From: Phycisphaeraceae bacterium
GTDB lineage: Bacteria; Planctomycetota; Phycisphaerae; Phycisphaerales; UBA1924
Assembly (NCBI GenBank): GCA_019454185.1
Contig: CP075368.1
Coordinates: 3,451,649-3,515,648, forward strand
Reading direction: 5' to 3'
Length of the DNA: 64,000 bases
A program made the translations under genes and the position numbers. Of the stretch, positions 1 to 64,000 are shown in pieces; within the stretch, counting starts at the first letter, position 1; each line of letters starts with the position of its first letter. Under the pieces are notes generated by a model. The model did no database searches and was not told the origin of the DNA. It saw only the letters and a program-made list of their open reading frames with translations.

Positions 1-1495
1 GCGACACAAACAACCGCCCACCCCGATTCACCGCATCCATCAGGTGCTTCGTCCGCGCATCCTGTGCCGCGCCATCCTCATCCTTCCTCCCCCGCGGCCT
101 GAACACCACCAGGTTCATCGTCCGCTCGGCACACACCTCAAACGCCCCATCCTCCGCCACCCACCGCTCAAGCAGCATCGCCAGGCGAACATGCTTGCGC
201 AGGTACGCCCGAATCCCCTTGAGCCCGTAGTGCCGGAGCACGAACCAGAGTTTCAGCGCGCGGAACCGTCTCCCCAGCGGCACGTGCCAATCGCGATAAT
301 CAAACACCGCCCCCGACTCCGACGCCTCATTCTTCAGGTACGCCGGGTTGATCGACATGGACGTGATCAGCGACCGCCGATCCCGTGTCCAGAAGAGGTC
401 GCAATCAAACGTCGTCAGCATCCACTTATGCGGGTTGAAACAGATTGAATCCACGCGCTCCAGCCCCGCGCGCAGGTGCGCGAACTCCTCGCACAACCAC
501 AACGCCCCCGCGTGCGCCGCATCCACGTGCAGCCACCCGCGCGCCGAGCCCTCCGCCCCGCGCCACCCCGGCACACCCTCCAGCGCAGCCGCGATCCCAT
601 CCACGCGATCAATCGCCGTGATCCCCGTCGTCCCCACCGTTGCGCACACCATCAGCGGCACGCGCCCCGCCGTCGCATCCTCCCGCACCATCCGCGCGAG
701 TTCATCCTCGCGCATCGCGCCCGATGCATCCACCGGCACCAACCTGATGTGCGGATCCTCCGGCCCCTCCGCGATACCCGCGATCATCGCGGCCTTCGCC
801 ACCGACGAATGTGCCTGCGTCGATGCATACACAACGTACTCCAATATCCCTCTTCCATGTCTGTCCTCTCCTCCCAATCCCTTCCTCTCTCCGTGGCCCT
901 CCGTGGCCCTCCGTGGTGAGTTCTTCTCTTCCGCCTTTGCCCGCGCTCTCTGCCTCGCCGCCAGCAATGCCGCGAGCGTGGACTCACTGGCCGTCGCCTG
1001 GATACACCCGCCACCGTTCGCGCTCGTCGACAGAAACTCCTTCGACAACCCCATCGCCCCCGCGATCCAATCGAGCAGCCGCGTCTCGAGCTCCGTCACA
1101 GCCGGACTTGTCGCCCACAGCATCCCGTTCACACCAAGACCCGCACTCAGCAGTTCCCCGAGAATCGCCGGATAACTCCCGTTGCACGGGAAGAACGAAT
1201 AAAAGTTCGGGCTCTGCCAGTGCGTGAGCGCGGGCACAATGACCCTCTCAACATCCGCGAAGATCGCATCCCACTCCCCCGCGCCCCCCGGCACCTCCGG
1301 CGCACGCTCCGGCAACTGCCCGAGCACCCACCCCGGCCCCTTGTCGCACATCACGGGCGGCGAATCCGCACCATCCAGGTCCCGCCAATACCCTGTGATC
1401 GCCTCCAGCATCCGCGCCCCCAGGGCCCGGAACTGCTCCGGAGACATATGTGGCACCCCGCCCCCTCGATCCGTTGCTTGTTCGGTGTTCGCCAT
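1..1495 (-). CDS. PLP-dependent group II amino-acid decarboxylase, C-terminus off the window
   Basis: Reading the minus strand from an ATG at 1495 (GAGG just upstream) gives about 498 residues still open at base 1. The protein matches the aromatic-L-amino-acid/tyrosine decarboxylase family, which uses pyridoxal phosphate to decarboxylate amino acids in the cytoplasm. Family hallmarks seen are the N-terminal HWQSPNFYSFFP segment, STSANGGGCIQATASEST, YASTQAHSSVAKAA and NPHKW, whose lysine is the expected PLP Schiff-base residue. The substrate cannot be told from sequence. Residues about 184-218 (bases about 845-945) are an arginine/glutamate-rich insert made of a CTCCGTGGC-type repeat, where relatives have a short linker. 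Only a short C-terminal stretch should be missing. Confidence 0.9.
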   Translation of the reverse strand, partial: MANTEQATDRGGGVPHMSPEQFRALGARMLEAITGYWRDLDGADSPPVMCDKGPGWVLGQLPERAPEVPGGAGEWDAIFADVERVIVPALTHWQSPNFYSFFPCNGSYPAILGELLSAGLGVNGMLWATSPAVTELETRLLDWIAGAMGLSKEFLSTSANGGGCIQATASESTLAALLAARQRARAKAEEKNSPRRATEGHGERKGLGGEDRHGRGILEYVVYASTQAHSSVAKAAMIAGIAEGPEDPHIRLVPVDASGAMREDELARMVREDATAGRVPLMVCATVGTTGITAIDRVDGIAAALEGVPGWRGAEGSARGWLHVDAAHAGALWLCEEFAHLRAGLERVDSICFNPHKWMLTTFDCDLFWTRDRRSLITSMSINPAYLKNEASESGAVFDYRDWHVPLGRRFRALKLWFVLRHYGLKGIRAYLRKHVRLAMLLERWVAEDGAFEVCAERTMNLVVFRPRGRKDEDGAAQDARTKHLMDAVNRGGRLFVS

Positions 1496-1602
1496 GATCC
1501 TCAGCGTAGCGACGAAACCGCTTCGCCAAGACTCCCAACAGAAGTAGACTGGTGCCCAACGGCGCATCCGTCCGATCGCACCAGTCACGCCCGGAGCCCC
1601 CT

Positions 1603-1842
1603 ATGGATCCCACCCTCTCCGACATCCTCGACCGTCTCTTGGACGAAGAAATCCTTGTCCCATGCATGATGTGCCTGGTCGGGATCACCGCCATCGTCTG
1701 CGGCACGCTCTCCTCCGCCATCAAGTCCGTCGCGCGCGAACGCACCCGCCGCGAAATCGCCGCCTACCTCGCCGAGGGCTCTCTCACCGCCGAGCAGGCC
1801 GAACGAATCCTCAAGGCCAAAAACCCCGACCGCTGCTGCTGA
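1603..1842 (+). CDS. Small membrane protein with SHOCT-like tail, paralogue 1 of 4
   Basis: This 79-residue protein starts at ATG 1603. A longer in-frame start at 1552 would add only a proline/arginine-rich leader without helix character. Residues about 18-41 form one hydrophobic membrane segment. A basic stretch (RERTRREIAAYLAEG) and an amphipathic tail (LTAEQAERILKA) follow. The tail resembles short SHOCT/LiaX-like helical motifs of the form AEGxxxxEEAxxLLKA, which are oligomerisation or regulatory elements in other membrane proteins. It ends in two cysteines. It is first of four consecutive genes sharing TM plus (R)EIAAYVAEG plus ILKA architecture, so local duplication is clear. Function is unknown. 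Confidence 0.75.
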   Translation: MDPTLSDILDRLLDEEILVPCMMCLVGITAIVCGTLSSAIKSVARERTRREIAAYLAEGSLTAEQAERILKAKNPDRCC

Positions 1843-1881
1843 TATCGCGCCGCGGACGCAGTCGATAGATGGAGGTGATAC

Positions 1882-2289
1882 ATGCTCGCAACGCTCACGC
1901 TCGCCGCCGCTACAGCTCAGACAAAGACCGTCACAGTCGAGACAAACGCCGTCACGATCCTCCTGATCATCGGCTCCTTCTTCGCCTTCTGGATCCTCCT
2001 CGCCACCATCGACTCCATCCACAAGACCAACCAGCGCGAGCGCACCGCCCGCGAGATCGCCGCGTACGTCGCAGAGGGCTCCATCTCCGCAGCAGACGCC
2101 GGGCACATGCTCGAATCACAGAACCGCGCCAAACTCCGCGAACGGCTCGCCGAACTCGTCGCCGAGCAGTGGATCGACACCGAGACCGCCGAAAAAATCA
2201 TGGGCGACGGCGTCACCCTCTCCGTCCACACCAACTTGCCGCGCTCCTCACGAACCTCTTCCCCCGACGCCGCCGTACACAACGCATAG
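1882..2289 (+). CDS. Small membrane protein with SHOCT-like tail, paralogue 2 of 4
   Basis: A 135-residue protein preceded by a very strong ribosome-binding site (GGAGGTGAT, 4 bases before ATG 1882). An alanine-rich N-terminus precedes a hydrophobic segment at about 25-45. The shared REIAAYVAEGSISAADAGHML motif follows at about 54-75. Unlike its three paralogues it continues with a second, diverged copy of the helical motif (LAELVAEQWIDTETAEKIM) and a Ser/Thr-rich tail. The 40-bp gap from paralogue 1 and the common strand suggest one transcription unit. It is a membrane protein of unknown role; duplication of the tail motif is its distinguishing feature. Confidence 0.75.
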   Translation: MLATLTLAAATAQTKTVTVETNAVTILLIIGSFFAFWILLATIDSIHKTNQRERTAREIAAYVAEGSISAADAGHMLESQNRAKLRERLAELVAEQWIDTETAEKIMGDGVTLSVHTNLPRSSRTSSPDAAVHNA

Positions 2290-2342
2290 ATACATCGCCC
2301 CAACGCTCCGCCCAACACCCGACGCCACCGAGAGACCAGCAC

Positions 2343-2582
2343 ATGCTCACGCTCGCAGAAATCCAGGGTGAAGTCATCACCATCGTCGCCATCAGCGGCG
2401 GCATCTTCATCGCCGTCATCTCCATCATCCTCTCCAACATCCGACGCGTCATCACCACCCGAGCCATCGAACAGTCCCGCCGCGAACTCGCCGCCTACGT
2501 CGCCGAGGGCTCCATCTCCCCCGACGAAGCCGAACGCCTCTTGAAGGCCGGACCCGCCGCCGCACGCCAAGGCGGCTGCTGA
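2343..2582 (+). CDS. Small membrane protein with SHOCT-like tail, paralogue 3 of 4
   Basis: A 79-residue protein beginning MLTLAEIQGE at ATG 2343. An in-frame extension back to 1869 overlaps paralogue 2 in another frame and is arginine-rich, so I reject it. One membrane segment lies at about 10-33 (ITIVAISGGIFIAVISIIL). The family motif RRELAAYVAEGSISPDEAER and LLKAGPAA complete it, and the protein ends GGC. The N-terminus is short and probably periplasmic, leaving the basic helical tail in the cytoplasm; this topology is an inference from the positive-inside rule. Confidence 0.75.
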   Translation: MLTLAEIQGEVITIVAISGGIFIAVISIILSNIRRVITTRAIEQSRRELAAYVAEGSISPDEAERLLKAGPAAARQGGC

Positions 2583-2616
2583 CCTCTCGACCACACACTC
2601 GCCGAGCCCGCAACCC

Positions 2617-2853
2617 ATGAACCACCACGCCCTCCTCACACTCGCCGCATCCGACGGTTCAGAAATTGTCCTCATCGGCGGCGTCGTCATCGCGCTCGTC
2701 GCCATCGTCTTCAGCTTCGTCCGCTCTATGGTCCTCGGTACCGCCCGCGAACGCTCACGCCGCGAGATCGCCGCATACGTCGCCGAAGGCACCATGACCG
2801 CCGAAGAAGGCGAACGACTCATCAAGGCCGGCAACCCTCCACCCGACGAATAA
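2617..2853 (+). CDS. Small membrane protein with SHOCT-like tail, paralogue 4 of 4
   Basis: A 78-residue protein with a membrane segment at about 15-38 (EIVLIGGVVIALVAIVFSFV). The family tail RREIAAYVAEGTMTAEEGER and LIKAGNPPPDE follows. It closes the four-gene tandem set, 34 bp after paralogue 3 and about 120 bp before guaB on the same strand. The four differ mainly in the N-terminus and membrane segment while the AAYVAEG core is nearly invariant, so the tail is probably the functional interface. A link to guaB is only positional. Confidence 0.75.
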   Translation: MNHHALLTLAASDGSEIVLIGGVVIALVAIVFSFVRSMVLGTARERSRREIAAYVAEGTMTAEEGERLIKAGNPPPDE

Positions 2854-2974
2854 ACCCGAAGCCGCCATCACACGCCGCGCGCACCCCGTTCGATCTCCGT
2901 CTGGGTTGCCCTCTTCTCCTTTGGCCATTTGCCTCTCCTCCTTGACCTCCACTCGCTCGCCTCTACTCTCATCT

Positions 2975-4654
2975 ATGGCGACCCTCTCAACTCGGTCCGG
3001 CTCCACCTCACATCAAACACCCGCGTCCGCTGCCGCCCCCCACGATCCTCACGCGGCACACGCAACCCCTGCGCAACCAGCCCCCGCGCATCCCGACGCC
3101 GCGCACACGCCCATCTCCTCCGGCGCGCCCCTCATCTCTTGGCCATCACACCCCAAGATCGTTGCCGAGGGTGTGACCTTTGACGACGTCCTGCTCATCC
3201 CGCGCTTCAGCGACGTCATGCCCGGTGATGCCGACACCTCGACGAAACTCACCCGCGCCATCACCCTCAACATCCCGCTCCTCTCCGCGCCGATGGACAC
3301 CGTGACGGAGTCCGCCCTCGCCATCGCCCTCGCGCAAGAAGGCGGCATCGGCATCATCCACAAGAACCTCTCCGTCGAGGCCCAGGCCCGCGAGGTCGCC
3401 AAGGTCAAACGCTCCGCCAACGGCATCATCGCCGACCCCATCACGCTCGGCCCCGGCGACACCGTCGGCCACGCCAAGCAGTTGATGCGCCAGCACAACG
3501 TCAGCGGCTTCCCCGTCACCGAAGACGGCTCCAAGGACCTCCGCTCCAAGGGCAAGCTCGTCGGCATCCTCACCCGCCGCGACCTCAAGTTCGCCGACCA
3601 CGACACCACCCTCGTCCGCGACCTCATGACCAAGGACAATCTCATCACCTCGCACGCGGGCACCACGCTCGCCGAGGCCGAGACCATCCTCAACCACGCC
3701 AAGGTCGAGAAGCTCCTCCTCGTTGACAAGTCGTTCAACCTCGCCGGTCTCATCACCATGCGCGATGTCGAGCGCCAGAGCCAGTTCCCCCGCGCCAGCC
3801 GCGACGCCCGAGGCCGCCTCATGTGCGGAGCCGCCGTCGGCGTCGACCAGTACGACCGCGTCGAGGCCCTCCTCGCCGCCGACGTCGACGTCATCACCGT
3901 CGACACCGCGCACGGCCACTCCGCCAACGTCATCCGCACCGTCAAGGCCATCAAGGCCAAGCACAACCTCCAGGTCATCGCCGGCAACATCGCCACCGCC
4001 GACGCCGCGCGAGACCTCATCAAGGCCGGCGCGGACGCCATCAAGGTCGGCATCGGCCCCGGCTCCATCTGCACCACCCGCGTCGTCACCGGCGTCGGCG
4101 TCCCCCAGATCACCGCCATCATGTCCGCCGTCGAGGGCGCACGCGGCACCGACGTTCCCGTCATCGCCGACGGCGGCATCCGCCTCTCCGGCGACATCGC
4201 CAAAGCAATCGCCGCCGGCGCATCCTCCGTCATGATGGGCTCCCTCTTCGCCGGTCTCGACGAATCCCCGGGCGAACTCGTCATCTCCGGTGGCCGCCGC
4301 TACAAGACCTACCGAGGCATGGGCTCCGAGGGAGCCATGGCCGCGGGCTCCGCCGATCGCTACCGCCAGGCCGACAAGGTCGGCGCCGATGGCAAGCCGC
4401 AGATGAAGTTCGTCCCCGAGGGCGTCGAGGGCCTCGTCGCCTACCGCGGCACACTCGCCGAGTTCGTCTACCAGCTTGTCGGCGGGCTCCGCTCCGCCAT
4501 GGGCTACTGCGGCTGCCGCACCATCGAACAGTTCCGCGCCGAGTCCCGCTTCTGCCGCGTCTCCGGCGCGACGGTCGTCGAGAACCACCCGCACGACATC
4601 CGCATCACCAAGGAATCGCCCAACTACACGGTCGAGCACGCGGCGAAGGTGTGA
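2975..4654 (+). CDS. guaB: Inosine-5'-monophosphate dehydrogenase
   Basis: GuaB oxidises IMP to XMP with NAD+, the committed step of GMP synthesis in the cytoplasm. ATG 2975 gives 559 residues against about 490 usual. The excess is an Ala/Pro/His-rich leader of about 60 residues before the conserved [17 protein letters not shown]. An upstream TTG at 2906 is possible but less likely. Two CBS repeats, the regulatory Bateman module, occupy about 160-265 ([37 protein letters not shown]). The active-site loop GPGSICTT holds the catalytic cysteine near residue 366, and the mobile flap is [10 protein letters not shown] with the following DRYRQ. All catalytic features are intact. It follows the four small membrane genes on the same strand. 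Confidence 0.97.
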
Positions 4655-4735
4655 GTGATGGCCCGCCTCTGGCAATGAAAGTGCAGTGTGCCCGGCGGCA
4701 GCGAGAAGAACGGACCAGAGTCTGAGATCGCAAAC

Positions 4736-5053
4736 TCAATGAGTCTCCGGCATGGAATCCGCATTCGCCTGCGCGGCGTGCCGAAGGTGAAGCACATGCA
4801 CCGTGCGATCACGGATGATGAAAATGAGACGATGGGACGCATACATGAGCTGGCGGAGTTCGATGCCCGGAATGGACTCATTCTCTCTCGCAAGCCCGCA
4901 TCGTGCGGGCATTGACTCCAGCGAGCGGACCGCGGTCTCGAGTCCTTCATACCATCGCTGCGCCGCCTCGGGAGACCCAGTCCTGGCGATGTAGTCGGCC
5001 GCGTCGAGCGCCTCGTCGCGCGCTTTGGCGCGAAAGAGAACCGTGTAGCGCAT
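4736..5053 (-). CDS. ParE/RelE-superfamily toxin
   Basis: A 105-residue protein of the RelE/ParE fold. ARDEALDAADYIARTGSPEAAQRWYEGLE gives the two N-terminal helices, and REN and IPGIELRQLMY with RLIFIIRDRTVHVLHLRHA give the C-terminal beta strands. The LRHA end before a short tail is typical of ParE-like gyrase poisons, but RelE-like mRNA cleavage cannot be excluded. It starts 6 bases after the stop of the upstream antitoxin gene, the usual antitoxin-first order, implying co-transcription. Length is normal and no disruption is seen, so the pair may be active. Confidence 0.8.
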   Translation of the reverse strand: MRYTVLFRAKARDEALDAADYIARTGSPEAAQRWYEGLETAVRSLESMPARCGLARENESIPGIELRQLMYASHRLIFIIRDRTVHVLHLRHAAQANADSMPETH

Positions 5054-5059
5054 GCGTGA

Positions 5060-5365
5060 TCACTTCCGCTTCGTGCCGAGGCGTTTGCGTACATCGGTGA
5101 GGACCTGGTCCGCCGGGATGCCCGGCTCCTTACGGTCGACGGATGCCAGGCGGTCGCGAACGATACGCTCGGTCTCAACCGCGTCGAGCGCCTCAACCAT
5201 CTTCTGATACGCCTCGGCGTCCTGAACCACTATTCTGGCCTTGCCATTGACCGTGAGCACCTCCGGGCGACCGGTCGCGGCCAGCCGCTCCATGTGCTCC
5301 TTGTGGTCGCGGAGAAACCCTGTCAGCGGGTGGATGTCCGTCAGTTTGACCACGGGTCGCTCCAT
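5060..5365 (-). CDS. Phd/YefM-type antitoxin
   Basis: A 101-residue protein read from ATG 5365; the codon before it is TTG, another possible start. The N-terminus (KLTDIHPLTGFLRDHKEHMERL) and TGRPEVLTVNGKARIVVQDAEAYQKMVEAL match Phd/YefM antitoxins, which bind their own promoter through the N-terminus and cap the toxin with a flexible charged C-terminus. The tail here (DRKEPGIPADQVLTDVRKRL) fits that role. It lies directly upstream of the ParE-like toxin gene. An inverted repeat just ahead of the start may be its operator. Confidence 0.8.
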   Translation of the reverse strand: MERPVVKLTDIHPLTGFLRDHKEHMERLAATGRPEVLTVNGKARIVVQDAEAYQKMVEALDAVETERIVRDRLASVDRKEPGIPADQVLTDVRKRLGTKRK

Positions 5366-5369
5366 CAAA

Positions 5370-5386
5370 GAATAATCAGACTATTC
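5370..5386. promoter_or_regulatory. Inverted repeat at the toxin-antitoxin promoter
   Basis: GAATA and TATTC arms separated by seven bases lie 5 bases before the antitoxin start, in an AT-rich patch unlike the surrounding GC-rich DNA. Phd/YefM antitoxins usually autoregulate through such palindromes, so this is a candidate operator. The call rests on position and symmetry only. Confidence 0.35.
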
Positions 5387-5513
5387 CATGATACATAGTC
5401 GGTGAGCTGGATTCAAGAGGGCTGCGAGCGGGTCACGTCCGATATTTGCGGAGCCGTGCTCTCTTGGATCGCTTGGTACACCACCTCGCGTGTGAGGCCT
5501 TAGAGTGGCGAGC

Positions 5514-5915
5514 ATGATCGAAGTTCCTCCTGCCATTGTCCGTCTCCAAGACTTCATCGAACGCTCGCTGACAGGCGTTCCATTGGAAGTCCGATCCGGT
5601 GAGTCGTTCGACAATATGTTGTTTGATTATCAGGTCGGCATCTATCGGGTGCGGATTGTTCGTGACCGGGGCGAGTGGCGCGTCGAATGCTCATTTGGAG
5701 CGGACGAATGGCACGACCTCTGTTTGCTCCGACAAGCGCGCGGACACGGTGATGACATGCTCGCATTGCCGCTCGAAGTTCAGGTCGATTATGCGATCGA
5801 ACATCTTCCGACAATCTTCTACTTGATTGGCCAAGATCATCGCTTGATCGACGCGATGTCATCGGCCTATGCAGAACGCCGGCGCAGGTGGGAGGACAAG
5901 TGGAACAACTCATGA
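5514..5915 (+). CDS. Hypothetical protein, about 133 aa
   Basis: An open frame from ATG 5514, with an in-frame GTG at 5505 as alternative. The product is soluble, with no signal peptide or membrane segment. It begins MIEVPPAIVRLQDFIER and holds alternating strand-like stretches (YQVGIYRVRIVRDRGEWRVEC) and a charged helical end (AYAERRRRWEDKWNNS). The compact mixed alpha/beta character and tryptophan content resemble small immunity-type proteins next to toxin loci, but I recognise no family. Its GC content (about 53%) is lower than neighbouring genes, which suggests acquisition. It diverges from the toxin-antitoxin pair. Confidence 0.6.
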   Translation: MIEVPPAIVRLQDFIERSLTGVPLEVRSGESFDNMLFDYQVGIYRVRIVRDRGEWRVECSFGADEWHDLCLLRQARGHGDDMLALPLEVQVDYAIEHLPTIFYLIGQDHRLIDAMSSAYAERRRRWEDKWNNS

Positions 5916-6552
5916 GGTGCTCTCTTGCATGGGGCGGGTGGCCCCAACCTTCTTTGCCCCGTGCCACCGCATCTTCGCCGCCGCGGCGGAGATCGGTCCT
6001 CCCTTGAATCCGTCTTGCTCCGAGCGTCCCGTAAGGGACGCCGGGCTTATAGCCACTCGTGGGGGGGCGCAGCGCTGTCGCGCAATGTGGGGGGGCGACA
6101 AGCCAGCCACCGGTCAAGTCCCCGCGCCGCGGCTTCCTCAGTGGAGGGTCCCCAACGGAGACCCGAATCTCTCCCCGCACCGCTCAACACTCACGCACAG
6201 CACCAACACACTCTGCCGCCCCTACAGGGCTCATCACCACATCACCGCACACCCGGGGCGACGCTTGCCGCTCCGCGGCTGCGCTTGCCCCGGGCTCCGC
6301 CTGGCCCGCCCGCTTGGGGCTTCCAATCAAGATCCCTCACACCCGCCCGCCCCCTCCCTCTGCCCCTCAGTCCCTTTGCTCCTCTGCCCCTTCTGCATCC
6401 CCCTCATCTTCTCCTCCGTGGCCCTCAGTGGTGAGTCCTCTTCCCCTTCCCCTTCTTCCCCATTGCCTATTGCCCATTGCCCATTGCCCTCTCCACGCCC
6501 CTCCCGCGCCCCGCCATAGCGTGCGAGCGCATCTCCGCGCACCATGCCGACA
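5916..6552. repeat. Gene-free stretch filled with dispersed repeats
   Basis: No convincing gene is present. The left part (about 5936-5970) holds GTGCCACCGC next to a CCCCAACCTTCTTTG block; its reverse complement recurs near 34847-34885. A hairpin GCGTCCC-GTAA-GGGACGC lies at 6024-6041. The right part is a C/T-rich tract: 6351-6392 is the reverse complement of a G-rich block seen at 7302-7340 and 8367-8408. The segment 6413-6436 (CTCCGTGGCCCTCAGTGGTG) nearly repeats bases 890-917 inside the decarboxylase gene. Runs of TTGCCTATTGCCCATTGCC follow. Confidence 0.6.
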
Positions 6553-6969
6553 TCACGCACCCGGCTTCGGCACATGCTGATCGATCAGGATCGGGTTCCC
6601 ATCCGGATCGGTGATCATGATGTACGCTGTGCCCGTGCTTGACTCATCCGCCGCAGGCTCGGGTTCGATTCCCTGTGCCCGCAGCATCCTCTGGATCTCG
6701 CGTACATCGTCAAACTCGGTGAGCGGCTGCGCACTCCTGTCCCACCCCGGATTGAACGTCAGCATGTTTCGCGGGAACATCCCCTGGAAGATGCCGATTG
6801 TGGCCGAATCGTTCTGCATCACGAGCCAGCCCTGGGCCTGATCCCCGCCCATCGCCTTGAAGCCGAGCTTCTCATAGAACGCACGCGATGCCGCGATGTC
6901 CTTCACGGTCAGACTTACGGAGAAGTTGCCGAGCCGCAGCCCGTCGCCGTTCTTCGCCTCTTCCTTCAT
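6553..6969 (-). CDS. VOC (glyoxalase/bleomycin-resistance) family protein
   Basis: A 138-residue vicinal-oxygen-chelate protein. The first beta-alpha-beta-beta module begins LGNFSVSLTVKDIAASRAFYEKLGF; the second ends TAYIMITDPDGNPILIDQHV. The family coordinates a divalent metal and acts on diverse small substrates, so no specific reaction is claimed. ATG 6969 is preceded by AAGGAG at good spacing and gives the usual length. An in-frame ATG at 7110 would add 47 residues with a hydrophobic leader (PAAFLSFFVGIGGMHG) and a linker (STENTKNKEQK); it also has a GGAG, so an exported form is possible. Confidence 0.8.
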   Translation of the reverse strand: MKEEAKNGDGLRLGNFSVSLTVKDIAASRAFYEKLGFKAMGGDQAQGWLVMQNDSATIGIFQGMFPRNMLTFNPGWDRSAQPLTEFDDVREIQRMLRAQGIEPEPAADESSTGTAYIMITDPDGNPILIDQHVPKPGA

Positions 6970-7219
6970 CTTCTGCTCCTTATTCTTTGTGTTTTCGGTG
7001 CTTTTCGTATCCGGCGGCGGGCCGTTGCGCGTCGCCACCAGCGACGCGCCGTGCATGCCGCCGATGCCAACAAAGAAGGAGAGGAACGCTGCGGGAATTG
7101 TGCGGGACATGGGGCTACTCCGGTGGTGCGCTTTGGATGACAAAGTGTACCAAACGAGGTGAGCCGTTCGCCCAAGCAGCGAGTCGTTCGTTGGAGCGGT
7201 CCAGATGGGCCAGCTTGGG

Positions 7220-8506
7220 CTACGGGGGTGCGCGGTTCGAATACGCGGAACATGCTGGTTCAACGCGCAGGGCTTTGGAGGAACTCGGAGGAAGCGATGA
7301 TGCGGAAGGGGCGGAGGGGCATAGGGACTGAGGGGCTGGGGTCTGCTCGCTGACGTTTGCGGTTCGGTTCGAGTCGGATGCCTCGGACTGGAGCACTGGT
7401 TCCGCCTCGCTGCGCTTGGCGGGAACCAGTGGCACCCGAACATCCTGTGGCACCGGAACAACCTGTGGCTGGAGCACTGGTTCCGCCTCGCTGGGCTCGG
7501 CGGGAACCAGTGGCACCCGAACATCCTGTGGCACCGGAACAACCTGTGGCTGGAGCACTGGTTCCGTCTCGCTGCGCTTGGCGGGAACCAGTGGCACCCG
7601 AACATCCTGTGGCACCGGAACAACCTGTGGCTGGAGCACTGGTTCCGCCTCGCTGGGCTCGGCGGGAACCAGTGGCACCCGAACATCCTGTGGCACCCGA
7701 AGATCCTGTGGCACCGGAACAACCTGTGGCTGGAGCACTGGTTCCGCCTCGCTGGGCTCGGCGGGAACCAGTGGCACCCCAGCAATCTGTGGCACCCCGA
7801 CATCCTGTGGCACACGAGCAACGTGTGGCACCCGAACCGAGCGGGCGAGCGTGAGTGTGGAGTCGTCGATGGGGAGGATGCGGGAGAGGCGGTAGAGGTG
7901 ATGGCAGGCGCGGCGTGCGCCCTCGGCTCTGCGGAGTTCGAGGCGCTGGGCTTGCAGCGATGTGTCGGCGAGGATCGCTTCACCGGGGAGGAAGGCGCGG
8001 TGGGGCGCGGCGTTGAGGTGCGAGGGTGGGAGCGGGTCGTGGCGTGAGGCAGCGGGCGCGAGGTGTTCGTGCTGGGCGCGGAGCTCGCGGGCGTGGGCAC
8101 GGGCCTCGGTGTAGTCGTCGATGATGGTTTGCAGGACGCCGACGGTGGAGGCGAGAGAGACGGAGGCGGCCATGCGGGTGTGGGCGCAGCCGCCTTTCTC
8201 GATGGCGAGCATCCGTTCGCGCGTGTCGGGCTCGGTGAGCCACATGGCGAGGATGTCGACGGCGATGCGGAAGTCGCGCGCGACGGAACAGAGCGATGAG
8301 CCGGGGTGGCAGAGCGCGGAGAGGATCGGGCTGTGGAGGTGGGCGGGGATGAGGGAGGAGGGGGATGGGGAAGGGGCAGAGGGGCATAGGGACTGAGGGG
8401 CAGAGGGAGGGGGAGCACTGACCCGAAGCGGGTCAGTGATGCGGGCGGAATCACCGCTCTGGAGAGCGGTGCCACCAAGGCAGGTTGCCGCGGCGTGTGC
8501 GACCAT
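7220..8506 (-). CDS. Hypothetical protein with repeat-derived N- and C-terminal regions
   Basis: From ATG 8506 the frame codes 428 residues. The middle third (VDILAMWLTEPDTRERMLAIEKGG, then an Arg/Glu/Ala-rich helical stretch ending RRAEGARRACHHLYRLSRIL) looks like a genuine folded helical protein. The N-terminal 60 residues are encoded by repeats: hairpins at about 8424-8475 and the G-rich block 8367-8408, giving SAPQSLCPSAPSPSPSS. The C-terminal 180 residues are mainly a 27-residue unit (core VPLVPAEPSEAEPVLQPQV) encoded by the 81-bp tandem array, then another SAPQSLCPSAPS-type block. The core may once have been a shorter gene extended at both ends by repeats. Function unknown. Confidence 0.5.
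   Translation of the reverse strand: MVAHAAATCLGGTALQSGDSARITDPLRVSAPPPSAPQSLCPSAPSPSPSSLIPAHLHSPILSALCHPGSSLCSVARDFRIAVDILAMWLTEPDTRERMLAIEKGGCAHTRMAASVSLASTVGVLQTIIDDYTEARAHARELRAQHEHLAPAASRHDPLPPSHLNAAPHRAFLPGEAILADTSLQAQRLELRRAEGARRACHHLYRLSRILPIDDSTLTLARSVRVPHVARVPQDVGVPQIAGVPLVPAEPSEAEPVLQPQVVPVPQDLRVPQDVRVPLVPAEPSEAEPVLQPQVVPVPQDVRVPLVPAKRSETEPVLQPQVVPVPQDVRVPLVPAEPSEAEPVLQPQVVPVPQDVRVPLVPAKRSEAEPVLQSEASDSNRTANVSEQTPAPQSLCPSAPSASSLPPSSSKALRVEPACSAYSNRAPP
7388..7835. repeat. Five tandem copies of an 81-bp unit containing a palindrome
   Basis: Units begin at 7388, 7469, 7550, 7631 and 7730; the fourth carries an extra 18 bases. Each has a CACTGGTTCC...GGAACCAGTG inverted repeat around a GC-rich centre, followed by GTGGCACCCGAACATCCTG-like sequence. 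Since 81 is divisible by three, the array is read through as 27-residue repeats in the minus-strand gene. Copies differ by few substitutions, mostly in the palindrome centre (GCTGGGCTC or GCTGCGCTT), indicating recent amplification. Confidence 0.85.
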
Positions 8507-9045
8507 GCGACGACGATACAGCGCGGCGATCGTGATGCAAGAGCGTGTTGCGAAGAAATCTCGGAGTGTGGGTGTTTGGGCGCGCAAATGGCATGAGTGC
8601 GCGCGGTGTCACTGACAACAGCATGTCAGTGAGGTGGAGTCAAGGGGGGAAAATAGCAGATCGCAAAGGACCAGATGGCAGACTGGTGAATGGTGCCGGT
8701 GGGTCGGGCGAGGACTGAGGGGAGGGAGTCGGGGGCGTCCGCCCCGCTCCACCAAGGAAGCCGCTGCGCGGCGTGCTTTCCGCCAGTTCCGCTCGGTCGC
8801 CTTCGGCGACTATCGCTCCACTGGCGGCTACATACCTGCGTCCCTTGCGGGACGCTCAAGCCGGTCGCCTTCGGCGACTCAAAGGTGTTTCAAGGAAGCC
8901 CCATCGCCAGCTTCGAAGTTGGAGACTCTTGTTGGATATTCGCGGTCAGCAACGCCGATGCTCGCGCTCGGACTGTTTGTCGTTTGCGGGGAGGTGCGGA
9001 GGGGTGTTCCCTCCGCGCTGCTCCGTTTCATCAGAGTACGAATCC
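8507..9045. repeat. Gene-free stretch with several GC-rich hairpins
   Basis: I see no gene here. Perfect short hairpins occur at 8796-8810 and again at 8864-8878 (GTCGCC-TTC-GGCGAC), and at 8838-8855 (GCGTCCC-TTGC-GGGACGC), the latter like 6024-6041. Their spacing resembles a cluster of REP-like elements. The remainder (8880-9045) looks like unique spacer. Confidence 0.6.
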
Positions 9046-9987
9046 CTATCCGCCGCCAGTACTCTTGCTGATCACATCGACTTCCTGCGTGTTCGCGATC
9101 GCCTTGACGGTCGTCGCCACATTGTCGAGAGAGGGCATCAAGTGAGCGTGGCTGAACTGTTCCGCCATGAGCAACTGGAGCAGTCGTGGCGCTTGCCCGG
9201 CCTCGAGCTCGAGTCGAATGATCGATCGTTCACCGCAGCTAGACTCGATGGAGTCTCCGATGCAAGGCCATGTGCCTCGGGCTGCGAATGTACTTTCTGA
9301 ATCCCGATGAAACAGAAACACGCCCGACTGGGCATGCAAGTACCTGTTGCGAGATCTCGGATAAGACAGGACTTGGAGTCGCTTGTCCATGGCCGCAAGA
9401 CGCGACTCACGGATCGCCCACACTGCCAAGCGAGTCGCGCCGAGCGGCATTGTTGACGCTGCGAAGTAGGCCGCTACGTACGAATGCCGTGCGCAATCGA
9501 GCAATCGAGTTTGGATTCCGTGGTGCTGTGCAAGCGCGGTCGTCGAGCTAGGCTCCAGCTGGAAAGTCGTGAACTCTCCAACTAACCATGACTTCGGGAC
9601 ATCCTTGTCGGCTCCAATGAGGTCCGGCGGCTTGTCCGCTTCCAACCCCAGTGCGTCTGCCAGTCGCCAAAAAGACCACACTGCCCATGCCTCGGCGAGC
9701 CTCGCACGAAAGATCTCTATCCAACGTGGTCGCTTAATCGCATCAACGATTCTGCTCTTGTCCACCAACGAAGTGGCCTCAAGCTCTGATTGCCGCCAGA
9801 AGGGGTTCTTGTCTCGGTCATCCCGGCACCGCCACAGGCTCGGAAGCAATGGCCATGCTGCGTCACCTTGGCCGCGAAACACCCAGTCCGAAACGTACCC
9901 GTTGCAGTTCCCCCAACGCGGCGACGACATCCGCAGCTCGTGCAGGAACTTCTCCGCATCATCGAACTTCTCTACATGAATGGCCAT
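9046..9987 (-). CDS. FRG-domain protein
   Basis: A 313-residue protein with the FRG domain, named for its Phe-Arg-Gly motif. The motif is at residues 35-45 (WVFRGQGDAAW) and the second hallmark at 151-165 (ALAQHHGIQTRLLDC). The biochemical activity of FRG domains is unsettled; they occur in proteins linked to mobile and defence regions. No signal peptide or membrane segment is seen. GC is lower than in the adjacent pdxJ, consistent with acquisition. It starts 35 bp after pdxJ on the same strand and ends at repeat-rich intergenic DNA. Confidence 0.8.
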   Translation of the reverse strand: MAIHVEKFDDAEKFLHELRMSSPRWGNCNGYVSDWVFRGQGDAAWPLLPSLWRCRDDRDKNPFWRQSELEATSLVDKSRIVDAIKRPRWIEIFRARLAEAWAVWSFWRLADALGLEADKPPDLIGADKDVPKSWLVGEFTTFQLEPSSTTALAQHHGIQTRLLDCARHSYVAAYFAASTMPLGATRLAVWAIRESRLAAMDKRLQVLSYPRSRNRYLHAQSGVFLFHRDSESTFAARGTWPCIGDSIESSCGERSIIRLELEAGQAPRLLQLLMAEQFSHAHLMPSLDNVATTVKAIANTQEVDVISKSTGGG

Positions 9988-10022
9988 CCTGCCCTCTTAC
10001 ATGCATTTGAACGCTGCCCACC

Positions 10023-10820
10023 TCACACCGCACTCACCAACAAACCCTTCATCTCAGCCACGGCCTGTCGCATGCCCGTAAAGACCGCGCGGCTGACAAT
10101 CGCGTGCCCGATGTGCAGCTCCTCTATCTCCATCAACTCCGCGATCGGCTTCACGTTCGCATAGTTGAGCGCGTGACCGGCGTTGAAGCGCATCCCCAGC
10201 CCGGCGATCCGCTCGCCCGCATCGCTCACGCGCTCCAGCGCACCCGCGAGCACACCGATGCGGAAGTCGCCACCCGCTGTTGCGAACGCCGAGGCGTAGG
10301 GGCCGGTGTGGATCTCGCAGCAGTCGAACCCGGCCTTTGCCGCGGCTTCGACCTGGGCCGCATCCGCATCGATGAACGCAGAGACGACAATGCCCGCGTC
10401 CTTCAGCTTTGCGACAACGCTCTTCATCCGCACGTGCTGGCCCGCAACATCGAGCCCGCCCTCGGTCGTGACTTCCTGGCGCCCCTCGGGGACGAGCGTG
10501 ACCATCTGCGGGCGGCCGCCGTTCATGCTCGCGGCGCGATGCTTCAGCGCGATCGCGACCATCTCGTCGGTGGCGGCCATCTCAAGGTTCACCTTTACCC
10601 GCGCGACGCGGCAGAGCAGGTCAAGATCTCTGTCGTTGACGTGTCGGCGGTCTTCGCGGAGATGGATCGTGAGGACATCCGCCCCGCCGAGCGTGGCTTC
10701 GTGAGCCGCGAGGATGGGGTCGGGCTCTTCGGTGCCCTCGACGACGCCGACCGCGCCGTGGCGATAGCGGGCCTGGCGGATGGTGGCGACGTGATCGATG
10801 TTGACGCCGAGTGCTGGCAT
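10023..10820 (-). CDS. pdxJ: Pyridoxine 5'-phosphate synthase
   Basis: PdxJ condenses 1-deoxyxylulose 5-phosphate with 3-amino-2-oxopropyl phosphate to form pyridoxine 5'-phosphate, the last ring-forming step of the DXP-dependent vitamin B6 route. The 265-residue product has the usual length and the family blocks LGVNIDHVATIRQAR, ADVLTIHLREDRRH, VNLEMAAT, QMVTLVPE, IHTGPYA and LNAGH-like RFNAGHALNY near the phosphate-binding end. No defect is visible. It follows the TauE-like gene by 27 bp on the minus strand, probably in one unit with the sulfur genes. Several PLP enzymes lie in the window. Confidence 0.96.
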   Translation of the reverse strand: MPALGVNIDHVATIRQARYRHGAVGVVEGTEEPDPILAAHEATLGGADVLTIHLREDRRHVNDRDLDLLCRVARVKVNLEMAATDEMVAIALKHRAASMNGGRPQMVTLVPEGRQEVTTEGGLDVAGQHVRMKSVVAKLKDAGIVVSAFIDADAAQVEAAAKAGFDCCEIHTGPYASAFATAGGDFRIGVLAGALERVSDAGERIAGLGMRFNAGHALNYANVKPIAELMEIEELHIGHAIVSRAVFTGMRQAVAEMKGLLVSAV

Positions 10821-10847
10821 GTCGAATGGTACGACGCCGCCCGCCTA

Positions 10848-11615
10848 TCAGAGTTTGCCCATCTGCCGCCAGATGATGAAGACGGCCATGGCGAGGAGTA
10901 AGGCGGCGAAGACCTGTCGCAGCACGCGCTGGTTGAGCTTCGAGCCGATGGCCGCGCCTGCGAACGAGCCGAGCATGCCGAGCAGCGAGAAGACGAGGAT
11001 GGTGTTCCAGTCGATTCCCATGCCGAACGTTGCGAGCGTGACCTGGTACTTGGCGAAGCCGACGACGCAGTTGACGACGATGAGCGTGAGCGAGGTTCCG
11101 ACGGCGTGCTTCATGGGGACGCCCGCGAGCAGGACGAGGGCGGGGACGATGAGGAAGCCGCCGCCGATGCCGACCAGGCCGGTGATGAGTCCGAGCCCGA
11201 AGCCGATGAGAACGAGGAGCCAGGAGGGGGCGGTTGAGGTGCGGTCGCCGATGGTCTGCTTGGCACGCGAAGTCCCCGCCATCCGTGCCGCGGCGACCAG
11301 CATGATCGCCCCGAGCATCACGAGCTGGACCTCGCCGGGGATGAAGCGGGCCAGGTATGCGCCGAGCAGCGAGCCGCCGATGCCGGGGATGCCGAACCAC
11401 GCGACGGCGCGCCAGACGACGTGGCGCTTGATGGCTTCGCGGATCGCGCCGAAGCAGGCGATGGCGCCGACGATGGCGAGGGACTCGGCGATGGCCTGTT
11501 TTTCAGGGTGTTTGACGAGGTAGACGAGGATGGGGACGGTGAGGATGGAGCCGCCCGAGCCGAGCAGGCCGAGGGAGAGGCCGATGAGGATGGCGCCGAT
11601 CCAGGCGGTGATCAT
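10848..11615 (-). CDS. TauE/SafE-family anion exporter
   Basis: A 255-residue integral membrane protein with two homologous halves and about eight hydrophobic segments. The repeated glycine-rich signature is seen as GLSLGLLGSGGSILTVPILVY near the N-terminus and GLITGLVGIGGGFLIVPALVL in the middle. Members export sulfite, sulfoacetate or related organosulfonates across the inner membrane. ATG 11615 is chosen over an in-frame GTG at 11636. The gene lies 63 bp downstream of an MBL-rhodanese gene; such pairs usually link persulfide or sulfite metabolism with export, so sulfite is the likely substrate (inference). Confidence 0.88.
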   Translation of the reverse strand: MITAWIGAILIGLSLGLLGSGGSILTVPILVYLVKHPEKQAIAESLAIVGAIACFGAIREAIKRHVVWRAVAWFGIPGIGGSLLGAYLARFIPGEVQLVMLGAIMLVAAARMAGTSRAKQTIGDRTSTAPSWLLVLIGFGLGLITGLVGIGGGFLIVPALVLLAGVPMKHAVGTSLTLIVVNCVVGFAKYQVTLATFGMGIDWNTILVFSLLGMLGSFAGAAIGSKLNQRVLRQVFAALLLAMAVFIIWRQMGKL

Positions 11616-11678
11616 GGGAGAACCGTGAGGATACACGGTAGAGCCGGGAGCGGGAGAGCGAAAGCGTGTGAGAGAGGA

Positions 11679-13184
11679 CTATGAGCCGCGTTCGACCGAG
11701 CCGCCCGCCTTTTCCCACGCCATGAAGCCGCCGGCCATGTTCGTCACGGTGTGGCCGCGTCGTTGGAGATACGCGCAGGCCCGTGCGGAGCGCACGCCTC
11801 CGCGGCAGTGGACGAGGATGTCGGCATCTTTGGGAATCTGGTCGAGGGCGGTGGCCAGGCGCGTGTGCGAGACGTTCATAAGGCCCGCGGGGTGGTCGGC
11901 GACGCGTGCTTCGGTGTGCTCGCCGAGCTTGCGGACGTCGAGGACAAAGGTCTTGCCCGAAGCGATGCGGGCCTTGGCATCGGCAGCGGAGATCTCGGCG
12001 ATGGTGGCGAGGTTCACGCCGGAGGCCGCGGCTTCGACAACCGTGTCGGGCGTTGCCCAGCCGACGATGCGGTCGATGCCGACGCGGACGAGGTCGCGGA
12101 TGGCTTCGTCGAGCTTGGCGGGCTCGATGATCAGATAGACATCCTCAGACGGGTCGATCAGCGAGCCCGCCTCGGTGGGGAACTGGTTGTTGACGAGGAG
12201 GGAGAGCGAGCCCTTGATGTGGCCGCTGGCGAACTGATCCCACGGGCGGGTGTCGACGAGGGCGACTTTCTGTGTGTCGAGTGCGGCGACGGCCTTGGCG
12301 TCGATCTTCAGTGGCTTCGGAAGCGAGCCGAGAATCGCCGGGCCGTCGCGGTTCTCGAACTTCATGCGTGCGAAGTACGAGGGCGGATCGGGCTGGTCGC
12401 TGAGGACGTAGTCGGTGAAGGCGTGTTCGGTTGTTGCGGCCTTGAGGGCGGGGTTGAAGCGTTTCTCGTAGCCGACGGTGGTCTGGGGGACAGCGCCGAG
12501 GGCCTTGCCGCACGCGGAGCCGGATCCGTGCGCGGGCCAGACCTGGAGGTAGTCGGGGAGGTCCATGAACTTCGCCGTGCTGCGATGGAGGAGGGCAGCC
12601 GACGAGGCGGCCATGCCCTCGATTCCCGCGGCGGATTCGAGGAGGTCGGGGCGGCCCACATCGCCGACGAAGACGAAGTCACCGGTGGCGATGCCCATGG
12701 GCTCGGACGCGCCGGCACCGAGGTCGGTCACGAGGAAGCAGATGTGCTCGGGTGTGTGGCCGGGCGTGTGGATGGCTTTGAACTGGATGTTGCCGACGCT
12801 GAACGTTGTGCCGTCCTTGAGTTCGACGTGGTCGTACCAGACCGGTTGTTCCGGGGTCGAGCCCGACTTCTTGTCGAGCCAGCGGTAGTTCCACTCAGGC
12901 GCACCCATGCCGGAGATATAGAGCTTCGCGCCCTGCTCGGCGAGTTCGCGCGCGCCGGAGAGGTAGTCGGCGTGGATGTGAGTCTCGGCGACGGCGACGA
13001 TGCGCAGCCCTTCCTTGCGGGCGATTGCCTGGTAGCGGTCGACATCGCGCTCGGGGTCGATGATGATGGCCTCGCCGGTTTTCTGGCAGCCGATGAGGTA
13101 TGCGCCTTGTGCGAGCGTCTCGTCGTAGATTTGTCGAAAGAACACACGACCTCCAGATTCTCGCGGCGTGGCAGCCGCGCTCAT
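11679..13184 (-). CDS. MBL-fold persulfide dioxygenase-like protein with two rhodanese domains
   Basis: A 501-residue protein. Residues about 12-265 are a metallo-beta-lactamase domain with the metal motif ETHIHADYLSG (His69, His71, Asp73) and the downstream HTPGHTPEH and FVFVGDVGRPDL blocks typical of ETHE1-like sulfur dioxygenases. Two rhodanese domains follow. The first (LVDTRPWDQFASGHIKGS) has no cysteine in its active loop, where YLIIEP is read, so it is probably structural. The second has VHCRGGVRS with Cys460. The order matches CstB/BlrH-type proteins that oxidise persulfide sulfur to sulfite or thiosulfate. With TauE next door, sulfide detoxification is the natural reading. Confidence 0.9.
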   Translation of the reverse strand: MSAAATPRESGGRVFFRQIYDETLAQGAYLIGCQKTGEAIIIDPERDVDRYQAIARKEGLRIVAVAETHIHADYLSGARELAEQGAKLYISGMGAPEWNYRWLDKKSGSTPEQPVWYDHVELKDGTTFSVGNIQFKAIHTPGHTPEHICFLVTDLGAGASEPMGIATGDFVFVGDVGRPDLLESAAGIEGMAASSAALLHRSTAKFMDLPDYLQVWPAHGSGSACGKALGAVPQTTVGYEKRFNPALKAATTEHAFTDYVLSDQPDPPSYFARMKFENRDGPAILGSLPKPLKIDAKAVAALDTQKVALVDTRPWDQFASGHIKGSLSLLVNNQFPTEAGSLIDPSEDVYLIIEPAKLDEAIRDLVRVGIDRIVGWATPDTVVEAAASGVNLATIAEISAADAKARIASGKTFVLDVRKLGEHTEARVADHPAGLMNVSHTRLATALDQIPKDADILVHCRGGVRSARACAYLQRRGHTVTNMAGGFMAWEKAGGSVERGS

Positions 13185-13205
13185 GACACCATCTTAGAAG
13201 AGTTG

Positions 13206-14276
13206 TCACCATTCCATTGGACGTCCGCTCCGAGCGCTCTCCAGTTCGAGTTCCAGCAACCGGCAGACCAGCACGGCGTCATGGGCTGTGACGCGAAGGT
13301 TCCGTGTCGGATTACGGGTCGAATACCTCCGAGCGACGTACTCGACGAAGTGACGGACCTCGCCGTCGTAGCCGCTGACGGGGGGCATCGCAACAGTGCG
13401 GCATTCGCCCCCGACGCTGAGTTGCAGGGGCTCGGGCCTCGCGAGGTCCCAATCGGCGACGCCTCGCTCAAACTCCGCGGTGTAGCGCATGCGGAAGGGG
13501 AAGCCGTCGGCAACCCACGCGCCCTCGGCGATGACGATATCTGGTGCGTCGCGATGCGTGTAGTGATAACGCGTGACGATGTGATCGACGTGGCCCGCGC
13601 TGGAGACGGATGCGGGCGGGCCGAAGAGCCAGAGGACGATGTCGGCATCGTGGATATGGAGGTCGAAGAGGGCTCCACCGCAGCGAGAGGGATCGTTGTA
13701 ATAGTCTCGCGACCAGCCGGGGCGGCTGCCCATCCGCTGGAGCGTGAGGGCGCGGAGAGGTCCGAGCGACCAATCGTAAACTCGGGCCTTCAGCCAGTCC
13801 CAGCCGCTCCAGAATCGCATGCAATGGGCGGGCATGCAGAGGACATGCTGGCGTTCGGCTTCTACCGCGGCTGCCGCGACCTCGCGGGCCTTGGCGCTCG
13901 AGAGGGCGACGGGTTTCTCGATGAGGGTGTGCTTACCGGCGCGGAGCATGTGGATGGCGATCTCGGCGTGCGTGTCGGTGGGTGTGCAGACGCTGACAAG
14001 GTCGATGTCGGGATCGGCGGCCATGGCGCGCCAGTCGGTCATGAAGCGGACGCGGGCGGGATCGATGGAAGCGGCGGTGGAGCCCGCCTGCTCGATGTTG
14101 CCGGCGATGCTGCTGGTGCCGGAGATGAGTTCCTTCCAGTCTTCGGGGCGCGTGGCGCAGCAGGCGACGACCTCGCACGGCATTCCGTCCGCGGCGGCGG
14201 CCGTGTACGCGCGCAGGTGCGTGCGCCCCATGAACCCGAGACCGATGATTCCAACGCGAACGGCACGTTCAGGCAT
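13206..14276 (-). CDS. Gfo/Idh/MocA-family oxidoreductase
   Basis: A 356-residue NAD(P)-dependent sugar or cyclitol oxidoreductase. A Rossmann fold opens with VRVGIIGLGFMGRTH (GxGxxG), followed by SVCTPTDTHAEIAI and the family motif HTLIEKPVALS. The C-terminal alpha/beta domain holds LFDLHIHDADIVLWLFG with the conserved HD(x)D-type catalytic region. ATG 14276 has a GGAG just upstream and is preferred over TTG 14291. The substrate cannot be deduced; the neighbouring glycosyltransferases make a nucleotide-sugar or free sugar plausible. Same strand as the glycosyltransferase pair, 114 bp downstream. Confidence 0.92.
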   Translation of the reverse strand: MPERAVRVGIIGLGFMGRTHLRAYTAAAADGMPCEVVACCATRPEDWKELISGTSSIAGNIEQAGSTAASIDPARVRFMTDWRAMAADPDIDLVSVCTPTDTHAEIAIHMLRAGKHTLIEKPVALSSAKAREVAAAAVEAERQHVLCMPAHCMRFWSGWDWLKARVYDWSLGPLRALTLQRMGSRPGWSRDYYNDPSRCGGALFDLHIHDADIVLWLFGPPASVSSAGHVDHIVTRYHYTHRDAPDIVIAEGAWVADGFPFRMRYTAEFERGVADWDLARPEPLQLSVGGECRTVAMPPVSGYDGEVRHFVEYVARRYSTRNPTRNLRVTAHDAVLVCRLLELELESARSGRPMEW

Positions 14277-14390
14277 GCTCACGCTCCGCAATCCAGATTC
14301 GGGACACTCAACGGGGCCGGTGTCGGGTTCGACTGCCCGGCCCGGATGATCCGGCTGCTCAGAAGAATCAGCGTAGCGACGGGTCGGATG

Positions 14391-16847
14391 TCACGCGTGC
14401 TTCTTCAGGCGTGCGGCGAGGAGGCGAGCGATGCCCTGTCCCGGCTGCTTCGGGGCTGCCTGAACGGTGAGCGGGAGCGCGGGAGCGGGGAGGAAGATCC
14501 CCTGCATCGCGCCGAGCAGCACGCGAGCGTGTCGCAGGGGGCTGATCCCCGCGAGTTTGTGGGCCCACAGCCAGCCGAGCACTGCTGCGCGCAGGCGATC
14601 CGTTCCGACGCCGTGGCGTTTGGCGAGCCAGATCCAGTTGCGGGTTGCGCAGCGGAGCCAGCGGTTGCTCTTGCGAGTCGCGATGGGGCTGTGGTGCTTG
14701 ACGACGAGTGTCGGGTCGAAGAGGACTCGCCCGCCCAGGCGTCGGATCTTGAGTGCGAGGTCGGTGTCGTTGCGATAGAGGAAGAACGCGGGGTCGTAGC
14801 CGCCCGCGCGGGCCCACGCCCACCTTCTGACAAGGTTTGCGCACCCCATGACGGGCCAGTCGTCGCTGATCGCTTCGCCCGCGAATGGCCACTCGCTGCG
14901 GTCGTTGCTCGGGTGGCGTGGGTGGAGTGTGACGGCCCATGCGTTGGGTCGCTCGTCGAGCATGCGCAGTGCCGCGGCGACCGCGCCCGGTTCCGGGATC
15001 GCGTCGTCGTCTAGCACGAGGACGACATCCCCGGTCGCCTCGGCGACGCCTCTGTTGAAAGCGCCCACGCCGATGTTCCGCCTGAGCGCGACGACCCGGA
15101 CATGCGGGAATCGTTCGCGCACGGCCTCGGCGCTCGCATCGTTCGATGCGTTGTCAACGACGATCAGCTCTGCTCCGGCCGTCGCCTCGTCGCTCCCCAG
15201 GGCTTCGAGCGTCTGCAGCAGTGTCTCGCGGCGATTGTGGCTCAGGACAACGATCGAGAGCGTGGATCGAGCGGGGGGCGTCGTCGGGATCGCGTCCGGC
15301 CACGGCTCGACCCTGAGAGGGTTGAGCGCCAGCCGCACCGATTCTCGCGTTCCTGCGGCGAGGGTCGCGAGCGTGTCCCGGAGTTGCGCGCGGCGGTGGG
15401 GTTCTCGGATCACAAACCCCTCGGGCGCGAGCTGGACCTGTGTGCGTCCGACCATCCACGACTCGGGGCGGCCTCGTGTGGGCACGATCGAGATCGAGCG
15501 GGGCACGCCTGTGAGCAGTCGCCACGCCGCGCCGGGGAGTGAGCGATAGATCGGCATGCGCGAGTTCAGGCCTGCGCGTCCCTTTCGCGTGTCCGGGCTC
15601 GGAGGGCGCGGCTCAACGACGATGGCGCCCGCCGCGCTGAGTTGCGTGCGGATTCGATCTCTGACAGCCGGCGGCACGTTCAGGTACGGATGGATGTAGA
15701 CGCTGCGTCCTCTGAGGGGCTTGCCCGCGCCCGCGAGGTGCTTCTGGAGCGTTTCGCGGAGCGCGTCGATCGGGGTGAAGGGCTCGAAGCGGGTGATCTC
15801 GTCGGGCGCCTTTCCGTTCGTGACGCCTCGCGCGGCGTCGCGCAGCCCCGAGATGTGCATTCCGGCGAGATCTGGTCGCTGCATCATCGACTGGCAGGCC
15901 CCGCGGAGTGTCTCGCGCATCGCCTTTCTGAAGCGTGTGAGGCGTCCCTGGCCGACTGTCGCCATGGGAACGAAGACGTTGCGGGCGTAGTAGTAGCGCA
16001 CCCAGGTTTCGAACCTGTCGAAACAGGGGTGGATTGCGATTGACTTGGGGGCCGCGACGATCTGTCCGCCGGTTGCGAGGGCGAGGCGCACGCCCCACTC
16101 GACATCATCGGCCTTGATGAAGACATCGGGGAGGAGCCCCGAGGCCTCGATCGCGCCGGGTCGAACCATGAAGGAGCAAGCGGCGACGTAGTCTGATTTC
16201 AGGGGCGAGACGACGCCGGGGCGTTTGTCGTTCTCGCCTGCGTGCATGGGGCCGAAGCCGCCGCTTCCCTTGAAGACCTTGCCGCCGATCTCGTAGATTT
16301 TGCCGGTGGCTGGATCCTTCAGTGCGGATCCGACGCCGACGCGTTCCGGGTCTTCATCGAAGCAGTCGACGAGCGCGACGAGGGCTTCGCGCTCGACGCG
16401 TGCGTCCGAGTCGAGCATCCAGATGAGTTCGCACGGGACCGATCCGTCGCGGCGATCGGCGAGCGCACGCGACAGCCCGAGATTGAATCCGCCTGATCCG
16501 CCTGTGTTCAGTTCGGATCGCAGGAACTCGACGCGCAGGCCGGTCGGGACTGCTGCCTCTGAGAGGGGCTTTGTGCTCGCGTTGTCGATGACCAGCACCT
16601 TGATGGCAGCGTGCCATGCTCCGTGCCGACCGGGCGTCAGCGGTCCGTCGAGCCGGATGGCGGCAAGATCCTGGAAGAGAAGCTCAAGGTCCGCGCGCCT
16701 GTTGAAACAGGGCACCACGCAGCGAATCCGGCGGAGGCCTGGCGCGGGGGTCGGCTGGGTTTGGGTGTCGGCGCGGGGCGCATGCGTCACGTCTTGCACG
16801 CGAACCTCGACGGGAGCGGAAAGGAGCGAGCCGGGCGCGGTCGTCAT
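14391..16847 (-). CDS. Tandem two-domain family 2 glycosyltransferase
   Basis: An 818-residue protein starting at ATG 16847, which overlaps the stop of the upstream glycosyltransferase by four bases (ATGA), a sign of translational coupling. Two GT-A catalytic domains are fused. The first begins IRCVVPCFNRRADLELLF and has the acidic motif LIWMLDSDARVER. The second begins LSIVVLSHNRRETLLQTLEAL with VVLVLDDDAIPEPG and the late block GGYDPAFFLYRNDTDLALK. A linker of about 160 residues joins them. Such proteins build surface polysaccharide or LPS chains from nucleotide sugars at the cytoplasmic membrane. Donor and acceptor are unknown. Confidence 0.9.
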   Translation of the reverse strand: MTTAPGSLLSAPVEVRVQDVTHAPRADTQTQPTPAPGLRRIRCVVPCFNRRADLELLFQDLAAIRLDGPLTPGRHGAWHAAIKVLVIDNASTKPLSEAAVPTGLRVEFLRSELNTGGSGGFNLGLSRALADRRDGSVPCELIWMLDSDARVEREALVALVDCFDEDPERVGVGSALKDPATGKIYEIGGKVFKGSGGFGPMHAGENDKRPGVVSPLKSDYVAACSFMVRPGAIEASGLLPDVFIKADDVEWGVRLALATGGQIVAAPKSIAIHPCFDRFETWVRYYYARNVFVPMATVGQGRLTRFRKAMRETLRGACQSMMQRPDLAGMHISGLRDAARGVTNGKAPDEITRFEPFTPIDALRETLQKHLAGAGKPLRGRSVYIHPYLNVPPAVRDRIRTQLSAAGAIVVEPRPPSPDTRKGRAGLNSRMPIYRSLPGAAWRLLTGVPRSISIVPTRGRPESWMVGRTQVQLAPEGFVIREPHRRAQLRDTLATLAAGTRESVRLALNPLRVEPWPDAIPTTPPARSTLSIVVLSHNRRETLLQTLEALGSDEATAGAELIVVDNASNDASAEAVRERFPHVRVVALRRNIGVGAFNRGVAEATGDVVLVLDDDAIPEPGAVAAALRMLDERPNAWAVTLHPRHPSNDRSEWPFAGEAISDDWPVMGCANLVRRWAWARAGGYDPAFFLYRNDTDLALKIRRLGGRVLFDPTLVVKHHSPIATRKSNRWLRCATRNWIWLAKRHGVGTDRLRAAVLGWLWAHKLAGISPLRHARVLLGAMQGIFLPAPALPLTVQAAPKQPGQGIARLLAARLKKHA

Positions 16848-18190
16848 GGTGTGCGCGCTCCGGGCGTGTGCCGGCGTGTGGGATCCGGCGCGTGCTCGAT
16901 GGTTGACCCTCCTGGCGCGCACGGGGCGAGAGGGTCGGGGGGAACGACACCGGCCGGGAGGGTGTTTCTCTGTGCTTCCTGCTGCATCTCCGGCGGGGCT
17001 TGGGCCCGATCGCGGCTCTGATCTCGTCCGGCACCGATCGCGGAGGCGATGAGGCGCGTTGTGAGTCCGGCGGCTCGCTTGAGCGGGCGCGAGAGGAAGG
17101 AGGGGAGCGAGGCGAGGAGGCGATGGGACGCGTGGTGCAGGCGCACCGCGCCCATGCGCTCGTACTCGTTCGCGATCCTTGCGTTCGATGCGCGGAGGCG
17201 TGCGGCCTCGTCGCGAGCGACATCGCGTTCTGCTGCGAGTGTCAGCGCCTCACGCTCGGCCTGCTCGGCACGGGCCTTGAGCGTGCCGACATCTGCGCCG
17301 AGCCGATGGTGGTGCTCGCGGAGGCGAACGAGCTCGTCTCTGGCGCGCTTGAGGTTGATGAGCGGGATCGGCTCGCCCGACTCGTCGAGCCAGTTCATGT
17401 TCCACGCGCGGAGCATGTTGTTGGTTCGGCGCAGGAGCGTTTCGAGGCGAGGCCCGTACATCTCAGGATGGGCTCGGATGATGTGGGCGTAGAGCTCGTC
17501 GTGGCGCCGCACGGCGTCGAAGATCATCGTGTCGTTGCTGTGGCGTCGCCAGTTGAAGAGCACCTTGGGGACGCGCACGCCGCGGAATCCGCGCGACGCG
17601 AGTGCGATCCACAGCTCCCAGTCCTCGTATCCCAGGCGCATTGTCTCGTCGAAGGGGGCGCGCGGCCGGGCGGCATCGCCTGCGGAGAGCGTGTCGATCG
17701 CGCCCCAGCGGACGAGGCACGTGACGGGGTGGAGGTTGGTGATGAGCAGGAGGTCGGGGTCCCACTCGGGGACTTTCCAGGTGCCGTGGCCGAGTTCGAC
17801 GAGGCGTTCCTGGCAATAGGCGTGCGAGACGTCGGACGGGGCGTCGCCGAGCGCGTCGGCGAGTTCCTTTGCGAATGTCTCTTCGATGAAGTCGTCGGCG
17901 TCGAGAAAGGCCAGATACTCGGCGTGCCAGTCGCGTCCGAGTTCGCGTGCTCGCGCGATTCCCGCGTTGCGAGCCGCGGGAAGGCCCCTGTTCACCTGGT
18001 GCATCACGTGGACGCGATCTGATGCGAGGGCATCGCATGCGTCGGGGGTTGAGCCGTCGGTCGAGCCGTCATCGACGATGACGACGCGGACGTCGGCATC
18101 GCGTTGGCGCAGGCACGACTCGACCGCGGCGGCGACAAATCGCCCGTGGTTGAAACAGGGGATGACGAACGTGACCCGGGGTTCGGGCAT
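16844..18190 (-). CDS. Family 2 glycosyltransferase with coiled-coil tail
   Basis: A 448-residue protein. The GT-A domain opens with VTFVIPCFNHGRFVAAAVES, with VVIVDDGSTDGST for nucleotide binding and YLAFLDADDFIEE as the metal-binding acidic motif; RLGYEDWELWIALA is the usual late motif. Residues about 290-350 (RARDELVRLREHHHRLGADV and a long Ala/Glu/Arg stretch) look like a coiled coil, perhaps for assembly with partner transferases. The last 60 residues are proline-rich. It overlaps the downstream double glycosyltransferase gene by four bases and diverges from the ABC exporter gene across 155 bp, so both surface-glycan units may share a regulatory region. Confidence 0.9.
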   Translation of the reverse strand: MPEPRVTFVIPCFNHGRFVAAAVESCLRQRDADVRVVIVDDGSTDGSTPDACDALASDRVHVMHQVNRGLPAARNAGIARARELGRDWHAEYLAFLDADDFIEETFAKELADALGDAPSDVSHAYCQERLVELGHGTWKVPEWDPDLLLITNLHPVTCLVRWGAIDTLSAGDAARPRAPFDETMRLGYEDWELWIALASRGFRGVRVPKVLFNWRRHSNDTMIFDAVRRHDELYAHIIRAHPEMYGPRLETLLRRTNNMLRAWNMNWLDESGEPIPLINLKRARDELVRLREHHHRLGADVGTLKARAEQAEREALTLAAERDVARDEAARLRASNARIANEYERMGAVRLHHASHRLLASLPSFLSRPLKRAAGLTTRLIASAIGAGRDQSRDRAQAPPEMQQEAQRNTLPAGVVPPDPLAPCAPGGSTIEHAPDPTRRHTPGARTP

Positions 18191-18345
18191 CTTTTCTCCG
18201 GGTGGGCGTGCGGCACTTCGGCACGGGCCACGGACAGTTCAGGATCGTGTGAACCATCCTAGTTCCCGCCCACACCCCCCGCCAGAACGCCCGAACAAGT
18301 CCCGCTACACACGCGGTGCTCCAGCCGCTTTATGATCCCCCTCCC

Positions 18346-20169
18346 ATGTCTCCCTTCTGGATCTTCGCAAAGGGCATGTTCCGCGACCGTGCCGCACTCA
18401 TCGGCTCGGTCGCGTTCGCCTTCATTTCGGCCGGGAGCATGGGTGGCGGGCTTGTTGCGATCGCCCCGGTGCTGAAGACGTTGCTCGAGCCGGGGGGCCG
18501 GTCGCTTCAGGACCTCGCGCGGGAGCAGGCGGCCAAAGGGCCGCTGAAGGGCCGCATCCCGGAATCGATCCTCGATGCCATTCCGACCGACCCGTTCCAG
18601 GGGTTGGTGCTGATCATCGCCGGGCTTGGCGTTCTCACGGTCGTCGGCGGCACGGCCAACTTTCTTCACCAGTTCCTTTCTCTGACGGTTGTCCAACGCA
18701 CCATCACGCGCATGCGTCGCGATCTCTTTCATAAGGTCATCCGGCTTCCGCTCAAGGACATCGTGACCGACGGTCCGAGCGACACGATCAGCCGCATCGT
18801 CAACGACACGGCGGCGGTGGGGGGTGGGCTGACGGCTCTGGTCTCCAAGGCCCTGTCGCAGGTGACCAAGGGAATCGCGGCGTTTCTCGCGGCGCTTATT
18901 CTCGATTGGCGGCTGACGCTGGTCTCGCTCGTCGTTGCGCCGCTGCTGTACACCGTTATTCGGAAGCTCGGGAAGCGCATTCGGCGGGCGTCTCGGGCGG
19001 CGTTGGAGCAGCAGTCGGGGCTCTATGCCGCGACGGCCGAGGCCCTTCAGGGGCTGCGTGTGGTGAAGGTTCACACGACGGAGCGTTACGAGTCGGGGCG
19101 ATTCCATCGCATCAACAAGGAGGCGATGAAGCAGGCGATGCGTGTGCGCACGGCGCGGGCTCTGGCGAGTCCGCTGGTGGAGGTGCTGACGATCGTGGTT
19201 CTCGGTGGTCTTGCGCTGGTCGCGTTCAAGGCGATTCTCGACGGGAAGCTCAACGCTTCGGACTTTCTGGGCGTTTTCATCGCGCTCGGGGCGGCGGGGG
19301 CGTCGATCAAGCCGTTGACGGGGCTGTCGAATGACATCCAGCAGTCTTATGCCGCGGCGGATCGGGTCATGGCGCTTCTTCAGGCAGCGCCCGAGCAGGG
19401 GCACGACCCATCGCTCACGCGGCTTTCTCGTCACGCGCGGTCGATCGAGTTCAAGGATGTTCGGTTCTCGTATCCGAACGCGCTTCGGCCGGCGATCGAC
19501 GGTGTCACGCTGCGCATCGAGCATGGTGAGACCATCGCGGTGGTCGGTCCGAACGGATGCGGGAAGACGTCGCTGCTTGCGCTTGTGCCTCGGTTGTTTG
19601 AGCCGCAGGAAGGGCGCATCGAGATCGACGGGCACGACATCGCGTCGGTGTCGATCCGCTCGCTGCGCCGTCAGATCGGCGTGGTGACGCAGGAGACGGT
19701 GCTTTTTCGCGGGACGATCCGGTCCAACATCGCGTATGGGGCGGAGAATGCGACGGAGGAGCGGATTCTGGACGCGTCGAGGCGGGCGCGTGCGGATGAT
19801 TTCATTTCGAGGTTGCCTCGCGGGTATGACACGCCGGTGGGCGAGCAGGGGCTGACGCTCTCGGGCGGGCAGCGGCAGCGGATCGCGATCGCGCGGGCGA
19901 TTCTGCGCGATCCGGCGATCCTGATCCTTGATGAGGCGACGAGCATGATCGATGCGGACTCGGAGGCGAAGATCGCCGAGGCCGTGGCGGAGTTCTCGAA
20001 CGGGCGGACGTGCCTGATCGTGGCCCACCGGCTGTCAACGGTGGTGAACGCGGACCGCATCGTGGTGATGGATGGAGGGAAGGTCGTGGATGTGGGGCGC
20101 CACGATGAGCTGCTGGACCGGTGCGAGGTGTACCAGTTGATCGCGCGGAAGCAGCTGGTGCCGGCGTAG
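18346..20169 (+). CDS. MsbA-like ABC exporter, fused permease and ATPase
   Basis: A 607-residue half-transporter. The N-terminal ABC type-1 membrane domain (about 1-340) contains an unusual early loop (GRSLQDLAREQAAKGPLKGR) between the first two helices. The ATPase domain has Walker A GPNGCGKTSL (residue about 401), the Q-loop region IGVVTQETVLFRGTIRSNI, signature LSGGQRQRIAIARAI, Walker B ILILDEATS and the switch histidine in IVAHRLST. It acts as a homodimer that flips or exports lipid-linked or hydrophobic substrates. With the divergent glycosyltransferases and heptose genes nearby, lipid A or glycolipid flipping is plausible. ATG 18346 is chosen over GTG 18316. Confidence 0.93.
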   Translation: MSPFWIFAKGMFRDRAALIGSVAFAFISAGSMGGGLVAIAPVLKTLLEPGGRSLQDLAREQAAKGPLKGRIPESILDAIPTDPFQGLVLIIAGLGVLTVVGGTANFLHQFLSLTVVQRTITRMRRDLFHKVIRLPLKDIVTDGPSDTISRIVNDTAAVGGGLTALVSKALSQVTKGIAAFLAALILDWRLTLVSLVVAPLLYTVIRKLGKRIRRASRAALEQQSGLYAATAEALQGLRVVKVHTTERYESGRFHRINKEAMKQAMRVRTARALASPLVEVLTIVVLGGLALVAFKAILDGKLNASDFLGVFIALGAAGASIKPLTGLSNDIQQSYAAADRVMALLQAAPEQGHDPSLTRLSRHARSIEFKDVRFSYPNALRPAIDGVTLRIEHGETIAVVGPNGCGKTSLLALVPRLFEPQEGRIEIDGHDIASVSIRSLRRQIGVVTQETVLFRGTIRSNIAYGAENATEERILDASRRARADDFISRLPRGYDTPVGEQGLTLSGGQRQRIAIARAILRDPAILILDEATSMIDADSEAKIAEAVAEFSNGRTCLIVAHRLSTVVNADRIVVMDGGKVVDVGRHDELLDRCEVYQLIARKQLVPA

Positions 20170-20203
20170 GGCGATGCAATCATTGGGTTGGGAGGCACTG
20201 CTT

Positions 20204-20632
20204 ATGCCACGTGCTCTGTGCGGCGTTGTGTTGCTCGCCTTGCTCTCGCTCGCGAGTTGTGCGCGGACGTCTTACTTGATCACCGTGCAGGATGCAAAGA
20301 CGAGAGAGCCATTGGGTGGCACAGTTGTGAGATACGGCACTAGGGCGAAGTTTCCAGCCACAAGATGGCCCGGCAAGGTCACACTTTCCGAAGATGGCAC
20401 GGGTATCGTCCGAGTTCGAGATGGCGGGAGTGGCTACATCACGATCGTGGATGCCGACGAAGTGACACATAAGCACATCTTCCGGTCGAACACGAACTCC
20501 GATTGGCACACGCTTCGAAGTACTCTCCCAAACGAGCATGGAGCCCCCTTTCAGCCCGGCCCCACGAAGTACCTCGTGCGTGTGCAAGCCATGCCTGTCG
20601 AGGACTCGGAAGAAGTCGAAGCCGGTGAATGA
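20204..20632 (+). CDS. Small secreted lipoprotein
   Basis: A 142-residue protein with a clear lipoprotein signal peptide: positive start, hydrophobic VVLLALLSL and lipobox LASC with the acylated cysteine at 19. The mature part is beta-rich (SYLITVQDAKTREPLGGTVVRYG), resembling carboxypeptidase-regulatory-like or transthyretin-like sandwich folds that carry a TVV/GxV pattern. No enzymatic motif is seen. An alternative ATG at 20174 would add ten residues and weaken the signal peptide. It follows the exporter gene by 34 bp and runs directly into the XRE regulator gene. Confidence 0.75.
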   Translation: MPRALCGVVLLALLSLASCARTSYLITVQDAKTREPLGGTVVRYGTRAKFPATRWPGKVTLSEDGTGIVRVRDGGSGYITIVDADEVTHKHIFRSNTNSDWHTLRSTLPNEHGAPFQPGPTKYLVRVQAMPVEDSEEVEAGE

Positions 20633-20633
20633 C

Positions 20634-21017
20634 ATGCTGAGCAACAAGACATCTCGGAATGCTCTCAGTCAGCGCCGAGAAGAGCTGCGGATGTCATTCA
20701 CTGTACTTGGCAGGCGCAGCGGCGTTGCTCTGTCAACCGTTCGGCGCATCCTGGGCGGTCGCCTGGCCGACCCGTCCGATCCGCGAGTGATCGCTGTTGC
20801 CGACGCGCTGGGCATTCTGCCCGATGGCGGTTCCGTTCCAGTGCAGACGACGTGCGAGCGTCAGGCCCGAATTAAGGCCGAGCAGGTCGCGAGACTCGTG
20901 CAGGGAACCTGTGCGCTCGAGGATGCCGCGGTCGATCAAGCCACGTACCAAGAGATGATTGAGTTGACGTACGGGGAGATGCTCGCGGGATCGCCACGCC
21001 GATTGTGGGCGAGATAG
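20634..21017 (+). CDS. XRE-type helix-turn-helix protein
   Basis: A 127-residue protein starting at ATG 20634, one base after the lipoprotein stop codon. Residues 10-55 form a Cro/C1-type HTH: LSQRREELRMSFTVLGRRSGVALSTVRRILGG followed by DPRVIAVADALGI. Unusually for phage-type regulators the second part (about 70-127) is a helical tail (RIKAEQVARLVQGTCALED, then YQEMIELTYGEMLAG), a layout reminiscent of antitoxin-like regulators. The target is unknown; autoregulation or control of the preceding lipoprotein is possible. Confidence 0.75.
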   Translation: MLSNKTSRNALSQRREELRMSFTVLGRRSGVALSTVRRILGGRLADPSDPRVIAVADALGILPDGGSVPVQTTCERQARIKAEQVARLVQGTCALEDAAVDQATYQEMIELTYGEMLAGSPRRLWAR

Positions 21018-21039
21018 GCCTGGACCAGTCTCCTGGCGG

Positions 21040-21085
21040 CACCAGTTCTGTCTCGCCCGCCGGGCGGGCTCGACGGGAACTGGTG
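21040..21085. repeat. Dispersed hairpin, CACCAGTTC/GAACTGGTG arms
   Basis: Perfect nine-base arms enclose a GC-rich centre that itself contains GCCCGCCGGGC. The element ends in GGTGGCACC. The same architecture is found at 44229-44264 and, with CACTGGTTCC arms, in each unit of the 7388-7835 array. It lies between convergent genes and could also act as a bidirectional terminator-like structure. Confidence 0.6.
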
Positions 21086-21135
21086 GCACCCCGCTCCGAA
21101 TCGGCGGGAAGCGCCGATCTACCCAGAGGCCTCCA

Positions 21136-21906
21136 TCACTCACTCTCCAGCATGCGCACCATCTCTCTGCCCTGCGGGACGAGCTGGTGGTCGCGGACGA
21201 AGGCGTGCACATCGGCGACGGGGACCCACTCGACGCGTTCATATTCCCAGGAGCCGCCCGAGATGCGGCGGCGGGCCTCTTCGAGGCCTATGACGAGCTT
21301 TGTGCGCATGACCACGTCGTAGGAGCGGGCCTCTTCGTTGAGGACGACCATCACCGGGTCGCATGCGCCGAGGGCCTCGGCGGGGAGGCCGACTTCTTCT
21401 TCGAGTTCGCGGACGAGCACGCGGCGGAGGAGGAGCGAGTCGAACGTCTGACCCTCGCCGGGGGGATCGACGCCTCCTGCGGGCGCGAACTCCCAGAGCC
21501 CGCCGTACATGCGTGTTTTTGCGGCGCGGAGGCCCAAGAGGACGTGGTCGACGCCGCCCCGGTCGCGGGCGGTGACGACGCCGGTGAGTGCGAGCAATCG
21601 CACGCTTGCGCACTCGGGGACGATGCCCGCGACGGCCAGGCGTCGGTAGCGTTCGACGCGGCACGAGAAGAGGCCAGACGCTGCGGCTTGTGCGGTTCCG
21701 GGGCGCCCGTTCGCCGCTTCCGGTGGTGACCAGTCTTCGACGCTGAGAAACCAGCCGTCGAAGAGGCGGTCGTTGTCAGCGCACATCTCTTTCCATGCTT
21801 GATCGATCGCCTCTGATCCCGGCGAGGAGGAGCGCAGGAGACGGAATCTCAGCCCTGTGCCGGGCCCGAGCGTCCATGCGCGGCATGTCGAAGCCCGATC
21901 GTGCAT
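21136..21906 (-). CDS. NUDIX hydrolase-like protein
   Basis: A 256-residue protein from ATG 21906, which has GGAG at proper spacing; an upstream in-frame start at 22014 would add only a charged leader. The C-terminal half (about 120-256) is a NUDIX fold: VLLGLRAAKTRMYGGLWEFAPAGG and RRVLVRELEEEVGLPAEAL give the REx2EExGL core of the Nudix box. The spacing between the glycine and this core is longer than usual because of an inserted loop (VDPPGEGQTFDSLLL). The N-terminal part is unclassified. Such proteins hydrolyse nucleoside diphosphate-linked compounds; the substrate is unknown. Confidence 0.8.
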   Translation of the reverse strand: MHDRASTCRAWTLGPGTGLRFRLLRSSSPGSEAIDQAWKEMCADNDRLFDGWFLSVEDWSPPEAANGRPGTAQAAASGLFSCRVERYRRLAVAGIVPECASVRLLALTGVVTARDRGGVDHVLLGLRAAKTRMYGGLWEFAPAGGVDPPGEGQTFDSLLLRRVLVRELEEEVGLPAEALGACDPVMVVLNEEARSYDVVMRTKLVIGLEEARRRISGGSWEYERVEWVPVADVHAFVRDHQLVPQGREMVRMLESE

Positions 21907-22021
21907 GAATTCTCCGGCTGGTTCGATCACGCGAGTCAGTATCGGTGATCGGGGTGGATCTCGTGGGCCGGTGCGAGAAGGGGCGGGGGTGCGATCCCGC
22001 ACAGACCCGCGCACGAGATGA

Positions 22022-22408
22022 TTATCGGAGCAGGCCGCCCAGCGACGCGCCTAACTCGCCCGACAGATCGGGCAGTCCGAGGGCGTCGGCCTCTCGCTTG
22101 ACGACCTCCTGTGCTTTGGCACGGGCCTTTGTCAGTGCATCGTTGACGGCCTCGGCGATGAGGGAGTGGGCCATGGCGCGGTCGTTCTCGCTCGCGGCGA
22201 TTCCCGCGCCGAGCGTGGGAGCGATGTCGATGGAGATGAGGCGGAGATCGCCGCTGGCGACGGCTCGGACGAGCCCGCCTCCGGCCTCACCGGCGACGCG
22301 CGTGTGCTCCAGCTCGAGGCGCACACGCTGCGCGGACTCGGCGAGTTTGTCCTTGTTCTTCATCAGGGCCGAGAGCGCGCCCAACGCTTTGAGGTTGTCG
22401 AACATCAT
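22022..22408 (-). CDS. YbaB/EbfC-family nucleoid-associated protein
   Basis: A 128-residue small acidic/helical protein matching YbaB/EbfC DNA-binding proteins. It starts MMFDNLKALGALSALMKNKDKL. The central strand VRAVASGDLRLISIDIAP corresponds to the family's GxGxVxxxxxGxxxLxxIxI core, and the C-terminal helices ALTKARAKAQEVVKREA follow. These dimers bind DNA and shape the nucleoid. ATG 22408 overlaps the heptosyltransferase stop by four bases (ATGA). Usually ybaB follows dnaX with recR; here the partner is a heptosyltransferase, a different context. Confidence 0.85.
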   Translation of the reverse strand: MMFDNLKALGALSALMKNKDKLAESAQRVRLELEHTRVAGEAGGGLVRAVASGDLRLISIDIAPTLGAGIAASENDRAMAHSLIAEAVNDALTKARAKAQEVVKREADALGLPDLSGELGASLGGLLR

Positions 22409-23514
22409 GTTCCTCCGTCTCGTGCCGCGAGGAGCGCGTCCAGACCCGCGATGACTGAGTCGGTCGTGATCCGCTCGATGCGGCAGCGTTCCGGATGGTC
22501 GTTGGCCAGTTCCGCCGCGGGGAGCGACGGATCGGCGACGAGCACAAGTTCTTCGCCCCCGGGGCGCGTCGGGATCGTGGTCCAGCGGTGGTCCGTCGGG
22601 CCGAAGAGCGTGACGAGTTTCACGCCGAACGCGCCGGCGATGTGGCGAGGCCCGGTGTCGTTCGTCACCATGATCGAGGACCGGCGGACGATCCCCTTGA
22701 GCGAGCCGAGATTCACGCCCATGTCGCACAACGCGGCGCAGCGATCCCGAAGGGGCTCGCGCACGTCGTTGATCACGGTGCTGATGACGTCGCGCTCGCC
22801 GGGTGCGCCGTTGACGAGCACGCGCATGCCGTGCTGTTCGATCAATCGCTCGGCGACACGAGCGAACCGATCGGGGGGCCAGCGCTTGGCGGGGTTGTTC
22901 CCGCCCGGGTTCAGGAGCGCGACACGTCCGCCGGGCTCGACCCCCGCGCTTGCGAGTATCTCCTCGGCTGCTTGATGCTGTTCCGGCGTGACGGCGAGTT
23001 CGAGCTGCGCATCGGCGGGTAGATACTCGGCGTCGTGCCCATCGATGCCGAGCAGCGCGCACGCCGCCCGGTGGTAGTAGAGGCAGGCGGGGATCGGCGC
23101 CCACGAACCATCGGGACGCTTTGGCGCGTGGAGGCGATCGGTCAGCAGCATGCCTCGTGCATCGCGGTCGTACCCGATGCGGCGCGGGATGCCAGCGATT
23201 CGTGCGATGAGCGCGGTTGAGAAGGAGTTGGTGAGCAGCAGGGCGGTGTCGTAGCGGCGGGGGCGTACCTTTGCGGCGATGAACTTCGGCCCCATGACGC
23301 CGGAGCTCCGGGCGACGTGGATCTCATCGTGGGTGTCGAGCCCCGCGAGGACCTCGTCGATACCCGGCTTGCAGAGAAGGCCGATGAAGATGCCGGGCAT
23401 GCTCCTGCGGATCATCCGGAGCGAGGGCGTGGCCATGACCGCATCGCCAACCCATGATGGGCACACAACCAGGAGTCGCAGCGTCTTGCTCGGGTTGGGC
23501 TTTACGGGTGGCAT
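22405..23514 (-). CDS. ADP-heptose:LPS heptosyltransferase (GT family 9)
   Basis: A 369-residue GT-B enzyme, similar to WaaF (heptosyltransferase II). Family blocks: LLVVCPSWVGDAVMATPSL at the N-terminus, the acceptor-domain FIGLLCKPG, and C-terminal LLNPGGNNPAKRWPPDRFA and MVTNDTGPRHIAGAFGVKLVTLFGPTDH for ADP-heptose binding. It transfers L-glycero-D-manno-heptose to the LPS inner core on the cytoplasmic side. ATG 23514 begins MPPVKPNPSK; the ORF could start earlier at 23574. Neighbouring gmhB supplies the donor pathway and an HldE-like protein is encoded at 41126, so this organism probably makes heptose-containing LPS. Confidence 0.9.
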   Translation of the reverse strand: MPPVKPNPSKTLRLLVVCPSWVGDAVMATPSLRMIRRSMPGIFIGLLCKPGIDEVLAGLDTHDEIHVARSSGVMGPKFIAAKVRPRRYDTALLLTNSFSTALIARIAGIPRRIGYDRDARGMLLTDRLHAPKRPDGSWAPIPACLYYHRAACALLGIDGHDAEYLPADAQLELAVTPEQHQAAEEILASAGVEPGGRVALLNPGGNNPAKRWPPDRFARVAERLIEQHGMRVLVNGAPGERDVISTVINDVREPLRDRCAALCDMGVNLGSLKGIVRRSSIMVTNDTGPRHIAGAFGVKLVTLFGPTDHRWTTIPTRPGGEELVLVADPSLPAAELANDHPERCRIERITTDSVIAGLDALLAARDGGT

Positions 23515-23570
23515 GGTGGGGTGTCGGATCGTTTGGGCGGGGGAGGAGGGTCTGATTGTTCGCAGCCGCC

Positions 23571-23930
23571 TCACACCGTATCTGGCCCGTCGTGGGGTGT
23601 ATCGGGGGGTGTGTCGGTCTCGTCTTCGGTTTGCGGGGGCTCATGCCAGAGTCGCTCGCCCGGATGGCGACGCGCGTACCACGCGCCGGTGAGGCGCCTG
23701 AGTTCTGCTGCGAGCCCGAGCGCTGCAAGCCGATCGCCCTCGACGATGGCGGTGATGCCGGACTCATCCGCTTCGATCGAGACGAGGCGGACGCCGGTGC
23801 GTTCGGCGATTCCTTCCGCGCTCGCGACCACCATGTCGTGCACCGCGCTCTCTGCGAGCGCGCCCTCTGAAGCCGCGTTCAGGCGCACGCGGTTCCACTC
23901 CGGTCGATCGCGATGGGGTGGCACTGTCAC
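23571..23930 (-). CDS. Conserved-looking hypothetical protein, 119 aa
   Basis: Starts at GTG 23930, overlapping the gmhB stop by four bases (GTGA). The product has an N-terminal RPEWNRVRLNAAS, a helical part (ESAVHDMVVASAEGIAERTG), strand segments (VRLVSIEADESGITAIVEGD) and a proline/aspartate-rich tail. No membrane segment or signal is seen. Tight coupling between gmhB and the heptosyltransferase implies co-expression, perhaps an accessory protein for the heptose pathway, but no family is recognised. An earlier ATG at 24065 would overlap gmhB deeply and is rejected. Confidence 0.7.
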   Translation of the reverse strand: MTVPPHRDRPEWNRVRLNAASEGALAESAVHDMVVASAEGIAERTGVRLVSIEADESGITAIVEGDRLAALGLAAELRRLTGAWYARRHPGERLWHEPPQTEDETDTPPDTPHDGPDTV

Positions 23931-24556
23931 GCTCCGAGGATAACCCGTGTGGCGGCATGAAGATCGGGCAGTTCTCTGCCCGGTCCGACCAGCAGGCACC
24001 TCGCGGGGTCGATTCCCGCCGCCTGCCCGGCCTCGATATCCCGTGGTGCATCGCCAACCAGCCACGAGCGGGCGAGATGCAGATCTAGTTCCTGTGTTGC
24101 CTGCAGGATCATCCCCGGCGCGGGCTTTCTCAGCGGATGTTCCACGTTGTAGGGGGGGACCGTGCCGTTGGGGTGATATGGGCAGACGTAGACGCGTTCG
24201 ATCAGGGGGCGGCCTGTTGGTTCAGAGGTGAGCAATTCGAGCAGTCGCTCGTTGGTGCGGGCGACATCCGCGAGGGTGCCGACACCGCGCGCGACAAGCC
24301 CCTGATTGCTGACCACGACGAGCACGAAGTCCGCGTTCACCATGCGTTCGCATGCCTCCCGCACGCCCGGCAGGAGGCGCACATACGCCGGATCGCAGAG
24401 GTCGCCGCGTGGGGTGCCGATCTCGGACCAAGGGAGTTCCCGGTTCTCGATCAGTGTGTCATCGCGATCAAGGAAGACGGCTGGTCGCACACCCGGATTA
24501 TGGGCATGATCCGACGCCTCTGCGCCCCACACCCCAACCAACATCCGAGCGGCCAT
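23927..24556 (-). CDS. gmhB: D-glycero-D-manno-heptose 1,7-bisphosphate 7-phosphatase
   Basis: A 209-residue HAD-family phosphatase. Motif I is PAVFLDRDDTLIEN (residues about 26-39), followed by the LLPGVREACERM block, motif II VVVSNQGLVARG, the zinc-binding segment VYVCPYHPNGTVPPYNVEHPLRKPAPGM, and motif IV SWLVGDAPRDIEAGQAAG. This matches GmhB-type histidinol/heptose bisphosphate phosphatases, which dephosphorylate heptose 1,7-bisphosphate in ADP-heptose synthesis. The zinc loop has one fewer cysteine than classical GmhB. Downstream genes for a small protein, the heptosyltransferase and YbaB follow with overlaps, supporting one operon. Confidence 0.82.
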   Translation of the reverse strand: MAARMLVGVWGAEASDHAHNPGVRPAVFLDRDDTLIENRELPWSEIGTPRGDLCDPAYVRLLPGVREACERMVNADFVLVVVSNQGLVARGVGTLADVARTNERLLELLTSEPTGRPLIERVYVCPYHPNGTVPPYNVEHPLRKPAPGMILQATQELDLHLARSWLVGDAPRDIEAGQAAGIDPARCLLVGPGRELPDLHAATRVILGA

Positions 24557-24654
24557 TGGTCACCCCTGCGTCACGGATTCGGGCTTGCGGGCCATGGAAT
24601 CGGAACGAACCCGGTGTCAGGACGTATAACACAGACGGAGAAAGGGGGTGGGTC

Positions 24655-25842
24655 ATGACGATCCGCCTTGCGAACACCGGCTCGGCCACAACTTCTGGCG
24701 ATCTCTTGAAGCGTGCGGCTCTTTCGATCGCGCTCCTGGCGGGAGCATGCTCGGCTTCCGCTCAGGACCAGTTCAGGTTCGGCGACCCTTCCGTCGGGCG
24801 TGTGAACGAGTCGCGGGGTGCCGCGCCGCGCGATGCGGGTGCGGGGCGCGGCTCCGACCGTGCGTCGGGGCGCAATACGAGCAGTATCGATGCGTTCGCG
24901 AACTCGCGGACAATCAGCCGCCCGACCACTGTTGATCGAGCCCCGAGTTTCAACCGTACTTCTCCGGACGCTTCGTACCGGGATCGCGCATCCAACTCGT
25001 CGCGCAGCAGTGCGCGTTCCGGCAACGATCGCATCACGTGGACCGGCACCGGGCGTTCGGCGATCGATCCGGATGGCGATGGCATCGGGATGCGCAACCC
25101 CGGCTCGTCGCGCGATCGCGACAACAGAGGCGATTGGAACTCCGCCAATAACTGGAACAGCAAAGATCGCGATCGGCGCGGCTCTTCATCGTCGAGCTGC
25201 TCCTCGGGATGCGGATCTTCGTGCTCTCACGTCTCGCATGGGTATCGCGGGTATCGAAGCTCCTCGGCCAACACGTGCGGCGTGAACGCCTACCGCTGCA
25301 GCGGCTGTTCGTCCTGCTCGGGATGGTCGGGCGTCTCGGTCGTGTATTCGAGGGCGTCCTCTTCCGGCGGTTGGATCGACCCGTGGAGCACGGCTTATGT
25401 CGCGCCATTGGTTGTGGAGCCGGTGGTGGTTGAGCCAGTCGTTGTCGTGCCACCCTCCTCGGCTCAGCCCGTGTACATCGTTCAGCAACCGGTGGTGGTC
25501 TACGCGACGACCGATGTTTCCAACGCGATCCTGGCGGCGGACGCCGGTGCGCACCCCAGAGCGATCGCGCTGATGCGTGCGTATGCGGGACAGCATGGTC
25601 GCCTGCCCGAGTACGCCGAACTCGGCCCTGCGGCGCGTGCCGCCCTTGAGAGCGTCTGGAGGACATATGAGCGTGCGGCTCTGACTCCCGGGGCGAACGC
25701 CGACACGTACTTCATGCTCGGGGCGTGCCGCGCCCTGAGGGGGGATACCGAGATGGCGGTTGCGGCGTTCGAGGCCGCGTTGGCGTGGGGAGATCCCGAT
25801 CCTTCGACCCAGCGGATGCTTGCGTGGTTCAGGGGACCGTGA
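24655..25842 (+). CDS. Secreted Ser/Arg/Cys-rich protein with helical C-terminal domain
   Basis: A 395-residue protein from ATG 24655. A hydrophobic signal (LSIALLAGACSASA) is followed by a long Ser/Arg/Asp-rich disordered part. A cysteine cluster (SSSSSCSSGCGSSCSHVS, CSGCSSCSGWSG) and repeated valine-proline strings (VEPVVVEPVVVVPP, VQQPVVVYA) come next. The last 110 residues (ILAADAGAHPRAIALMRAYA, then NADTYFMLGACRALRGDTEM and ALAWGDPDPSTQRMLAWF) resemble TPR-like helices and match the C-terminus of the next gene, its clear paralogue. Probably a cell-envelope protein. Function unknown. Confidence 0.75.
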   Translation: MTIRLANTGSATTSGDLLKRAALSIALLAGACSASAQDQFRFGDPSVGRVNESRGAAPRDAGAGRGSDRASGRNTSSIDAFANSRTISRPTTVDRAPSFNRTSPDASYRDRASNSSRSSARSGNDRITWTGTGRSAIDPDGDGIGMRNPGSSRDRDNRGDWNSANNWNSKDRDRRGSSSSSCSSGCGSSCSHVSHGYRGYRSSSANTCGVNAYRCSGCSSCSGWSGVSVVYSRASSSGGWIDPWSTAYVAPLVVEPVVVEPVVVVPPSSAQPVYIVQQPVVVYATTDVSNAILAADAGAHPRAIALMRAYAGQHGRLPEYAELGPAARAALESVWRTYERAALTPGANADTYFMLGACRALRGDTEMAVAAFEAALAWGDPDPSTQRMLAWFRGP

Positions 25843-25997
25843 TCCATGGTGTGTGATGAATGGCCCGAAAGGGGCGGCGTGACGGGCATTGTGTAACGAC
25901 GCACCGGGCGAGTGCATCCCGGGTGCGGGAGTGGATGAACAAGTAGAGTCGCGGCCTCGGGCGTGGCCCGAATGCCGTTTCACATGGGAGCCACACG

Positions 25998-26822
25998 ATG
26001 GTCCGTTTGAGGAAGAGCAACATGCGAATGGGACTGGTCGCTCTGGCGGTCTGCGGTCTCGCGGCGACCCCGGCGATGGCCGGCGGTGGGCGCGGCTGGA
26101 GCCGCTCGTGCAGCGACGGGTTCTCCGTCTCATCGTGGGGCGGCTCGCGCGGCTCGGGGTTCAGTGTCTCGATCAGTTCGGGTTGGAACGATTGCGGGCC
26201 TCGGCCGGTCTACTCCAGGCCGGTGTACTCCAGGCCGGTGTACCACCGACCTGTTTATGTGTGTCCTCCTCCGGTCGTCGTGAGTCGGCCCGTGGTGTAC
26301 ACACAGCCGGTCGTGTACGCGGCTCCGGTTGTGGTTGAGCCCGTGCGGGTCGTGCAGCCGGTTGTGCAGCAGGCCGTGTACCAGCCGGCGGTCCAGCAGG
26401 TCTCTTACCAGCCGACGTACCAAGCGCCCGTGCTTGCGCCCGCGCCCGCGACGCTCGCGACAGGTGTGGTGCCCGCTGCGCCGGTCTCTTCGGCGGCAGA
26501 AGATCTGACGCGGGCTCTTGCCGCGGCGAATCAGGGTGAGGATCGGCGCGCGGTCGAGTTGATGCGTGCCTATTTCCGGATCTATGCGACGCCTCCTGCC
26601 GGGCTTGTGCTCTCTCGGCCGATGCTGGAGCGTCTGGAGGGCGCGTACGCCAGGCGGTGTGAACTGGAGGAGCCGAACGCCGACACATATTTCGTGCTCG
26701 CGGTGCTGCGTGGACTGCTCGGAGACCGCGTGGGAGGCACGGCTGCGCTGGACGCTGGACGGGCCTGGGGGGATCGCGACGGATCCGCAGCACAGGCACG
26801 CGCATGGCTTGAGAGCCGATAA
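25998..26822 (+). CDS. Secreted repeat protein, paralogue of the preceding gene
   Basis: A 274-residue protein. The signal peptide MGLVALAVCGLAATPAMAGG is strong. Next come a glycine/serine-rich stretch with a cysteine, a PVYSR(P)VY...PVYVCPPP repeat, and VVV/QPVV repeats, i.e. a Pro/Tyr/Val-rich low-complexity linker typical of extracellular stalks. The C-terminal about 110 residues (DLTRALAAANQGEDRRAVELM, YFVLAVLRGLLGDRVGG and LDAGRAWGDRDGS) are homologous to the preceding protein's tail. The two share an architecture despite different linkers, implying duplication and rapid drift of the linker. Confidence 0.75.
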   Translation: MVRLRKSNMRMGLVALAVCGLAATPAMAGGGRGWSRSCSDGFSVSSWGGSRGSGFSVSISSGWNDCGPRPVYSRPVYSRPVYHRPVYVCPPPVVVSRPVVYTQPVVYAAPVVVEPVRVVQPVVQQAVYQPAVQQVSYQPTYQAPVLAPAPATLATGVVPAAPVSSAAEDLTRALAAANQGEDRRAVELMRAYFRIYATPPAGLVLSRPMLERLEGAYARRCELEEPNADTYFVLAVLRGLLGDRVGGTAALDAGRAWGDRDGSAAQARAWLESR

Positions 26823-26852
26823 GCGGTCGAGAGTCTGATTTTCGTGCGATGC

Positions 26853-26877
26853 TGCCCCGGCACTCTGTTCCGGGGCA
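26853..26877 (+). terminator. Probable intrinsic terminator
   Basis: TGCCCCGG and CCGGGGCA form a perfect eight-base stem with a nine-base loop, followed by CTTTCATTTTC. It lies 30 bases past the secreted-protein stop and 66 bases before the kinase start, so it probably ends transcription of the upstream pair. The T-run is interrupted, hence moderate confidence. Confidence 0.55.
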
Positions 26878-26942
26878 CTTTCATTTTCGTGTATCTATGC
26901 GATACTCTGTGCACTGCGTCAACCCATGGTGCCCGTGCGGAC

Positions 26943-29285
26943 ATGAGCCAGCAAACCCCAGGACAAGATCGAGACGACGACGCTGCACGATCCGGCCCGG
27001 GCGGAGCGTCCGCGAACGATTTCTCCGCGATCAACTCCGGTGATATGTGGGAGAGCGCGGCGCGGGAGCCCCTGCCCGCGTCGATCGGGAAGTACACGAT
27101 CATCAAGGAACTCGGCTCCGGCGGGATGGGCGTGGTCTATGAGGCGTCGCAGGAGTTTCCCTCGCGGCGTGTCGCGCTCAAGGTTGTTCGCGGGGCATCG
27201 CCCTCGCCGACGATGATGCGGCGATTCGCGCACGAGGCCGAGGCGCTCGCGATGCTCCAGCACCCCGGCATCGCGCAGTTGTACGAGGCGGGTTTCGCGG
27301 AGACCCCGCGCGGCAAGGTGCCGTTCCTCGCGATGGAGCTGGCGATCGGCAAGCCGATCACGACCCACTGCCGGGAAGAGGGACTCAACGTTGCGTCACG
27401 CCTCTCGCTGATCGTCAGCGTCTGCGAGGCGGTCGAGCACGCGCATCGTCGAGGCGTGATTCATCGAGATCTGAAGCCGGGCAACATCGTCGTTGTCCCC
27501 GGGAGCGGCCCGAAGGTGCTCGATTTCGGCCTGGCTCGGCTTGTCGCGCCGGACACCGCGATGACCGCGGCGACCGGGCAGGGGGAGCTGGTCGGCACCG
27601 TCGGCTACATGAGCCCGGAGCAACTGTCGGGCGATCCGCGTGCGATCGACACACGCGTCGATGTCTTTGCGCTCGGGGTCGTGCTGTATGAGATCCTCGC
27701 GGGGCGTGCGGCGTTTGATATCCGGGGGAAGTCCGTCGTGCAGGCGCTCGAGGTCATGCGGTCTGTCGAGCCGCCGACACTGGGGCGTGTCGATCCCGCG
27801 CTGCGTGGCGACATCGAGGCGATTGTTGCCAAGGCGATGGAGCGTGATCCCGATCGGCGGTACTCGTCTGCGGCGGAACTCGCGGCAGATATCCGTCGCT
27901 CGATGTCGAGTGAGCCGGTGACGGCCCGGCCGCTGACGACGTTCTACCAGTTGGGGCGGTTCGCGCGTCGGCACCGCGGCATGGTCGCTGCGGCTTCGAT
28001 CATCGTGGGCGTGATCGCGATCGGCGTTTCCGCGACTGCGTGGCAGGCCTTCGAGGCGACGAGGGAGCGTGATCGCGCCCGCCAGGAGGCCATGCGGGCG
28101 ACGCAGACCCGCGAGTTGCTGGAGCGGATGCTTCGCCTGGCGACGCCCCACGGAACGGGCGGGCTGACGCTGACGCTGCGGGAGATGGTTGACACTGCGG
28201 CGCGCGAGCTGGAGGAGCGGATCGGCGGCATCGAGCCGCTGGTTGAAGCGGACACGCGTCGGATCCTCTCCGAGGTCTACGGCAACCTGGGCGAGTACGC
28301 GATCTCGGAGCGGCAGAGGCGGCGCGCCATCGAGATCTACGAGAAGGAGCGGGGGCGCGATTCGTTCGAGGCGATTCGCGAGATCGCTGCCTTGTCGATC
28401 GCCGTCGCCGAGCAGGACCGGGGCGAGGAGGCCGAGCGCATCGCGCGCGACGGGCTCGAGCGGGCCGAGCGGTCGCTCGGGGTTGATTCAGCGGCCGCGA
28501 TCGATCTCTGCCATTCGATCGGGTATGCGATCGGGTACGCCCGTCCCGAGGCGTGGGATGAGATGCTCGAATGGGAGCAAAGGGCATTCGAGCGATCAGA
28601 GCGCAGCCGCGGGAAGACGCACCCGCTCACGCAGCAGATGGCGATGAATATGGCTGTCACGCTTGAGCAGATGGGGCGTGTGGCGGAGGCCGCGCCGATC
28701 CTGCGGGAAGTGCATGCCACGCGTATCCAGACCCTCGGCCTCGATCATCCGGACACGATGATCGCCGAGAACAACGTGATCACGGTCGAGGCGAACATGG
28801 GGAATACCGATGTCGCGCTCGGCATGATCACCGAACTCGAGCGGCGTGCCTCCCGAGTCCACGGCGAGAGCCATCCGAGCACGCTGCTCTATCTTCGCAA
28901 CAAGCTCATGCTCAAGGCGACTGTCGCGCCGCCGGCCGAGCTGATCCCGGAGGCACGTCAGTTGTACGAGCGTCGGCTTCTGCGCTTCGGGAGGGACCAT
29001 CGCCAGACGTTCGAGGCCCAGGGGTTCCTCGCGAACATCCTGTTGCTGGCGGGGAGCATCGACGAGGGAGAGGCGATCGCGAGGGATCTTTACCCGCGCG
29101 TGCTTGCCATGTTCGGGCAGGACCACATCGAGACGACGAAGGCGATCGGGCTCATGTGGGATGTTGCCGAGCAGCGTGACGATCACGGGGCGATGCGCAC
29201 ATGGGCAGACGCTCTCCGAGGCACGCCGTACGAGCAGGAAGTCGAGCGCCAGATGGAGGCCAAGGGGCTCGGGCGAGTGGACTGA
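26943..29285 (+). CDS. Membrane-anchored Ser/Thr protein kinase with TPR-like C-terminus
   Basis: A 780-residue protein from ATG 26943. The kinase domain starts at about 50: glycine loop LGSGGMGVVYEA, the invariant lysine in VALK (Lys80), catalytic VIHRDLKPGN (residue about 172), DFGLAR and GTVGYMSPEQ in the activation segment, and the SVVQALEVM/DPALRGDIEAIVAKAM end region. A membrane helix lies at about 346-369 (ASIIVGVIAIGVSATAWQAF). The remainder (about 400-780) has repeated tetratricopeptide-like helices with NxGxxxxA patterns, presumably external or a scaffold. This is the common planctomycete PknB-type arrangement. Substrate unknown. Confidence 0.92.
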   Translation: MSQQTPGQDRDDDAARSGPGGASANDFSAINSGDMWESAAREPLPASIGKYTIIKELGSGGMGVVYEASQEFPSRRVALKVVRGASPSPTMMRRFAHEAEALAMLQHPGIAQLYEAGFAETPRGKVPFLAMELAIGKPITTHCREEGLNVASRLSLIVSVCEAVEHAHRRGVIHRDLKPGNIVVVPGSGPKVLDFGLARLVAPDTAMTAATGQGELVGTVGYMSPEQLSGDPRAIDTRVDVFALGVVLYEILAGRAAFDIRGKSVVQALEVMRSVEPPTLGRVDPALRGDIEAIVAKAMERDPDRRYSSAAELAADIRRSMSSEPVTARPLTTFYQLGRFARRHRGMVAAASIIVGVIAIGVSATAWQAFEATRERDRARQEAMRATQTRELLERMLRLATPHGTGGLTLTLREMVDTAARELEERIGGIEPLVEADTRRILSEVYGNLGEYAISERQRRRAIEIYEKERGRDSFEAIREIAALSIAVAEQDRGEEAERIARDGLERAERSLGVDSAAAIDLCHSIGYAIGYARPEAWDEMLEWEQRAFERSERSRGKTHPLTQQMAMNMAVTLEQMGRVAEAAPILREVHATRIQTLGLDHPDTMIAENNVITVEANMGNTDVALGMITELERRASRVHGESHPSTLLYLRNKLMLKATVAPPAELIPEARQLYERRLLRFGRDHRQTFEAQGFLANILLLAGSIDEGEAIARDLYPRVLAMFGQDHIETTKAIGLMWDVAEQRDDHGAMRTWADALRGTPYEQEVERQMEAKGLGRVD

Positions 29286-29296
29286 GGGGAAGGGAA

Positions 29297-29346
29297 AGGC
29301 ACGAAGGCATGAAGGCATGAAGGCATGAAGGCATGAAGGAATGAAG
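29297..29346. repeat. Tandem 8-bp repeat between convergent genes
   Basis: Units of GGCATGAA (first copy GGCACGAA, last GGAATGAA) run six times and end exactly where the minus-strand gene's TGA begins. The repeat shares its GGCACGAAGGCA core with the in-frame insert of asnS (about 37033-37131). The gap between the convergent genes is 61 bp. Confidence 0.8.
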
Positions 29347-30591
29347 TCACAGGCGGCGGAGTGCATCCACCAGGGTGTCGATATGCTCGGTCGTGTGCGC
29401 TGCGGAGATCTGGCAGCGCAGCCGGGCGTGGCCCTCGGGCACGACCGGGTAGCCGAAGCCGATGACGAAGACGCCCATTTCAAGCAGGCGCTTGGACATG
29501 GCGATCGCCTTGGCCGTGTCGTGGACGATGATCGGACAGATCGCGGTCGGTGATTCGAGCACGTCGAACCCTGCCTGCTTGATCTTCTGGCGTGCGTAGG
29601 CGACGTTGGAACGAAGGCGCTCGACGCGCTGCGGCTCCGTGAGCATGATTTCGATCGCCTTCCGCGCCGACGCCGCGACCGTCACCGGGAGCGCGTTCGA
29701 GAAGAGTGTCGGCCTGCCGCGCTGGATCAGCATGTCGATCGCGTCGCGTGTTCCGGCGACGAAACCTCCTGCGCCGCCTCCCAGGGCCTTGCCGAGCGTG
29801 CCGCTGAACATATCGACGCGGTTGGTGCGGGTCGGCGCGGCGTGTGCGGCGTCGATCATTCCCCAGTGTTCGTGTGTGCCGCGTCCGGTGCGTCCCATGA
29901 CGCCGTGCCCGTGCGAGTCGTCGACGACGAGGATGGCGTTGTGCTTATCGCAGAGGACGCGCATGGTCGGCAGGTCGGCGATGGAGCCCTCCATCGAGAA
30001 GACGCCGTCTGTCACGACCCAGATCTGGCCGGTGACGGCGGGGTTTGCCGCGGCCTCGGCGAGGCGCTGCTCGAGTGAGTTCTCGCCCGTCAGCACGTTG
30101 TTCTTGTAGACGGCCTTGTGAACGCCCTTCTTGATGGTCGTCGCGAGGCGGATGGAATCGATGATGCAGGCGTGGTTGAGTTCGTCCGAGATGATGATGT
30201 CGCCCGGCTCGCAGAGCGTCGGGAAGATCGCCTCGTTCGCGGTCCACGCGGAGACGAAGGTGTATGACGCTTCGGTTCCCATCATGCGAGCGATGAGCTG
30301 CTCGAGATCGTGGTGCGGGCCGAATGTGCCGCAGATGAAGCGGACGGATGCGGTGCCAGCGCCGTAGTCTTTCAGGGCCTTGACGCCGGCCTCGACAACC
30401 TCCGGGTGGTTCGCGAGGCCAAGGTAGTTGTTCGAGCAGAAGCAGAGGGTGTCGCGGAAGGAGCCGTCCGGCTGTTTCAGACGAACCACCGCGTCCATGG
30501 GTCCGTCGATGGTCTGGAGGTGCTTGTACTGCCCTCCGTCGCGGAGAGCATGGAGGGTGGCGGCGGCACGAACGTCGAATGGTGTGGGCAT
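29347..30591 (-). CDS. kbl: Glycine C-acetyltransferase (2-amino-3-ketobutyrate CoA ligase)
   Basis: A 414-residue alpha-oxoamine synthase of the KBL/BioF/SPT family. It matches Kbl best: N-terminal RVSAVxL-like QPDGSFRDTLCFCSNNYLGL, the aspartate pocket VVDDSHGHGVMGRTGRG, and the PLP lysine in MFSGTLGKALGGGAGG (Lys268). Kbl with threonine dehydrogenase converts 2-amino-3-ketobutyrate and CoA to glycine and acetyl-CoA. BioF-like or serine palmitoyl-type activity is less likely because the central sequence follows Kbl more closely. ATG 30591 is preferred; an upstream ATG 30636 adds only a variable leader. The gene overlaps the tandem repeat at its stop. Confidence 0.85.
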   Translation of the reverse strand: MPTPFDVRAAATLHALRDGGQYKHLQTIDGPMDAVVRLKQPDGSFRDTLCFCSNNYLGLANHPEVVEAGVKALKDYGAGTASVRFICGTFGPHHDLEQLIARMMGTEASYTFVSAWTANEAIFPTLCEPGDIIISDELNHACIIDSIRLATTIKKGVHKAVYKNNVLTGENSLEQRLAEAAANPAVTGQIWVVTDGVFSMEGSIADLPTMRVLCDKHNAILVVDDSHGHGVMGRTGRGTHEHWGMIDAAHAAPTRTNRVDMFSGTLGKALGGGAGGFVAGTRDAIDMLIQRGRPTLFSNALPVTVAASARKAIEIMLTEPQRVERLRSNVAYARQKIKQAGFDVLESPTAICPIIVHDTAKAIAMSKRLLEMGVFVIGFGYPVVPEGHARLRCQISAAHTTEHIDTLVDALRRL

Positions 30592-30762
30592 GCCCGGAAC
30601 CTCTGTGGAGCGGGGAACTCTGACCGGCGGGAACATCTACGGGAAGGGGCAAGAGTGTAGGGAACGCGGGTTCTTCCAGCGCGCAGCGAAGCGGCCCCCA
30701 TGCCACTCGGGGGGCCGCCCGCCATCCCACTCCAGGACCGAGACTCCGCACCTTCGCGATGT

Positions 30763-32280
30763 TCACACCCTGCGACGGCGGCTCGCGACGAGGCACCCCA
30801 TGCCGACGAGCGCGGTCGCGCCGGGAGCGGGGACCGCGTTGTAGTTCCAGAACGTGATGTCATTGACCGAGACGCCCGACAGCTGGCCATCCAGCGACTC
30901 GAAGACGAACGCGACGGCGTACTCGCCGCTCTCGAACGTCTGCCAGAGCGACACCGGCCCGCTGGACTGATCCTCAGAGCCGGCAAGATTGAAGGACTGG
31001 CGTGCGGAGAAGATCTCCAGCCACTGGAACGCGCCCTCAAACTCGTAGGCGACAAGCACTGAGAACATCCCGTCGCGCTGGCTCGGACCGCTGTCCGCGA
31101 ACGAATACGAGAACGTCATGGCATCCACGGGACCGTTGTTCCGAGTGTCGACGTTCAGGACCATCCAGGACGGCGCCGCCCCCATCGCTTCGAGGTCGAG
31201 CCCCGTGATGCGATCTCCCGTCGTGCGCACTGTCGCCATTCCCGCGCTCGAGTCGACCGTGACGCCCGGCGTCCTTTCCTGCTCGGGCAGAACGCTGAGT
31301 TTGTCGTTTGAGTCGAGCCATCCCTGATTGCCGATCGTGATCAGCCGGCCGCGATTGTGCTTCGAGGCGTCCACCACGGGCCATGCGTTGTCGCGCTCCA
31401 TCGCTCGCTCGTAGGAGTACCCCCATCCGAACCTGCCGTACCCCGACTTGGGCACCGGCCCGAGGTCCACGACGCCGGAGCCGCGGATGCCCTCGTCGTA
31501 CCACTCGACCGGCCACTTGTGGTGCTCGTTGGGCTGGACCGCGGGGATGTACCGCGTGGTCGCCGCGACATTGACGTTGACGGCGGACTTGAACGTGTGC
31601 CCCGTGAAGCCCACATAGCCGAGGGCGCCGCCTGGCGCGAAGTAGTTCTCCGCAACATCCGCCGTGCCACCGAACCACTTGCCCATCGCACCATCAGGGT
31701 CGATCGCGGGATCAAGGAAGGTCTGCTGGACCGTCTTCACGCCGTACTTCTTCAGCCCGCGAGCCGCTAACTCGTTGATCGGCGCGCCCAGACTGTGCGA
31801 GATCAGGTGGACGTGGTCCCATTGCCCCTCGCCGCCGATACGCCCCTTCGTGATGATCTGGTGCAGGAGATTGTCGGCCTGACCACCGGTTGTCCCGATG
31901 GCGTCAACGAAGTTCGCCGGCTTGTTCAGGAGACCGGGGCCGAACGTGCCCGCGGCATCCGTCCGCCAGTCATACTCCCAGACCGCAGTCCCCGCGGGGA
32001 GAATGTTGATTCCGTTGGGAAGTCTCCTGTTCATGGACGCGTGAAGGTTGCCCCACATCGCGGGCGTGTCGTCGAATCCGTGGATCATGACGACCAGTGT
32101 CTTCTCACCGTTGGCCCGTTGGGTCAGGGCCGCGTTGTTGTCGTACTTGCCGATCTTGCCCTTGGGCGGGTCGGCGGGCTTGGCTGGCGCGGCGTGCGCG
32201 GGCAGGCCGACGGCGGCCAACCCCGCGAGGATCGCGATCAGCGTGGCGCGGCTCTGAACGATGGAGCGTGTGGCTTTCAT
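30763..32280 (-). CDS. Secreted alpha/beta-hydrolase with PEP-CTERM-like tail
   Basis: A 505-residue protein. A signal peptide (ATLIAILAGLAAVGLPAHA) precedes the hydrolase core: the oxyanion region LVVMIHGFDD, the nucleophile elbow LISHSLGAPINEL (a serine-for-glycine variant of GxSxG), and later aspartate and histidine candidates around FLDPAI and GFTGHTF. Lipase or cutinase-type action on an ester is plausible but unproven. Residues about 310-480 are beta-rich (sandwich-like). The end VPAPGATALVGMGCLVAS followed by four arginines is a PEP-CTERM-type sorting signal: motif, hydrophobic helix, basic tail. The cognate exosortase is not in this window. Confidence 0.85.
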   Translation of the reverse strand: MKATRSIVQSRATLIAILAGLAAVGLPAHAAPAKPADPPKGKIGKYDNNAALTQRANGEKTLVVMIHGFDDTPAMWGNLHASMNRRLPNGINILPAGTAVWEYDWRTDAAGTFGPGLLNKPANFVDAIGTTGGQADNLLHQIITKGRIGGEGQWDHVHLISHSLGAPINELAARGLKKYGVKTVQQTFLDPAIDPDGAMGKWFGGTADVAENYFAPGGALGYVGFTGHTFKSAVNVNVAATTRYIPAVQPNEHHKWPVEWYDEGIRGSGVVDLGPVPKSGYGRFGWGYSYERAMERDNAWPVVDASKHNRGRLITIGNQGWLDSNDKLSVLPEQERTPGVTVDSSAGMATVRTTGDRITGLDLEAMGAAPSWMVLNVDTRNNGPVDAMTFSYSFADSGPSQRDGMFSVLVAYEFEGAFQWLEIFSARQSFNLAGSEDQSSGPVSLWQTFESGEYAVAFVFESLDGQLSGVSVNDITFWNYNAVPAPGATALVGMGCLVASRRRRV

Positions 32281-32463
32281 GGCTTGGACTCCTTTGGAAC
32301 GGTTCTGGTTCTGTGGTGGTGGTGAGGGGGAAACGACTGACTCCACACGCTCCAGCGTGAGTCACGCCCCCGACCGGCGCGGGATTCTCGACCATTCCCA
32401 GAAAAATCACTTCCGGCCTCGGCCCAGCACACCGGGCCGGCCGCCCGATATCCTTCAAAACCC

Positions 32464-33807
32464 ATGGCCACCCAACCCCACACGTCGCGCGCTCCGTCGA
32501 ACGCACACCACGCCGACCCCATCACCGATCAGGTCTTGTCGCTCATCGGGCGTGCCGACCCTGAAGCGGCGGCGTTGATCGCCAAGGAGCGTGAGCGCCA
32601 GGAGACGACGCTGGAGCTCATCGCCAGCGAGAACCACGTCTCTCCGGAGGTGATGCACGCCATGGGGACGTGTCTCACCAACAAGTACGCCGAGGGGTAT
32701 CCGGGTGCGCGGTACTACGGCGGGTGCGAGTTCCACGATCAGATCGAGGATCTCGCGCGCGAGCGGGCGAAGAAGTTGTTTGGGGCCAAGTACGCGAATG
32801 TGCAGCCGCACTCGGGGGCTCAGGCCAACACCGCGGCGTTTATGGCGCTGTTGCAGCCCGGCGACACGTTCTGCTCGCTGGTGCTGAAGGATGGCGGGCA
32901 CCTGTCGCACGGGATGAAGATCAACTTCTCGGGCACGTTCTACCGGCCCGTCCACTACCCCCTGCACTATGACAAGGCCCACCCCGAGCATGAGCGGATC
33001 GACTACGACGCCGTTCGCGCGGTCTGCATGGAGCACAAGCCGAAACTGCTGATGTGCGGCTATTCGGCCTATCCCCGCGTGATCGACTTCGCGAAGTTCC
33101 GAGAGATCGCCGATGCCTGCGGTGCGCTGCTCATGGCGGACATCGCGCACATCGCGGGGCTGGTGGCGTCCGGCGTGCATCCGTCGCCGTTCCCGCACGC
33201 GCACGTGGTGACGACGACGACGCACAAGACGCTGCGCGGGCCGCGGGGCGGGCTGATCCTGACCAACGACGAGGAACTGGCCAAGAAGATCGACAAGGCG
33301 CTCTTCCCGGGCGTGCAGGGGGGGCCGCTGATGCACATCATCGCGGCGAAGGCCGTGGCGTTCGGCGAGGCCCTGCGCCCTGAGTTCCGGACCTATTGCG
33401 AGCGAGTCGTGCGCAACGCCGCGACACTTGCTTCGGAGTTGGTCGCGAAGGGGTATCGCATCACGACCGGGGGCACGGACAACCACCTGATGCTGGTTGA
33501 CCTGCGCGGCAAGAGCGACCAGTTGACCGGTGCGGACGCGGAGAAGTGGCTGGAAGCCGCGGGCATCATCACGAACAAGAACGGCATCCCCGATGATCCG
33601 CGGCCGCCTCGTGTGACGAGCGGGCTGCGGCTGGGAACGCCGGCGTTGACGACGCGCGGCTTCGGCGAGGCCGAGATGCGAGTTGTTGCCGCACTCTTCG
33701 ATCGTGTGCTCAGCGCGGGCGTGCAGGGGGGTGATGCGCTCGCATCGACGACGGCGTCGGTGCGCGAGGATGTGCGCACGCTCTGCAAGCGCTTTCCGCT
33801 GGGATGA
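32464..33807 (+). CDS. glyA: Serine hydroxymethyltransferase
   Basis: A 447-residue SHMT that interconverts serine and glycine while charging tetrahydrofolate with a one-carbon unit. Family features are [36 protein letters not shown], the folate/PLP pocket [31 protein letters not shown], and the PLP lysine in [15 protein letters not shown] (Lys255). The length is near the 420-450 norm with an 18-residue N-terminal extension rich in Ala/His. It is transcribed away from the hydrolase gene across a 183-bp intergenic gap. Confidence 0.96.
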
Positions 33808-33946
33808 TCGGAGCGAAGACGTCGATCATGGTGGCACGGCAAGGGAGGATCTTGGTGCGACCAGTATCCACGAGGGAACGCCCTTCGTGCACGGGAAGCC
33901 GTCGCGCGCCGGTCTATCGCCTTTGGCTCCGAAGGAGCCGGTGTGT

Positions 33947-33993
33947 GTAGCCGCGGGCGCAGCGCAGTCCCGAAGGGACAAGCCAGCCCGTGG
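33947..33993. repeat. REP-like element, left copy of the first Y1 transposase locus
   Basis: A 47-bp element carrying the hairpin GTCCC-GAA-GGGAC (33967-33979) and ending CAAGCCAGCCCGTGG. Its inverted partner is at 34593-34639; the two match over their full length with two one-base gaps, sharing GTAGCC, GCGCAGCG, CGAAGG and AGCCAGCCCGTGG. Further hairpins lie beside it: GGCTCC-GAA-GGAGCC (33925-33939) and a GCCCC/GGGGC stem just before the transposase start (34013-34027). Confidence 0.75.
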
Positions 33994-34039
33994 TAAGCTG
34001 GCACAGGTACATCGCCCCGGCAGGGGCGTGGGAGGAACC

Positions 34040-34489
34040 ATGCCCGGAACCTATTCACAGATTCTTCTGCACGTCGTGTTCAGCACGAAGGAGCGCCGGC
34101 CGTTGATCGATACCGGTCTCGCGCCACGCCTGTATGCATACATAGGAGGGATCATCCGTGCAGAGAAGGGCGTGATGTACGAGATCGGTGGCATCGCGGA
34201 TCACGTTCACTTGTATCTCCGGTGGCGCACGGACGAGAGCATCGCGGGCCTCATGCGAACCGTGAAGTCGCGATCATCAAAGTGGGTGCACGAAGAGATT
34301 GGCCTGCGCGAGTTCGCCTGGCAGGAGGGATACTCGGTGCTCTCGGTGAGCAAGTCGCAGGAAGAGCATGTGAAGCGGTACATCCTCGGGCAGCGAGAGC
34401 ACCACGCGAAGGAGGACTTCAAGTCGGAGTTGCTGCGGTTGCTGCGGGCGCACGAGGTGGAGTTTGATGAGAGATATGTGTTTGAGTGA
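34040..34489 (+). CDS. REP-associated/IS200-like Y1 transposase
   Basis: A 149-residue Y1 (HUH) transposase. ADHVHLYLRW carries the HUH metal site (His-Val-His), and EEHVKRYILGQREHH carries the catalytic tyrosine on its helix. The core also has HVVFSTKERRPLID at the N-terminus and SSKWVHEEIG. This is the TnpA_REP/IS200-type pattern: single-strand palindrome cleavage by a single tyrosine. ATG 34040 has GGAGG directly upstream. The reading frame could extend back to 33683, which is a shadow of glyA. Motifs are intact. It sits between two inverted REP-like elements. Confidence 0.88.
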   Translation: MPGTYSQILLHVVFSTKERRPLIDTGLAPRLYAYIGGIIRAEKGVMYEIGGIADHVHLYLRWRTDESIAGLMRTVKSRSSKWVHEEIGLREFAWQEGYSVLSVSKSQEEHVKRYILGQREHHAKEDFKSELLRLLRAHEVEFDERYVFE

Positions 34490-34592
34490 GGAGGTCGGCG
34501 CGGTGAGCGCGTTGAGAGGGATGGTCGATGGCGTTCCTCTGCCCCGCCGGGGCAGCGTGCGAAGGTGGAACGAGCGTGTGATGTGTCGCTTT

Positions 34593-34639
34593 CCACGGGC
34601 TGGCTCACGCCTTCGGCGTTCGCTGCGCCACGTGGCTAC
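34593..34639. repeat. REP-like element, right copy of the first Y1 transposase locus
   Basis: Reverse complement of the left element at 33947-33993. Its hairpin is ACGCC-TTC-GGCGT (34607-34619 as written on the plus strand). Both stem sides differ from the left copy's GTCCC/GGGAC stem, yet pairing is kept, a compensatory change. Confidence 0.75.
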
Positions 34640-34941
34640 ATCCCGGCGGCCCGGTGGGCCGCGAAGAGGAATGCGTTGTGGGCACAGGGCGGGGTAGGAG
34701 AGCGGAAGAGAGGGTGGGTGGGCCGCGATGCACCGGTTGAAGCCGGTGTCGCCTCCCCACGGGCAACCAGCCGTGCGCCGAAGCGGCGAAGAGGGGGGTA
34801 CACCGAGATCGGCGGTTGGCTCTCCTTGTGGGCCGGCCGATCTGCGGTGGCACGGCGCAAGGAAGGTCGGGGCTACACGCCACGGGTCGGGAAGAAGGGA
34901 CGGAGAAGAGGGGAGTCCGCTCTTCACGGGTTCCCGAGCAT
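34640..34941. repeat. Gene-free repeat-rich stretch before the HEPN gene
   Basis: No gene is supported. The segment near 34847-34885 (GCGGTGGCACGGCGCAAGG) is the reverse complement of one near 5936-5970. Other GC-rich self-complementary pieces occur near 34805-34850 and 34650-34670. It continues the REP-like cluster downstream of the transposase. Confidence 0.5.
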
Positions 34942-36177
34942 TCATTGGGAATCCTTGTCGCCAACTGTGTGCCCTCTAAGCCATCGAATGAACGCCATGC
35001 GCAGACCGCGAGAAAAATCCCGAATCAGGCCCTCGTCAGCATACAGACGCCCACCGAATGGAGCAAGCCAAGGCAGGCCGTCGCCCAACATGTGTGTACC
35101 ATGTACGATCTTGGAACGAAGATCGTATATCAATCCGGCGAACTGGCGACTGGATGCGATTTCGAGCATGTACGAATCCACGAAGTCACGAAACAGCCGT
35201 GTCGGCCCGGGACCCGTGGGCCTCTTGCACGATTGGCAAGGCGATGACGGCACCACCGGCAGTAATGATTCGACAGCCGCTGCGAGACACATCAGCCGCA
35301 CTTCTTCGTGTCCAGTATTCACGAGAGATGATGTATGAAGCCAATGACACGCTCTCAGGAACCGCTCCTGGACATCTCGTTCAGCTTGGTCGTGCAACGT
35401 CAAGAGCGACGTTAGCGTATCTGGAATACTGAAGTCATCTCGAAGCCATGGAGAGATCGCAGGAAGGGAAACAGAGAAGTACTGCGATTCAGGAATGGCC
35501 GGGATCAGACCACATTTATCCAACAGACAAACTGAATCAGGAGTGATGTGCGTGGGCCAGTAATCTAGTTGCACATACTCACATTGAGGAGTACCGTTAC
35601 GCTTGATTATTGCATAGTCGTGCATGCCATAAGGATGTCGTGCTCGCACGCCAATTGTAAAGGCATTCAGCAGAAGCAACCATCGCCTGCCCTCCTGTTC
35701 CCGAGAGATTCGATCAAGCTGCGAACTATTCGGGAATCGCAAGTACTTCAAGCTTACGACACATGGATGCTCGCCCATCAGAAAGGGCGGCCTCGGATCC
35801 TTGGGCGGTGCGGGCCGCACCTGCATTCGAAGCTTGCTGTCAATAAACTGCCCGCCAATCTGCTTCGAAGCAAATGCGGTGAATGCGTAGATTCCCTCCG
35901 AGCGGTCCGTGACTAGCTCTTCATGTATACGGCGGACATACTCATTAGCCTCCATATCACTTGATGACTTCACCTCGACTGATGCAATTTCGTGGCTGCT
36001 CTTCTTGTATCGAAGACGGACGCTTGGTGCGTCAGATGCATGCACGTGAACAACATACGGCTCCTCTTGCATCAGGCACGAGCCGAGGGAGTTGATCGCG
36101 TGCGCCAGAAACCGCAACTCCGGCTTGCCAAGCAGCGGGGCCATGATCTCCGGGGTGATTTCACGATACGACGCCAT
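34942..36177 (-). CDS. HEPN-domain (Apea-like) protein
   Basis: A 411-residue protein. The last third is Apea-like HEPN: RFLRACHWLHTSSLVNTGHEE, LMCLAAAVESLLP, the CQSCKRP linker and DLRSKIVHGTHML, whose RxxxxH (Arg354, His359) is the putative RNase motif of HEPN domains. The N-terminal part has alternating strands and helices and no recognised domain. AT content is clearly above the neighbours (about 50% GC), so horizontal transfer is likely. The start codon is 9 bp past the asnS stop on the same strand, possibly letting read-through drive it. Such proteins are common in conflict systems, but no partner is visible here. Confidence 0.75.
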   Translation of the reverse strand: MASYREITPEIMAPLLGKPELRFLAHAINSLGSCLMQEEPYVVHVHASDAPSVRLRYKKSSHEIASVEVKSSSDMEANEYVRRIHEELVTDRSEGIYAFTAFASKQIGGQFIDSKLRMQVRPAPPKDPRPPFLMGEHPCVVSLKYLRFPNSSQLDRISREQEGRRWLLLLNAFTIGVRARHPYGMHDYAIIKRNGTPQCEYVQLDYWPTHITPDSVCLLDKCGLIPAIPESQYFSVSLPAISPWLRDDFSIPDTLTSLLTLHDQAERDVQERFLRACHWLHTSSLVNTGHEEVRLMCLAAAVESLLPVVPSSPCQSCKRPTGPGPTRLFRDFVDSYMLEIASSRQFAGLIYDLRSKIVHGTHMLGDGLPWLAPFGGRLYADEGLIRDFSRGLRMAFIRWLRGHTVGDKDSQ

Positions 36178-36186
36178 GTCGGTCGC

Positions 36187-37710
<1,524 letters not shown>

Positions 37711-37755
37711 GGGGGACTCCTGTGGGGAAGGGGAGGTGATGGTAGGGGGAAGGGA

Positions 37756-40700
37756 TCAGACGACGACGTTGACCATGCGTCCCTTGACGACGATGACCTT
37801 CTTCGGCGGCTTGCCCGAAAGCAGCTCCGCGACCTTGGGCTCGGCGAGGGCGACGGCGGTGACGGAGGCATCGTCCGCGTCTGCGGGCACGGTGATGCGG
37901 GCGCGGACCTTGCCCTGGACCTGCACGGGGAGTTCGACCTCGGAGTCGCGCAGCATGGACTCGTCAACGGCGGGCCACGGGGCGAGCGAGCAGGCGCTGG
38001 TGTGCCCGAGTTTCGACCAGAGTTCTTCGGCGATGTGCGGCGCGAAGGGGCAGAGGATGAGCGCGAGTCGCTCAAGCTGCGGGCGGGTCAGACCCGGCCC
38101 GTTCTCCGCGCCGACGGAGGATGTCGCGGCGTTCACGAATTCGATCAACGCGGCAATCCCGGTGTTGAAGGAGAGTTTCTCGATCGCCTGCTCAACCTTG
38201 ACGGTGGTGCGATGGAGAAGCTTCTCGATGGACTTGTGGGCGTCGGAGCCAGCCGATGTGTCCGGCGCGAGGCGCAGGTCGCCGGTCTCTTCATTGACCG
38301 TGAGGCGCCAGAGCCGCTGGAGGAAGCGGAAGAGCCCCGTGATGTCGCGTGTGTTCCAGGGCTTTGAGGCCTCCAGCGGGCCCATGTACATCTCGTACAG
38401 CCGGAAAGTGTCTGCGCCGTAGTCGGCGATCACGTCGTCGGGATTGACAACGTTCTTCAGCGACTTGGACATCTTGGCGGTGATCTGGGTGACTTCTTCG
38501 CCGGTGTCGCGTGCGATGTAGCGCGGCTTCTCTTCGGTGCCTTTGTTGTCGACCATATCGACGGCAACAAGGCCCTTGTCAGCCCGCTGATATGCGTAGC
38601 TCGTGATCAGCCCTTGATGGAACAGCTTCTGGAACGGTTCGGGTGTGGAGACTTCGCCGAGGTCGAACAAGACCTTGTGCCAGAATCGCGCGTAGAGCAG
38701 GTGGAGGACGGCGTGCTCGTTGCCTCCGATGTAGAGATCGACGCCGCCGATGGGCCTGGGGATGGGCGTGTCATCGGAGGTTGCGACGCGTCCGGTCATC
38801 CAATAGGACTCTGCGGGCTTGCCGATGAGGCGTTTGTCGTTCTTTGCGTCGCAGTAGCGGAGGTAGTACCAGCATGAGCCGGCCCAGCCGGGCATGGTGT
38901 TGGTCTCACGCCTGACGATCGCATCGGCGGGGAGGTCCTTGACGCCGACATCCTTCGCCGTGGCGCGCATCCACTCCTTCGCTTTGGCCAGGAGGGGTTG
39001 TGGATCTTCGGATTCTTCGGGCTTGAAGTCTTCGAGGGGTGGGAGCGTGACGGGGAGCTTGGACTCGTCGACGGGGAAGTGGAAGCCGCGCTCGTCGTAG
39101 ACGATGGGGAAGGGCTCGCCCCAGTACCGCTGCCGGCTGAAGAGCCAGTCGCGGAGTTTGTAGTTGATCTTCTTGCGTCCGATTCCTTTGGAATCGAGCC
39201 ATGCGATGATGCGCTGTTTGGCGTCGGGTGTGGAGAGCCCGTCGAGCGAGACCTCGGCGTTGGCGGAGTTGATGGCGTGGCCCGCGCCTGAGTATGCGAT
39301 GCCGAAGCGTTCGACGATGGTGCCCTCGGCGAATGCGGTGCGGAGATCGTCGAACGAGGCGAAGCCCATGGAGGCGATGGTCTCGAGCCATTCGCCCTGG
39401 GTGGAGCCGCGTTTGCCGACGCCGGCGTCGCCGCTCGCCGCCTCGCCACCTGCCCCCCCAGCTGCGCCCACAGCCGGGCGAGCCGCACGGACGCGAGCGA
39501 GGAGCGCGGGCATGTGATCGGGCTCGGCGTTGGTGCTGGTGACGAGTCCGAGGAAGTCGGCCAGGTGTGTGGACCAGGTGTCGCCATTGCGTTCGTCGTC
39601 GGTGGCGTTGTTCGCGAAGTAGGCCATGGCCCAGTGGATGCGGGAGAGGACAACATCGCGGATGGGGAGGTTGAACTGACGTGCGAACTCGAAGTCGCGC
39701 TCGTCGTGCGCGGGGACGGCCATGATCGCGCCGTGCCCGTATCCCATGAGGACGTAGTCGGCGATCCAGACGGGGATCTCTTTGCCGGTGGCGGGGTTGA
39801 CGGCCATGATGCCGCTGAACACGCCGGTTTTGGTCTTTGTGTCCGCCTGGCGATCGACGTCGGTGCGTGCCTTGGCGCGGGCGATGTAGGCCTCGACCGC
39901 TGGGATGTCGGTCTCCGGGCGACACTCTTCGAGCGCGGAGGCGACGAGCGGGTGTTCGGGGGCGATGACCATGTAGGTCGCGCCGAAGATGGTGTCGGGG
40001 CGGGTGGTGTAGACGCGGAGCGTGCGTGTGATGGACTTGTCGGGGTCGAGGAGTGGGAAGTCGATCTCCGCGCCCTCTGAGCGACCGATCCATTCGGCCT
40101 GCTGCGTGCGGGTGGAATCGGGCCAGTCGAGCCCCGTGAGATCGTCGATGAGGCGGTCGGCGTAGGCGGTGATCCGCATCATCCACTGGCGGAGGGGCTT
40201 ACGGACGACGGGGTAGCCGCCTCGTTCGGAGCGGCCATCGATGACTTCCTCGTTGGCGAGGGCGGTGCCGAGTTTGGGGCACCAGTTGACGAGCTGCTCG
40301 GAGACATAGGCCAGCCGGTAGCTGTCAACGATGGAGCGGCGTGTCTCGTAGTCGACGCTGTCCCACGGTCCGGCGATGGTGTTGGCGGTGACGCCTGGGG
40401 CGTGGGCGTACTCGGCGGCCTTGGGGTTGTATCGAAGAGGGCGGGTGCCGGCGCGGAACTCGGCGATGAGGTCGTCGATGGAGCGCGCGGTGCGCAGCTC
40501 TTCGTCGTACCAGGCGTTGTAGAGACGCAGGAAGATCCACTGCGTCCAGCGGTAGTAGTCCTCGTCGATGGTGGCGAACTCGCGGGTCCAGTCGTAGGAG
40601 AAGCCGAAGCGTTTCAACTGGCGGCGGAAGGTGTCGATGGCGCGGCGCGTGGTGATGGCGGGGTGGACGCCGGTCTGGATCGCGTACTGCTCGGCGGGAA

Positions 40701-41028
40701 GGCCGTAGGCGTCCCATCCCATGGGATGGAGGACGTTGAAGCCCTTCATCCTTCGGTAGCGACAGATGATGTCGGTTGCGGTGTACCCCTCGGGGTGTCC
40801 GACGTGGAGCCCCGCGCCGGAGGGGTAGGGGAACATGTCGAGGCAGTAGAACTTGGGGCGTGAGCCGTCGAAGCCGGGGTCGCCGGGGTTGGGCTGCACG
40901 AACGTGCGGTTCTCGTCCCACCAGGTCTGCCAGCGGGTCTCGATCGCCTCGGCGAGCGCGGCGGTGTATCGGTGGGCCGGGCCGGAGTCCGGTGTGCGGG
41001 AGGGAGATGGAGTCGCGGCGTCGCTCAT
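37756..41028 (-). CDS. leuS: Leucyl-tRNA synthetase
   Basis: A 1090-residue class Ia synthetase that charges tRNA-Leu, against about 860 residues in Escherichia coli. The signature HVGH of HIGH is in FPYPSGAGLHVGHPEGY (about 73-78), and the KMSKS lysine loop in AKMSKSLKNVVNPDDVIADY (about 851-855). CP1 editing domain blocks include GIMAVNPATGKEIPVW and the GHGAIMAVPAHDERDFEFA hydrolytic region. About 120 residues (about 462-580) with Ala/Gly-rich and charged segments sit after NLPIRDVVLSRIHWA and account for part of the excess. ATG 41028 is chosen over a frame that opens at 41337 inside the divergent hldE-like gene. Confidence 0.96.
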   Translation of the reverse strand: MSDAATPSPSRTPDSGPAHRYTAALAEAIETRWQTWWDENRTFVQPNPGDPGFDGSRPKFYCLDMFPYPSGAGLHVGHPEGYTATDIICRYRRMKGFNVLHPMGWDAYGLPAEQYAIQTGVHPAITTRRAIDTFRRQLKRFGFSYDWTREFATIDEDYYRWTQWIFLRLYNAWYDEELRTARSIDDLIAEFRAGTRPLRYNPKAAEYAHAPGVTANTIAGPWDSVDYETRRSIVDSYRLAYVSEQLVNWCPKLGTALANEEVIDGRSERGGYPVVRKPLRQWMMRITAYADRLIDDLTGLDWPDSTRTQQAEWIGRSEGAEIDFPLLDPDKSITRTLRVYTTRPDTIFGATYMVIAPEHPLVASALEECRPETDIPAVEAYIARAKARTDVDRQADTKTKTGVFSGIMAVNPATGKEIPVWIADYVLMGYGHGAIMAVPAHDERDFEFARQFNLPIRDVVLSRIHWAMAYFANNATDDERNGDTWSTHLADFLGLVTSTNAEPDHMPALLARVRAARPAVGAAGGAGGEAASGDAGVGKRGSTQGEWLETIASMGFASFDDLRTAFAEGTIVERFGIAYSGAGHAINSANAEVSLDGLSTPDAKQRIIAWLDSKGIGRKKINYKLRDWLFSRQRYWGEPFPIVYDERGFHFPVDESKLPVTLPPLEDFKPEESEDPQPLLAKAKEWMRATAKDVGVKDLPADAIVRRETNTMPGWAGSCWYYLRYCDAKNDKRLIGKPAESYWMTGRVATSDDTPIPRPIGGVDLYIGGNEHAVLHLLYARFWHKVLFDLGEVSTPEPFQKLFHQGLITSYAYQRADKGLVAVDMVDNKGTEEKPRYIARDTGEEVTQITAKMSKSLKNVVNPDDVIADYGADTFRLYEMYMGPLEASKPWNTRDITGLFRFLQRLWRLTVNEETGDLRLAPDTSAGSDAHKSIEKLLHRTTVKVEQAIEKLSFNTGIAALIEFVNAATSSVGAENGPGLTRPQLERLALILCPFAPHIAEELWSKLGHTSACSLAPWPAVDESMLRDSEVELPVQVQGKVRARITVPADADDASVTAVALAEPKVAELLSGKPPKKVIVVKGRMVNVVV

Positions 41029-41125
41029 AGAGGCCCAGAGTCTAGCGATACCCGAACATGGGATATCGGTCGCCGGGCGGCCAACTCGGTTCACAATCTG
41101 GCCGGGCTCGGCCGATAACACTGGC

Positions 41126-42781
41126 ATGTCTTCGACCCCACCGGCCTCTTCCATCCCCAACGACCCCGGCGCGAAGATCCTGAGCAAGGCCGCGCTCCTG
41201 GAGCGCCGCGACCTGGCCCGGGGAGCGGGGCGGCGGGTGGTCCACTGCCACGGGTGCTTCGATATTGTGCATCCCGGGCATGTCAGGCATCTTCGCCAGG
41301 CCAAGGCGATGGGTGAGATCCTTCTGGTGTCGATCACGGGGGATCAGGGGATCAACAAGGGAACGGGGAGGCCGCTGATTCCGGAGGAGCTCCGGGCGGA
41401 GAACCTCGCGGCTCTTGACTTCGTGGACTGGGTTCACATCGAGCACCGACCGACGGCTTACGAGTTGCTCGACGAGGTGCGACCCGATGTCTATGTGAAG
41501 GGGCGCGAGTATGAGCACAACAGCGATCCTCGCTTCCGTCGGGAGCGCGAGGCGGTGGAGCGCCACGGCGGGCGTGTGGTGTTCTCTTCCGGCGATGTCG
41601 TTTTCTCTTCGACTGCTCTGATCAACGCGATGGAGCAGTCTGTCGATCCGTTCCATCAGCGGCTGACGCAACTGATGGGGACGACCGAGCTGCAGGGCGC
41701 GGAGTTGTTCACGTTGCTGGGTCGGATACGGGGCAAGCGTGTCGTGGTGGTGGGGGAAACGATCCTGGACACGTATGTGCTCTGCGATCGTCCCGACGTT
41801 GCCGGCGAGAGCCCGGTCATGACGCTGAGGCCGCTGGAGAACAGGCATTATGACGGTGGCGCGGCGATCATCGCGAGGCATGCTGCCTCGCTCGGGGCTC
41901 GCCCGATCCTGATCACCGCGCTGGACGATTCGGAGCAGTCGAGGGCGTTCAGGGCGCGGATGGTCGCGGATGGCGTCGAGGTGCGATCGATCCTGAGCCG
42001 CACGTCGATGCCGGAGAAGCAGAGGTTCCTGGTCGGCGCACAGAAGGTGATGAAGCTCGACCTTGTGGAGCCGTACGTGCTCGACGAGTCGGAGCACGAC
42101 CTGCTGCTGCGTCTTGCATCGGACGCGGCGCGGTCGGGCGGCGGGTGCGACGCGGCGATTGTCGCGGACTTCGGTCTTGGTTTGATGACACCGGCGACGC
42201 TGGGGCGGATGTGCCGCGGGCTGCGCCCGCACGTCGGCACGCTCTCCGGTGATGTGAGCGGGCGTCGGAGTTCGCTGTCTTCGATGCGTTCGATGGATCT
42301 GTTGTGTCCGAGCGAGTCGGAGGCGCGTGAGGCGTTCCGTCTGCACTCGGAGGGGCTGCCGATGGTGACGTGGCGTCTGCTTGAGGAGACTGCGTCGCGG
42401 GCCGCGATCGTGACGATGGGTCCGGAAGGCCTGATCGCGTTCGATCGGCTGGCGCGTCCGGGGGATACGGGCGAGGGATGGGCGAACCGATTGAAGGCGG
42501 AGCACGTGCCGTCGATGACCCCATACGCCATTGATCCTCTGGGGTGCGGGGACGCGCTGCTGACGATGGCGACGCTTTCGCTGGCGTCGGGGGGCTCGCT
42601 GCTTGCTTCGGCGTTCCTCGGGGCGTGTGCCGCGAGCTGCCAGGCGCAGCGGATCGGGAACGTGCCGATCGGCGCGACCGATGTGCGTCAGACCGTGGTG
42701 CGTGTGCACAACGCGCACCTGACCTATGCGACGCCCGAGGTGATCCACTCACCGGCGCGGGCGGCGCTGCGCGCATCGTAA
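41126..42781 (+). CDS. HldE-like bifunctional heptose enzyme with reversed domain order
   Basis: A 551-residue fusion. Residues about 20-165 are a nucleotidyltransferase: HCHGCFDIVHPGHVRHLRQA (HxGH near 49) plus VYVKGREYEH and VVFSSGDVVFSST. Residues about 205-530 are a PfkB/ribokinase kinase with VVVVGETILDTYVLC, VAGESPVMTLRP and the catalytic region IDPLGCGDALLTMATL (GCGD near 473, in place of GAGD). Escherichia coli HldE has the kinase first; here the order is swapped. The probable role is phosphorylation of heptose 7-phosphate to the 1,7-bisphosphate and adenylylation of heptose 1-phosphate for ADP-heptose, with GmhB at 23927 between. Start ATG 41126 follows leuS by 97 bp divergently. Confidence 0.85.
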   Translation: MSSTPPASSIPNDPGAKILSKAALLERRDLARGAGRRVVHCHGCFDIVHPGHVRHLRQAKAMGEILLVSITGDQGINKGTGRPLIPEELRAENLAALDFVDWVHIEHRPTAYELLDEVRPDVYVKGREYEHNSDPRFRREREAVERHGGRVVFSSGDVVFSSTALINAMEQSVDPFHQRLTQLMGTTELQGAELFTLLGRIRGKRVVVVGETILDTYVLCDRPDVAGESPVMTLRPLENRHYDGGAAIIARHAASLGARPILITALDDSEQSRAFRARMVADGVEVRSILSRTSMPEKQRFLVGAQKVMKLDLVEPYVLDESEHDLLLRLASDAARSGGGCDAAIVADFGLGLMTPATLGRMCRGLRPHVGTLSGDVSGRRSSLSSMRSMDLLCPSESEAREAFRLHSEGLPMVTWRLLEETASRAAIVTMGPEGLIAFDRLARPGDTGEGWANRLKAEHVPSMTPYAIDPLGCGDALLTMATLSLASGGSLLASAFLGACAASCQAQRIGNVPIGATDVRQTVVRVHNAHLTYATPEVIHSPARAALRAS

Positions 42782-42784
42782 GAG

Positions 42785-42869
42785 CTGTGACGGAGTGACA
42801 CAGTGACGGAGTAAGAACCGATCAACGAGGGTAATTGCTGTGTCACTGCGTCACTCTGTCACTCCGTCA
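42785..42869. repeat. GTGACGGAGT inverted low-complexity repeat around a gene start
   Basis: The left part (42785-42811) is GTGACGGAGTGACACAGTGA-like; the right part (42839-42869) is its approximate reverse complement, GTGTCACTGCGTCACTCTGT and on. The left part follows the hldE-like stop codon. The right part supplies the GTG start and first twelve codons of the glycosyltransferase. The same CAGTGACGGAGTGACGGA run occurs at 57192-57209 in the carB insert. Confidence 0.75.
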
Positions 42870-43967
42870 CTCGCCTACGTCCTGCCCACGCGTAACCGGC
42901 CCGAGGTTCTGGCCCGCACGCTCGCTGCGCTCGGGGCTCTGCCGCGCCACGATGCGGAAGTGATCATTGTTGATAATGACAGCGACCGTGTGCCGCAGGT
43001 GGCGCGCGAGCTGGCGAACGGGATCCCTGTGCGTCTGATCCGGATGGATGAGAACGCGGGAGCCGCGGCGCGGAACGTGGGCGTGCACGCCTCGGACCCG
43101 AGCGCAGCATGGATCGTGATGCTGGACGATGATTCGCACCCGATCTCGACCGACTTTGTGGGCGTGCTCGGGGGGATGGCCGGCGATGTGCTGGCGGTGA
43201 GCGCGGACATCCATCTGCCCGCGGAGCGACGACGCGAGGATGGAGGGTTGCCCGAGGTGTTCATCGGGTGCGGCGTGGCGGTGCGCCGTGACGCCTTCCT
43301 CGCCTCGGGCGGGTACGACCACTCGTTCAACTACTACGCGGAGGAATATGACCTTGCGGCGCGGCTGATGCTGATGGGCGGGCGCGTGGTGTTTGAGCAT
43401 CGGTTCGTGGTGCATCACCACAAGGTGACGGCGGGGCGCGACAAGGGCGTGATCCTCGGTCGGCTGATCCGCAACAACGGCTGGGTGACGCAGCGGTACG
43501 CGCCCGAAGAGCGGAGGCGCGCGGAGCTCAGGAACCTGCGCCAGCGGTATCGCGCCATCGCGATCAAGGAGCGGGCGACCGAGGGATACGGCGCGGGGCT
43601 GGTTGAGCTGCGTCGGACGATCCGTGGGCAGACTCGGCGAGCGATGCCGGTGTCGCTGCACGACAGGTTCACGGGCGCAGCGCAGGCGCTGGAGGCGGTG
43701 CGCCACGCGATGTGGGAGCGAGCGTTCCGAACCGCGGCGATCATCTGTCGCGGCAAGAACGACTGGGCGGTTGAGCGTGCGCTCTTCGAGAGTGGCGTCA
43801 GTATCGCGTGCGATCCCTCGGAGGCGGACGCTCTGGTGATCGGCACGATGTCGCCGGGTCCGATGATCGACGCGGCGGTGCGGGCGTTTCGTGAGTTCCC
43901 GGAGAGGCGTGTGCTGACGCCGTGGCTCGGCGCGGGTGTGCGGCGGGTGCCCGGCCTCGCGGCGTAA
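42840..43967 (+). CDS. Family 2 glycosyltransferase
   Basis: A 375-residue GT2 enzyme. The fold opens with AYVLPTRNRPEVLARTLAAL, with VIIVDNDSD and the acidic WIVMLDDDSHPIS motif, then VFIGCGVAVRRDAFLASGGY and EEYDLAARLMLMGG typical of rhamnosyl/galactosyl-like transferases. The C-terminal 90 residues (AMWERAFRTAAIICRGKNDW and beyond) are unlike the catalytic domain and may be a separate small domain. The start is a GTG at 42840, built from repeat sequence; GAGGG lies about ten bases upstream. It probably shares an operon with the HldE-like gene, consistent with surface-glycan synthesis. Confidence 0.85.
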   Translation: MSLRHSVTPSLAYVLPTRNRPEVLARTLAALGALPRHDAEVIIVDNDSDRVPQVARELANGIPVRLIRMDENAGAAARNVGVHASDPSAAWIVMLDDDSHPISTDFVGVLGGMAGDVLAVSADIHLPAERRREDGGLPEVFIGCGVAVRRDAFLASGGYDHSFNYYAEEYDLAARLMLMGGRVVFEHRFVVHHHKVTAGRDKGVILGRLIRNNGWVTQRYAPEERRRAELRNLRQRYRAIAIKERATEGYGAGLVELRRTIRGQTRRAMPVSLHDRFTGAAQALEAVRHAMWERAFRTAAIICRGKNDWAVERALFESGVSIACDPSEADALVIGTMSPGPMIDAAVRAFREFPERRVLTPWLGAGVRRVPGLAA

Positions 43968-44025
43968 GTGCTTTCTGGGAAATCTCTTAAATGAGCGCGA
44001 CGCGGCCTTGCGATCACCGTTAGTG

Positions 44026-44037
44026 TATGCTAGCATA
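44026..44037. promoter_or_regulatory. Perfect 12-bp palindrome TATGCTAGCATA before a small gene
   Basis: TATGCTAGCATA is self-complementary and stands out in GC-rich DNA. It ends 5 bases before the ATG of the 50-residue membrane ORF. Flanking ATCAC (44013-44017) and GTGAT (44040-44044) add outer, slightly off-centre symmetry. A regulator binding site is plausible; no family is assigned. Confidence 0.4.
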
Positions 44038-44042
44038 GCGTG

Positions 44043-44195
44043 ATGTCACGGCTTCTGCTTGCGATCCTCTCGTGGGTCGGCTCGTTCCTGTACGAGCACC
44101 GTGTGCTGGTGATCTATGCCGCGGTCGTTCTGTTCTGCGTCTTTGGCACGCAGTGGCTTTTCTTCGCGGGGCTGCGCGCGGCGAAGCCGACGTAG
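44043..44195 (+). CDS. Small hydrophobic membrane protein, 50 aa
   Basis: A short ORF (ATG 44043, TAG at 44193). The product is MSRLLLAILSWVGSFLYEHR, then a strong membrane helix VLVIYAAVVLFCVFGTQWLF and a short tail ending in lysine-proline-threonine. No Shine-Dalgarno is obvious, but a palindrome sits directly upstream. Small single-span proteins of this kind are often regulators or toxins; that role is not shown here. It lies between a glycosyltransferase and a converging NUDIX gene. Confidence 0.5.
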   Translation: MSRLLLAILSWVGSFLYEHRVLVIYAAVVLFCVFGTQWLFFAGLRAAKPT

Positions 44196-44228
44196 GCAAG
44201 AGCGCAACTGCGGCGTCGTATGGCGATG

Positions 44229-44264
44229 CACCAGTTCCGTCGCGAAGCGCGCCGGGAACTGGTG
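44229..44264. repeat. Dispersed hairpin, CACCAGTTCC/GGAACTGGTG arms
   Basis: Ten-base perfect arms around GTCGCGAAGCGCGCCG, ending GGTGGCACC. It shares the arm sequence with 21040-21085 and the overall architecture with the units at 7388-7835. It lies directly before a tandem 7-bp repeat. Confidence 0.6.
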
Positions 44265-44266
44265 GC

Positions 44267-44315
44267 ACCCAGCACCCAGCACCCAGCACCCAGCACCCAG
44301 CACTCAGCACTCAGC
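44267..44315. repeat. Seven tandem 7-bp units (ACCCAGC/ACTCAGC)
   Basis: Five ACCCAGC units then two ACTCAGC units. The repeat runs over the end of the NUDIX gene: its stop codon TGA (44304-44306 on the minus strand) lies within the sixth unit. Confidence 0.85.
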
Positions 44316-44882
44316 ACGCTCGGGCCACACACGCAGCCACGGCTCTGAGAGGGAGCCGGGTTTGAGGATCTCTTGCCTGATCTCGCGGATCGCGCCGCGC
44401 TGACCGGGCCACATGAAGGACTTCTCTGCATCCGATGCGCGGACCCAGCGCACGGCGTCGTGCTCATCGTTGAGTTCGGCGTGCCAGTCTGTGACGACCT
44501 CGGCCGCGAAGCGTGGCGAGAGCATGATGGCGTTCTTCGACGCGAGGAAGTAGGGGTGCACCTGCTCCAGCGACCAGAGGCCGAGCAGTTCGGGCGAGTG
44601 CTGTTCGAGCCCGACCTCTTCTTTCAACTCGCGCCAGGCGCAGTCGGTCGCCGTCTCGCCGGCTTCGATGTGTCCCATGAGTGGCTGCCAGGTTCCGGCG
44701 AGAGAGCCGCCGTGCTCGGGGCTGGCGGCGCGACGCAGTTGCATGACCTCGACGACATCCTCACCCCCGATGGACTCTCCGGAGGGATCGATCCGGGCGC
44801 GGGATGGGCGGCGGCGGAAGATGAAGACGTCAACGACGTCGGAGATGATGCGCGGGCCTGCGTTCGATGGGTCGGATGTCAT
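44304..44882 (-). CDS. NUDIX hydrolase
   Basis: A 192-residue NUDIX protein. The box is GHIEAGETATDCAWRELKEE followed by VGL, matching Gx5Ex7REUxEExGU, with the glutamates coordinating divalent metal. It begins with strand-like IISDVVDVFIFRRRPS and ends in a tryptophan-rich tail (SEPWLRVWPERAEC). The last codons are encoded by the 7-bp tandem repeat, so the true C-terminus probably once differed. It may hydrolyse dinucleoside polyphosphates or nucleotide sugars; the substrate is open. Convergent with the small membrane gene. Confidence 0.88.
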   Translation of the reverse strand: MTSDPSNAGPRIISDVVDVFIFRRRPSRARIDPSGESIGGEDVVEVMQLRRAASPEHGGSLAGTWQPLMGHIEAGETATDCAWRELKEEVGLEQHSPELLGLWSLEQVHPYFLASKNAIMLSPRFAAEVVTDWHAELNDEHDAVRWVRASDAEKSFMWPGQRGAIREIRQEILKPGSLSEPWLRVWPERAEC

Positions 44883-44961
44883 AGGTGCGAGCGTAGGGCG
44901 AGAGAGCGCGGAGATGCCGCCCGACGGGATGGAGAGTCACCGAGAGCGGATCAGCGGTGTT

Positions 44962-46305
44962 TCATCCGGGGGCGAGCCCCATGATGGGCCACGCCTTCGC
45001 GAGCGTCTCGCTCCACTCGGATTCGGGATCGGAGTCGGCGACGATTCCAGCACCCACGGCGTACTCGATGGCATCTTCGGAGATCGCGGCGGTGCGGATA
45101 GCGACGTTGAGGGCCAGGCGTCCATCGTCGCCGAGGTACCCGATGCAGCCGCAGTAGAAGCGTCGGGGGTGGGCCTCGAGTTCGCGGATGATCTGCATGG
45201 CGCGGATCTTGGGCGCGCCTGTGACGCTCCCCGGGGGCAGGGCGTTCCAGAGGAGGTCGAGGGGCGAGCGGTCGTGCCGGAGGATGCCGGAGACCGTGCC
45301 GGTCGCCTGGAGAAGACCTCGCCCGGTGCTGTCGGTGTGAATCTCGATGGTGCGGGGCTGCTCGACCCGAACCGAACCGAGCACGCAGGACTTCCCGATG
45401 TCGTTGCGCATGAGGTCGATGATCATGTTGAGTTCGGCGCGGTCTTTCTCGGAGCGATCGAGTTCGTTCGGGTGGGCATCGCCGGAGTTGCGTGTGCCCT
45501 TCATCGGTCGGGCCCGGACGATGCGGGTGTGCGGATCGAAGTCGAGGAAGAGTTCCGGGCTGACGGAGGCGAGCGCGTGCGTGCGGGCTCGGTCGCCCTC
45601 GGTCCATTCGAGGTATGCGCCGTGCCAGGGTCGGGCGGCGGACGCGAGCGCGGTGAAGAGGCCGCGCGAAGAGCCCCGGAAGTGAGATCGCAAGGGATGG
45701 CTGAGATTGACCTGATACACGTCACCATCTCGGATGTAGGTTTTGGCATGCTCGACCGTGCGGACGAATCGCGCGTGCCCGGTTGCGCTGGTGATGGGGC
45801 CGATTTCGAAGCCGGGGCGTGCGTGCCGCGCAGGGGCCGGGAGTTGTGGCGGGTTCTCCCCAAAGGGGGACCAGGAGTTGGAGTGTCCATCATGGATCCA
45901 GCCCCGGGAGATGCGGGCCACGATGGCGGCGGGGGTGTTGGCCGATTCGGGACGTGGCTGGACGGCGGGCTCAAGAGAGGCCGCGGCTTCGTAGGAGATC
46001 GCGATCAACCAGCCCGGGCCGAATGGGGCGGTTGAGGTGTGTTCCGGTTCTGCCGGGCGGGATCGAGGGCAGGACGAAACGAGGATCGTGGCGAGTGACG
46101 CTTTCACATCACCATCAATGACAGACACTTGCGACGGATTTGCGAGAAGCGACCAGCGTGAGCGGTCGTGGGATCCGATGCCGGAATAGAGGGCGACAAG
46201 TGGGTCGGATTGGGGCCAGGCGTCGATGGCTTCGAGAGGTGAGAGCGTGGGGAGGGTGTGCGGCGCGTGGGGGTTCGGAGGTGAAGTCGGGTCGGAGGTG
46301 GGCAC
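44962..46305 (-). CDS. pabB: Chorismate-utilising enzyme, aminodeoxychorismate/anthranilate synthase component I
   Basis: A 447-residue protein from GTG 46305, chosen because the frame further upstream (to 46500) is proline/arginine-rich. The C-terminal chorismate-binding domain has VNLSHPLRSHF, ARPMKGTRNSG, LNMIIDLMRNDIG, VEQPRTIEIHTDS, the catalytic PPGSVTGAPKIRAMQIIREL and FYCGCIGYLGDDGRLALNVAIR. These blocks match PabB/TrpE proteins, which convert chorismate with glutamine-derived ammonia. PabB (4-aminobenzoate for folate) is favoured because no TrpG/TrpD neighbours appear. It is divergent from ppdK. Confidence 0.82.
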   Translation of the reverse strand: MPTSDPTSPPNPHAPHTLPTLSPLEAIDAWPQSDPLVALYSGIGSHDRSRWSLLANPSQVSVIDGDVKASLATILVSSCPRSRPAEPEHTSTAPFGPGWLIAISYEAAASLEPAVQPRPESANTPAAIVARISRGWIHDGHSNSWSPFGENPPQLPAPARHARPGFEIGPITSATGHARFVRTVEHAKTYIRDGDVYQVNLSHPLRSHFRGSSRGLFTALASAARPWHGAYLEWTEGDRARTHALASVSPELFLDFDPHTRIVRARPMKGTRNSGDAHPNELDRSEKDRAELNMIIDLMRNDIGKSCVLGSVRVEQPRTIEIHTDSTGRGLLQATGTVSGILRHDRSPLDLLWNALPPGSVTGAPKIRAMQIIRELEAHPRRFYCGCIGYLGDDGRLALNVAIRTAAISEDAIEYAVGAGIVADSDPESEWSETLAKAWPIMGLAPG

Positions 46306-46517
46306 GCGTGGCGAGTTTAGTCCTCGGGCGGGGTGCTTGAGCGGCGGGTTTCGCCGGGGCCTGACGGGTGTTTGAGGCGAGATTCCGGGGGAAAGTCGAA
46401 AGCGGGGGAGGGGGTTTCTAAACTCTGCGTCCCACGGGCGGCCGCGTGCCGCGCGGGTTCTGTCGCCACCCTTCGCGTCCGTCAACGGGCGTGAGATCAC
46501 CCCCCAGGCAGGTGTCT

Positions 46518-49283
46518 ATGGCCAAGCGAGTCACGAAGTCCGGATCGAAGAAGACCCATGCAGCGAATGCTCGGCGGACGAAGCCAGTGAGCAAGAAGGT
46601 TGCTCGCAAGGCGGGAAGTGCGCCGAGCGGTCCGACGCCCAAGGGCGGGAAGATGGTGTACTACTTCGGCAAGACACGGACCGAGGGCGGCCCGTCATTG
46701 AAGATGCTGCTGGGCGGCAAGGGGGCGAACCTCGCGGATATGACGTCGATCGGTCTGCCGGTTCCTCCCGGGTTCACGATCACGACGGATACCTGCGCGA
46801 AGTACTACGACGCGGGGAAGCGCCTGCCGACGGGGCTGATGAACGAGGTTCACAAGAACATCGCGCTGCTTGAGAAGGAGCTCGGCAAGGTCTTCGGATC
46901 GGTTGACAATCCGCTGCTCGTGTCGGTGCGTTCGGGCGCGGCGGTCTCGATGCCGGGGATGATGGACACGATCCTGAATCTCGGCCTGACGGACGCTGCG
47001 GTCGAGGGCCTTGCGAAGGCGACGAAGAACGAGCGGTTCGCATTCGATGCGTACCGGCGTCTGATCAACATGTTCGGCGACGTCGTGATGGGCGTTGATC
47101 ACGAGCACTTCGAGCACGCGTTCGACGAGATCAAGCGGAAGCATCGCGCCGAGGCGGACACGGACGTGCCCGCGGCGGGCCTGCGTGAGTTGTGCCAGGC
47201 GTACAAGGACGTGTACCGGAAGTATGTCGGGGATGAGTTCCCGCAGAATCCGTTCAAGCAGCTCGAGCTGGCGATCGAGGCCGTGTTCAAGTCGTGGAAC
47301 GCAGATCGGGCGATCTCGTACCGGCGCCTGGCGGGGATCAGCGGCCTGAACGGCACGGCCGTCAACGTGCAGTCGATGGTCTACGGCAACATGGGCGAGG
47401 ACTCAGGGACGGGCGTCGCGTTCACGCGCAACCCCTCCACCGGGGACAACACCTTCTACGGCGAGTTCCTGATCAACGCGCAGGGCGAGGATGTGGTCGC
47501 GGGAATCCGCACGCCCAAGCCGGTTGACGAGATGCCCGCGTGGAACAAGCGAGTTCACCAGCAGCTCCTGAAGATCAAGCAGACACTCGAGAAGCACTAC
47601 AAGGAGATGCAGGACATCGAGTTCACCATCGAGCGCGGCACGCTCTTCATGCTGCAGACCAGAACCGGCAAGAGGACCGGAGCGGCGGCGGTGAAGATCG
47701 CCTGCGACATGGTCAAGGAGAAACTCATCGATGAGAAGACCGCGCTGCTCCGCATTCCTGCGGGAGACCTGACGCAGCTGCTGCTCCCGTCGTTCGACCC
47801 GACCAAGAAGTCGATCGCGAAGGTGCTGGCCAAGGGGCTTCCGGCGTCGCCGGGCGCGGCGGTCGGCAAGCCGGCGTTCACCGCTGAGGAAGCCGTGCGT
47901 CGCAAGCAGGCGGGCGAGAGCGTCATTCTGGTGCGGAAGGAGACAAGCCCGGAGGATGTCGAGGGCATGCACTCCGCGGCCGGGATCCTCACGAGCACGG
48001 GCGGCATGACGAGCCACGCGGCGGTGGTCGCGCGCGGCTGGGGCAAGTGCTGCGTGGCGGGCGCGGGCGACATCCACATCGACGCCACCAAGGGTGAGTT
48101 CACGGTCGGCGGGAAGTCGTACGGGCGCGAGGACGTGATCTCGATCGACGGCTCGACGGGCGAGGTGATCTCGGGCGCGGTGCCCCGGGTGGAGCCGACG
48201 CTCTCCGGCGACTTTGCCAAGATCATGAAGTGGGCGGACAAGTACCGGACCATCGGCGTCCGCACCAACGCGGACACGCCGGCGGACGCGAAGCGCGGGC
48301 GCGACTTCGGAGCCGAGGGAATCGGCCTGACGCGCACGGAGCACATGTTCTTCGAGGGCGATCGCATCAAGGCGATGCGCGAGATGATCCTCGCCGAGGT
48401 CGTCGAGACGCGCGAGCGGGCCCTGGCGAAGCTGCTTCCCTATCAGCGGGACGACTTCATCGGGATCTTCCGCGCGATGGACGGGCTGCCCGTGACGATC
48501 CGCCTGATCGATCCTCCCCTGCACGAGTTCCTGCCCCACGAGCCCGAGGCCCAGAAGGAGATGGCCCAGTCGATCGGCGTGCCGCTTGAGAAGGTGAAGC
48601 AGCGCGTGGCCCAGTTGCACGAGATGAACCCGATGCTAGGGCATCGCGGGTGCCGCCTGTGCGTGACCTATCCCGAGATCCTGGTGATGCAGGTGCGGGC
48701 GATCGTGGAGGCGGCGATCGAGTGCGTGCGGGAGAACGTGAAGGCACTTCCGGAGATCATGATCCCGCTCGTCGGCACGAAGCGCGAGTTGTCTCTGCTG
48801 CGTGAGCAGGTCGAGAAGACGATCGCGAAGGTGAAGGCGGACGAGGACTTCACGGCCCGCCTGGACATCAAGATCGGAACGATGATCGAGATTCCCCGTG
48901 CGGCACTGACAGCGGACGAGATCGCGCAGCACGCGGACTTCTTCTCGTTCGGCACCAACGACCTGACGCAGTTGACCTATGGGTTCAGCCGCGACGACAT
49001 CAACTCGTTCCTGCCCGACTACCTGAATCGCGACATCCTCGAGAAGGATCCGTTCCAGTCGCTGGATCAGACGGGCGTGGGGCAGTTGGTGCAGATGGGC
49101 ATCGAGAAGGGCCGCAAGGCATCCAAGGGCCTGAAGATCGGCATCTGCGGCGAGCACGGCGGCGATCCGTCCTCCGTCCACTTCTGCCACAAGGTCGGCA
49201 TGGACTATGTGTCGTGTTCGCCGTTCCGTGTGCCGATCGCGCGTCTCGCGGCGGCGCAGGCGGCGATCATGGGCGGGAAGTAA
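46518..49283 (+). CDS. ppdK: Pyruvate, phosphate dikinase
   Basis: A 921-residue enzyme that interconverts pyruvate, ATP and Pi with phosphoenolpyruvate, AMP and PPi in the cytoplasm. The N-terminal ATP-grasp domain includes VYYFGKTRTEGG, LLGGKGANLADMTSIGLPVP and SVRSGAAVSMPGMMDTILNL. The swivelling phosphohistidine domain has TSTGGMTSHAAVVARGWGKC with His500. The C-terminal TIM barrel has EGIGLTRTEHMFF, MLGHRGCRLCVTYPEI and GICGEHGGDPSS. Compared with standard PPDK (about 875) it has a lysine-rich N-terminal extension of about 45 residues; an internal start at MVYYFGK is possible. A strong terminator follows the stop. Confidence 0.96.
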   Translation: MAKRVTKSGSKKTHAANARRTKPVSKKVARKAGSAPSGPTPKGGKMVYYFGKTRTEGGPSLKMLLGGKGANLADMTSIGLPVPPGFTITTDTCAKYYDAGKRLPTGLMNEVHKNIALLEKELGKVFGSVDNPLLVSVRSGAAVSMPGMMDTILNLGLTDAAVEGLAKATKNERFAFDAYRRLINMFGDVVMGVDHEHFEHAFDEIKRKHRAEADTDVPAAGLRELCQAYKDVYRKYVGDEFPQNPFKQLELAIEAVFKSWNADRAISYRRLAGISGLNGTAVNVQSMVYGNMGEDSGTGVAFTRNPSTGDNTFYGEFLINAQGEDVVAGIRTPKPVDEMPAWNKRVHQQLLKIKQTLEKHYKEMQDIEFTIERGTLFMLQTRTGKRTGAAAVKIACDMVKEKLIDEKTALLRIPAGDLTQLLLPSFDPTKKSIAKVLAKGLPASPGAAVGKPAFTAEEAVRRKQAGESVILVRKETSPEDVEGMHSAAGILTSTGGMTSHAAVVARGWGKCCVAGAGDIHIDATKGEFTVGGKSYGREDVISIDGSTGEVISGAVPRVEPTLSGDFAKIMKWADKYRTIGVRTNADTPADAKRGRDFGAEGIGLTRTEHMFFEGDRIKAMREMILAEVVETRERALAKLLPYQRDDFIGIFRAMDGLPVTIRLIDPPLHEFLPHEPEAQKEMAQSIGVPLEKVKQRVAQLHEMNPMLGHRGCRLCVTYPEILVMQVRAIVEAAIECVRENVKALPEIMIPLVGTKRELSLLREQVEKTIAKVKADEDFTARLDIKIGTMIEIPRAALTADEIAQHADFFSFGTNDLTQLTYGFSRDDINSFLPDYLNRDILEKDPFQSLDQTGVGQLVQMGIEKGRKASKGLKIGICGEHGGDPSSVHFCHKVGMDYVSCSPFRVPIARLAAAQAAIMGGK

Positions 49284-49319
49284 ACCCCTCCGATCGCCTT
49301 CATGTCATCCGTTGACCCC

Positions 49320-49348
49320 AAAGAGCCCGGCCCTGTGCCGGGCTCTTT
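49320..49348 (+). terminator. Strong rho-independent terminator after ppdK
   Basis: AAAGAGCCCGG and CCGGGCTCTTT form a perfect 11-base stem with the seven-base loop CCCTGTG, followed by CAATT. It lies 36 bases after the ppdK stop. The stem ends in a T-run of its own, so it can terminate from either direction. Confidence 0.85.
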
Positions 49349-49445
49349 CAATTCATGCCACCGATTTCCGTGCGAATGAACCGCGTCGCTACAGCGAGTG
49401 CGAACCACGGCGCACTGCTCTGAGCGGCCCGCAGGGACGCGAGTA

Positions 49446-49496
49446 GACAGCCGTGGGTAAGGGAGGTCGCCTCTGGCGACCGACCGCCACCCACGG
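49446..49496. repeat. REP-like element, left copy of the second Y1 locus
   Basis: A nested palindrome. Outer arms CCGTGGGT (49451-49458) and ACCCACGG (49489-49496) enclose the perfect hairpin GGTCGCC-TCT-GGCGACC (49465-49481). The segment GACAGCCGTGGGTAAGGGAG matches, in inverted orientation, the right element at 50148-50168 apart from one extra C there. Confidence 0.8.
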
Positions 49497-49542
49497 TACA
49501 TGCGGTATATTGGTGTCGACCCCGCAGGGGTCGGAGGATGCC

Positions 49543-49995
49543 ATGTCGCAAACGCTGTCTCGCGTGCTGATTCATTACGTCTTCTCGACGCGGAATCGTG
49601 AATCGCTCATCACTCCCGATATTGAATCTGACCTGTACGCGTACATGGGCGGCATCTGCCGGGCGCACGACTCTCCATTGCTCTCGATGGGAGGAATGCC
49701 GGACCACGTCCACATGCTTGTCGTGCTGGGTCGGAAGATCTCGATGAGCGATCTGATGATGGAGGTAAAGAAGGACTCTTCAAAGTGGATCAAGACACGG
49801 GGACGCGAGTTCAGCGGGTTCCATTGGCAGGACGGCTACGGGGCTTTTTCGATAGGTGAGTCGCAGCGGAATGATATTCTGCGGTACATCGCGACGCAGA
49901 AGGAACACCACAAGACTCGTACATTCAAGGAAGAGCTTGTCGCGCTTCTTGAGCGCTACGGCGTGGAGTACGACCCGGAGCATATCTGGACGTGA
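49543..49995 (+). CDS. REP-associated/IS200-like Y1 transposase
   Basis: A 150-residue HUH transposase. MPDHVHMLVVLG gives the metal site and DILRYIATQKEHHKTRTF the catalytic tyrosine helix. The core also has HYVFSTRNRESLITPDIES and SSKWIKTRGREFSGFHWQDGY. It is a diverged homologue of the first transposase: same length and layout with many substitutions, so the two entered or separated long ago. ATG 49543 follows GGAGGATGCC. No disruption of the motifs is seen, so the enzyme could be functional. Confidence 0.88.
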   Translation: MSQTLSRVLIHYVFSTRNRESLITPDIESDLYAYMGGICRAHDSPLLSMGGMPDHVHMLVVLGRKISMSDLMMEVKKDSSKWIKTRGREFSGFHWQDGYGAFSIGESQRNDILRYIATQKEHHKTRTFKEELVALLERYGVEYDPEHIWT

Positions 49996-50126
49996 AGCGA
50001 GGGTTGTGTATCTTGCAGAGTGGACGCCAGCTGATGGCGACTTCCGCGTGCCGTCGGTCCAATCAGGAGACTCCGACCCCTGTGGGGTCGAGTGAAGAAG
50101 ACAGTCGCATTCGCGCGCGTCGCCTT

Positions 50127-50168
50127 CCGTGGGTCGCGGTCGCTTCGCTCCCTTGACCCACGGCTGTC
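50127..50168. repeat. REP-like element, right copy of the second Y1 locus
   Basis: Perfect CCGTGGGTC (50127-50135) and GACCCACGG (50155-50163) arms with a 19-base GC-rich loop, followed by CTGTC. In reverse complement it begins GACAGCCGTGGGTCAAGGGAG, matching the left element of this locus. Confidence 0.8.
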
Positions 50169-50233
50169 AACTATGCCCCCTGCGGGGGCATCATGATTCC
50201 AACACGTTACAAATTACAATCCAAAGTCGGAAC

Positions 50234-50649
50234 TCATCGGCCATGCTTGCTTGACGAACGGCTTCCCGCTTTCTTTGTTTGACCCTCAGCATCGTTAATG
50301 CGAGCGTGGAGTGGGGCTCTTGCACGGACGGCAGAGACGCGCTCGGTCTCGTCGTTCTTAGAAGTTCTCGGAGGGCGTACGCGTGGTTCTGGGTTTACGC
50401 GATTGGGCACGCCGAGACGCGAATCGATTCGATATGACAGACGAGCACACGCATCGGGCAGTTGGAACAGCCGATATCGGCTAGCACCCTCCATTCCGGA
50501 TGGGGAGCTCAGCACCTGTGTGATCTCATCCTTTACCCATCGTGCGACAGCGTCCAAACTCTTGAGGGTGGGACGAGCCGATGCACGCTTTGACTTCGGC
50601 TGCGGATTGGGTTTGCGCTTTGGCATGAGGTTTGCCATTTCACAGAGGC

Positions 50650-50653
<4 letters not shown>
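50234..50653 (-). CDS. Hypothetical basic protein, about 135 aa
   Basis: A frame that starts at GTG 50653 (overlapping the thrC stop) or at ATG 50638. The product is short and strongly basic, [19 protein letters not shown] at the N-terminus and [13 protein letters not shown] at the C-terminus, with a possible small folded middle ([38 protein letters not shown]). Lower GC than thrC. I recognise no family, and coding status is uncertain. It may be a co-transcribed small nucleic-acid-binding protein or a chance frame. Confidence 0.35.
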
Positions 50654-52128
<1,475 letters not shown>

Positions 52129-52211
52129 GGATGGATGGTAGAAGGGGGGCCCACGGCCGTAGAAGCGAGATTCAACGGCAGCGTGGACGGGGTGGTGGTA
52201 CGCTGATCTCT

Positions 52212-53015
52212 ATGGACCAGCGACGCCACAAAGACGGGCGAGAGATGAACGTCAGTTGGCGGGTGATGCTGCTGATGTGGCTGGCACAGACGTTTCTGGC
52301 GTGGGTGTTGCCGCTGGTGGTGATGCAGCAGTGGGGCGACGCCTGGGACTATCTCTTCAGCCGCGAGTCGGTGTCGTTCGCGCTGATCGTGGGGGCGTCG
52401 CTGGCGGCGTTGCAGTCGATCTTCCTCTGGCCTGTGCGGAAGCCGGGATTGAAGCGGACGGGCCGGTCGGCGTGGACCACGCTTGGGTTGGCGTCGTTCG
52501 CGGGGGTTGCGCTGGTGATCGCGCTGATCGCTACGGGGATCGAGATCGCGCTCACGCTCTTCAATATGCCCGAGATACTGGAGTGGAAGACGGTGTTCTG
52601 GGGGCTGGTCGCGCTGCAGGCCGTCGGCTGGGCGACGGCGACGCCCCTGCTCGTGGCGTTCTCGAGGCGTGAGAGGCAGGAGGGGACGCTGGCGCGCTGG
52701 TCGGCGCGCCTGTTGACGGGCACGATCGTTGAGGTCGTTGCGATCGTGCCGCTCGATGTGATGATCCGGCGGAAGCACGATTGTTACTGTGCCGCGGGGA
52801 CGTTCTGGGCGCTTGCGATCTGCGGCGGAGTGGGGTTGTTCGCGCTCGGGCCGGCGATCTATCTGCCGATCCTGATGAAGCGGCGCAAGCGGTGGTACGG
52901 CGGGCACTGCGAGGTGTGTGGTTATGACATGAGCGGCACGCCGAACGCGGAGCGATGCCCGGAGTGCGGGACGGGGTGGAGAACCGGTAACGCATTGAGC
53001 GATGGTGGAGCATGA
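52212..53015 (+). CDS. Multi-pass membrane protein with zinc ribbon, paralogue A
   Basis: A 267-residue protein from ATG 52212. Six or so hydrophobic segments (MLLMWLAQTFLAWVLPLVVM, FALIVGASLAALQSIFLW, GLASFAGVALVIALIATG, TVFWGLVALQAVGWATATP, FWALAICGGVGLFALGPAIY and others) are followed by a basic hinge (MKRRKRW) and a C-terminal treble-clef zinc ribbon with two CxxC pairs: CEVCGYDMSG and CPECG. This CGYD(L/M)SG...CPECG ribbon is widespread in planctomycete membrane proteins. Function unknown. It overlaps paralogue B by four bases (ATGA), implying coupled translation. Confidence 0.75.
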   Translation: MDQRRHKDGREMNVSWRVMLLMWLAQTFLAWVLPLVVMQQWGDAWDYLFSRESVSFALIVGASLAALQSIFLWPVRKPGLKRTGRSAWTTLGLASFAGVALVIALIATGIEIALTLFNMPEILEWKTVFWGLVALQAVGWATATPLLVAFSRRERQEGTLARWSARLLTGTIVEVVAIVPLDVMIRRKHDCYCAAGTFWALAICGGVGLFALGPAIYLPILMKRRKRWYGGHCEVCGYDMSGTPNAERCPECGTGWRTGNALSDGGA

Positions 53016-53797
53016 GTGGCCACAGTCCATACCAAGTCGCCAACGCAGGACGCGAGATAGCCGGATTCTGGCTCATCCAGACGATCGGCTTGCTGCTCTT
53101 TGTGATCGTGGCAGGCGAAGTGTTCTTCGGGGGTGGGGGCTCGCTCTTCTGCGTCGTACCGGCCACGATCCTCTCCATGATCACCATGGCGATGCAAGCG
53201 CTCTTTGTGTGCGATGCGAACAAGCTCGGCGGCACGCGCACGATCGGTGTATTCCGTAGGTGGACTTCGTCTCTCGCGTTCGGCGTGTGCGTGATGATCG
53301 CAGGCGCGGTCCCGATGTGGCTCTTCCTCATCCCGCTGCTTTCACGCCTAGTGGGGAACGTGGCGCTTGCCGTGTTCGGTCTAGGATGTGGCGGCATGAT
53401 CGTGATGCTGGTGCTCGGAACGGTGTGGATCGAGATGCAGGCACGCGCAGCTCCACGTGAGAGCAGATATCTTGACGCCGCACGCCGGCTAGGGATATGG
53501 AGCATTGCCTGTTTCGGCGTGTGCGTCTTGTTCGCATTCTTCGCGGCGGCGGCGGCCCCCGACCCAGGCACCTTTCAGTTCGTGATGCTTCTCACCTCGC
53601 CGCCGATCGTGTCAGTTGGTCTTGTCGCTCTCGGCTGCTATCTCTATCTGAAAGAACTCGCCATCGCTCGCGAGCCGTGGTACCAGTCACACTGTGCCGA
53701 ATGCGGCTATGACCTCTCGGGAAACCTGACCGTCACGCAGTGCTCGGAGTGTGGCAGCGCGTGGAAGGGCGGGCCGGCATCGGACGGCCGGGCATAA
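53012..53797 (+). CDS. Multi-pass membrane protein with zinc ribbon, paralogue B
   Basis: A 261-residue membrane protein, overlapping paralogue A by four bases. Five to six hydrophobic segments (WLIQTIGLLLFVIVAG, AFGVCVMIAGAVPMWLFLIP, LAVFGLGCGGMIVMLVLG, CFGVCVLFAFFAAAAA, VGLVALGCYLYL) precede the zinc ribbon CAECGYDLSGNLTVTQCSEC. The topology and ribbon match paralogue A, but the membrane segments are almost unrelated in sequence, so divergence within the pair is high. They may form a hetero-oligomer. No enzymatic signature is seen. Confidence 0.75.
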   Translation: MSGHSPYQVANAGREIAGFWLIQTIGLLLFVIVAGEVFFGGGGSLFCVVPATILSMITMAMQALFVCDANKLGGTRTIGVFRRWTSSLAFGVCVMIAGAVPMWLFLIPLLSRLVGNVALAVFGLGCGGMIVMLVLGTVWIEMQARAAPRESRYLDAARRLGIWSIACFGVCVLFAFFAAAAAPDPGTFQFVMLLTSPPIVSVGLVALGCYLYLKELAIAREPWYQSHCAECGYDLSGNLTVTQCSECGSAWKGGPASDGRA

Positions 53798-54182
53798 GAA
53801 AAAACTTTACTGAGGCGCGCCGGGAACGCGGCGTTGTGTCTATCCCGAGCGGTCAGGGAAGCACGACGAGCGATGGCCCGGGACCGACGACCGGGAGCGT
53901 GAGGAAGGACATCGGCTGAGCCGCGAATCGGGCTGCTGTGCAGCCCGGGCTGTCGCTCGATCGTGGTCGGCAGAGTTGGAGACGCGACCCGTGACGGGGT
54001 CGTGTCAACGGATCGAACTGAGGACGCATCTGGCGGTGCAACAGTCCAAGACTGCCAGATGAGCGCTGAGGGTGCGGGCGCTTTCTCGGGCGTCCGCACT
54101 CACTTTTCTCCCCGCTGATAGAATCCTCTCGCACAGACCAGCGCGAAGCGATCGTTGTTCATCGACCTGTTGATAAGAAACC
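53798..54182. repeat. Gene-free stretch with REP-like hairpins
   Basis: I see no gene. The GGGCTGC-TGT-GCAGCCC hairpin at 53930-53946 is perfect, and an ACCC/GGGT stem lies near 53989-54001. A further imperfect stem (GTGCGGGCGC with GGCGTCCGCAC, about 54077-54102) is followed by TCACTTTTC and may terminate plus-strand transcription. The composition resembles the REP-like gaps elsewhere in the window. Confidence 0.5.
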
Positions 54183-55547
54183 TCAGCCGTTGGAGCGGCG
54201 TTTTCTGGCGAGCCGCTGGCTCAGATCGGGCACGACGAGATAGATGACCTCGCGAACGCGCTTGCTGGTGACCATCAGTCGGCGACGGACAAGATCTTCG
54301 AGATCAGATCGGGCCGTGTTGACCGAGATCCCGTTCGAGTTCATGTGGGACTTGACCGTGTACTGCGTGTGAGGATGACGGAGTGAGTGCTCGAGCAGCA
54401 GGCGCTGACGCAGGTTGAGATCCCGGGCGAGAATCAGGAACTGTCGGCTGCTTTCGATGCGATGCTCCTCGGTCTTGAGGTGCACGGCGAGGCGATCGAG
54501 GGCCTGCTCGATCACGTCGAGGTGGTAGAGGACGAAGTAGGTGAGATCGCCATCGTCGGTCTCGGTGTCTATGTATGCCTGTGGGTAGCGTGCGTAGCCC
54601 TTGCGGATGATCTCGGAGATGGTGAGGTACTCAAAGATGCCGTACCCGTGCTTGAGAGCGAACCAATAAAAGAGCGCTCGCGCTGTGCGACCGTTGCCAT
54701 CGACGAAGGGGTGCTCATATCCGAGCATGAAGTGCAGGATGCACGCCTTGACGACCGGATGAAGGAAATCCTTGCCCTCATGCCGATGGTTCGCAAACAT
54801 GCACAGCCGTTTGAGCCGCGCGTCGATCTGTTCGGCGGGTGGCGGCACGAAGATGGTTGATCCGTCGCGTTCGTCAACCACCCGCACGTTCTCGTCCGCC
54901 CGACGGAACCGGCCGGCATCGGATGGATCATCCAGCGTGCCTTCCGTAAGGGTCCGTTGCATGTCCTTGAGCAACGAGACGGAAAGCTCCTTCTCGAGAC
55001 ATCCTTTGAGTTGCTGCATGGCCAGGTAGTTGTTGATGATCATCCGCTCGCCCTTGTCCTTGGGCGACCGTCCCGATCGAAGCAGGTCGACAGCATCCTT
55101 GTGTGTTTTGGCCGCGCCTTCTATGATCGAACTCTCCGCGGCCTCATCGATCAGCGTGCGTATGCGGAAGCGAGTTCTGAGCGTCTCATCGCCGAGCACG
55201 CCCCCGTCCGGAGAGAGCGCGGCGGGTCCGCCCCCGCCGGTTGCGCGATCGATCCGGTGCAATGGCTCGAGCAGGTGGGAGCCCTCGGACAGGCCAAACG
55301 CCTGACCACCCTCATGACGAAGAAGTCCGTCAAACGGGCGCCACTTCATGAGGCGTATGAACTTCAGAGCACTCCATGTGGCTTCCGGATTGAGTCCGTT
55401 CTCTCGGGCAACGTAGCGGAGTTTGCGCCAAGCGTCATATCGCTCCGCGATCTCCCTGACCTGGGGGTTGTTGATGAGGATCAATTCTGGCAGAGCATGT
55501 TCGGCGAACAAATCCATAAAAGTGGCAGGCGGCTGTTCGTCTCGCAT
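54183..55547 (-). CDS. Fic-family protein with inhibitory helix and winged-helix tail
   Basis: A 454-residue Fic protein. The active-site motif HPFVDGNGRTARALF (His279 first residue) is complete, so AMP or another nucleotidyl transfer to a target hydroxyl is likely. An N-terminal inhibitory motif, SSIIEG at 139-144, fits (S/T)xxxE(G/N) of class II Fic proteins that keep themselves off. The last 90 residues (DLNLRQRLLLEHSLRHPHTQ, SNGISVNTARSDLEDLVRR) look like a winged HTH. ATG 55547 is preferred because the frame back to 55610 overlaps a promoter. The neighbourhood offers no obvious antitoxin, consistent with self-inhibition. Confidence 0.88.
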   Translation of the reverse strand: MRDEQPPATFMDLFAEHALPELILINNPQVREIAERYDAWRKLRYVARENGLNPEATWSALKFIRLMKWRPFDGLLRHEGGQAFGLSEGSHLLEPLHRIDRATGGGGPAALSPDGGVLGDETLRTRFRIRTLIDEAAESSIIEGAAKTHKDAVDLLRSGRSPKDKGERMIINNYLAMQQLKGCLEKELSVSLLKDMQRTLTEGTLDDPSDAGRFRRADENVRVVDERDGSTIFVPPPAEQIDARLKRLCMFANHRHEGKDFLHPVVKACILHFMLGYEHPFVDGNGRTARALFYWFALKHGYGIFEYLTISEIIRKGYARYPQAYIDTETDDGDLTYFVLYHLDVIEQALDRLAVHLKTEEHRIESSRQFLILARDLNLRQRLLLEHSLRHPHTQYTVKSHMNSNGISVNTARSDLEDLVRRRLMVTSKRVREVIYLVVPDLSQRLARKRRSNG

Positions 55548-55588
55548 GTGGCACCATGTGTCAAGAACGATAACATCGACAGATGGAT

Positions 55589-55617
55589 AGCGTATCGTGA
55601 CGTGCAACACATGTCAA
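55589..55617 (-). promoter_or_regulatory. Sigma-70-like promoter for the fic gene
   Basis: Read on the minus strand: TTGACA (55617-55612), a 17-base spacer, then TACGCT (55594-55589). The region just upstream (about 55618-55645) is unusually AT-rich and contains a second TTGACA-like pattern. Transcription would start near 55582, 35 bases before the chosen start codon. Confidence 0.55.
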
Positions 55618-55772
55618 TAATCAGAATATTGATAGTTGTTGACACTTGCGCTCTTTCGCCCGGCGTGGTGTCCTGTCCGCCTTCGCGTTGAGTTCATGAT
55701 CTGGAGAAGGGTTCACGAACCCCGATGGTGAAGTTGCGGGCAAGAAGCGCGTCACGCGCGACCTCAGGAGCC

Positions 55773-59774
<4,002 letters not shown>

Positions 59775-60124
59775 CGTGTGTTGCGGCCCGAACGCCCGGC
59801 GTCGGCGTCCAAAGTGGCGAAAGGGACCCGCTCCGCGGGACGCCCGTTCCCGCTCGGCGCAAACTGGGACAGAATAGACGCTCACCCGCTGATCGACCAC
59901 TTTCGGCAGCGGTTCCTGAGGGCGATTCACGCGATTTCCGGGCTCGGGCGGCACGATCCTCGCGTGGCGCGACGGGGTTGGTTCCTCTGGCGGGCCGCGA
60001 TGAACTTTGCGATGATGCGCCAGCGATCTCACACAAACGAGAGGAGACCGTCCTTTCTTGTGTGGTCCAAGTACTTGCCATCCCGACTTCGATCGATCAA
60101 CGCACACCCTTGGGGCTCAGACAG
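59775..60124. other. Intergenic region between divergent carB and sigma-factor genes
   Basis: About 350 bases with no supported gene. Frames across it are continuations of the neighbouring genes in other phases. As the only space between two divergent operons it presumably carries both promoters; no clear -35/-10 pair stands out. The sigma gene could begin upstream of the chosen GTG. Confidence 0.4.
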
Positions 60125-60727
60125 GTGAGCGAGTCCGACCAAGGCGCGCAGGGCACGAACCCGGATCTGGGAGAGAGAGTGGTCGCGCCTCTCGCGATCG
60201 ACCCGGACGACACCCATACCGAGGGAGAACGGCACGCAGTGGGGGCGCGGCGGGTCGATGCAGCGGCATTCGGGGACATCTTGCGGTCTCGCGCGGTCGC
60301 GCTCGGCGCGGACAGCCACGAGGCAGAGGATCTGGCACAAGAGACGATCGCCAGAATACTCGCAAGAGCTCCGGAGAAACAGGGGCACATCGGCTACGCG
60401 ACCCAGACCCTGACGCGGCTCTGGCTTGATCGGCAGCGAACGCTCCGGGCGCGGGCGAGACGGCTCCGGCGCTTCGCGGCCAGCGCGGTGAGCAGCCCCG
60501 CTTCGATCTACATCTCGGACGATGCACGCAGCGCCATTGTGTTCAATGCGATCCGATTACTTCCTCCCAAGCAGCGCGCTGCGCTTGTGCTCCGTCTGGT
60601 TGAGGGGCTCGGGTATGCCTCGATTGCGGAGGCGATCGGATGCACAGAGGAAGCGGCACGGGCATCGCTGCACGAGGCACGGGCGCGCCTGCGTAAGGAA
60701 CTGACGCAACGGGGGATCGAACCATGA
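60125..60727 (+). CDS. ECF-type RNA polymerase sigma factor
   Basis: A 200-residue sigma factor from GTG 60125. Region 2 appears as a short helix-rich stretch (ALGADSHEAEDLAQETIARI, then LIRLWL-like TLTRLWLDRQRTLRARA) and region 4 as LPPKQRAALVLRLVEGLGYA followed by SIAEAIGCTEEAARASLHEA for -35 recognition. The first 50 residues are unrelated and acidic/proline-rich. It overlaps the anti-sigma gene by four bases, a typical sigma/anti-sigma operon. The regulon is unknown; autoregulation and control of the following secreted protein are likely. Confidence 0.8.
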   Translation: MSESDQGAQGTNPDLGERVVAPLAIDPDDTHTEGERHAVGARRVDAAAFGDILRSRAVALGADSHEAEDLAQETIARILARAPEKQGHIGYATQTLTRLWLDRQRTLRARARRLRRFAASAVSSPASIYISDDARSAIVFNAIRLLPPKQRAALVLRLVEGLGYASIAEAIGCTEEAARASLHEARARLRKELTQRGIEP

Positions 60728-61623
60728 ACCACCACGAGCGAGGCGGCAACGAGGGTGATCAGGGAAGCGTCTGGAACGACGAGATGCTGGAGCGGCTGAT
60801 CGACGGCGAACTGACCGAAGAGATGGCCGCGGCGCTGCGAGAGGAACTCCGCCGAAGCCCTGCGGCACGCCAGGAGATAGCGGAGATCCGTCGGACCGAC
60901 GCGCTCGCGGCGCACGTGCTCGACGGGATTCTTGAGGGCCGTATGGATCACGTTGCCGAGGTCTTCGCGATCTACCAGCGTCGAGCGGCACGGCGCATTC
61001 TCGCGGGCGCGGCGTGCGTGGCTCTGCTTGTCGGCGGGTCGTTTCTGCTCGGGCGGTCTCTTGCGGGCGGCTCACCCGGATCGCCGGTGATCGAGGGACG
61101 AGTCGCCGACGTGGGAACTCTGATACAGACCGAGCCGATACCGGCGGATGAAGGGCCTCGCGTGGTGTCGGAAGCCCGCCCGAGGGTGCGCACGCTCTTC
61201 GAGGCGCCCGTTGCCGCGGCCTCGATGGTTGAGATCGAACGTGCATCAGCCGCGACCACGATGAAGGCGGAGGCAACGCGGGTTCGGCACGAGTCCGTCG
61301 CGAGTGACGTGGCGAGCGAGAGCGTGAGAGACGCTGAGCGTGCACGCAGGTACATCGCGCTGGGCCGGACGCTGCGATCGGCTGAGCTGGCGAGGCAGAC
61401 GCTGGACGCGATGTCCGCTTCCGAGCAGCTGGAGGCCTGCCGCGTGTGGGCGCGCGAGCCCTCGCTGCGTCCCGTGGCGTTCGAGCGTCTGGCGCGGCTT
61501 CAGAACGATCCGGCACTCGCGGGCGAGTGCGCCCGCATCGCTTCGGAGATGAGCGAAGACAAGGCCCTGCTGGCATGGGCGCGAAGCCACGGCCTTCGCA
61601 CCTCATACCCGACTGAACAGTGA
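60724..61623 (+). CDS. Putative membrane-bound anti-sigma factor
   Basis: A 299-residue single-span membrane protein whose start overlaps the sigma stop (ATGA). The cytoplasmic N-terminus has LERLIDGELTEEMAAALREE, RSPAARQEIAEIR, an anti-sigma-like acidic helical domain of the ASD/zinc-finger-lacking type. The membrane helix is at about 97-115 (ILAGAACVALLVGGSFLLG). The external part has a flexible Ala/Glu-rich stretch (ASMVEIERASAATTMKAEAT) and helical repeats at the end (SAELARQTLDAMSASEQLEA). Position and topology support the call; sequence similarity alone would not. Confidence 0.7.
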   Translation: MNHHERGGNEGDQGSVWNDEMLERLIDGELTEEMAAALREELRRSPAARQEIAEIRRTDALAAHVLDGILEGRMDHVAEVFAIYQRRAARRILAGAACVALLVGGSFLLGRSLAGGSPGSPVIEGRVADVGTLIQTEPIPADEGPRVVSEARPRVRTLFEAPVAAASMVEIERASAATTMKAEATRVRHESVASDVASESVRDAERARRYIALGRTLRSAELARQTLDAMSASEQLEACRVWAREPSLRPVAFERLARLQNDPALAGECARIASEMSEDKALLAWARSHGLRTSYPTEQ

Positions 61624-61657
61624 CTCACATGTTGGTTGAGCAAAAAGGAGTAAGAAC

Positions 61658-62572
61658 ATGGATCGAAGACTGACGCTGGCTCGTATCGCGCTCGCACTCG
61701 TCGGAGCCGCGGCCCTGGCTCCGACGGCTCTGGCTCAGGAGGATCCGATCCGCGTGCTGAGGATCTATGACGCCCGAGACATCATACGCGGAGAGAACAC
61801 TGGCCAGATGCTCCACCTCGCGGCTCGTGTGAGCGGTGGCGGTGGTATGGGAGAAGGCAGCGGTGTGTCGCCGTTCATCGAGATCGTTCCACACATCGAG
61901 CGTGCTCAGGACAAGGATCTCCTCCTCGAGATCGGGACGGCGACAGGCCTGTATGTCTCACGCATACGCGATGGGATCTACGTCGCGAGCGGCTCTCCAG
62001 AGGCGCACCAGCAACTTGAGAACGCGTTGGGCGCGTACCGTGGCGTCGGCGGCGCGCGCTACATTGTGAACGTTGAGGCGGTGCAGATGGTCTCGGACTC
62101 ACTGCCGACCCCGGGCGTGCCGGCACCGGTCACGACGGACGTTCGTCTGATGCGTTCATCCCAGACTGTCACCGCGCAGACGGAGTCGGTCGTCCAGTCG
62201 ACGACATCAGAGCAATATGTCAGTGGTTGGATCCCAGTCGTCGGAACACAAGCCGTGGGGTATCAGGCCCAGTTCGCGACCGCCGAAGACGGATTCGTCG
62301 GCACGCTTCTCGTCGGTTCGGTCGACGCGTCAGAAGGGCATGTCTCGATCCAACTCGCTGGTTGGCTTCTTGATTCCGAGGTGCAGAACAATGCGATGAC
62401 GATCGCCGGCGACACGTTCTCATTCGGCGTCGTGAGGCGACAGGAACGAGGCATCCAGACCTCCGTTAACGCGCCGATCGGAGAGAGAGTTGTGCTCGCA
62501 GCCGTCAACGGATTCGAGCCGAACACCATCATCGTCGTGACCGGGATCGCGGTGCCGGTGGATCGGAAGTAA
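61658..62572 (+). CDS. Secreted protein with secretin-like N-terminal motif
   Basis: A 304-residue protein with an exceptionally good Shine-Dalgarno (AAGGAG, 61645-61650) and a signal peptide (ARIALALVGAAALAPTALAQ). The mature start (VLRIYDARDIIRGENTGQML) resembles the YDxRD motif at the start of secretin/secretin-like N-domains; the middle (GLYVSRIRDGIYVASGSPEA) and the beta-rich end (TNVNA-like IQTSVNAPIGERVVLAAVNG) are similar to pilotin or secretin N-domains. No secretin core with its usual C-terminal barrel is present, so it is not a channel by itself. It is the third gene of the sigma/anti-sigma unit and may be its regulated target. Confidence 0.7.
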   Translation: MDRRLTLARIALALVGAAALAPTALAQEDPIRVLRIYDARDIIRGENTGQMLHLAARVSGGGGMGEGSGVSPFIEIVPHIERAQDKDLLLEIGTATGLYVSRIRDGIYVASGSPEAHQQLENALGAYRGVGGARYIVNVEAVQMVSDSLPTPGVPAPVTTDVRLMRSSQTVTAQTESVVQSTTSEQYVSGWIPVVGTQAVGYQAQFATAEDGFVGTLLVGSVDASEGHVSIQLAGWLLDSEVQNNAMTIAGDTFSFGVVRRQERGIQTSVNAPIGERVVLAAVNGFEPNTIIVVTGIAVPVDRK

Positions 62573-62596
62573 TCCCAAAACCGAATTCGGCCCGCC

Positions 62597-63433
62597 TCAG
62601 AACCCCGCCAGGATCTCGGCGAGTTTCAGGCGTTGACGCTCCGGAAGGTGCGCTGCCGCGGCGAGGAACGCAAGCCCGTAGTCCTTCTCCGTCATGCCTC
62701 CGGGGTTGACGCCGAGGAACGGTGCCGCGGCTTTGCGGACACGCTCCGCGTCTTCCTGGCTCAGTTGCAGTTGTGCGAGCACGTACTCGAACGCGATGTG
62801 ACCCGAGTTCTCAAGGCGATTGATCGAGCGTTCGATGTCGCGTGTAAAGAGAGCGCCCGCATAAGTGGCCGCGACCTGAAGCGTGCCGATGCGTCCGCCC
62901 TCGCGTTCGGCCTTGGCCCGGAGATCGGCGTCGAACGCGCGGGTGTATGCGTCGAGCATCGCGTCGAAGCTCTCCTGCTCACTCGGCGAGAGCACATCGC
63001 GGATCTGCTTGCGTAAGGTGGGTTCGTGACGAAGGGGCTCGAAGTGGGCGATCAGATCGAAACTCAGCCGCCCGACGGTGAGCTTGTCCTCGGCCTTCTG
63101 TGCGGCGTCGATCTCCAGCAGCAGCATCAGGTTCCGCGACAGCACGCGATCGAAGAAGGCCTGACGGGCCGCGATCACGGCGTCGACGCGTTGTCGCGTG
63201 TCGGACGAGAGGTTCATGTGCGAGATCGCGGCTTCTTCCGGCGAGGCGTCGAGTTCGCGCAGCGATCCGTCGTAGCGAAGATCCACGAGCGTGGGAGCCG
63301 CGGGACGCGTGGGAACCGGCCCGGCGAGCGTTGGACTGTCATCCGTCGGTGGGTTCTGGGCAAGGGCTGGAGATGCTGGACTGGGCGCGAGAAGCAGCGC
63401 CATCACAAGCGAGGTCATGGCCGTGCGTTGCAT
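62597..63433 (-). CDS. Secreted helical protein of unknown function
   Basis: A 278-residue protein with signal peptide (MTSLVMALLLAPSPASPALAQ; start at 63433 or at the next ATG). A proline-rich linker is followed by helices (ASPEEAAISHMNLSSDTRQR, LLLEIDAAQKAEDKLTVGRL, EQESFDAMLDAYTRAFDADL, RIGTLQVAATYAGALFTRDI, LQLSQEDAERVRKAAAPFLG). The repeated L(S)xxQ/E-type helical spacing suggests a Spy/LTXXQ-like helical hairpin, but no canonical LTxxQ motif occurs. It converges on the sigma/anti-sigma/secreted operon across 24 bp. Function unknown. Confidence 0.7.
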   Translation of the reverse strand: MQRTAMTSLVMALLLAPSPASPALAQNPPTDDSPTLAGPVPTRPAAPTLVDLRYDGSLRELDASPEEAAISHMNLSSDTRQRVDAVIAARQAFFDRVLSRNLMLLLEIDAAQKAEDKLTVGRLSFDLIAHFEPLRHEPTLRKQIRDVLSPSEQESFDAMLDAYTRAFDADLRAKAEREGGRIGTLQVAATYAGALFTRDIERSINRLENSGHIAFEYVLAQLQLSQEDAERVRKAAAPFLGVNPGGMTEKDYGLAFLAAAAHLPERQRLKLAEILAGF

Positions 63434-63580
63434 CGGTGTCGCTCCTGGCTGTTCGACATCTCGGGAGAACTCGCGTTGGCTGTCGGGCTGTCCGGTTCTG
63501 ATTCGTGATTGTCTCGTCGGACTTTCTCGGATGGGTCTTCGTGCGTGTGTATGGTGCGTGAGCAGGAGTGCGGCGATGGG

Positions 63581-64000
63581 TCAGGCCAGGCCGTGTTCTT
63601 GAAGGATGGCCAGTCCCCGCGCGACGGCGAGCTCAAAGTCCGGGCACGCGCTCATCGGCTCGAGCATCTCGCCGGCTCCGGCCCGACGCAGTTGATCGTA
63701 TTGCTCATGCGAGACGCCCGCGAGCACGAGGTGCCGGTCCTGGGCCTTGAACAGCGCGAGCAACGATCGCAACTCGAACGCCGCGTCTCCGTCGAGCTGG
63801 GTCACGTCGGCAAGATCGAGGATGACTACGCGGACCTCATCCCCGAGACGCTCGGCCCACGCGGTCATATTTGGCAGACTGTGCAACTTCGCGCGCCGGC
63901 CTTTGCGACGCGATTGGTCCTGGCGGATGTGATAGACGCGGATTGCCTGGGGCAGTCCCTCGCCCGCGCCGTTGGCGACAAGGTCCGACGGCTCGATCGC
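63581..64000 (-). CDS. C-terminus of a SulP-type sulfate permease (STAS domain), N-terminus off the window
   Basis: The frame is open up to base 64000 and reads about 139 residues to the stop at 63581. It starts IEPSDLVANGAGEGLPQAIR, then VYHIRQ..., followed by a STAS domain: VRVVILDLADVTQLDGDAAF, LRSLLALFKAQDRHLVLAGV and RRAGAGEMLEPM. The LPQAIRVY(H) lead-in with STAS is the classic end of SulP transporters, which carry sulfate or bicarbonate with an internal STAS regulator. Only the tail is visible, so this is probably but not certainly a permease rather than a free STAS protein. Confidence 0.75.
   Translation of the reverse strand, partial: AIEPSDLVANGAGEGLPQAIRVYHIRQDQSRRKGRRAKLHSLPNMTAWAERLGDEVRVVILDLADVTQLDGDAAFELRSLLALFKAQDRHLVLAGVSHEQYDQLRRAGAGEMLEPMSACPDFELAVARGLAILQEHGLA

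Follow-up and report, generated by a model that had tools for sequence, protein, structure and literature searches.

Mirrored REP-like palindromes around an IS200-side Y1 transposase gene in a Phycisphaeraceae genome

REP systems are attributed to RAYTs, which are regarded as relatives of IS200 transposases that became domesticated, and REP/REPIN populations reach high copy numbers, often above 100. The ends of IS200/IS605 elements are strand-specific hairpins, not inverted repeats; those of IS608 and ISDra2 are not inverted copies of each other, and dispersed REPs are not known there. In the REPtrons of RAYT/TnpAREP groups 2 and 3 (E. coli, S. maltophilia; PMC8266576), a gene with its own REP family is surrounded by inverted REPs, each with a GTAG foot and a hairpin, and further REPs are dispersed in the genome. 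TnpAY1 subclass 1.2, found mostly in Cyanobacteria and Bacteroidetes in the 2018 survey, is described as having low copy number, "REP: no", no IS behaviour and generally no terminal structures (Quentin et al. 2018, PMC6006769). Finally, GTAG-tagged repeats and TIRtrons, including GTAG repeats in Planctomycetes, numerous repeat-flanked Y1 genes in R. baltica and composite ends (GTAG plus stem-loop) in Pseudomonas, were reported by Di Nocera et al. 2013 (PMC3733652), who describe the genes as RAYT/TIRYT; the available text mentions neither subclass 1.2 nor a three-palindrome rule.

The locus analysed here resembles each of these systems in part. It has the GTAG foot, hairpin, inverted REPs, dispersed REPs and gene-specific REP family of REPtrons but, unlike them, it encodes a protein that lies on the IS200 side rather than in class 2 and carries two extra short palindromes at each end. 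With subclass 1.2 it shares size (148–149 aa), the motifs DH[IV]H, WQ and Y---Q--HH, low copy number and diverged paralogues, whereas the survey lists no REP and the ends found here, at loci from Planctomycetota, Verrucomicrobiota, Acidobacteriota and Bacteroidota, are mirrored REPs. The closest solved folds are the IS608 and ISDra2 TnpA proteins, with which the enzyme would share HUH-Y1 chemistry on single strands. An earlier sequence-only reading of the locus had valued it as a planctomycete RAYT/REP example; REPs and Y1 genes in planctomycetes already figure in the 2013 report. As far as the searched literature shows, the novel points seem to be that REPs go with subclass 1.2 and that a mirrored end of three palindromes occurs across phyla; no further report of REPs accompanying subclass 1.2, or in Verrucomicrobia, came up. 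GTAG-footed mirrored REPs around an IS200-side enzyme in several phyla provide a third comparison point for foot recognition and the origins of 'domestication', as well as a natural panel of enzyme, foot and stem combinations for co-evolution tests, and they qualify the published statement that subclass 1.2 has no such structures.

Anatomy of the unit and its neighbours

The window, i.e. the whole 64-kb stretch of DNA that was analysed, contains a unit spanning about 33925–34662, with the following parts:

33925–33939, no strand: P1, left outer short palindrome GGCTCCGAAGGAGCC, read from the sequence; recurs outside the REP in relatives
33947–33993, + strand: REP A, GTAG foot and nested hairpin, outer stem CCGCGGGC/GCCCGTGG, inner GTCCC-GAA-GGGAC; 72.8 bits
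34013–34028, no strand: P2, left inner short palindrome CGCCCCGGCAGGGGCG, directly before the gene
34040–34489, + strand: Y1 HUH transposase gene, 149 aa, TnpAY1 subclass 1.2-like by motifs (DHVH, WQ, YILGQREHH), models and predicted fold
34539–34555, no strand: P2', right inner short palindrome CTGCCCCGCCGGGGCAG; kept in the glyA–asnS region of a same-genus genome (G001)
34593–34639, − strand: REP B, GTAG foot and nested hairpin, inner ACGCC-GAA-GGCGT; 60.6 bits
34646–34662, no strand: P1', right outer short palindrome GCGGCCCGGTGGGCCGC

The sequence-only reading had reported two inverted elements with differing hairpins around an HUH transposase gene. Realignment of A with inverted B over the full 47 nt, with two one-base gaps, agrees with this, and the gene product matches Y1_Tnp (E 2.7e-22); that palindromes A and B flank a Y1 gene is thus confirmed. 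Each folded element has an outer stem followed by an unpaired zone and, around GAA, a 5-bp inner stem; the inner stems GTCCC/GGGAC (A) and ACGCC/GGCGT (B) both pair, and the outer 8-bp stem varies too. An independent repeat search returned 29-nt inverted arms, 83% complementary, at A and B. Comparison of the left flank of the gene with the inverted right flank gave a score of 52, the best of 100 shuffles being 27, while the same geometry placed at random in the window exceeded its shuffles in only 4 of 300 placements. An Rfam search of the window gave no match.

The flanking structure is larger than that reading had it, since P1 and P2 at each end had escaped notice. Each end consists of P1, REP and P2, mirrored on both sides of the gene, and in this gene and its relatives the order from outside to inside, as judged by eye from alignments, is fixed on both flanks: P1, the footed nested hairpin (REP), then P2 by the gene. 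P1, often GCCCCGAAGGGGC-like, is about 7 nt from the REP, and 6–9 nt outside it in relatives; the REP-to-P2 spacing is 20–40 nt. Among the genome matches listed, P2 has six exact 14-mer copies, all at the ends of three Y1 units.

Three more REPs and a second Y1 unit of the window had also been overlooked:

6059–6113, + strand: dispersed REP belonging to the family of A and B, half of a transposase-less inverted pair; 35.2 bits
6252–6298, − strand: partner REP of that pair; in a same-genus genome, the locus holds a Y1 unit
8780–8831, − strand: dispersed single REP, outer stem CCGCCAGT/ACTGGCGG; weak score (26.8 bits, E 0.008), clear nested fold
49447–49496, + strand: left REP of the second Y1 unit, ACAG foot, outer stem CCGTGGGT/ACCCACGG; from flank comparison
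49543–49995, + strand: second Y1 gene, product of 150 aa with 40% identity and the motifs of the same subclass (YIATQKEHH); from ORF and motifs
50127–50167, − strand: right REP of the second Y1 unit, outer stem as in the left REP, inner hairpin different; from flank comparison

The second unit (49424–50190) has its own P1 and P2 palindromes and follows the same plan as the first, with a different foot and outer stem. On its left side, a GTAG lies 4 nt further out than the ACAG foot.

Mirrored ends, REP copies and stem pairing among relatives

Similarly mirrored ends surround most related Y1 genes. In an order-wide set of 48 Y1 loci from 18 Phycisphaerales genomes, each compared with 100 shuffles, inverted flank similarity exceeded every shuffle at 41 loci; direct similarity did so at 16, in part owing to the palindromes themselves and to REP clusters. 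A multi-phylum set, fetched from a genome collection with a Phycisphaerales profile and partly overlapping the first, yielded inverted palindromic ends above all shuffles at 70 of 75 testable loci. The Phycisphaerae/Planctomycetota pool, 47 loci in all, accounts for 46 of these, and most loci from Verrucomicrobiota (Akkermansiaceae among them), Acidobacteriota and Bacteroidota pass as well. Detectable inverted ends are missing in about 7–15% of loci. The absence of REPs and, in general, of terminal structures published for subclass 1.2, a reported trait that lies outside its sequence definition, does not describe these loci. Three metagenome-assembled genomes labelled Rhizobiales/Hyphomicrobiales (loci L241, L243 and L251) hold Y1 genes close to the Phycisphaerales forms and accompanied by CCACGGGT REPs like theirs, which may reflect mis-binning or transfer.

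Copies of the element were sought with a covariance model (R1) built from six elements, one of its 15 pairs being lost in the building; MAFFT placed the outer stem wrongly in some alignments. The model has at least 35 matches in the 3.80-Mb genome, belonging to several subfamilies (among those listed, 18 have E<2e-4, the six training elements included). Among the matches listed, REP copy number appears low for a classic REP population. Matches occur in 18 of the 41 genomes of the order, and the protein is likewise present in 18. A covariance search, as the sequence-only reading had proposed, turned up additional copies both in this genome and in related ones, with pairing kept. An exact-pattern scan of the genome (GTAGCC..GAA..GG) returned mostly noise, the backward control giving more matches than the pattern. 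Two other repeats were seen on the way: five REP matches with about 281-bp spacing in G001 (contig C1, 617540–618713), which form a tandem array of a REP-bearing unit, and a 47-mer, GTAGCCGCGCAGTCCCCATGCGCCGAAGGTCGCGGTCCGGTCTCCGG, unrelated to the REPs and present in more than 10 copies in the genome that contains the window (G000; e.g. at 9734, 88655 and 375847), which possibly belongs to a multicopy gene or an IS.

Stem pairing is clearly kept across copies. In the 58 distinct R1 matches, 96.5% of cells pair and two-sided change affects 11 of 14 pairs (165 cells, against 51±8 in shuffles). The covariation score is 0.520, as compared with 0.165 after shuffling and 0.017–0.049 with the partners slid, the slid control being the safer one because the alignment was fitted to the model and leans towards pairing. 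The inner segments of 99 footed elements form stems of 5.06 bp on average, versus 3.54 bp when shuffled, and inner parts of all lengths pair. The outer stem CCACGGGT is common to 67 elements that have 67 different inner parts.

Whether two-sided change implies selection on structure, as the sequence-only reading had it, is another matter. Kept pairing stands, but the claim of selection was overstated, as the inner hairpins of A and B are common types found on other outer stems of the same genus: the inner 22 nt of A are identical to copies at other loci, beside another Y1 gene, and those of B are one base off the inner part at locus L007. A and B thus differ mainly because each carries a different common inner hairpin. 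More generally, the R1 matches include five common inner types, the commonest of which sits on 11 outer types, and in two cases a pair of outer types has two inner types in common (a four-gamete pattern); G-U intermediates make up 12 of about 755 paired cells, and one-sided or G-U states are few beside the 165 two-sided ones. Because inner types are common and G-U intermediates rare, exchange of inner-hairpin cassettes or template-switch correction of palindromes could yield the observed pattern with no compensation at single positions. We regard such an account of the covariation, which is compatible with a REPtron-like unit, as possible though somewhat doubtful: it leaves unexplained the link of foot and outer stem to the protein clade, as well as the pairing of inner parts of all lengths. 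Two-sided change may otherwise reflect selection by the enzyme.

The foot itself was characterized from a search for the CC..GG stem that made no use of it. This stem, found at 184 of 250 ends, is in the commonest cases directly preceded by GTAG (73), TTAG (24), GTTG (12), GTCG (7) or ATAG (6). On a tree of 108 proteins, foot types cluster, with 32 changes against a shuffled mean of 53.7 and none of 200 shuffles as low, a statistic for which the bootstrap is not fully settled and which near-copies inflate. The foot, mostly NTAG, tracks the protein clade.

The Y1 enzyme and how the unit may work

Motifs, curated models, PDB profile matches and predicted fold concur in placing the enzyme on the IS200/IS605 side, where it fits TnpAY1 subclass 1.2. 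The 149-aa protein has the subclass size (about 148 aa) and its DH[IV]H, WQ and Y---Q--HH motifs, and lacks the class 2 Y motif with NP (YI..NP), having YILGQREHH instead. It passes the NCBI IS200 model (63.4 bits, cut-off 55), which all 19 relatives also match, whereas it does not match the RAYT model NF047646; 8 of the 19 relatives match the latter, with three scores among those listed at 23.4–31.6 bits, below the cut-off of 80. A search of the PDB with the single protein gave no match, a profile being needed; the profile matched eight IS200/IS605-type sequences and no RAYT at E<=1. The AlphaFold model (pLDDT 91.7) superimposes on the TnpA of ISDra2 and IS608 with Z 16–17 and an rmsd of 1.4–1.8 Å over 103–104 residues, versus Z 10.7 and 3.4 Å over 120 residues for the E. 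coli RAYT 4er8. In 38 proteins, the catalytic residues H55, H57, Y114 and Q118 and the W94–Q95 pair are invariant, as is H122. The W94–Q95 region has been linked to GTAG reading in REP-associated classes, in which both residues are conserved (PMC6006769). In the E. coli TnpAREP, the residues tied to contact with GTAG include Q95 (PMC6006769, PMC8266576).

Given a mirrored REP anatomy combined with IS200-side motifs, models and fold, there is good anatomical support for a unit that works like a REPtron, while the statement that it is a RAYT is not supported. The sequence-only reading was borne out as to an HUH/Y1 enzyme with REP-like elements, and not as to a RAYT. We consider it probable that the locus is a REPtron-like unit driven by a putatively active Y1 enzyme of subclass 1.2, because of its mirrored ends, dispersed hairpins, kept pairing, clade-tied foot, invariant catalytic and WQ residues, and presence or absence at matching loci. 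Against this reading stand a near-identical pair of units that is a segmental duplication reaching beyond the ends, the minority of loci without inverted ends, the apparently low copy number and the use of a model-fitted alignment. In a REPtron-like unit, the enzyme would bind the REP when the DNA is single-stranded, as on the lagging strand, and its WQ region would read the GTAG/NTAG foot; Tyr114 would cut the folded single strand near the foot, after which the strands would be rejoined. Single REPs or inverted pairs would be copied or moved in trans, the gene itself moving or being lost only rarely.

An ordinary IS200/IS605-type insertion sequence, in which the palindromes are transposition ends and the whole unit hops, would account for the affinities of the protein and for units present or absent at matching loci. 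It is nonetheless unlikely: the ends are inverted copies, unlike IS200/IS605 ends; the remaining Y1 proteins encoded in the genome share 35–57% identity with the 149-aa protein, none being a near-identical copy, and there is no second copy of the gene above 67% DNA identity over its length; REPs outnumber the gene; and no tnpB-like gene was recognised on reading the neighbouring ORFs. That the gene is a genuine class 2 RAYT (TnpAREP) served by canonical REPs is strongly disfavoured, even though the GTAG foot, in line with the GT[AG]G of that class, the nested hairpin with its unpaired zone, the inverted pair round the gene with dispersed REPs in the genome, and the WQ motif are all found here as in RAYT systems, as the RAYT model is unmatched (the listed relatives scoring far below its cut-off), the Y motif lacks the class 2 NP and the fold is nearer to IS608/ISDra2. 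That the palindromes are transcription terminators or mRNA-protecting hairpins beside a bystander gene is barely tenable, for although strong hairpins adjoin the gene ends, these are mirrored on both sides of the gene at nearly all multi-phylum loci, their unpaired foot is conserved and G-U pairs, which RNA would tolerate, are scarce.

We tentatively suggest that the Y1 proteins of subclass 1.2 make up a lineage of their own on the IS200 side, spread over several phyla and mobilising REPs, with the three-palindrome mirrored end as its rule, in which the variable inner hairpin would be an exchanged cassette, and reading of a TAG-type foot would either predate the IS200/RAYT split or have arisen twice.

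Presence, absence and movement of units

Units come and go at REP-bearing sites. In G001, the glyA–asnS region holds the right end (P2'–REP–P1'), with 81% identity over 147 nt and a different inner stem, without the 34040–34489 gene; another Y1 gene in the region, 44% identical, is bounded by simple hairpins. In the same-genus genome G003 (locus L143), a Y1 unit with 74% identity lies downstream of the orthologue of the gene at 3865–4655 of the window, a gene that is followed in the window by the bare REP pair (6059–6298), without transposase. Insertion and deletion by recombination between REPs both fit these observations.

A pair of 97% identical copies in G000, at 3096–3098 kb (L047) and 2315–2317 kb (L048), was considered as a recent REP-bounded transposition (3.10 and 2.32 Mb) and rejected: it is a 1.66-kb inverted segmental duplication that includes the Y1 gene and both ends and reaches well past them. 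In one of the two copies the stop codon is lost and the reading frame continues for about 20 codons, and clusters of GCAGCACGCTGCTCCGCAGCGGGAGAGCG-like repeats follow the duplication. In the window, a 411-aa ORF (34942–36177, − strand) lies between the Y1 unit and asnS; it was not found in the matching region of G001.
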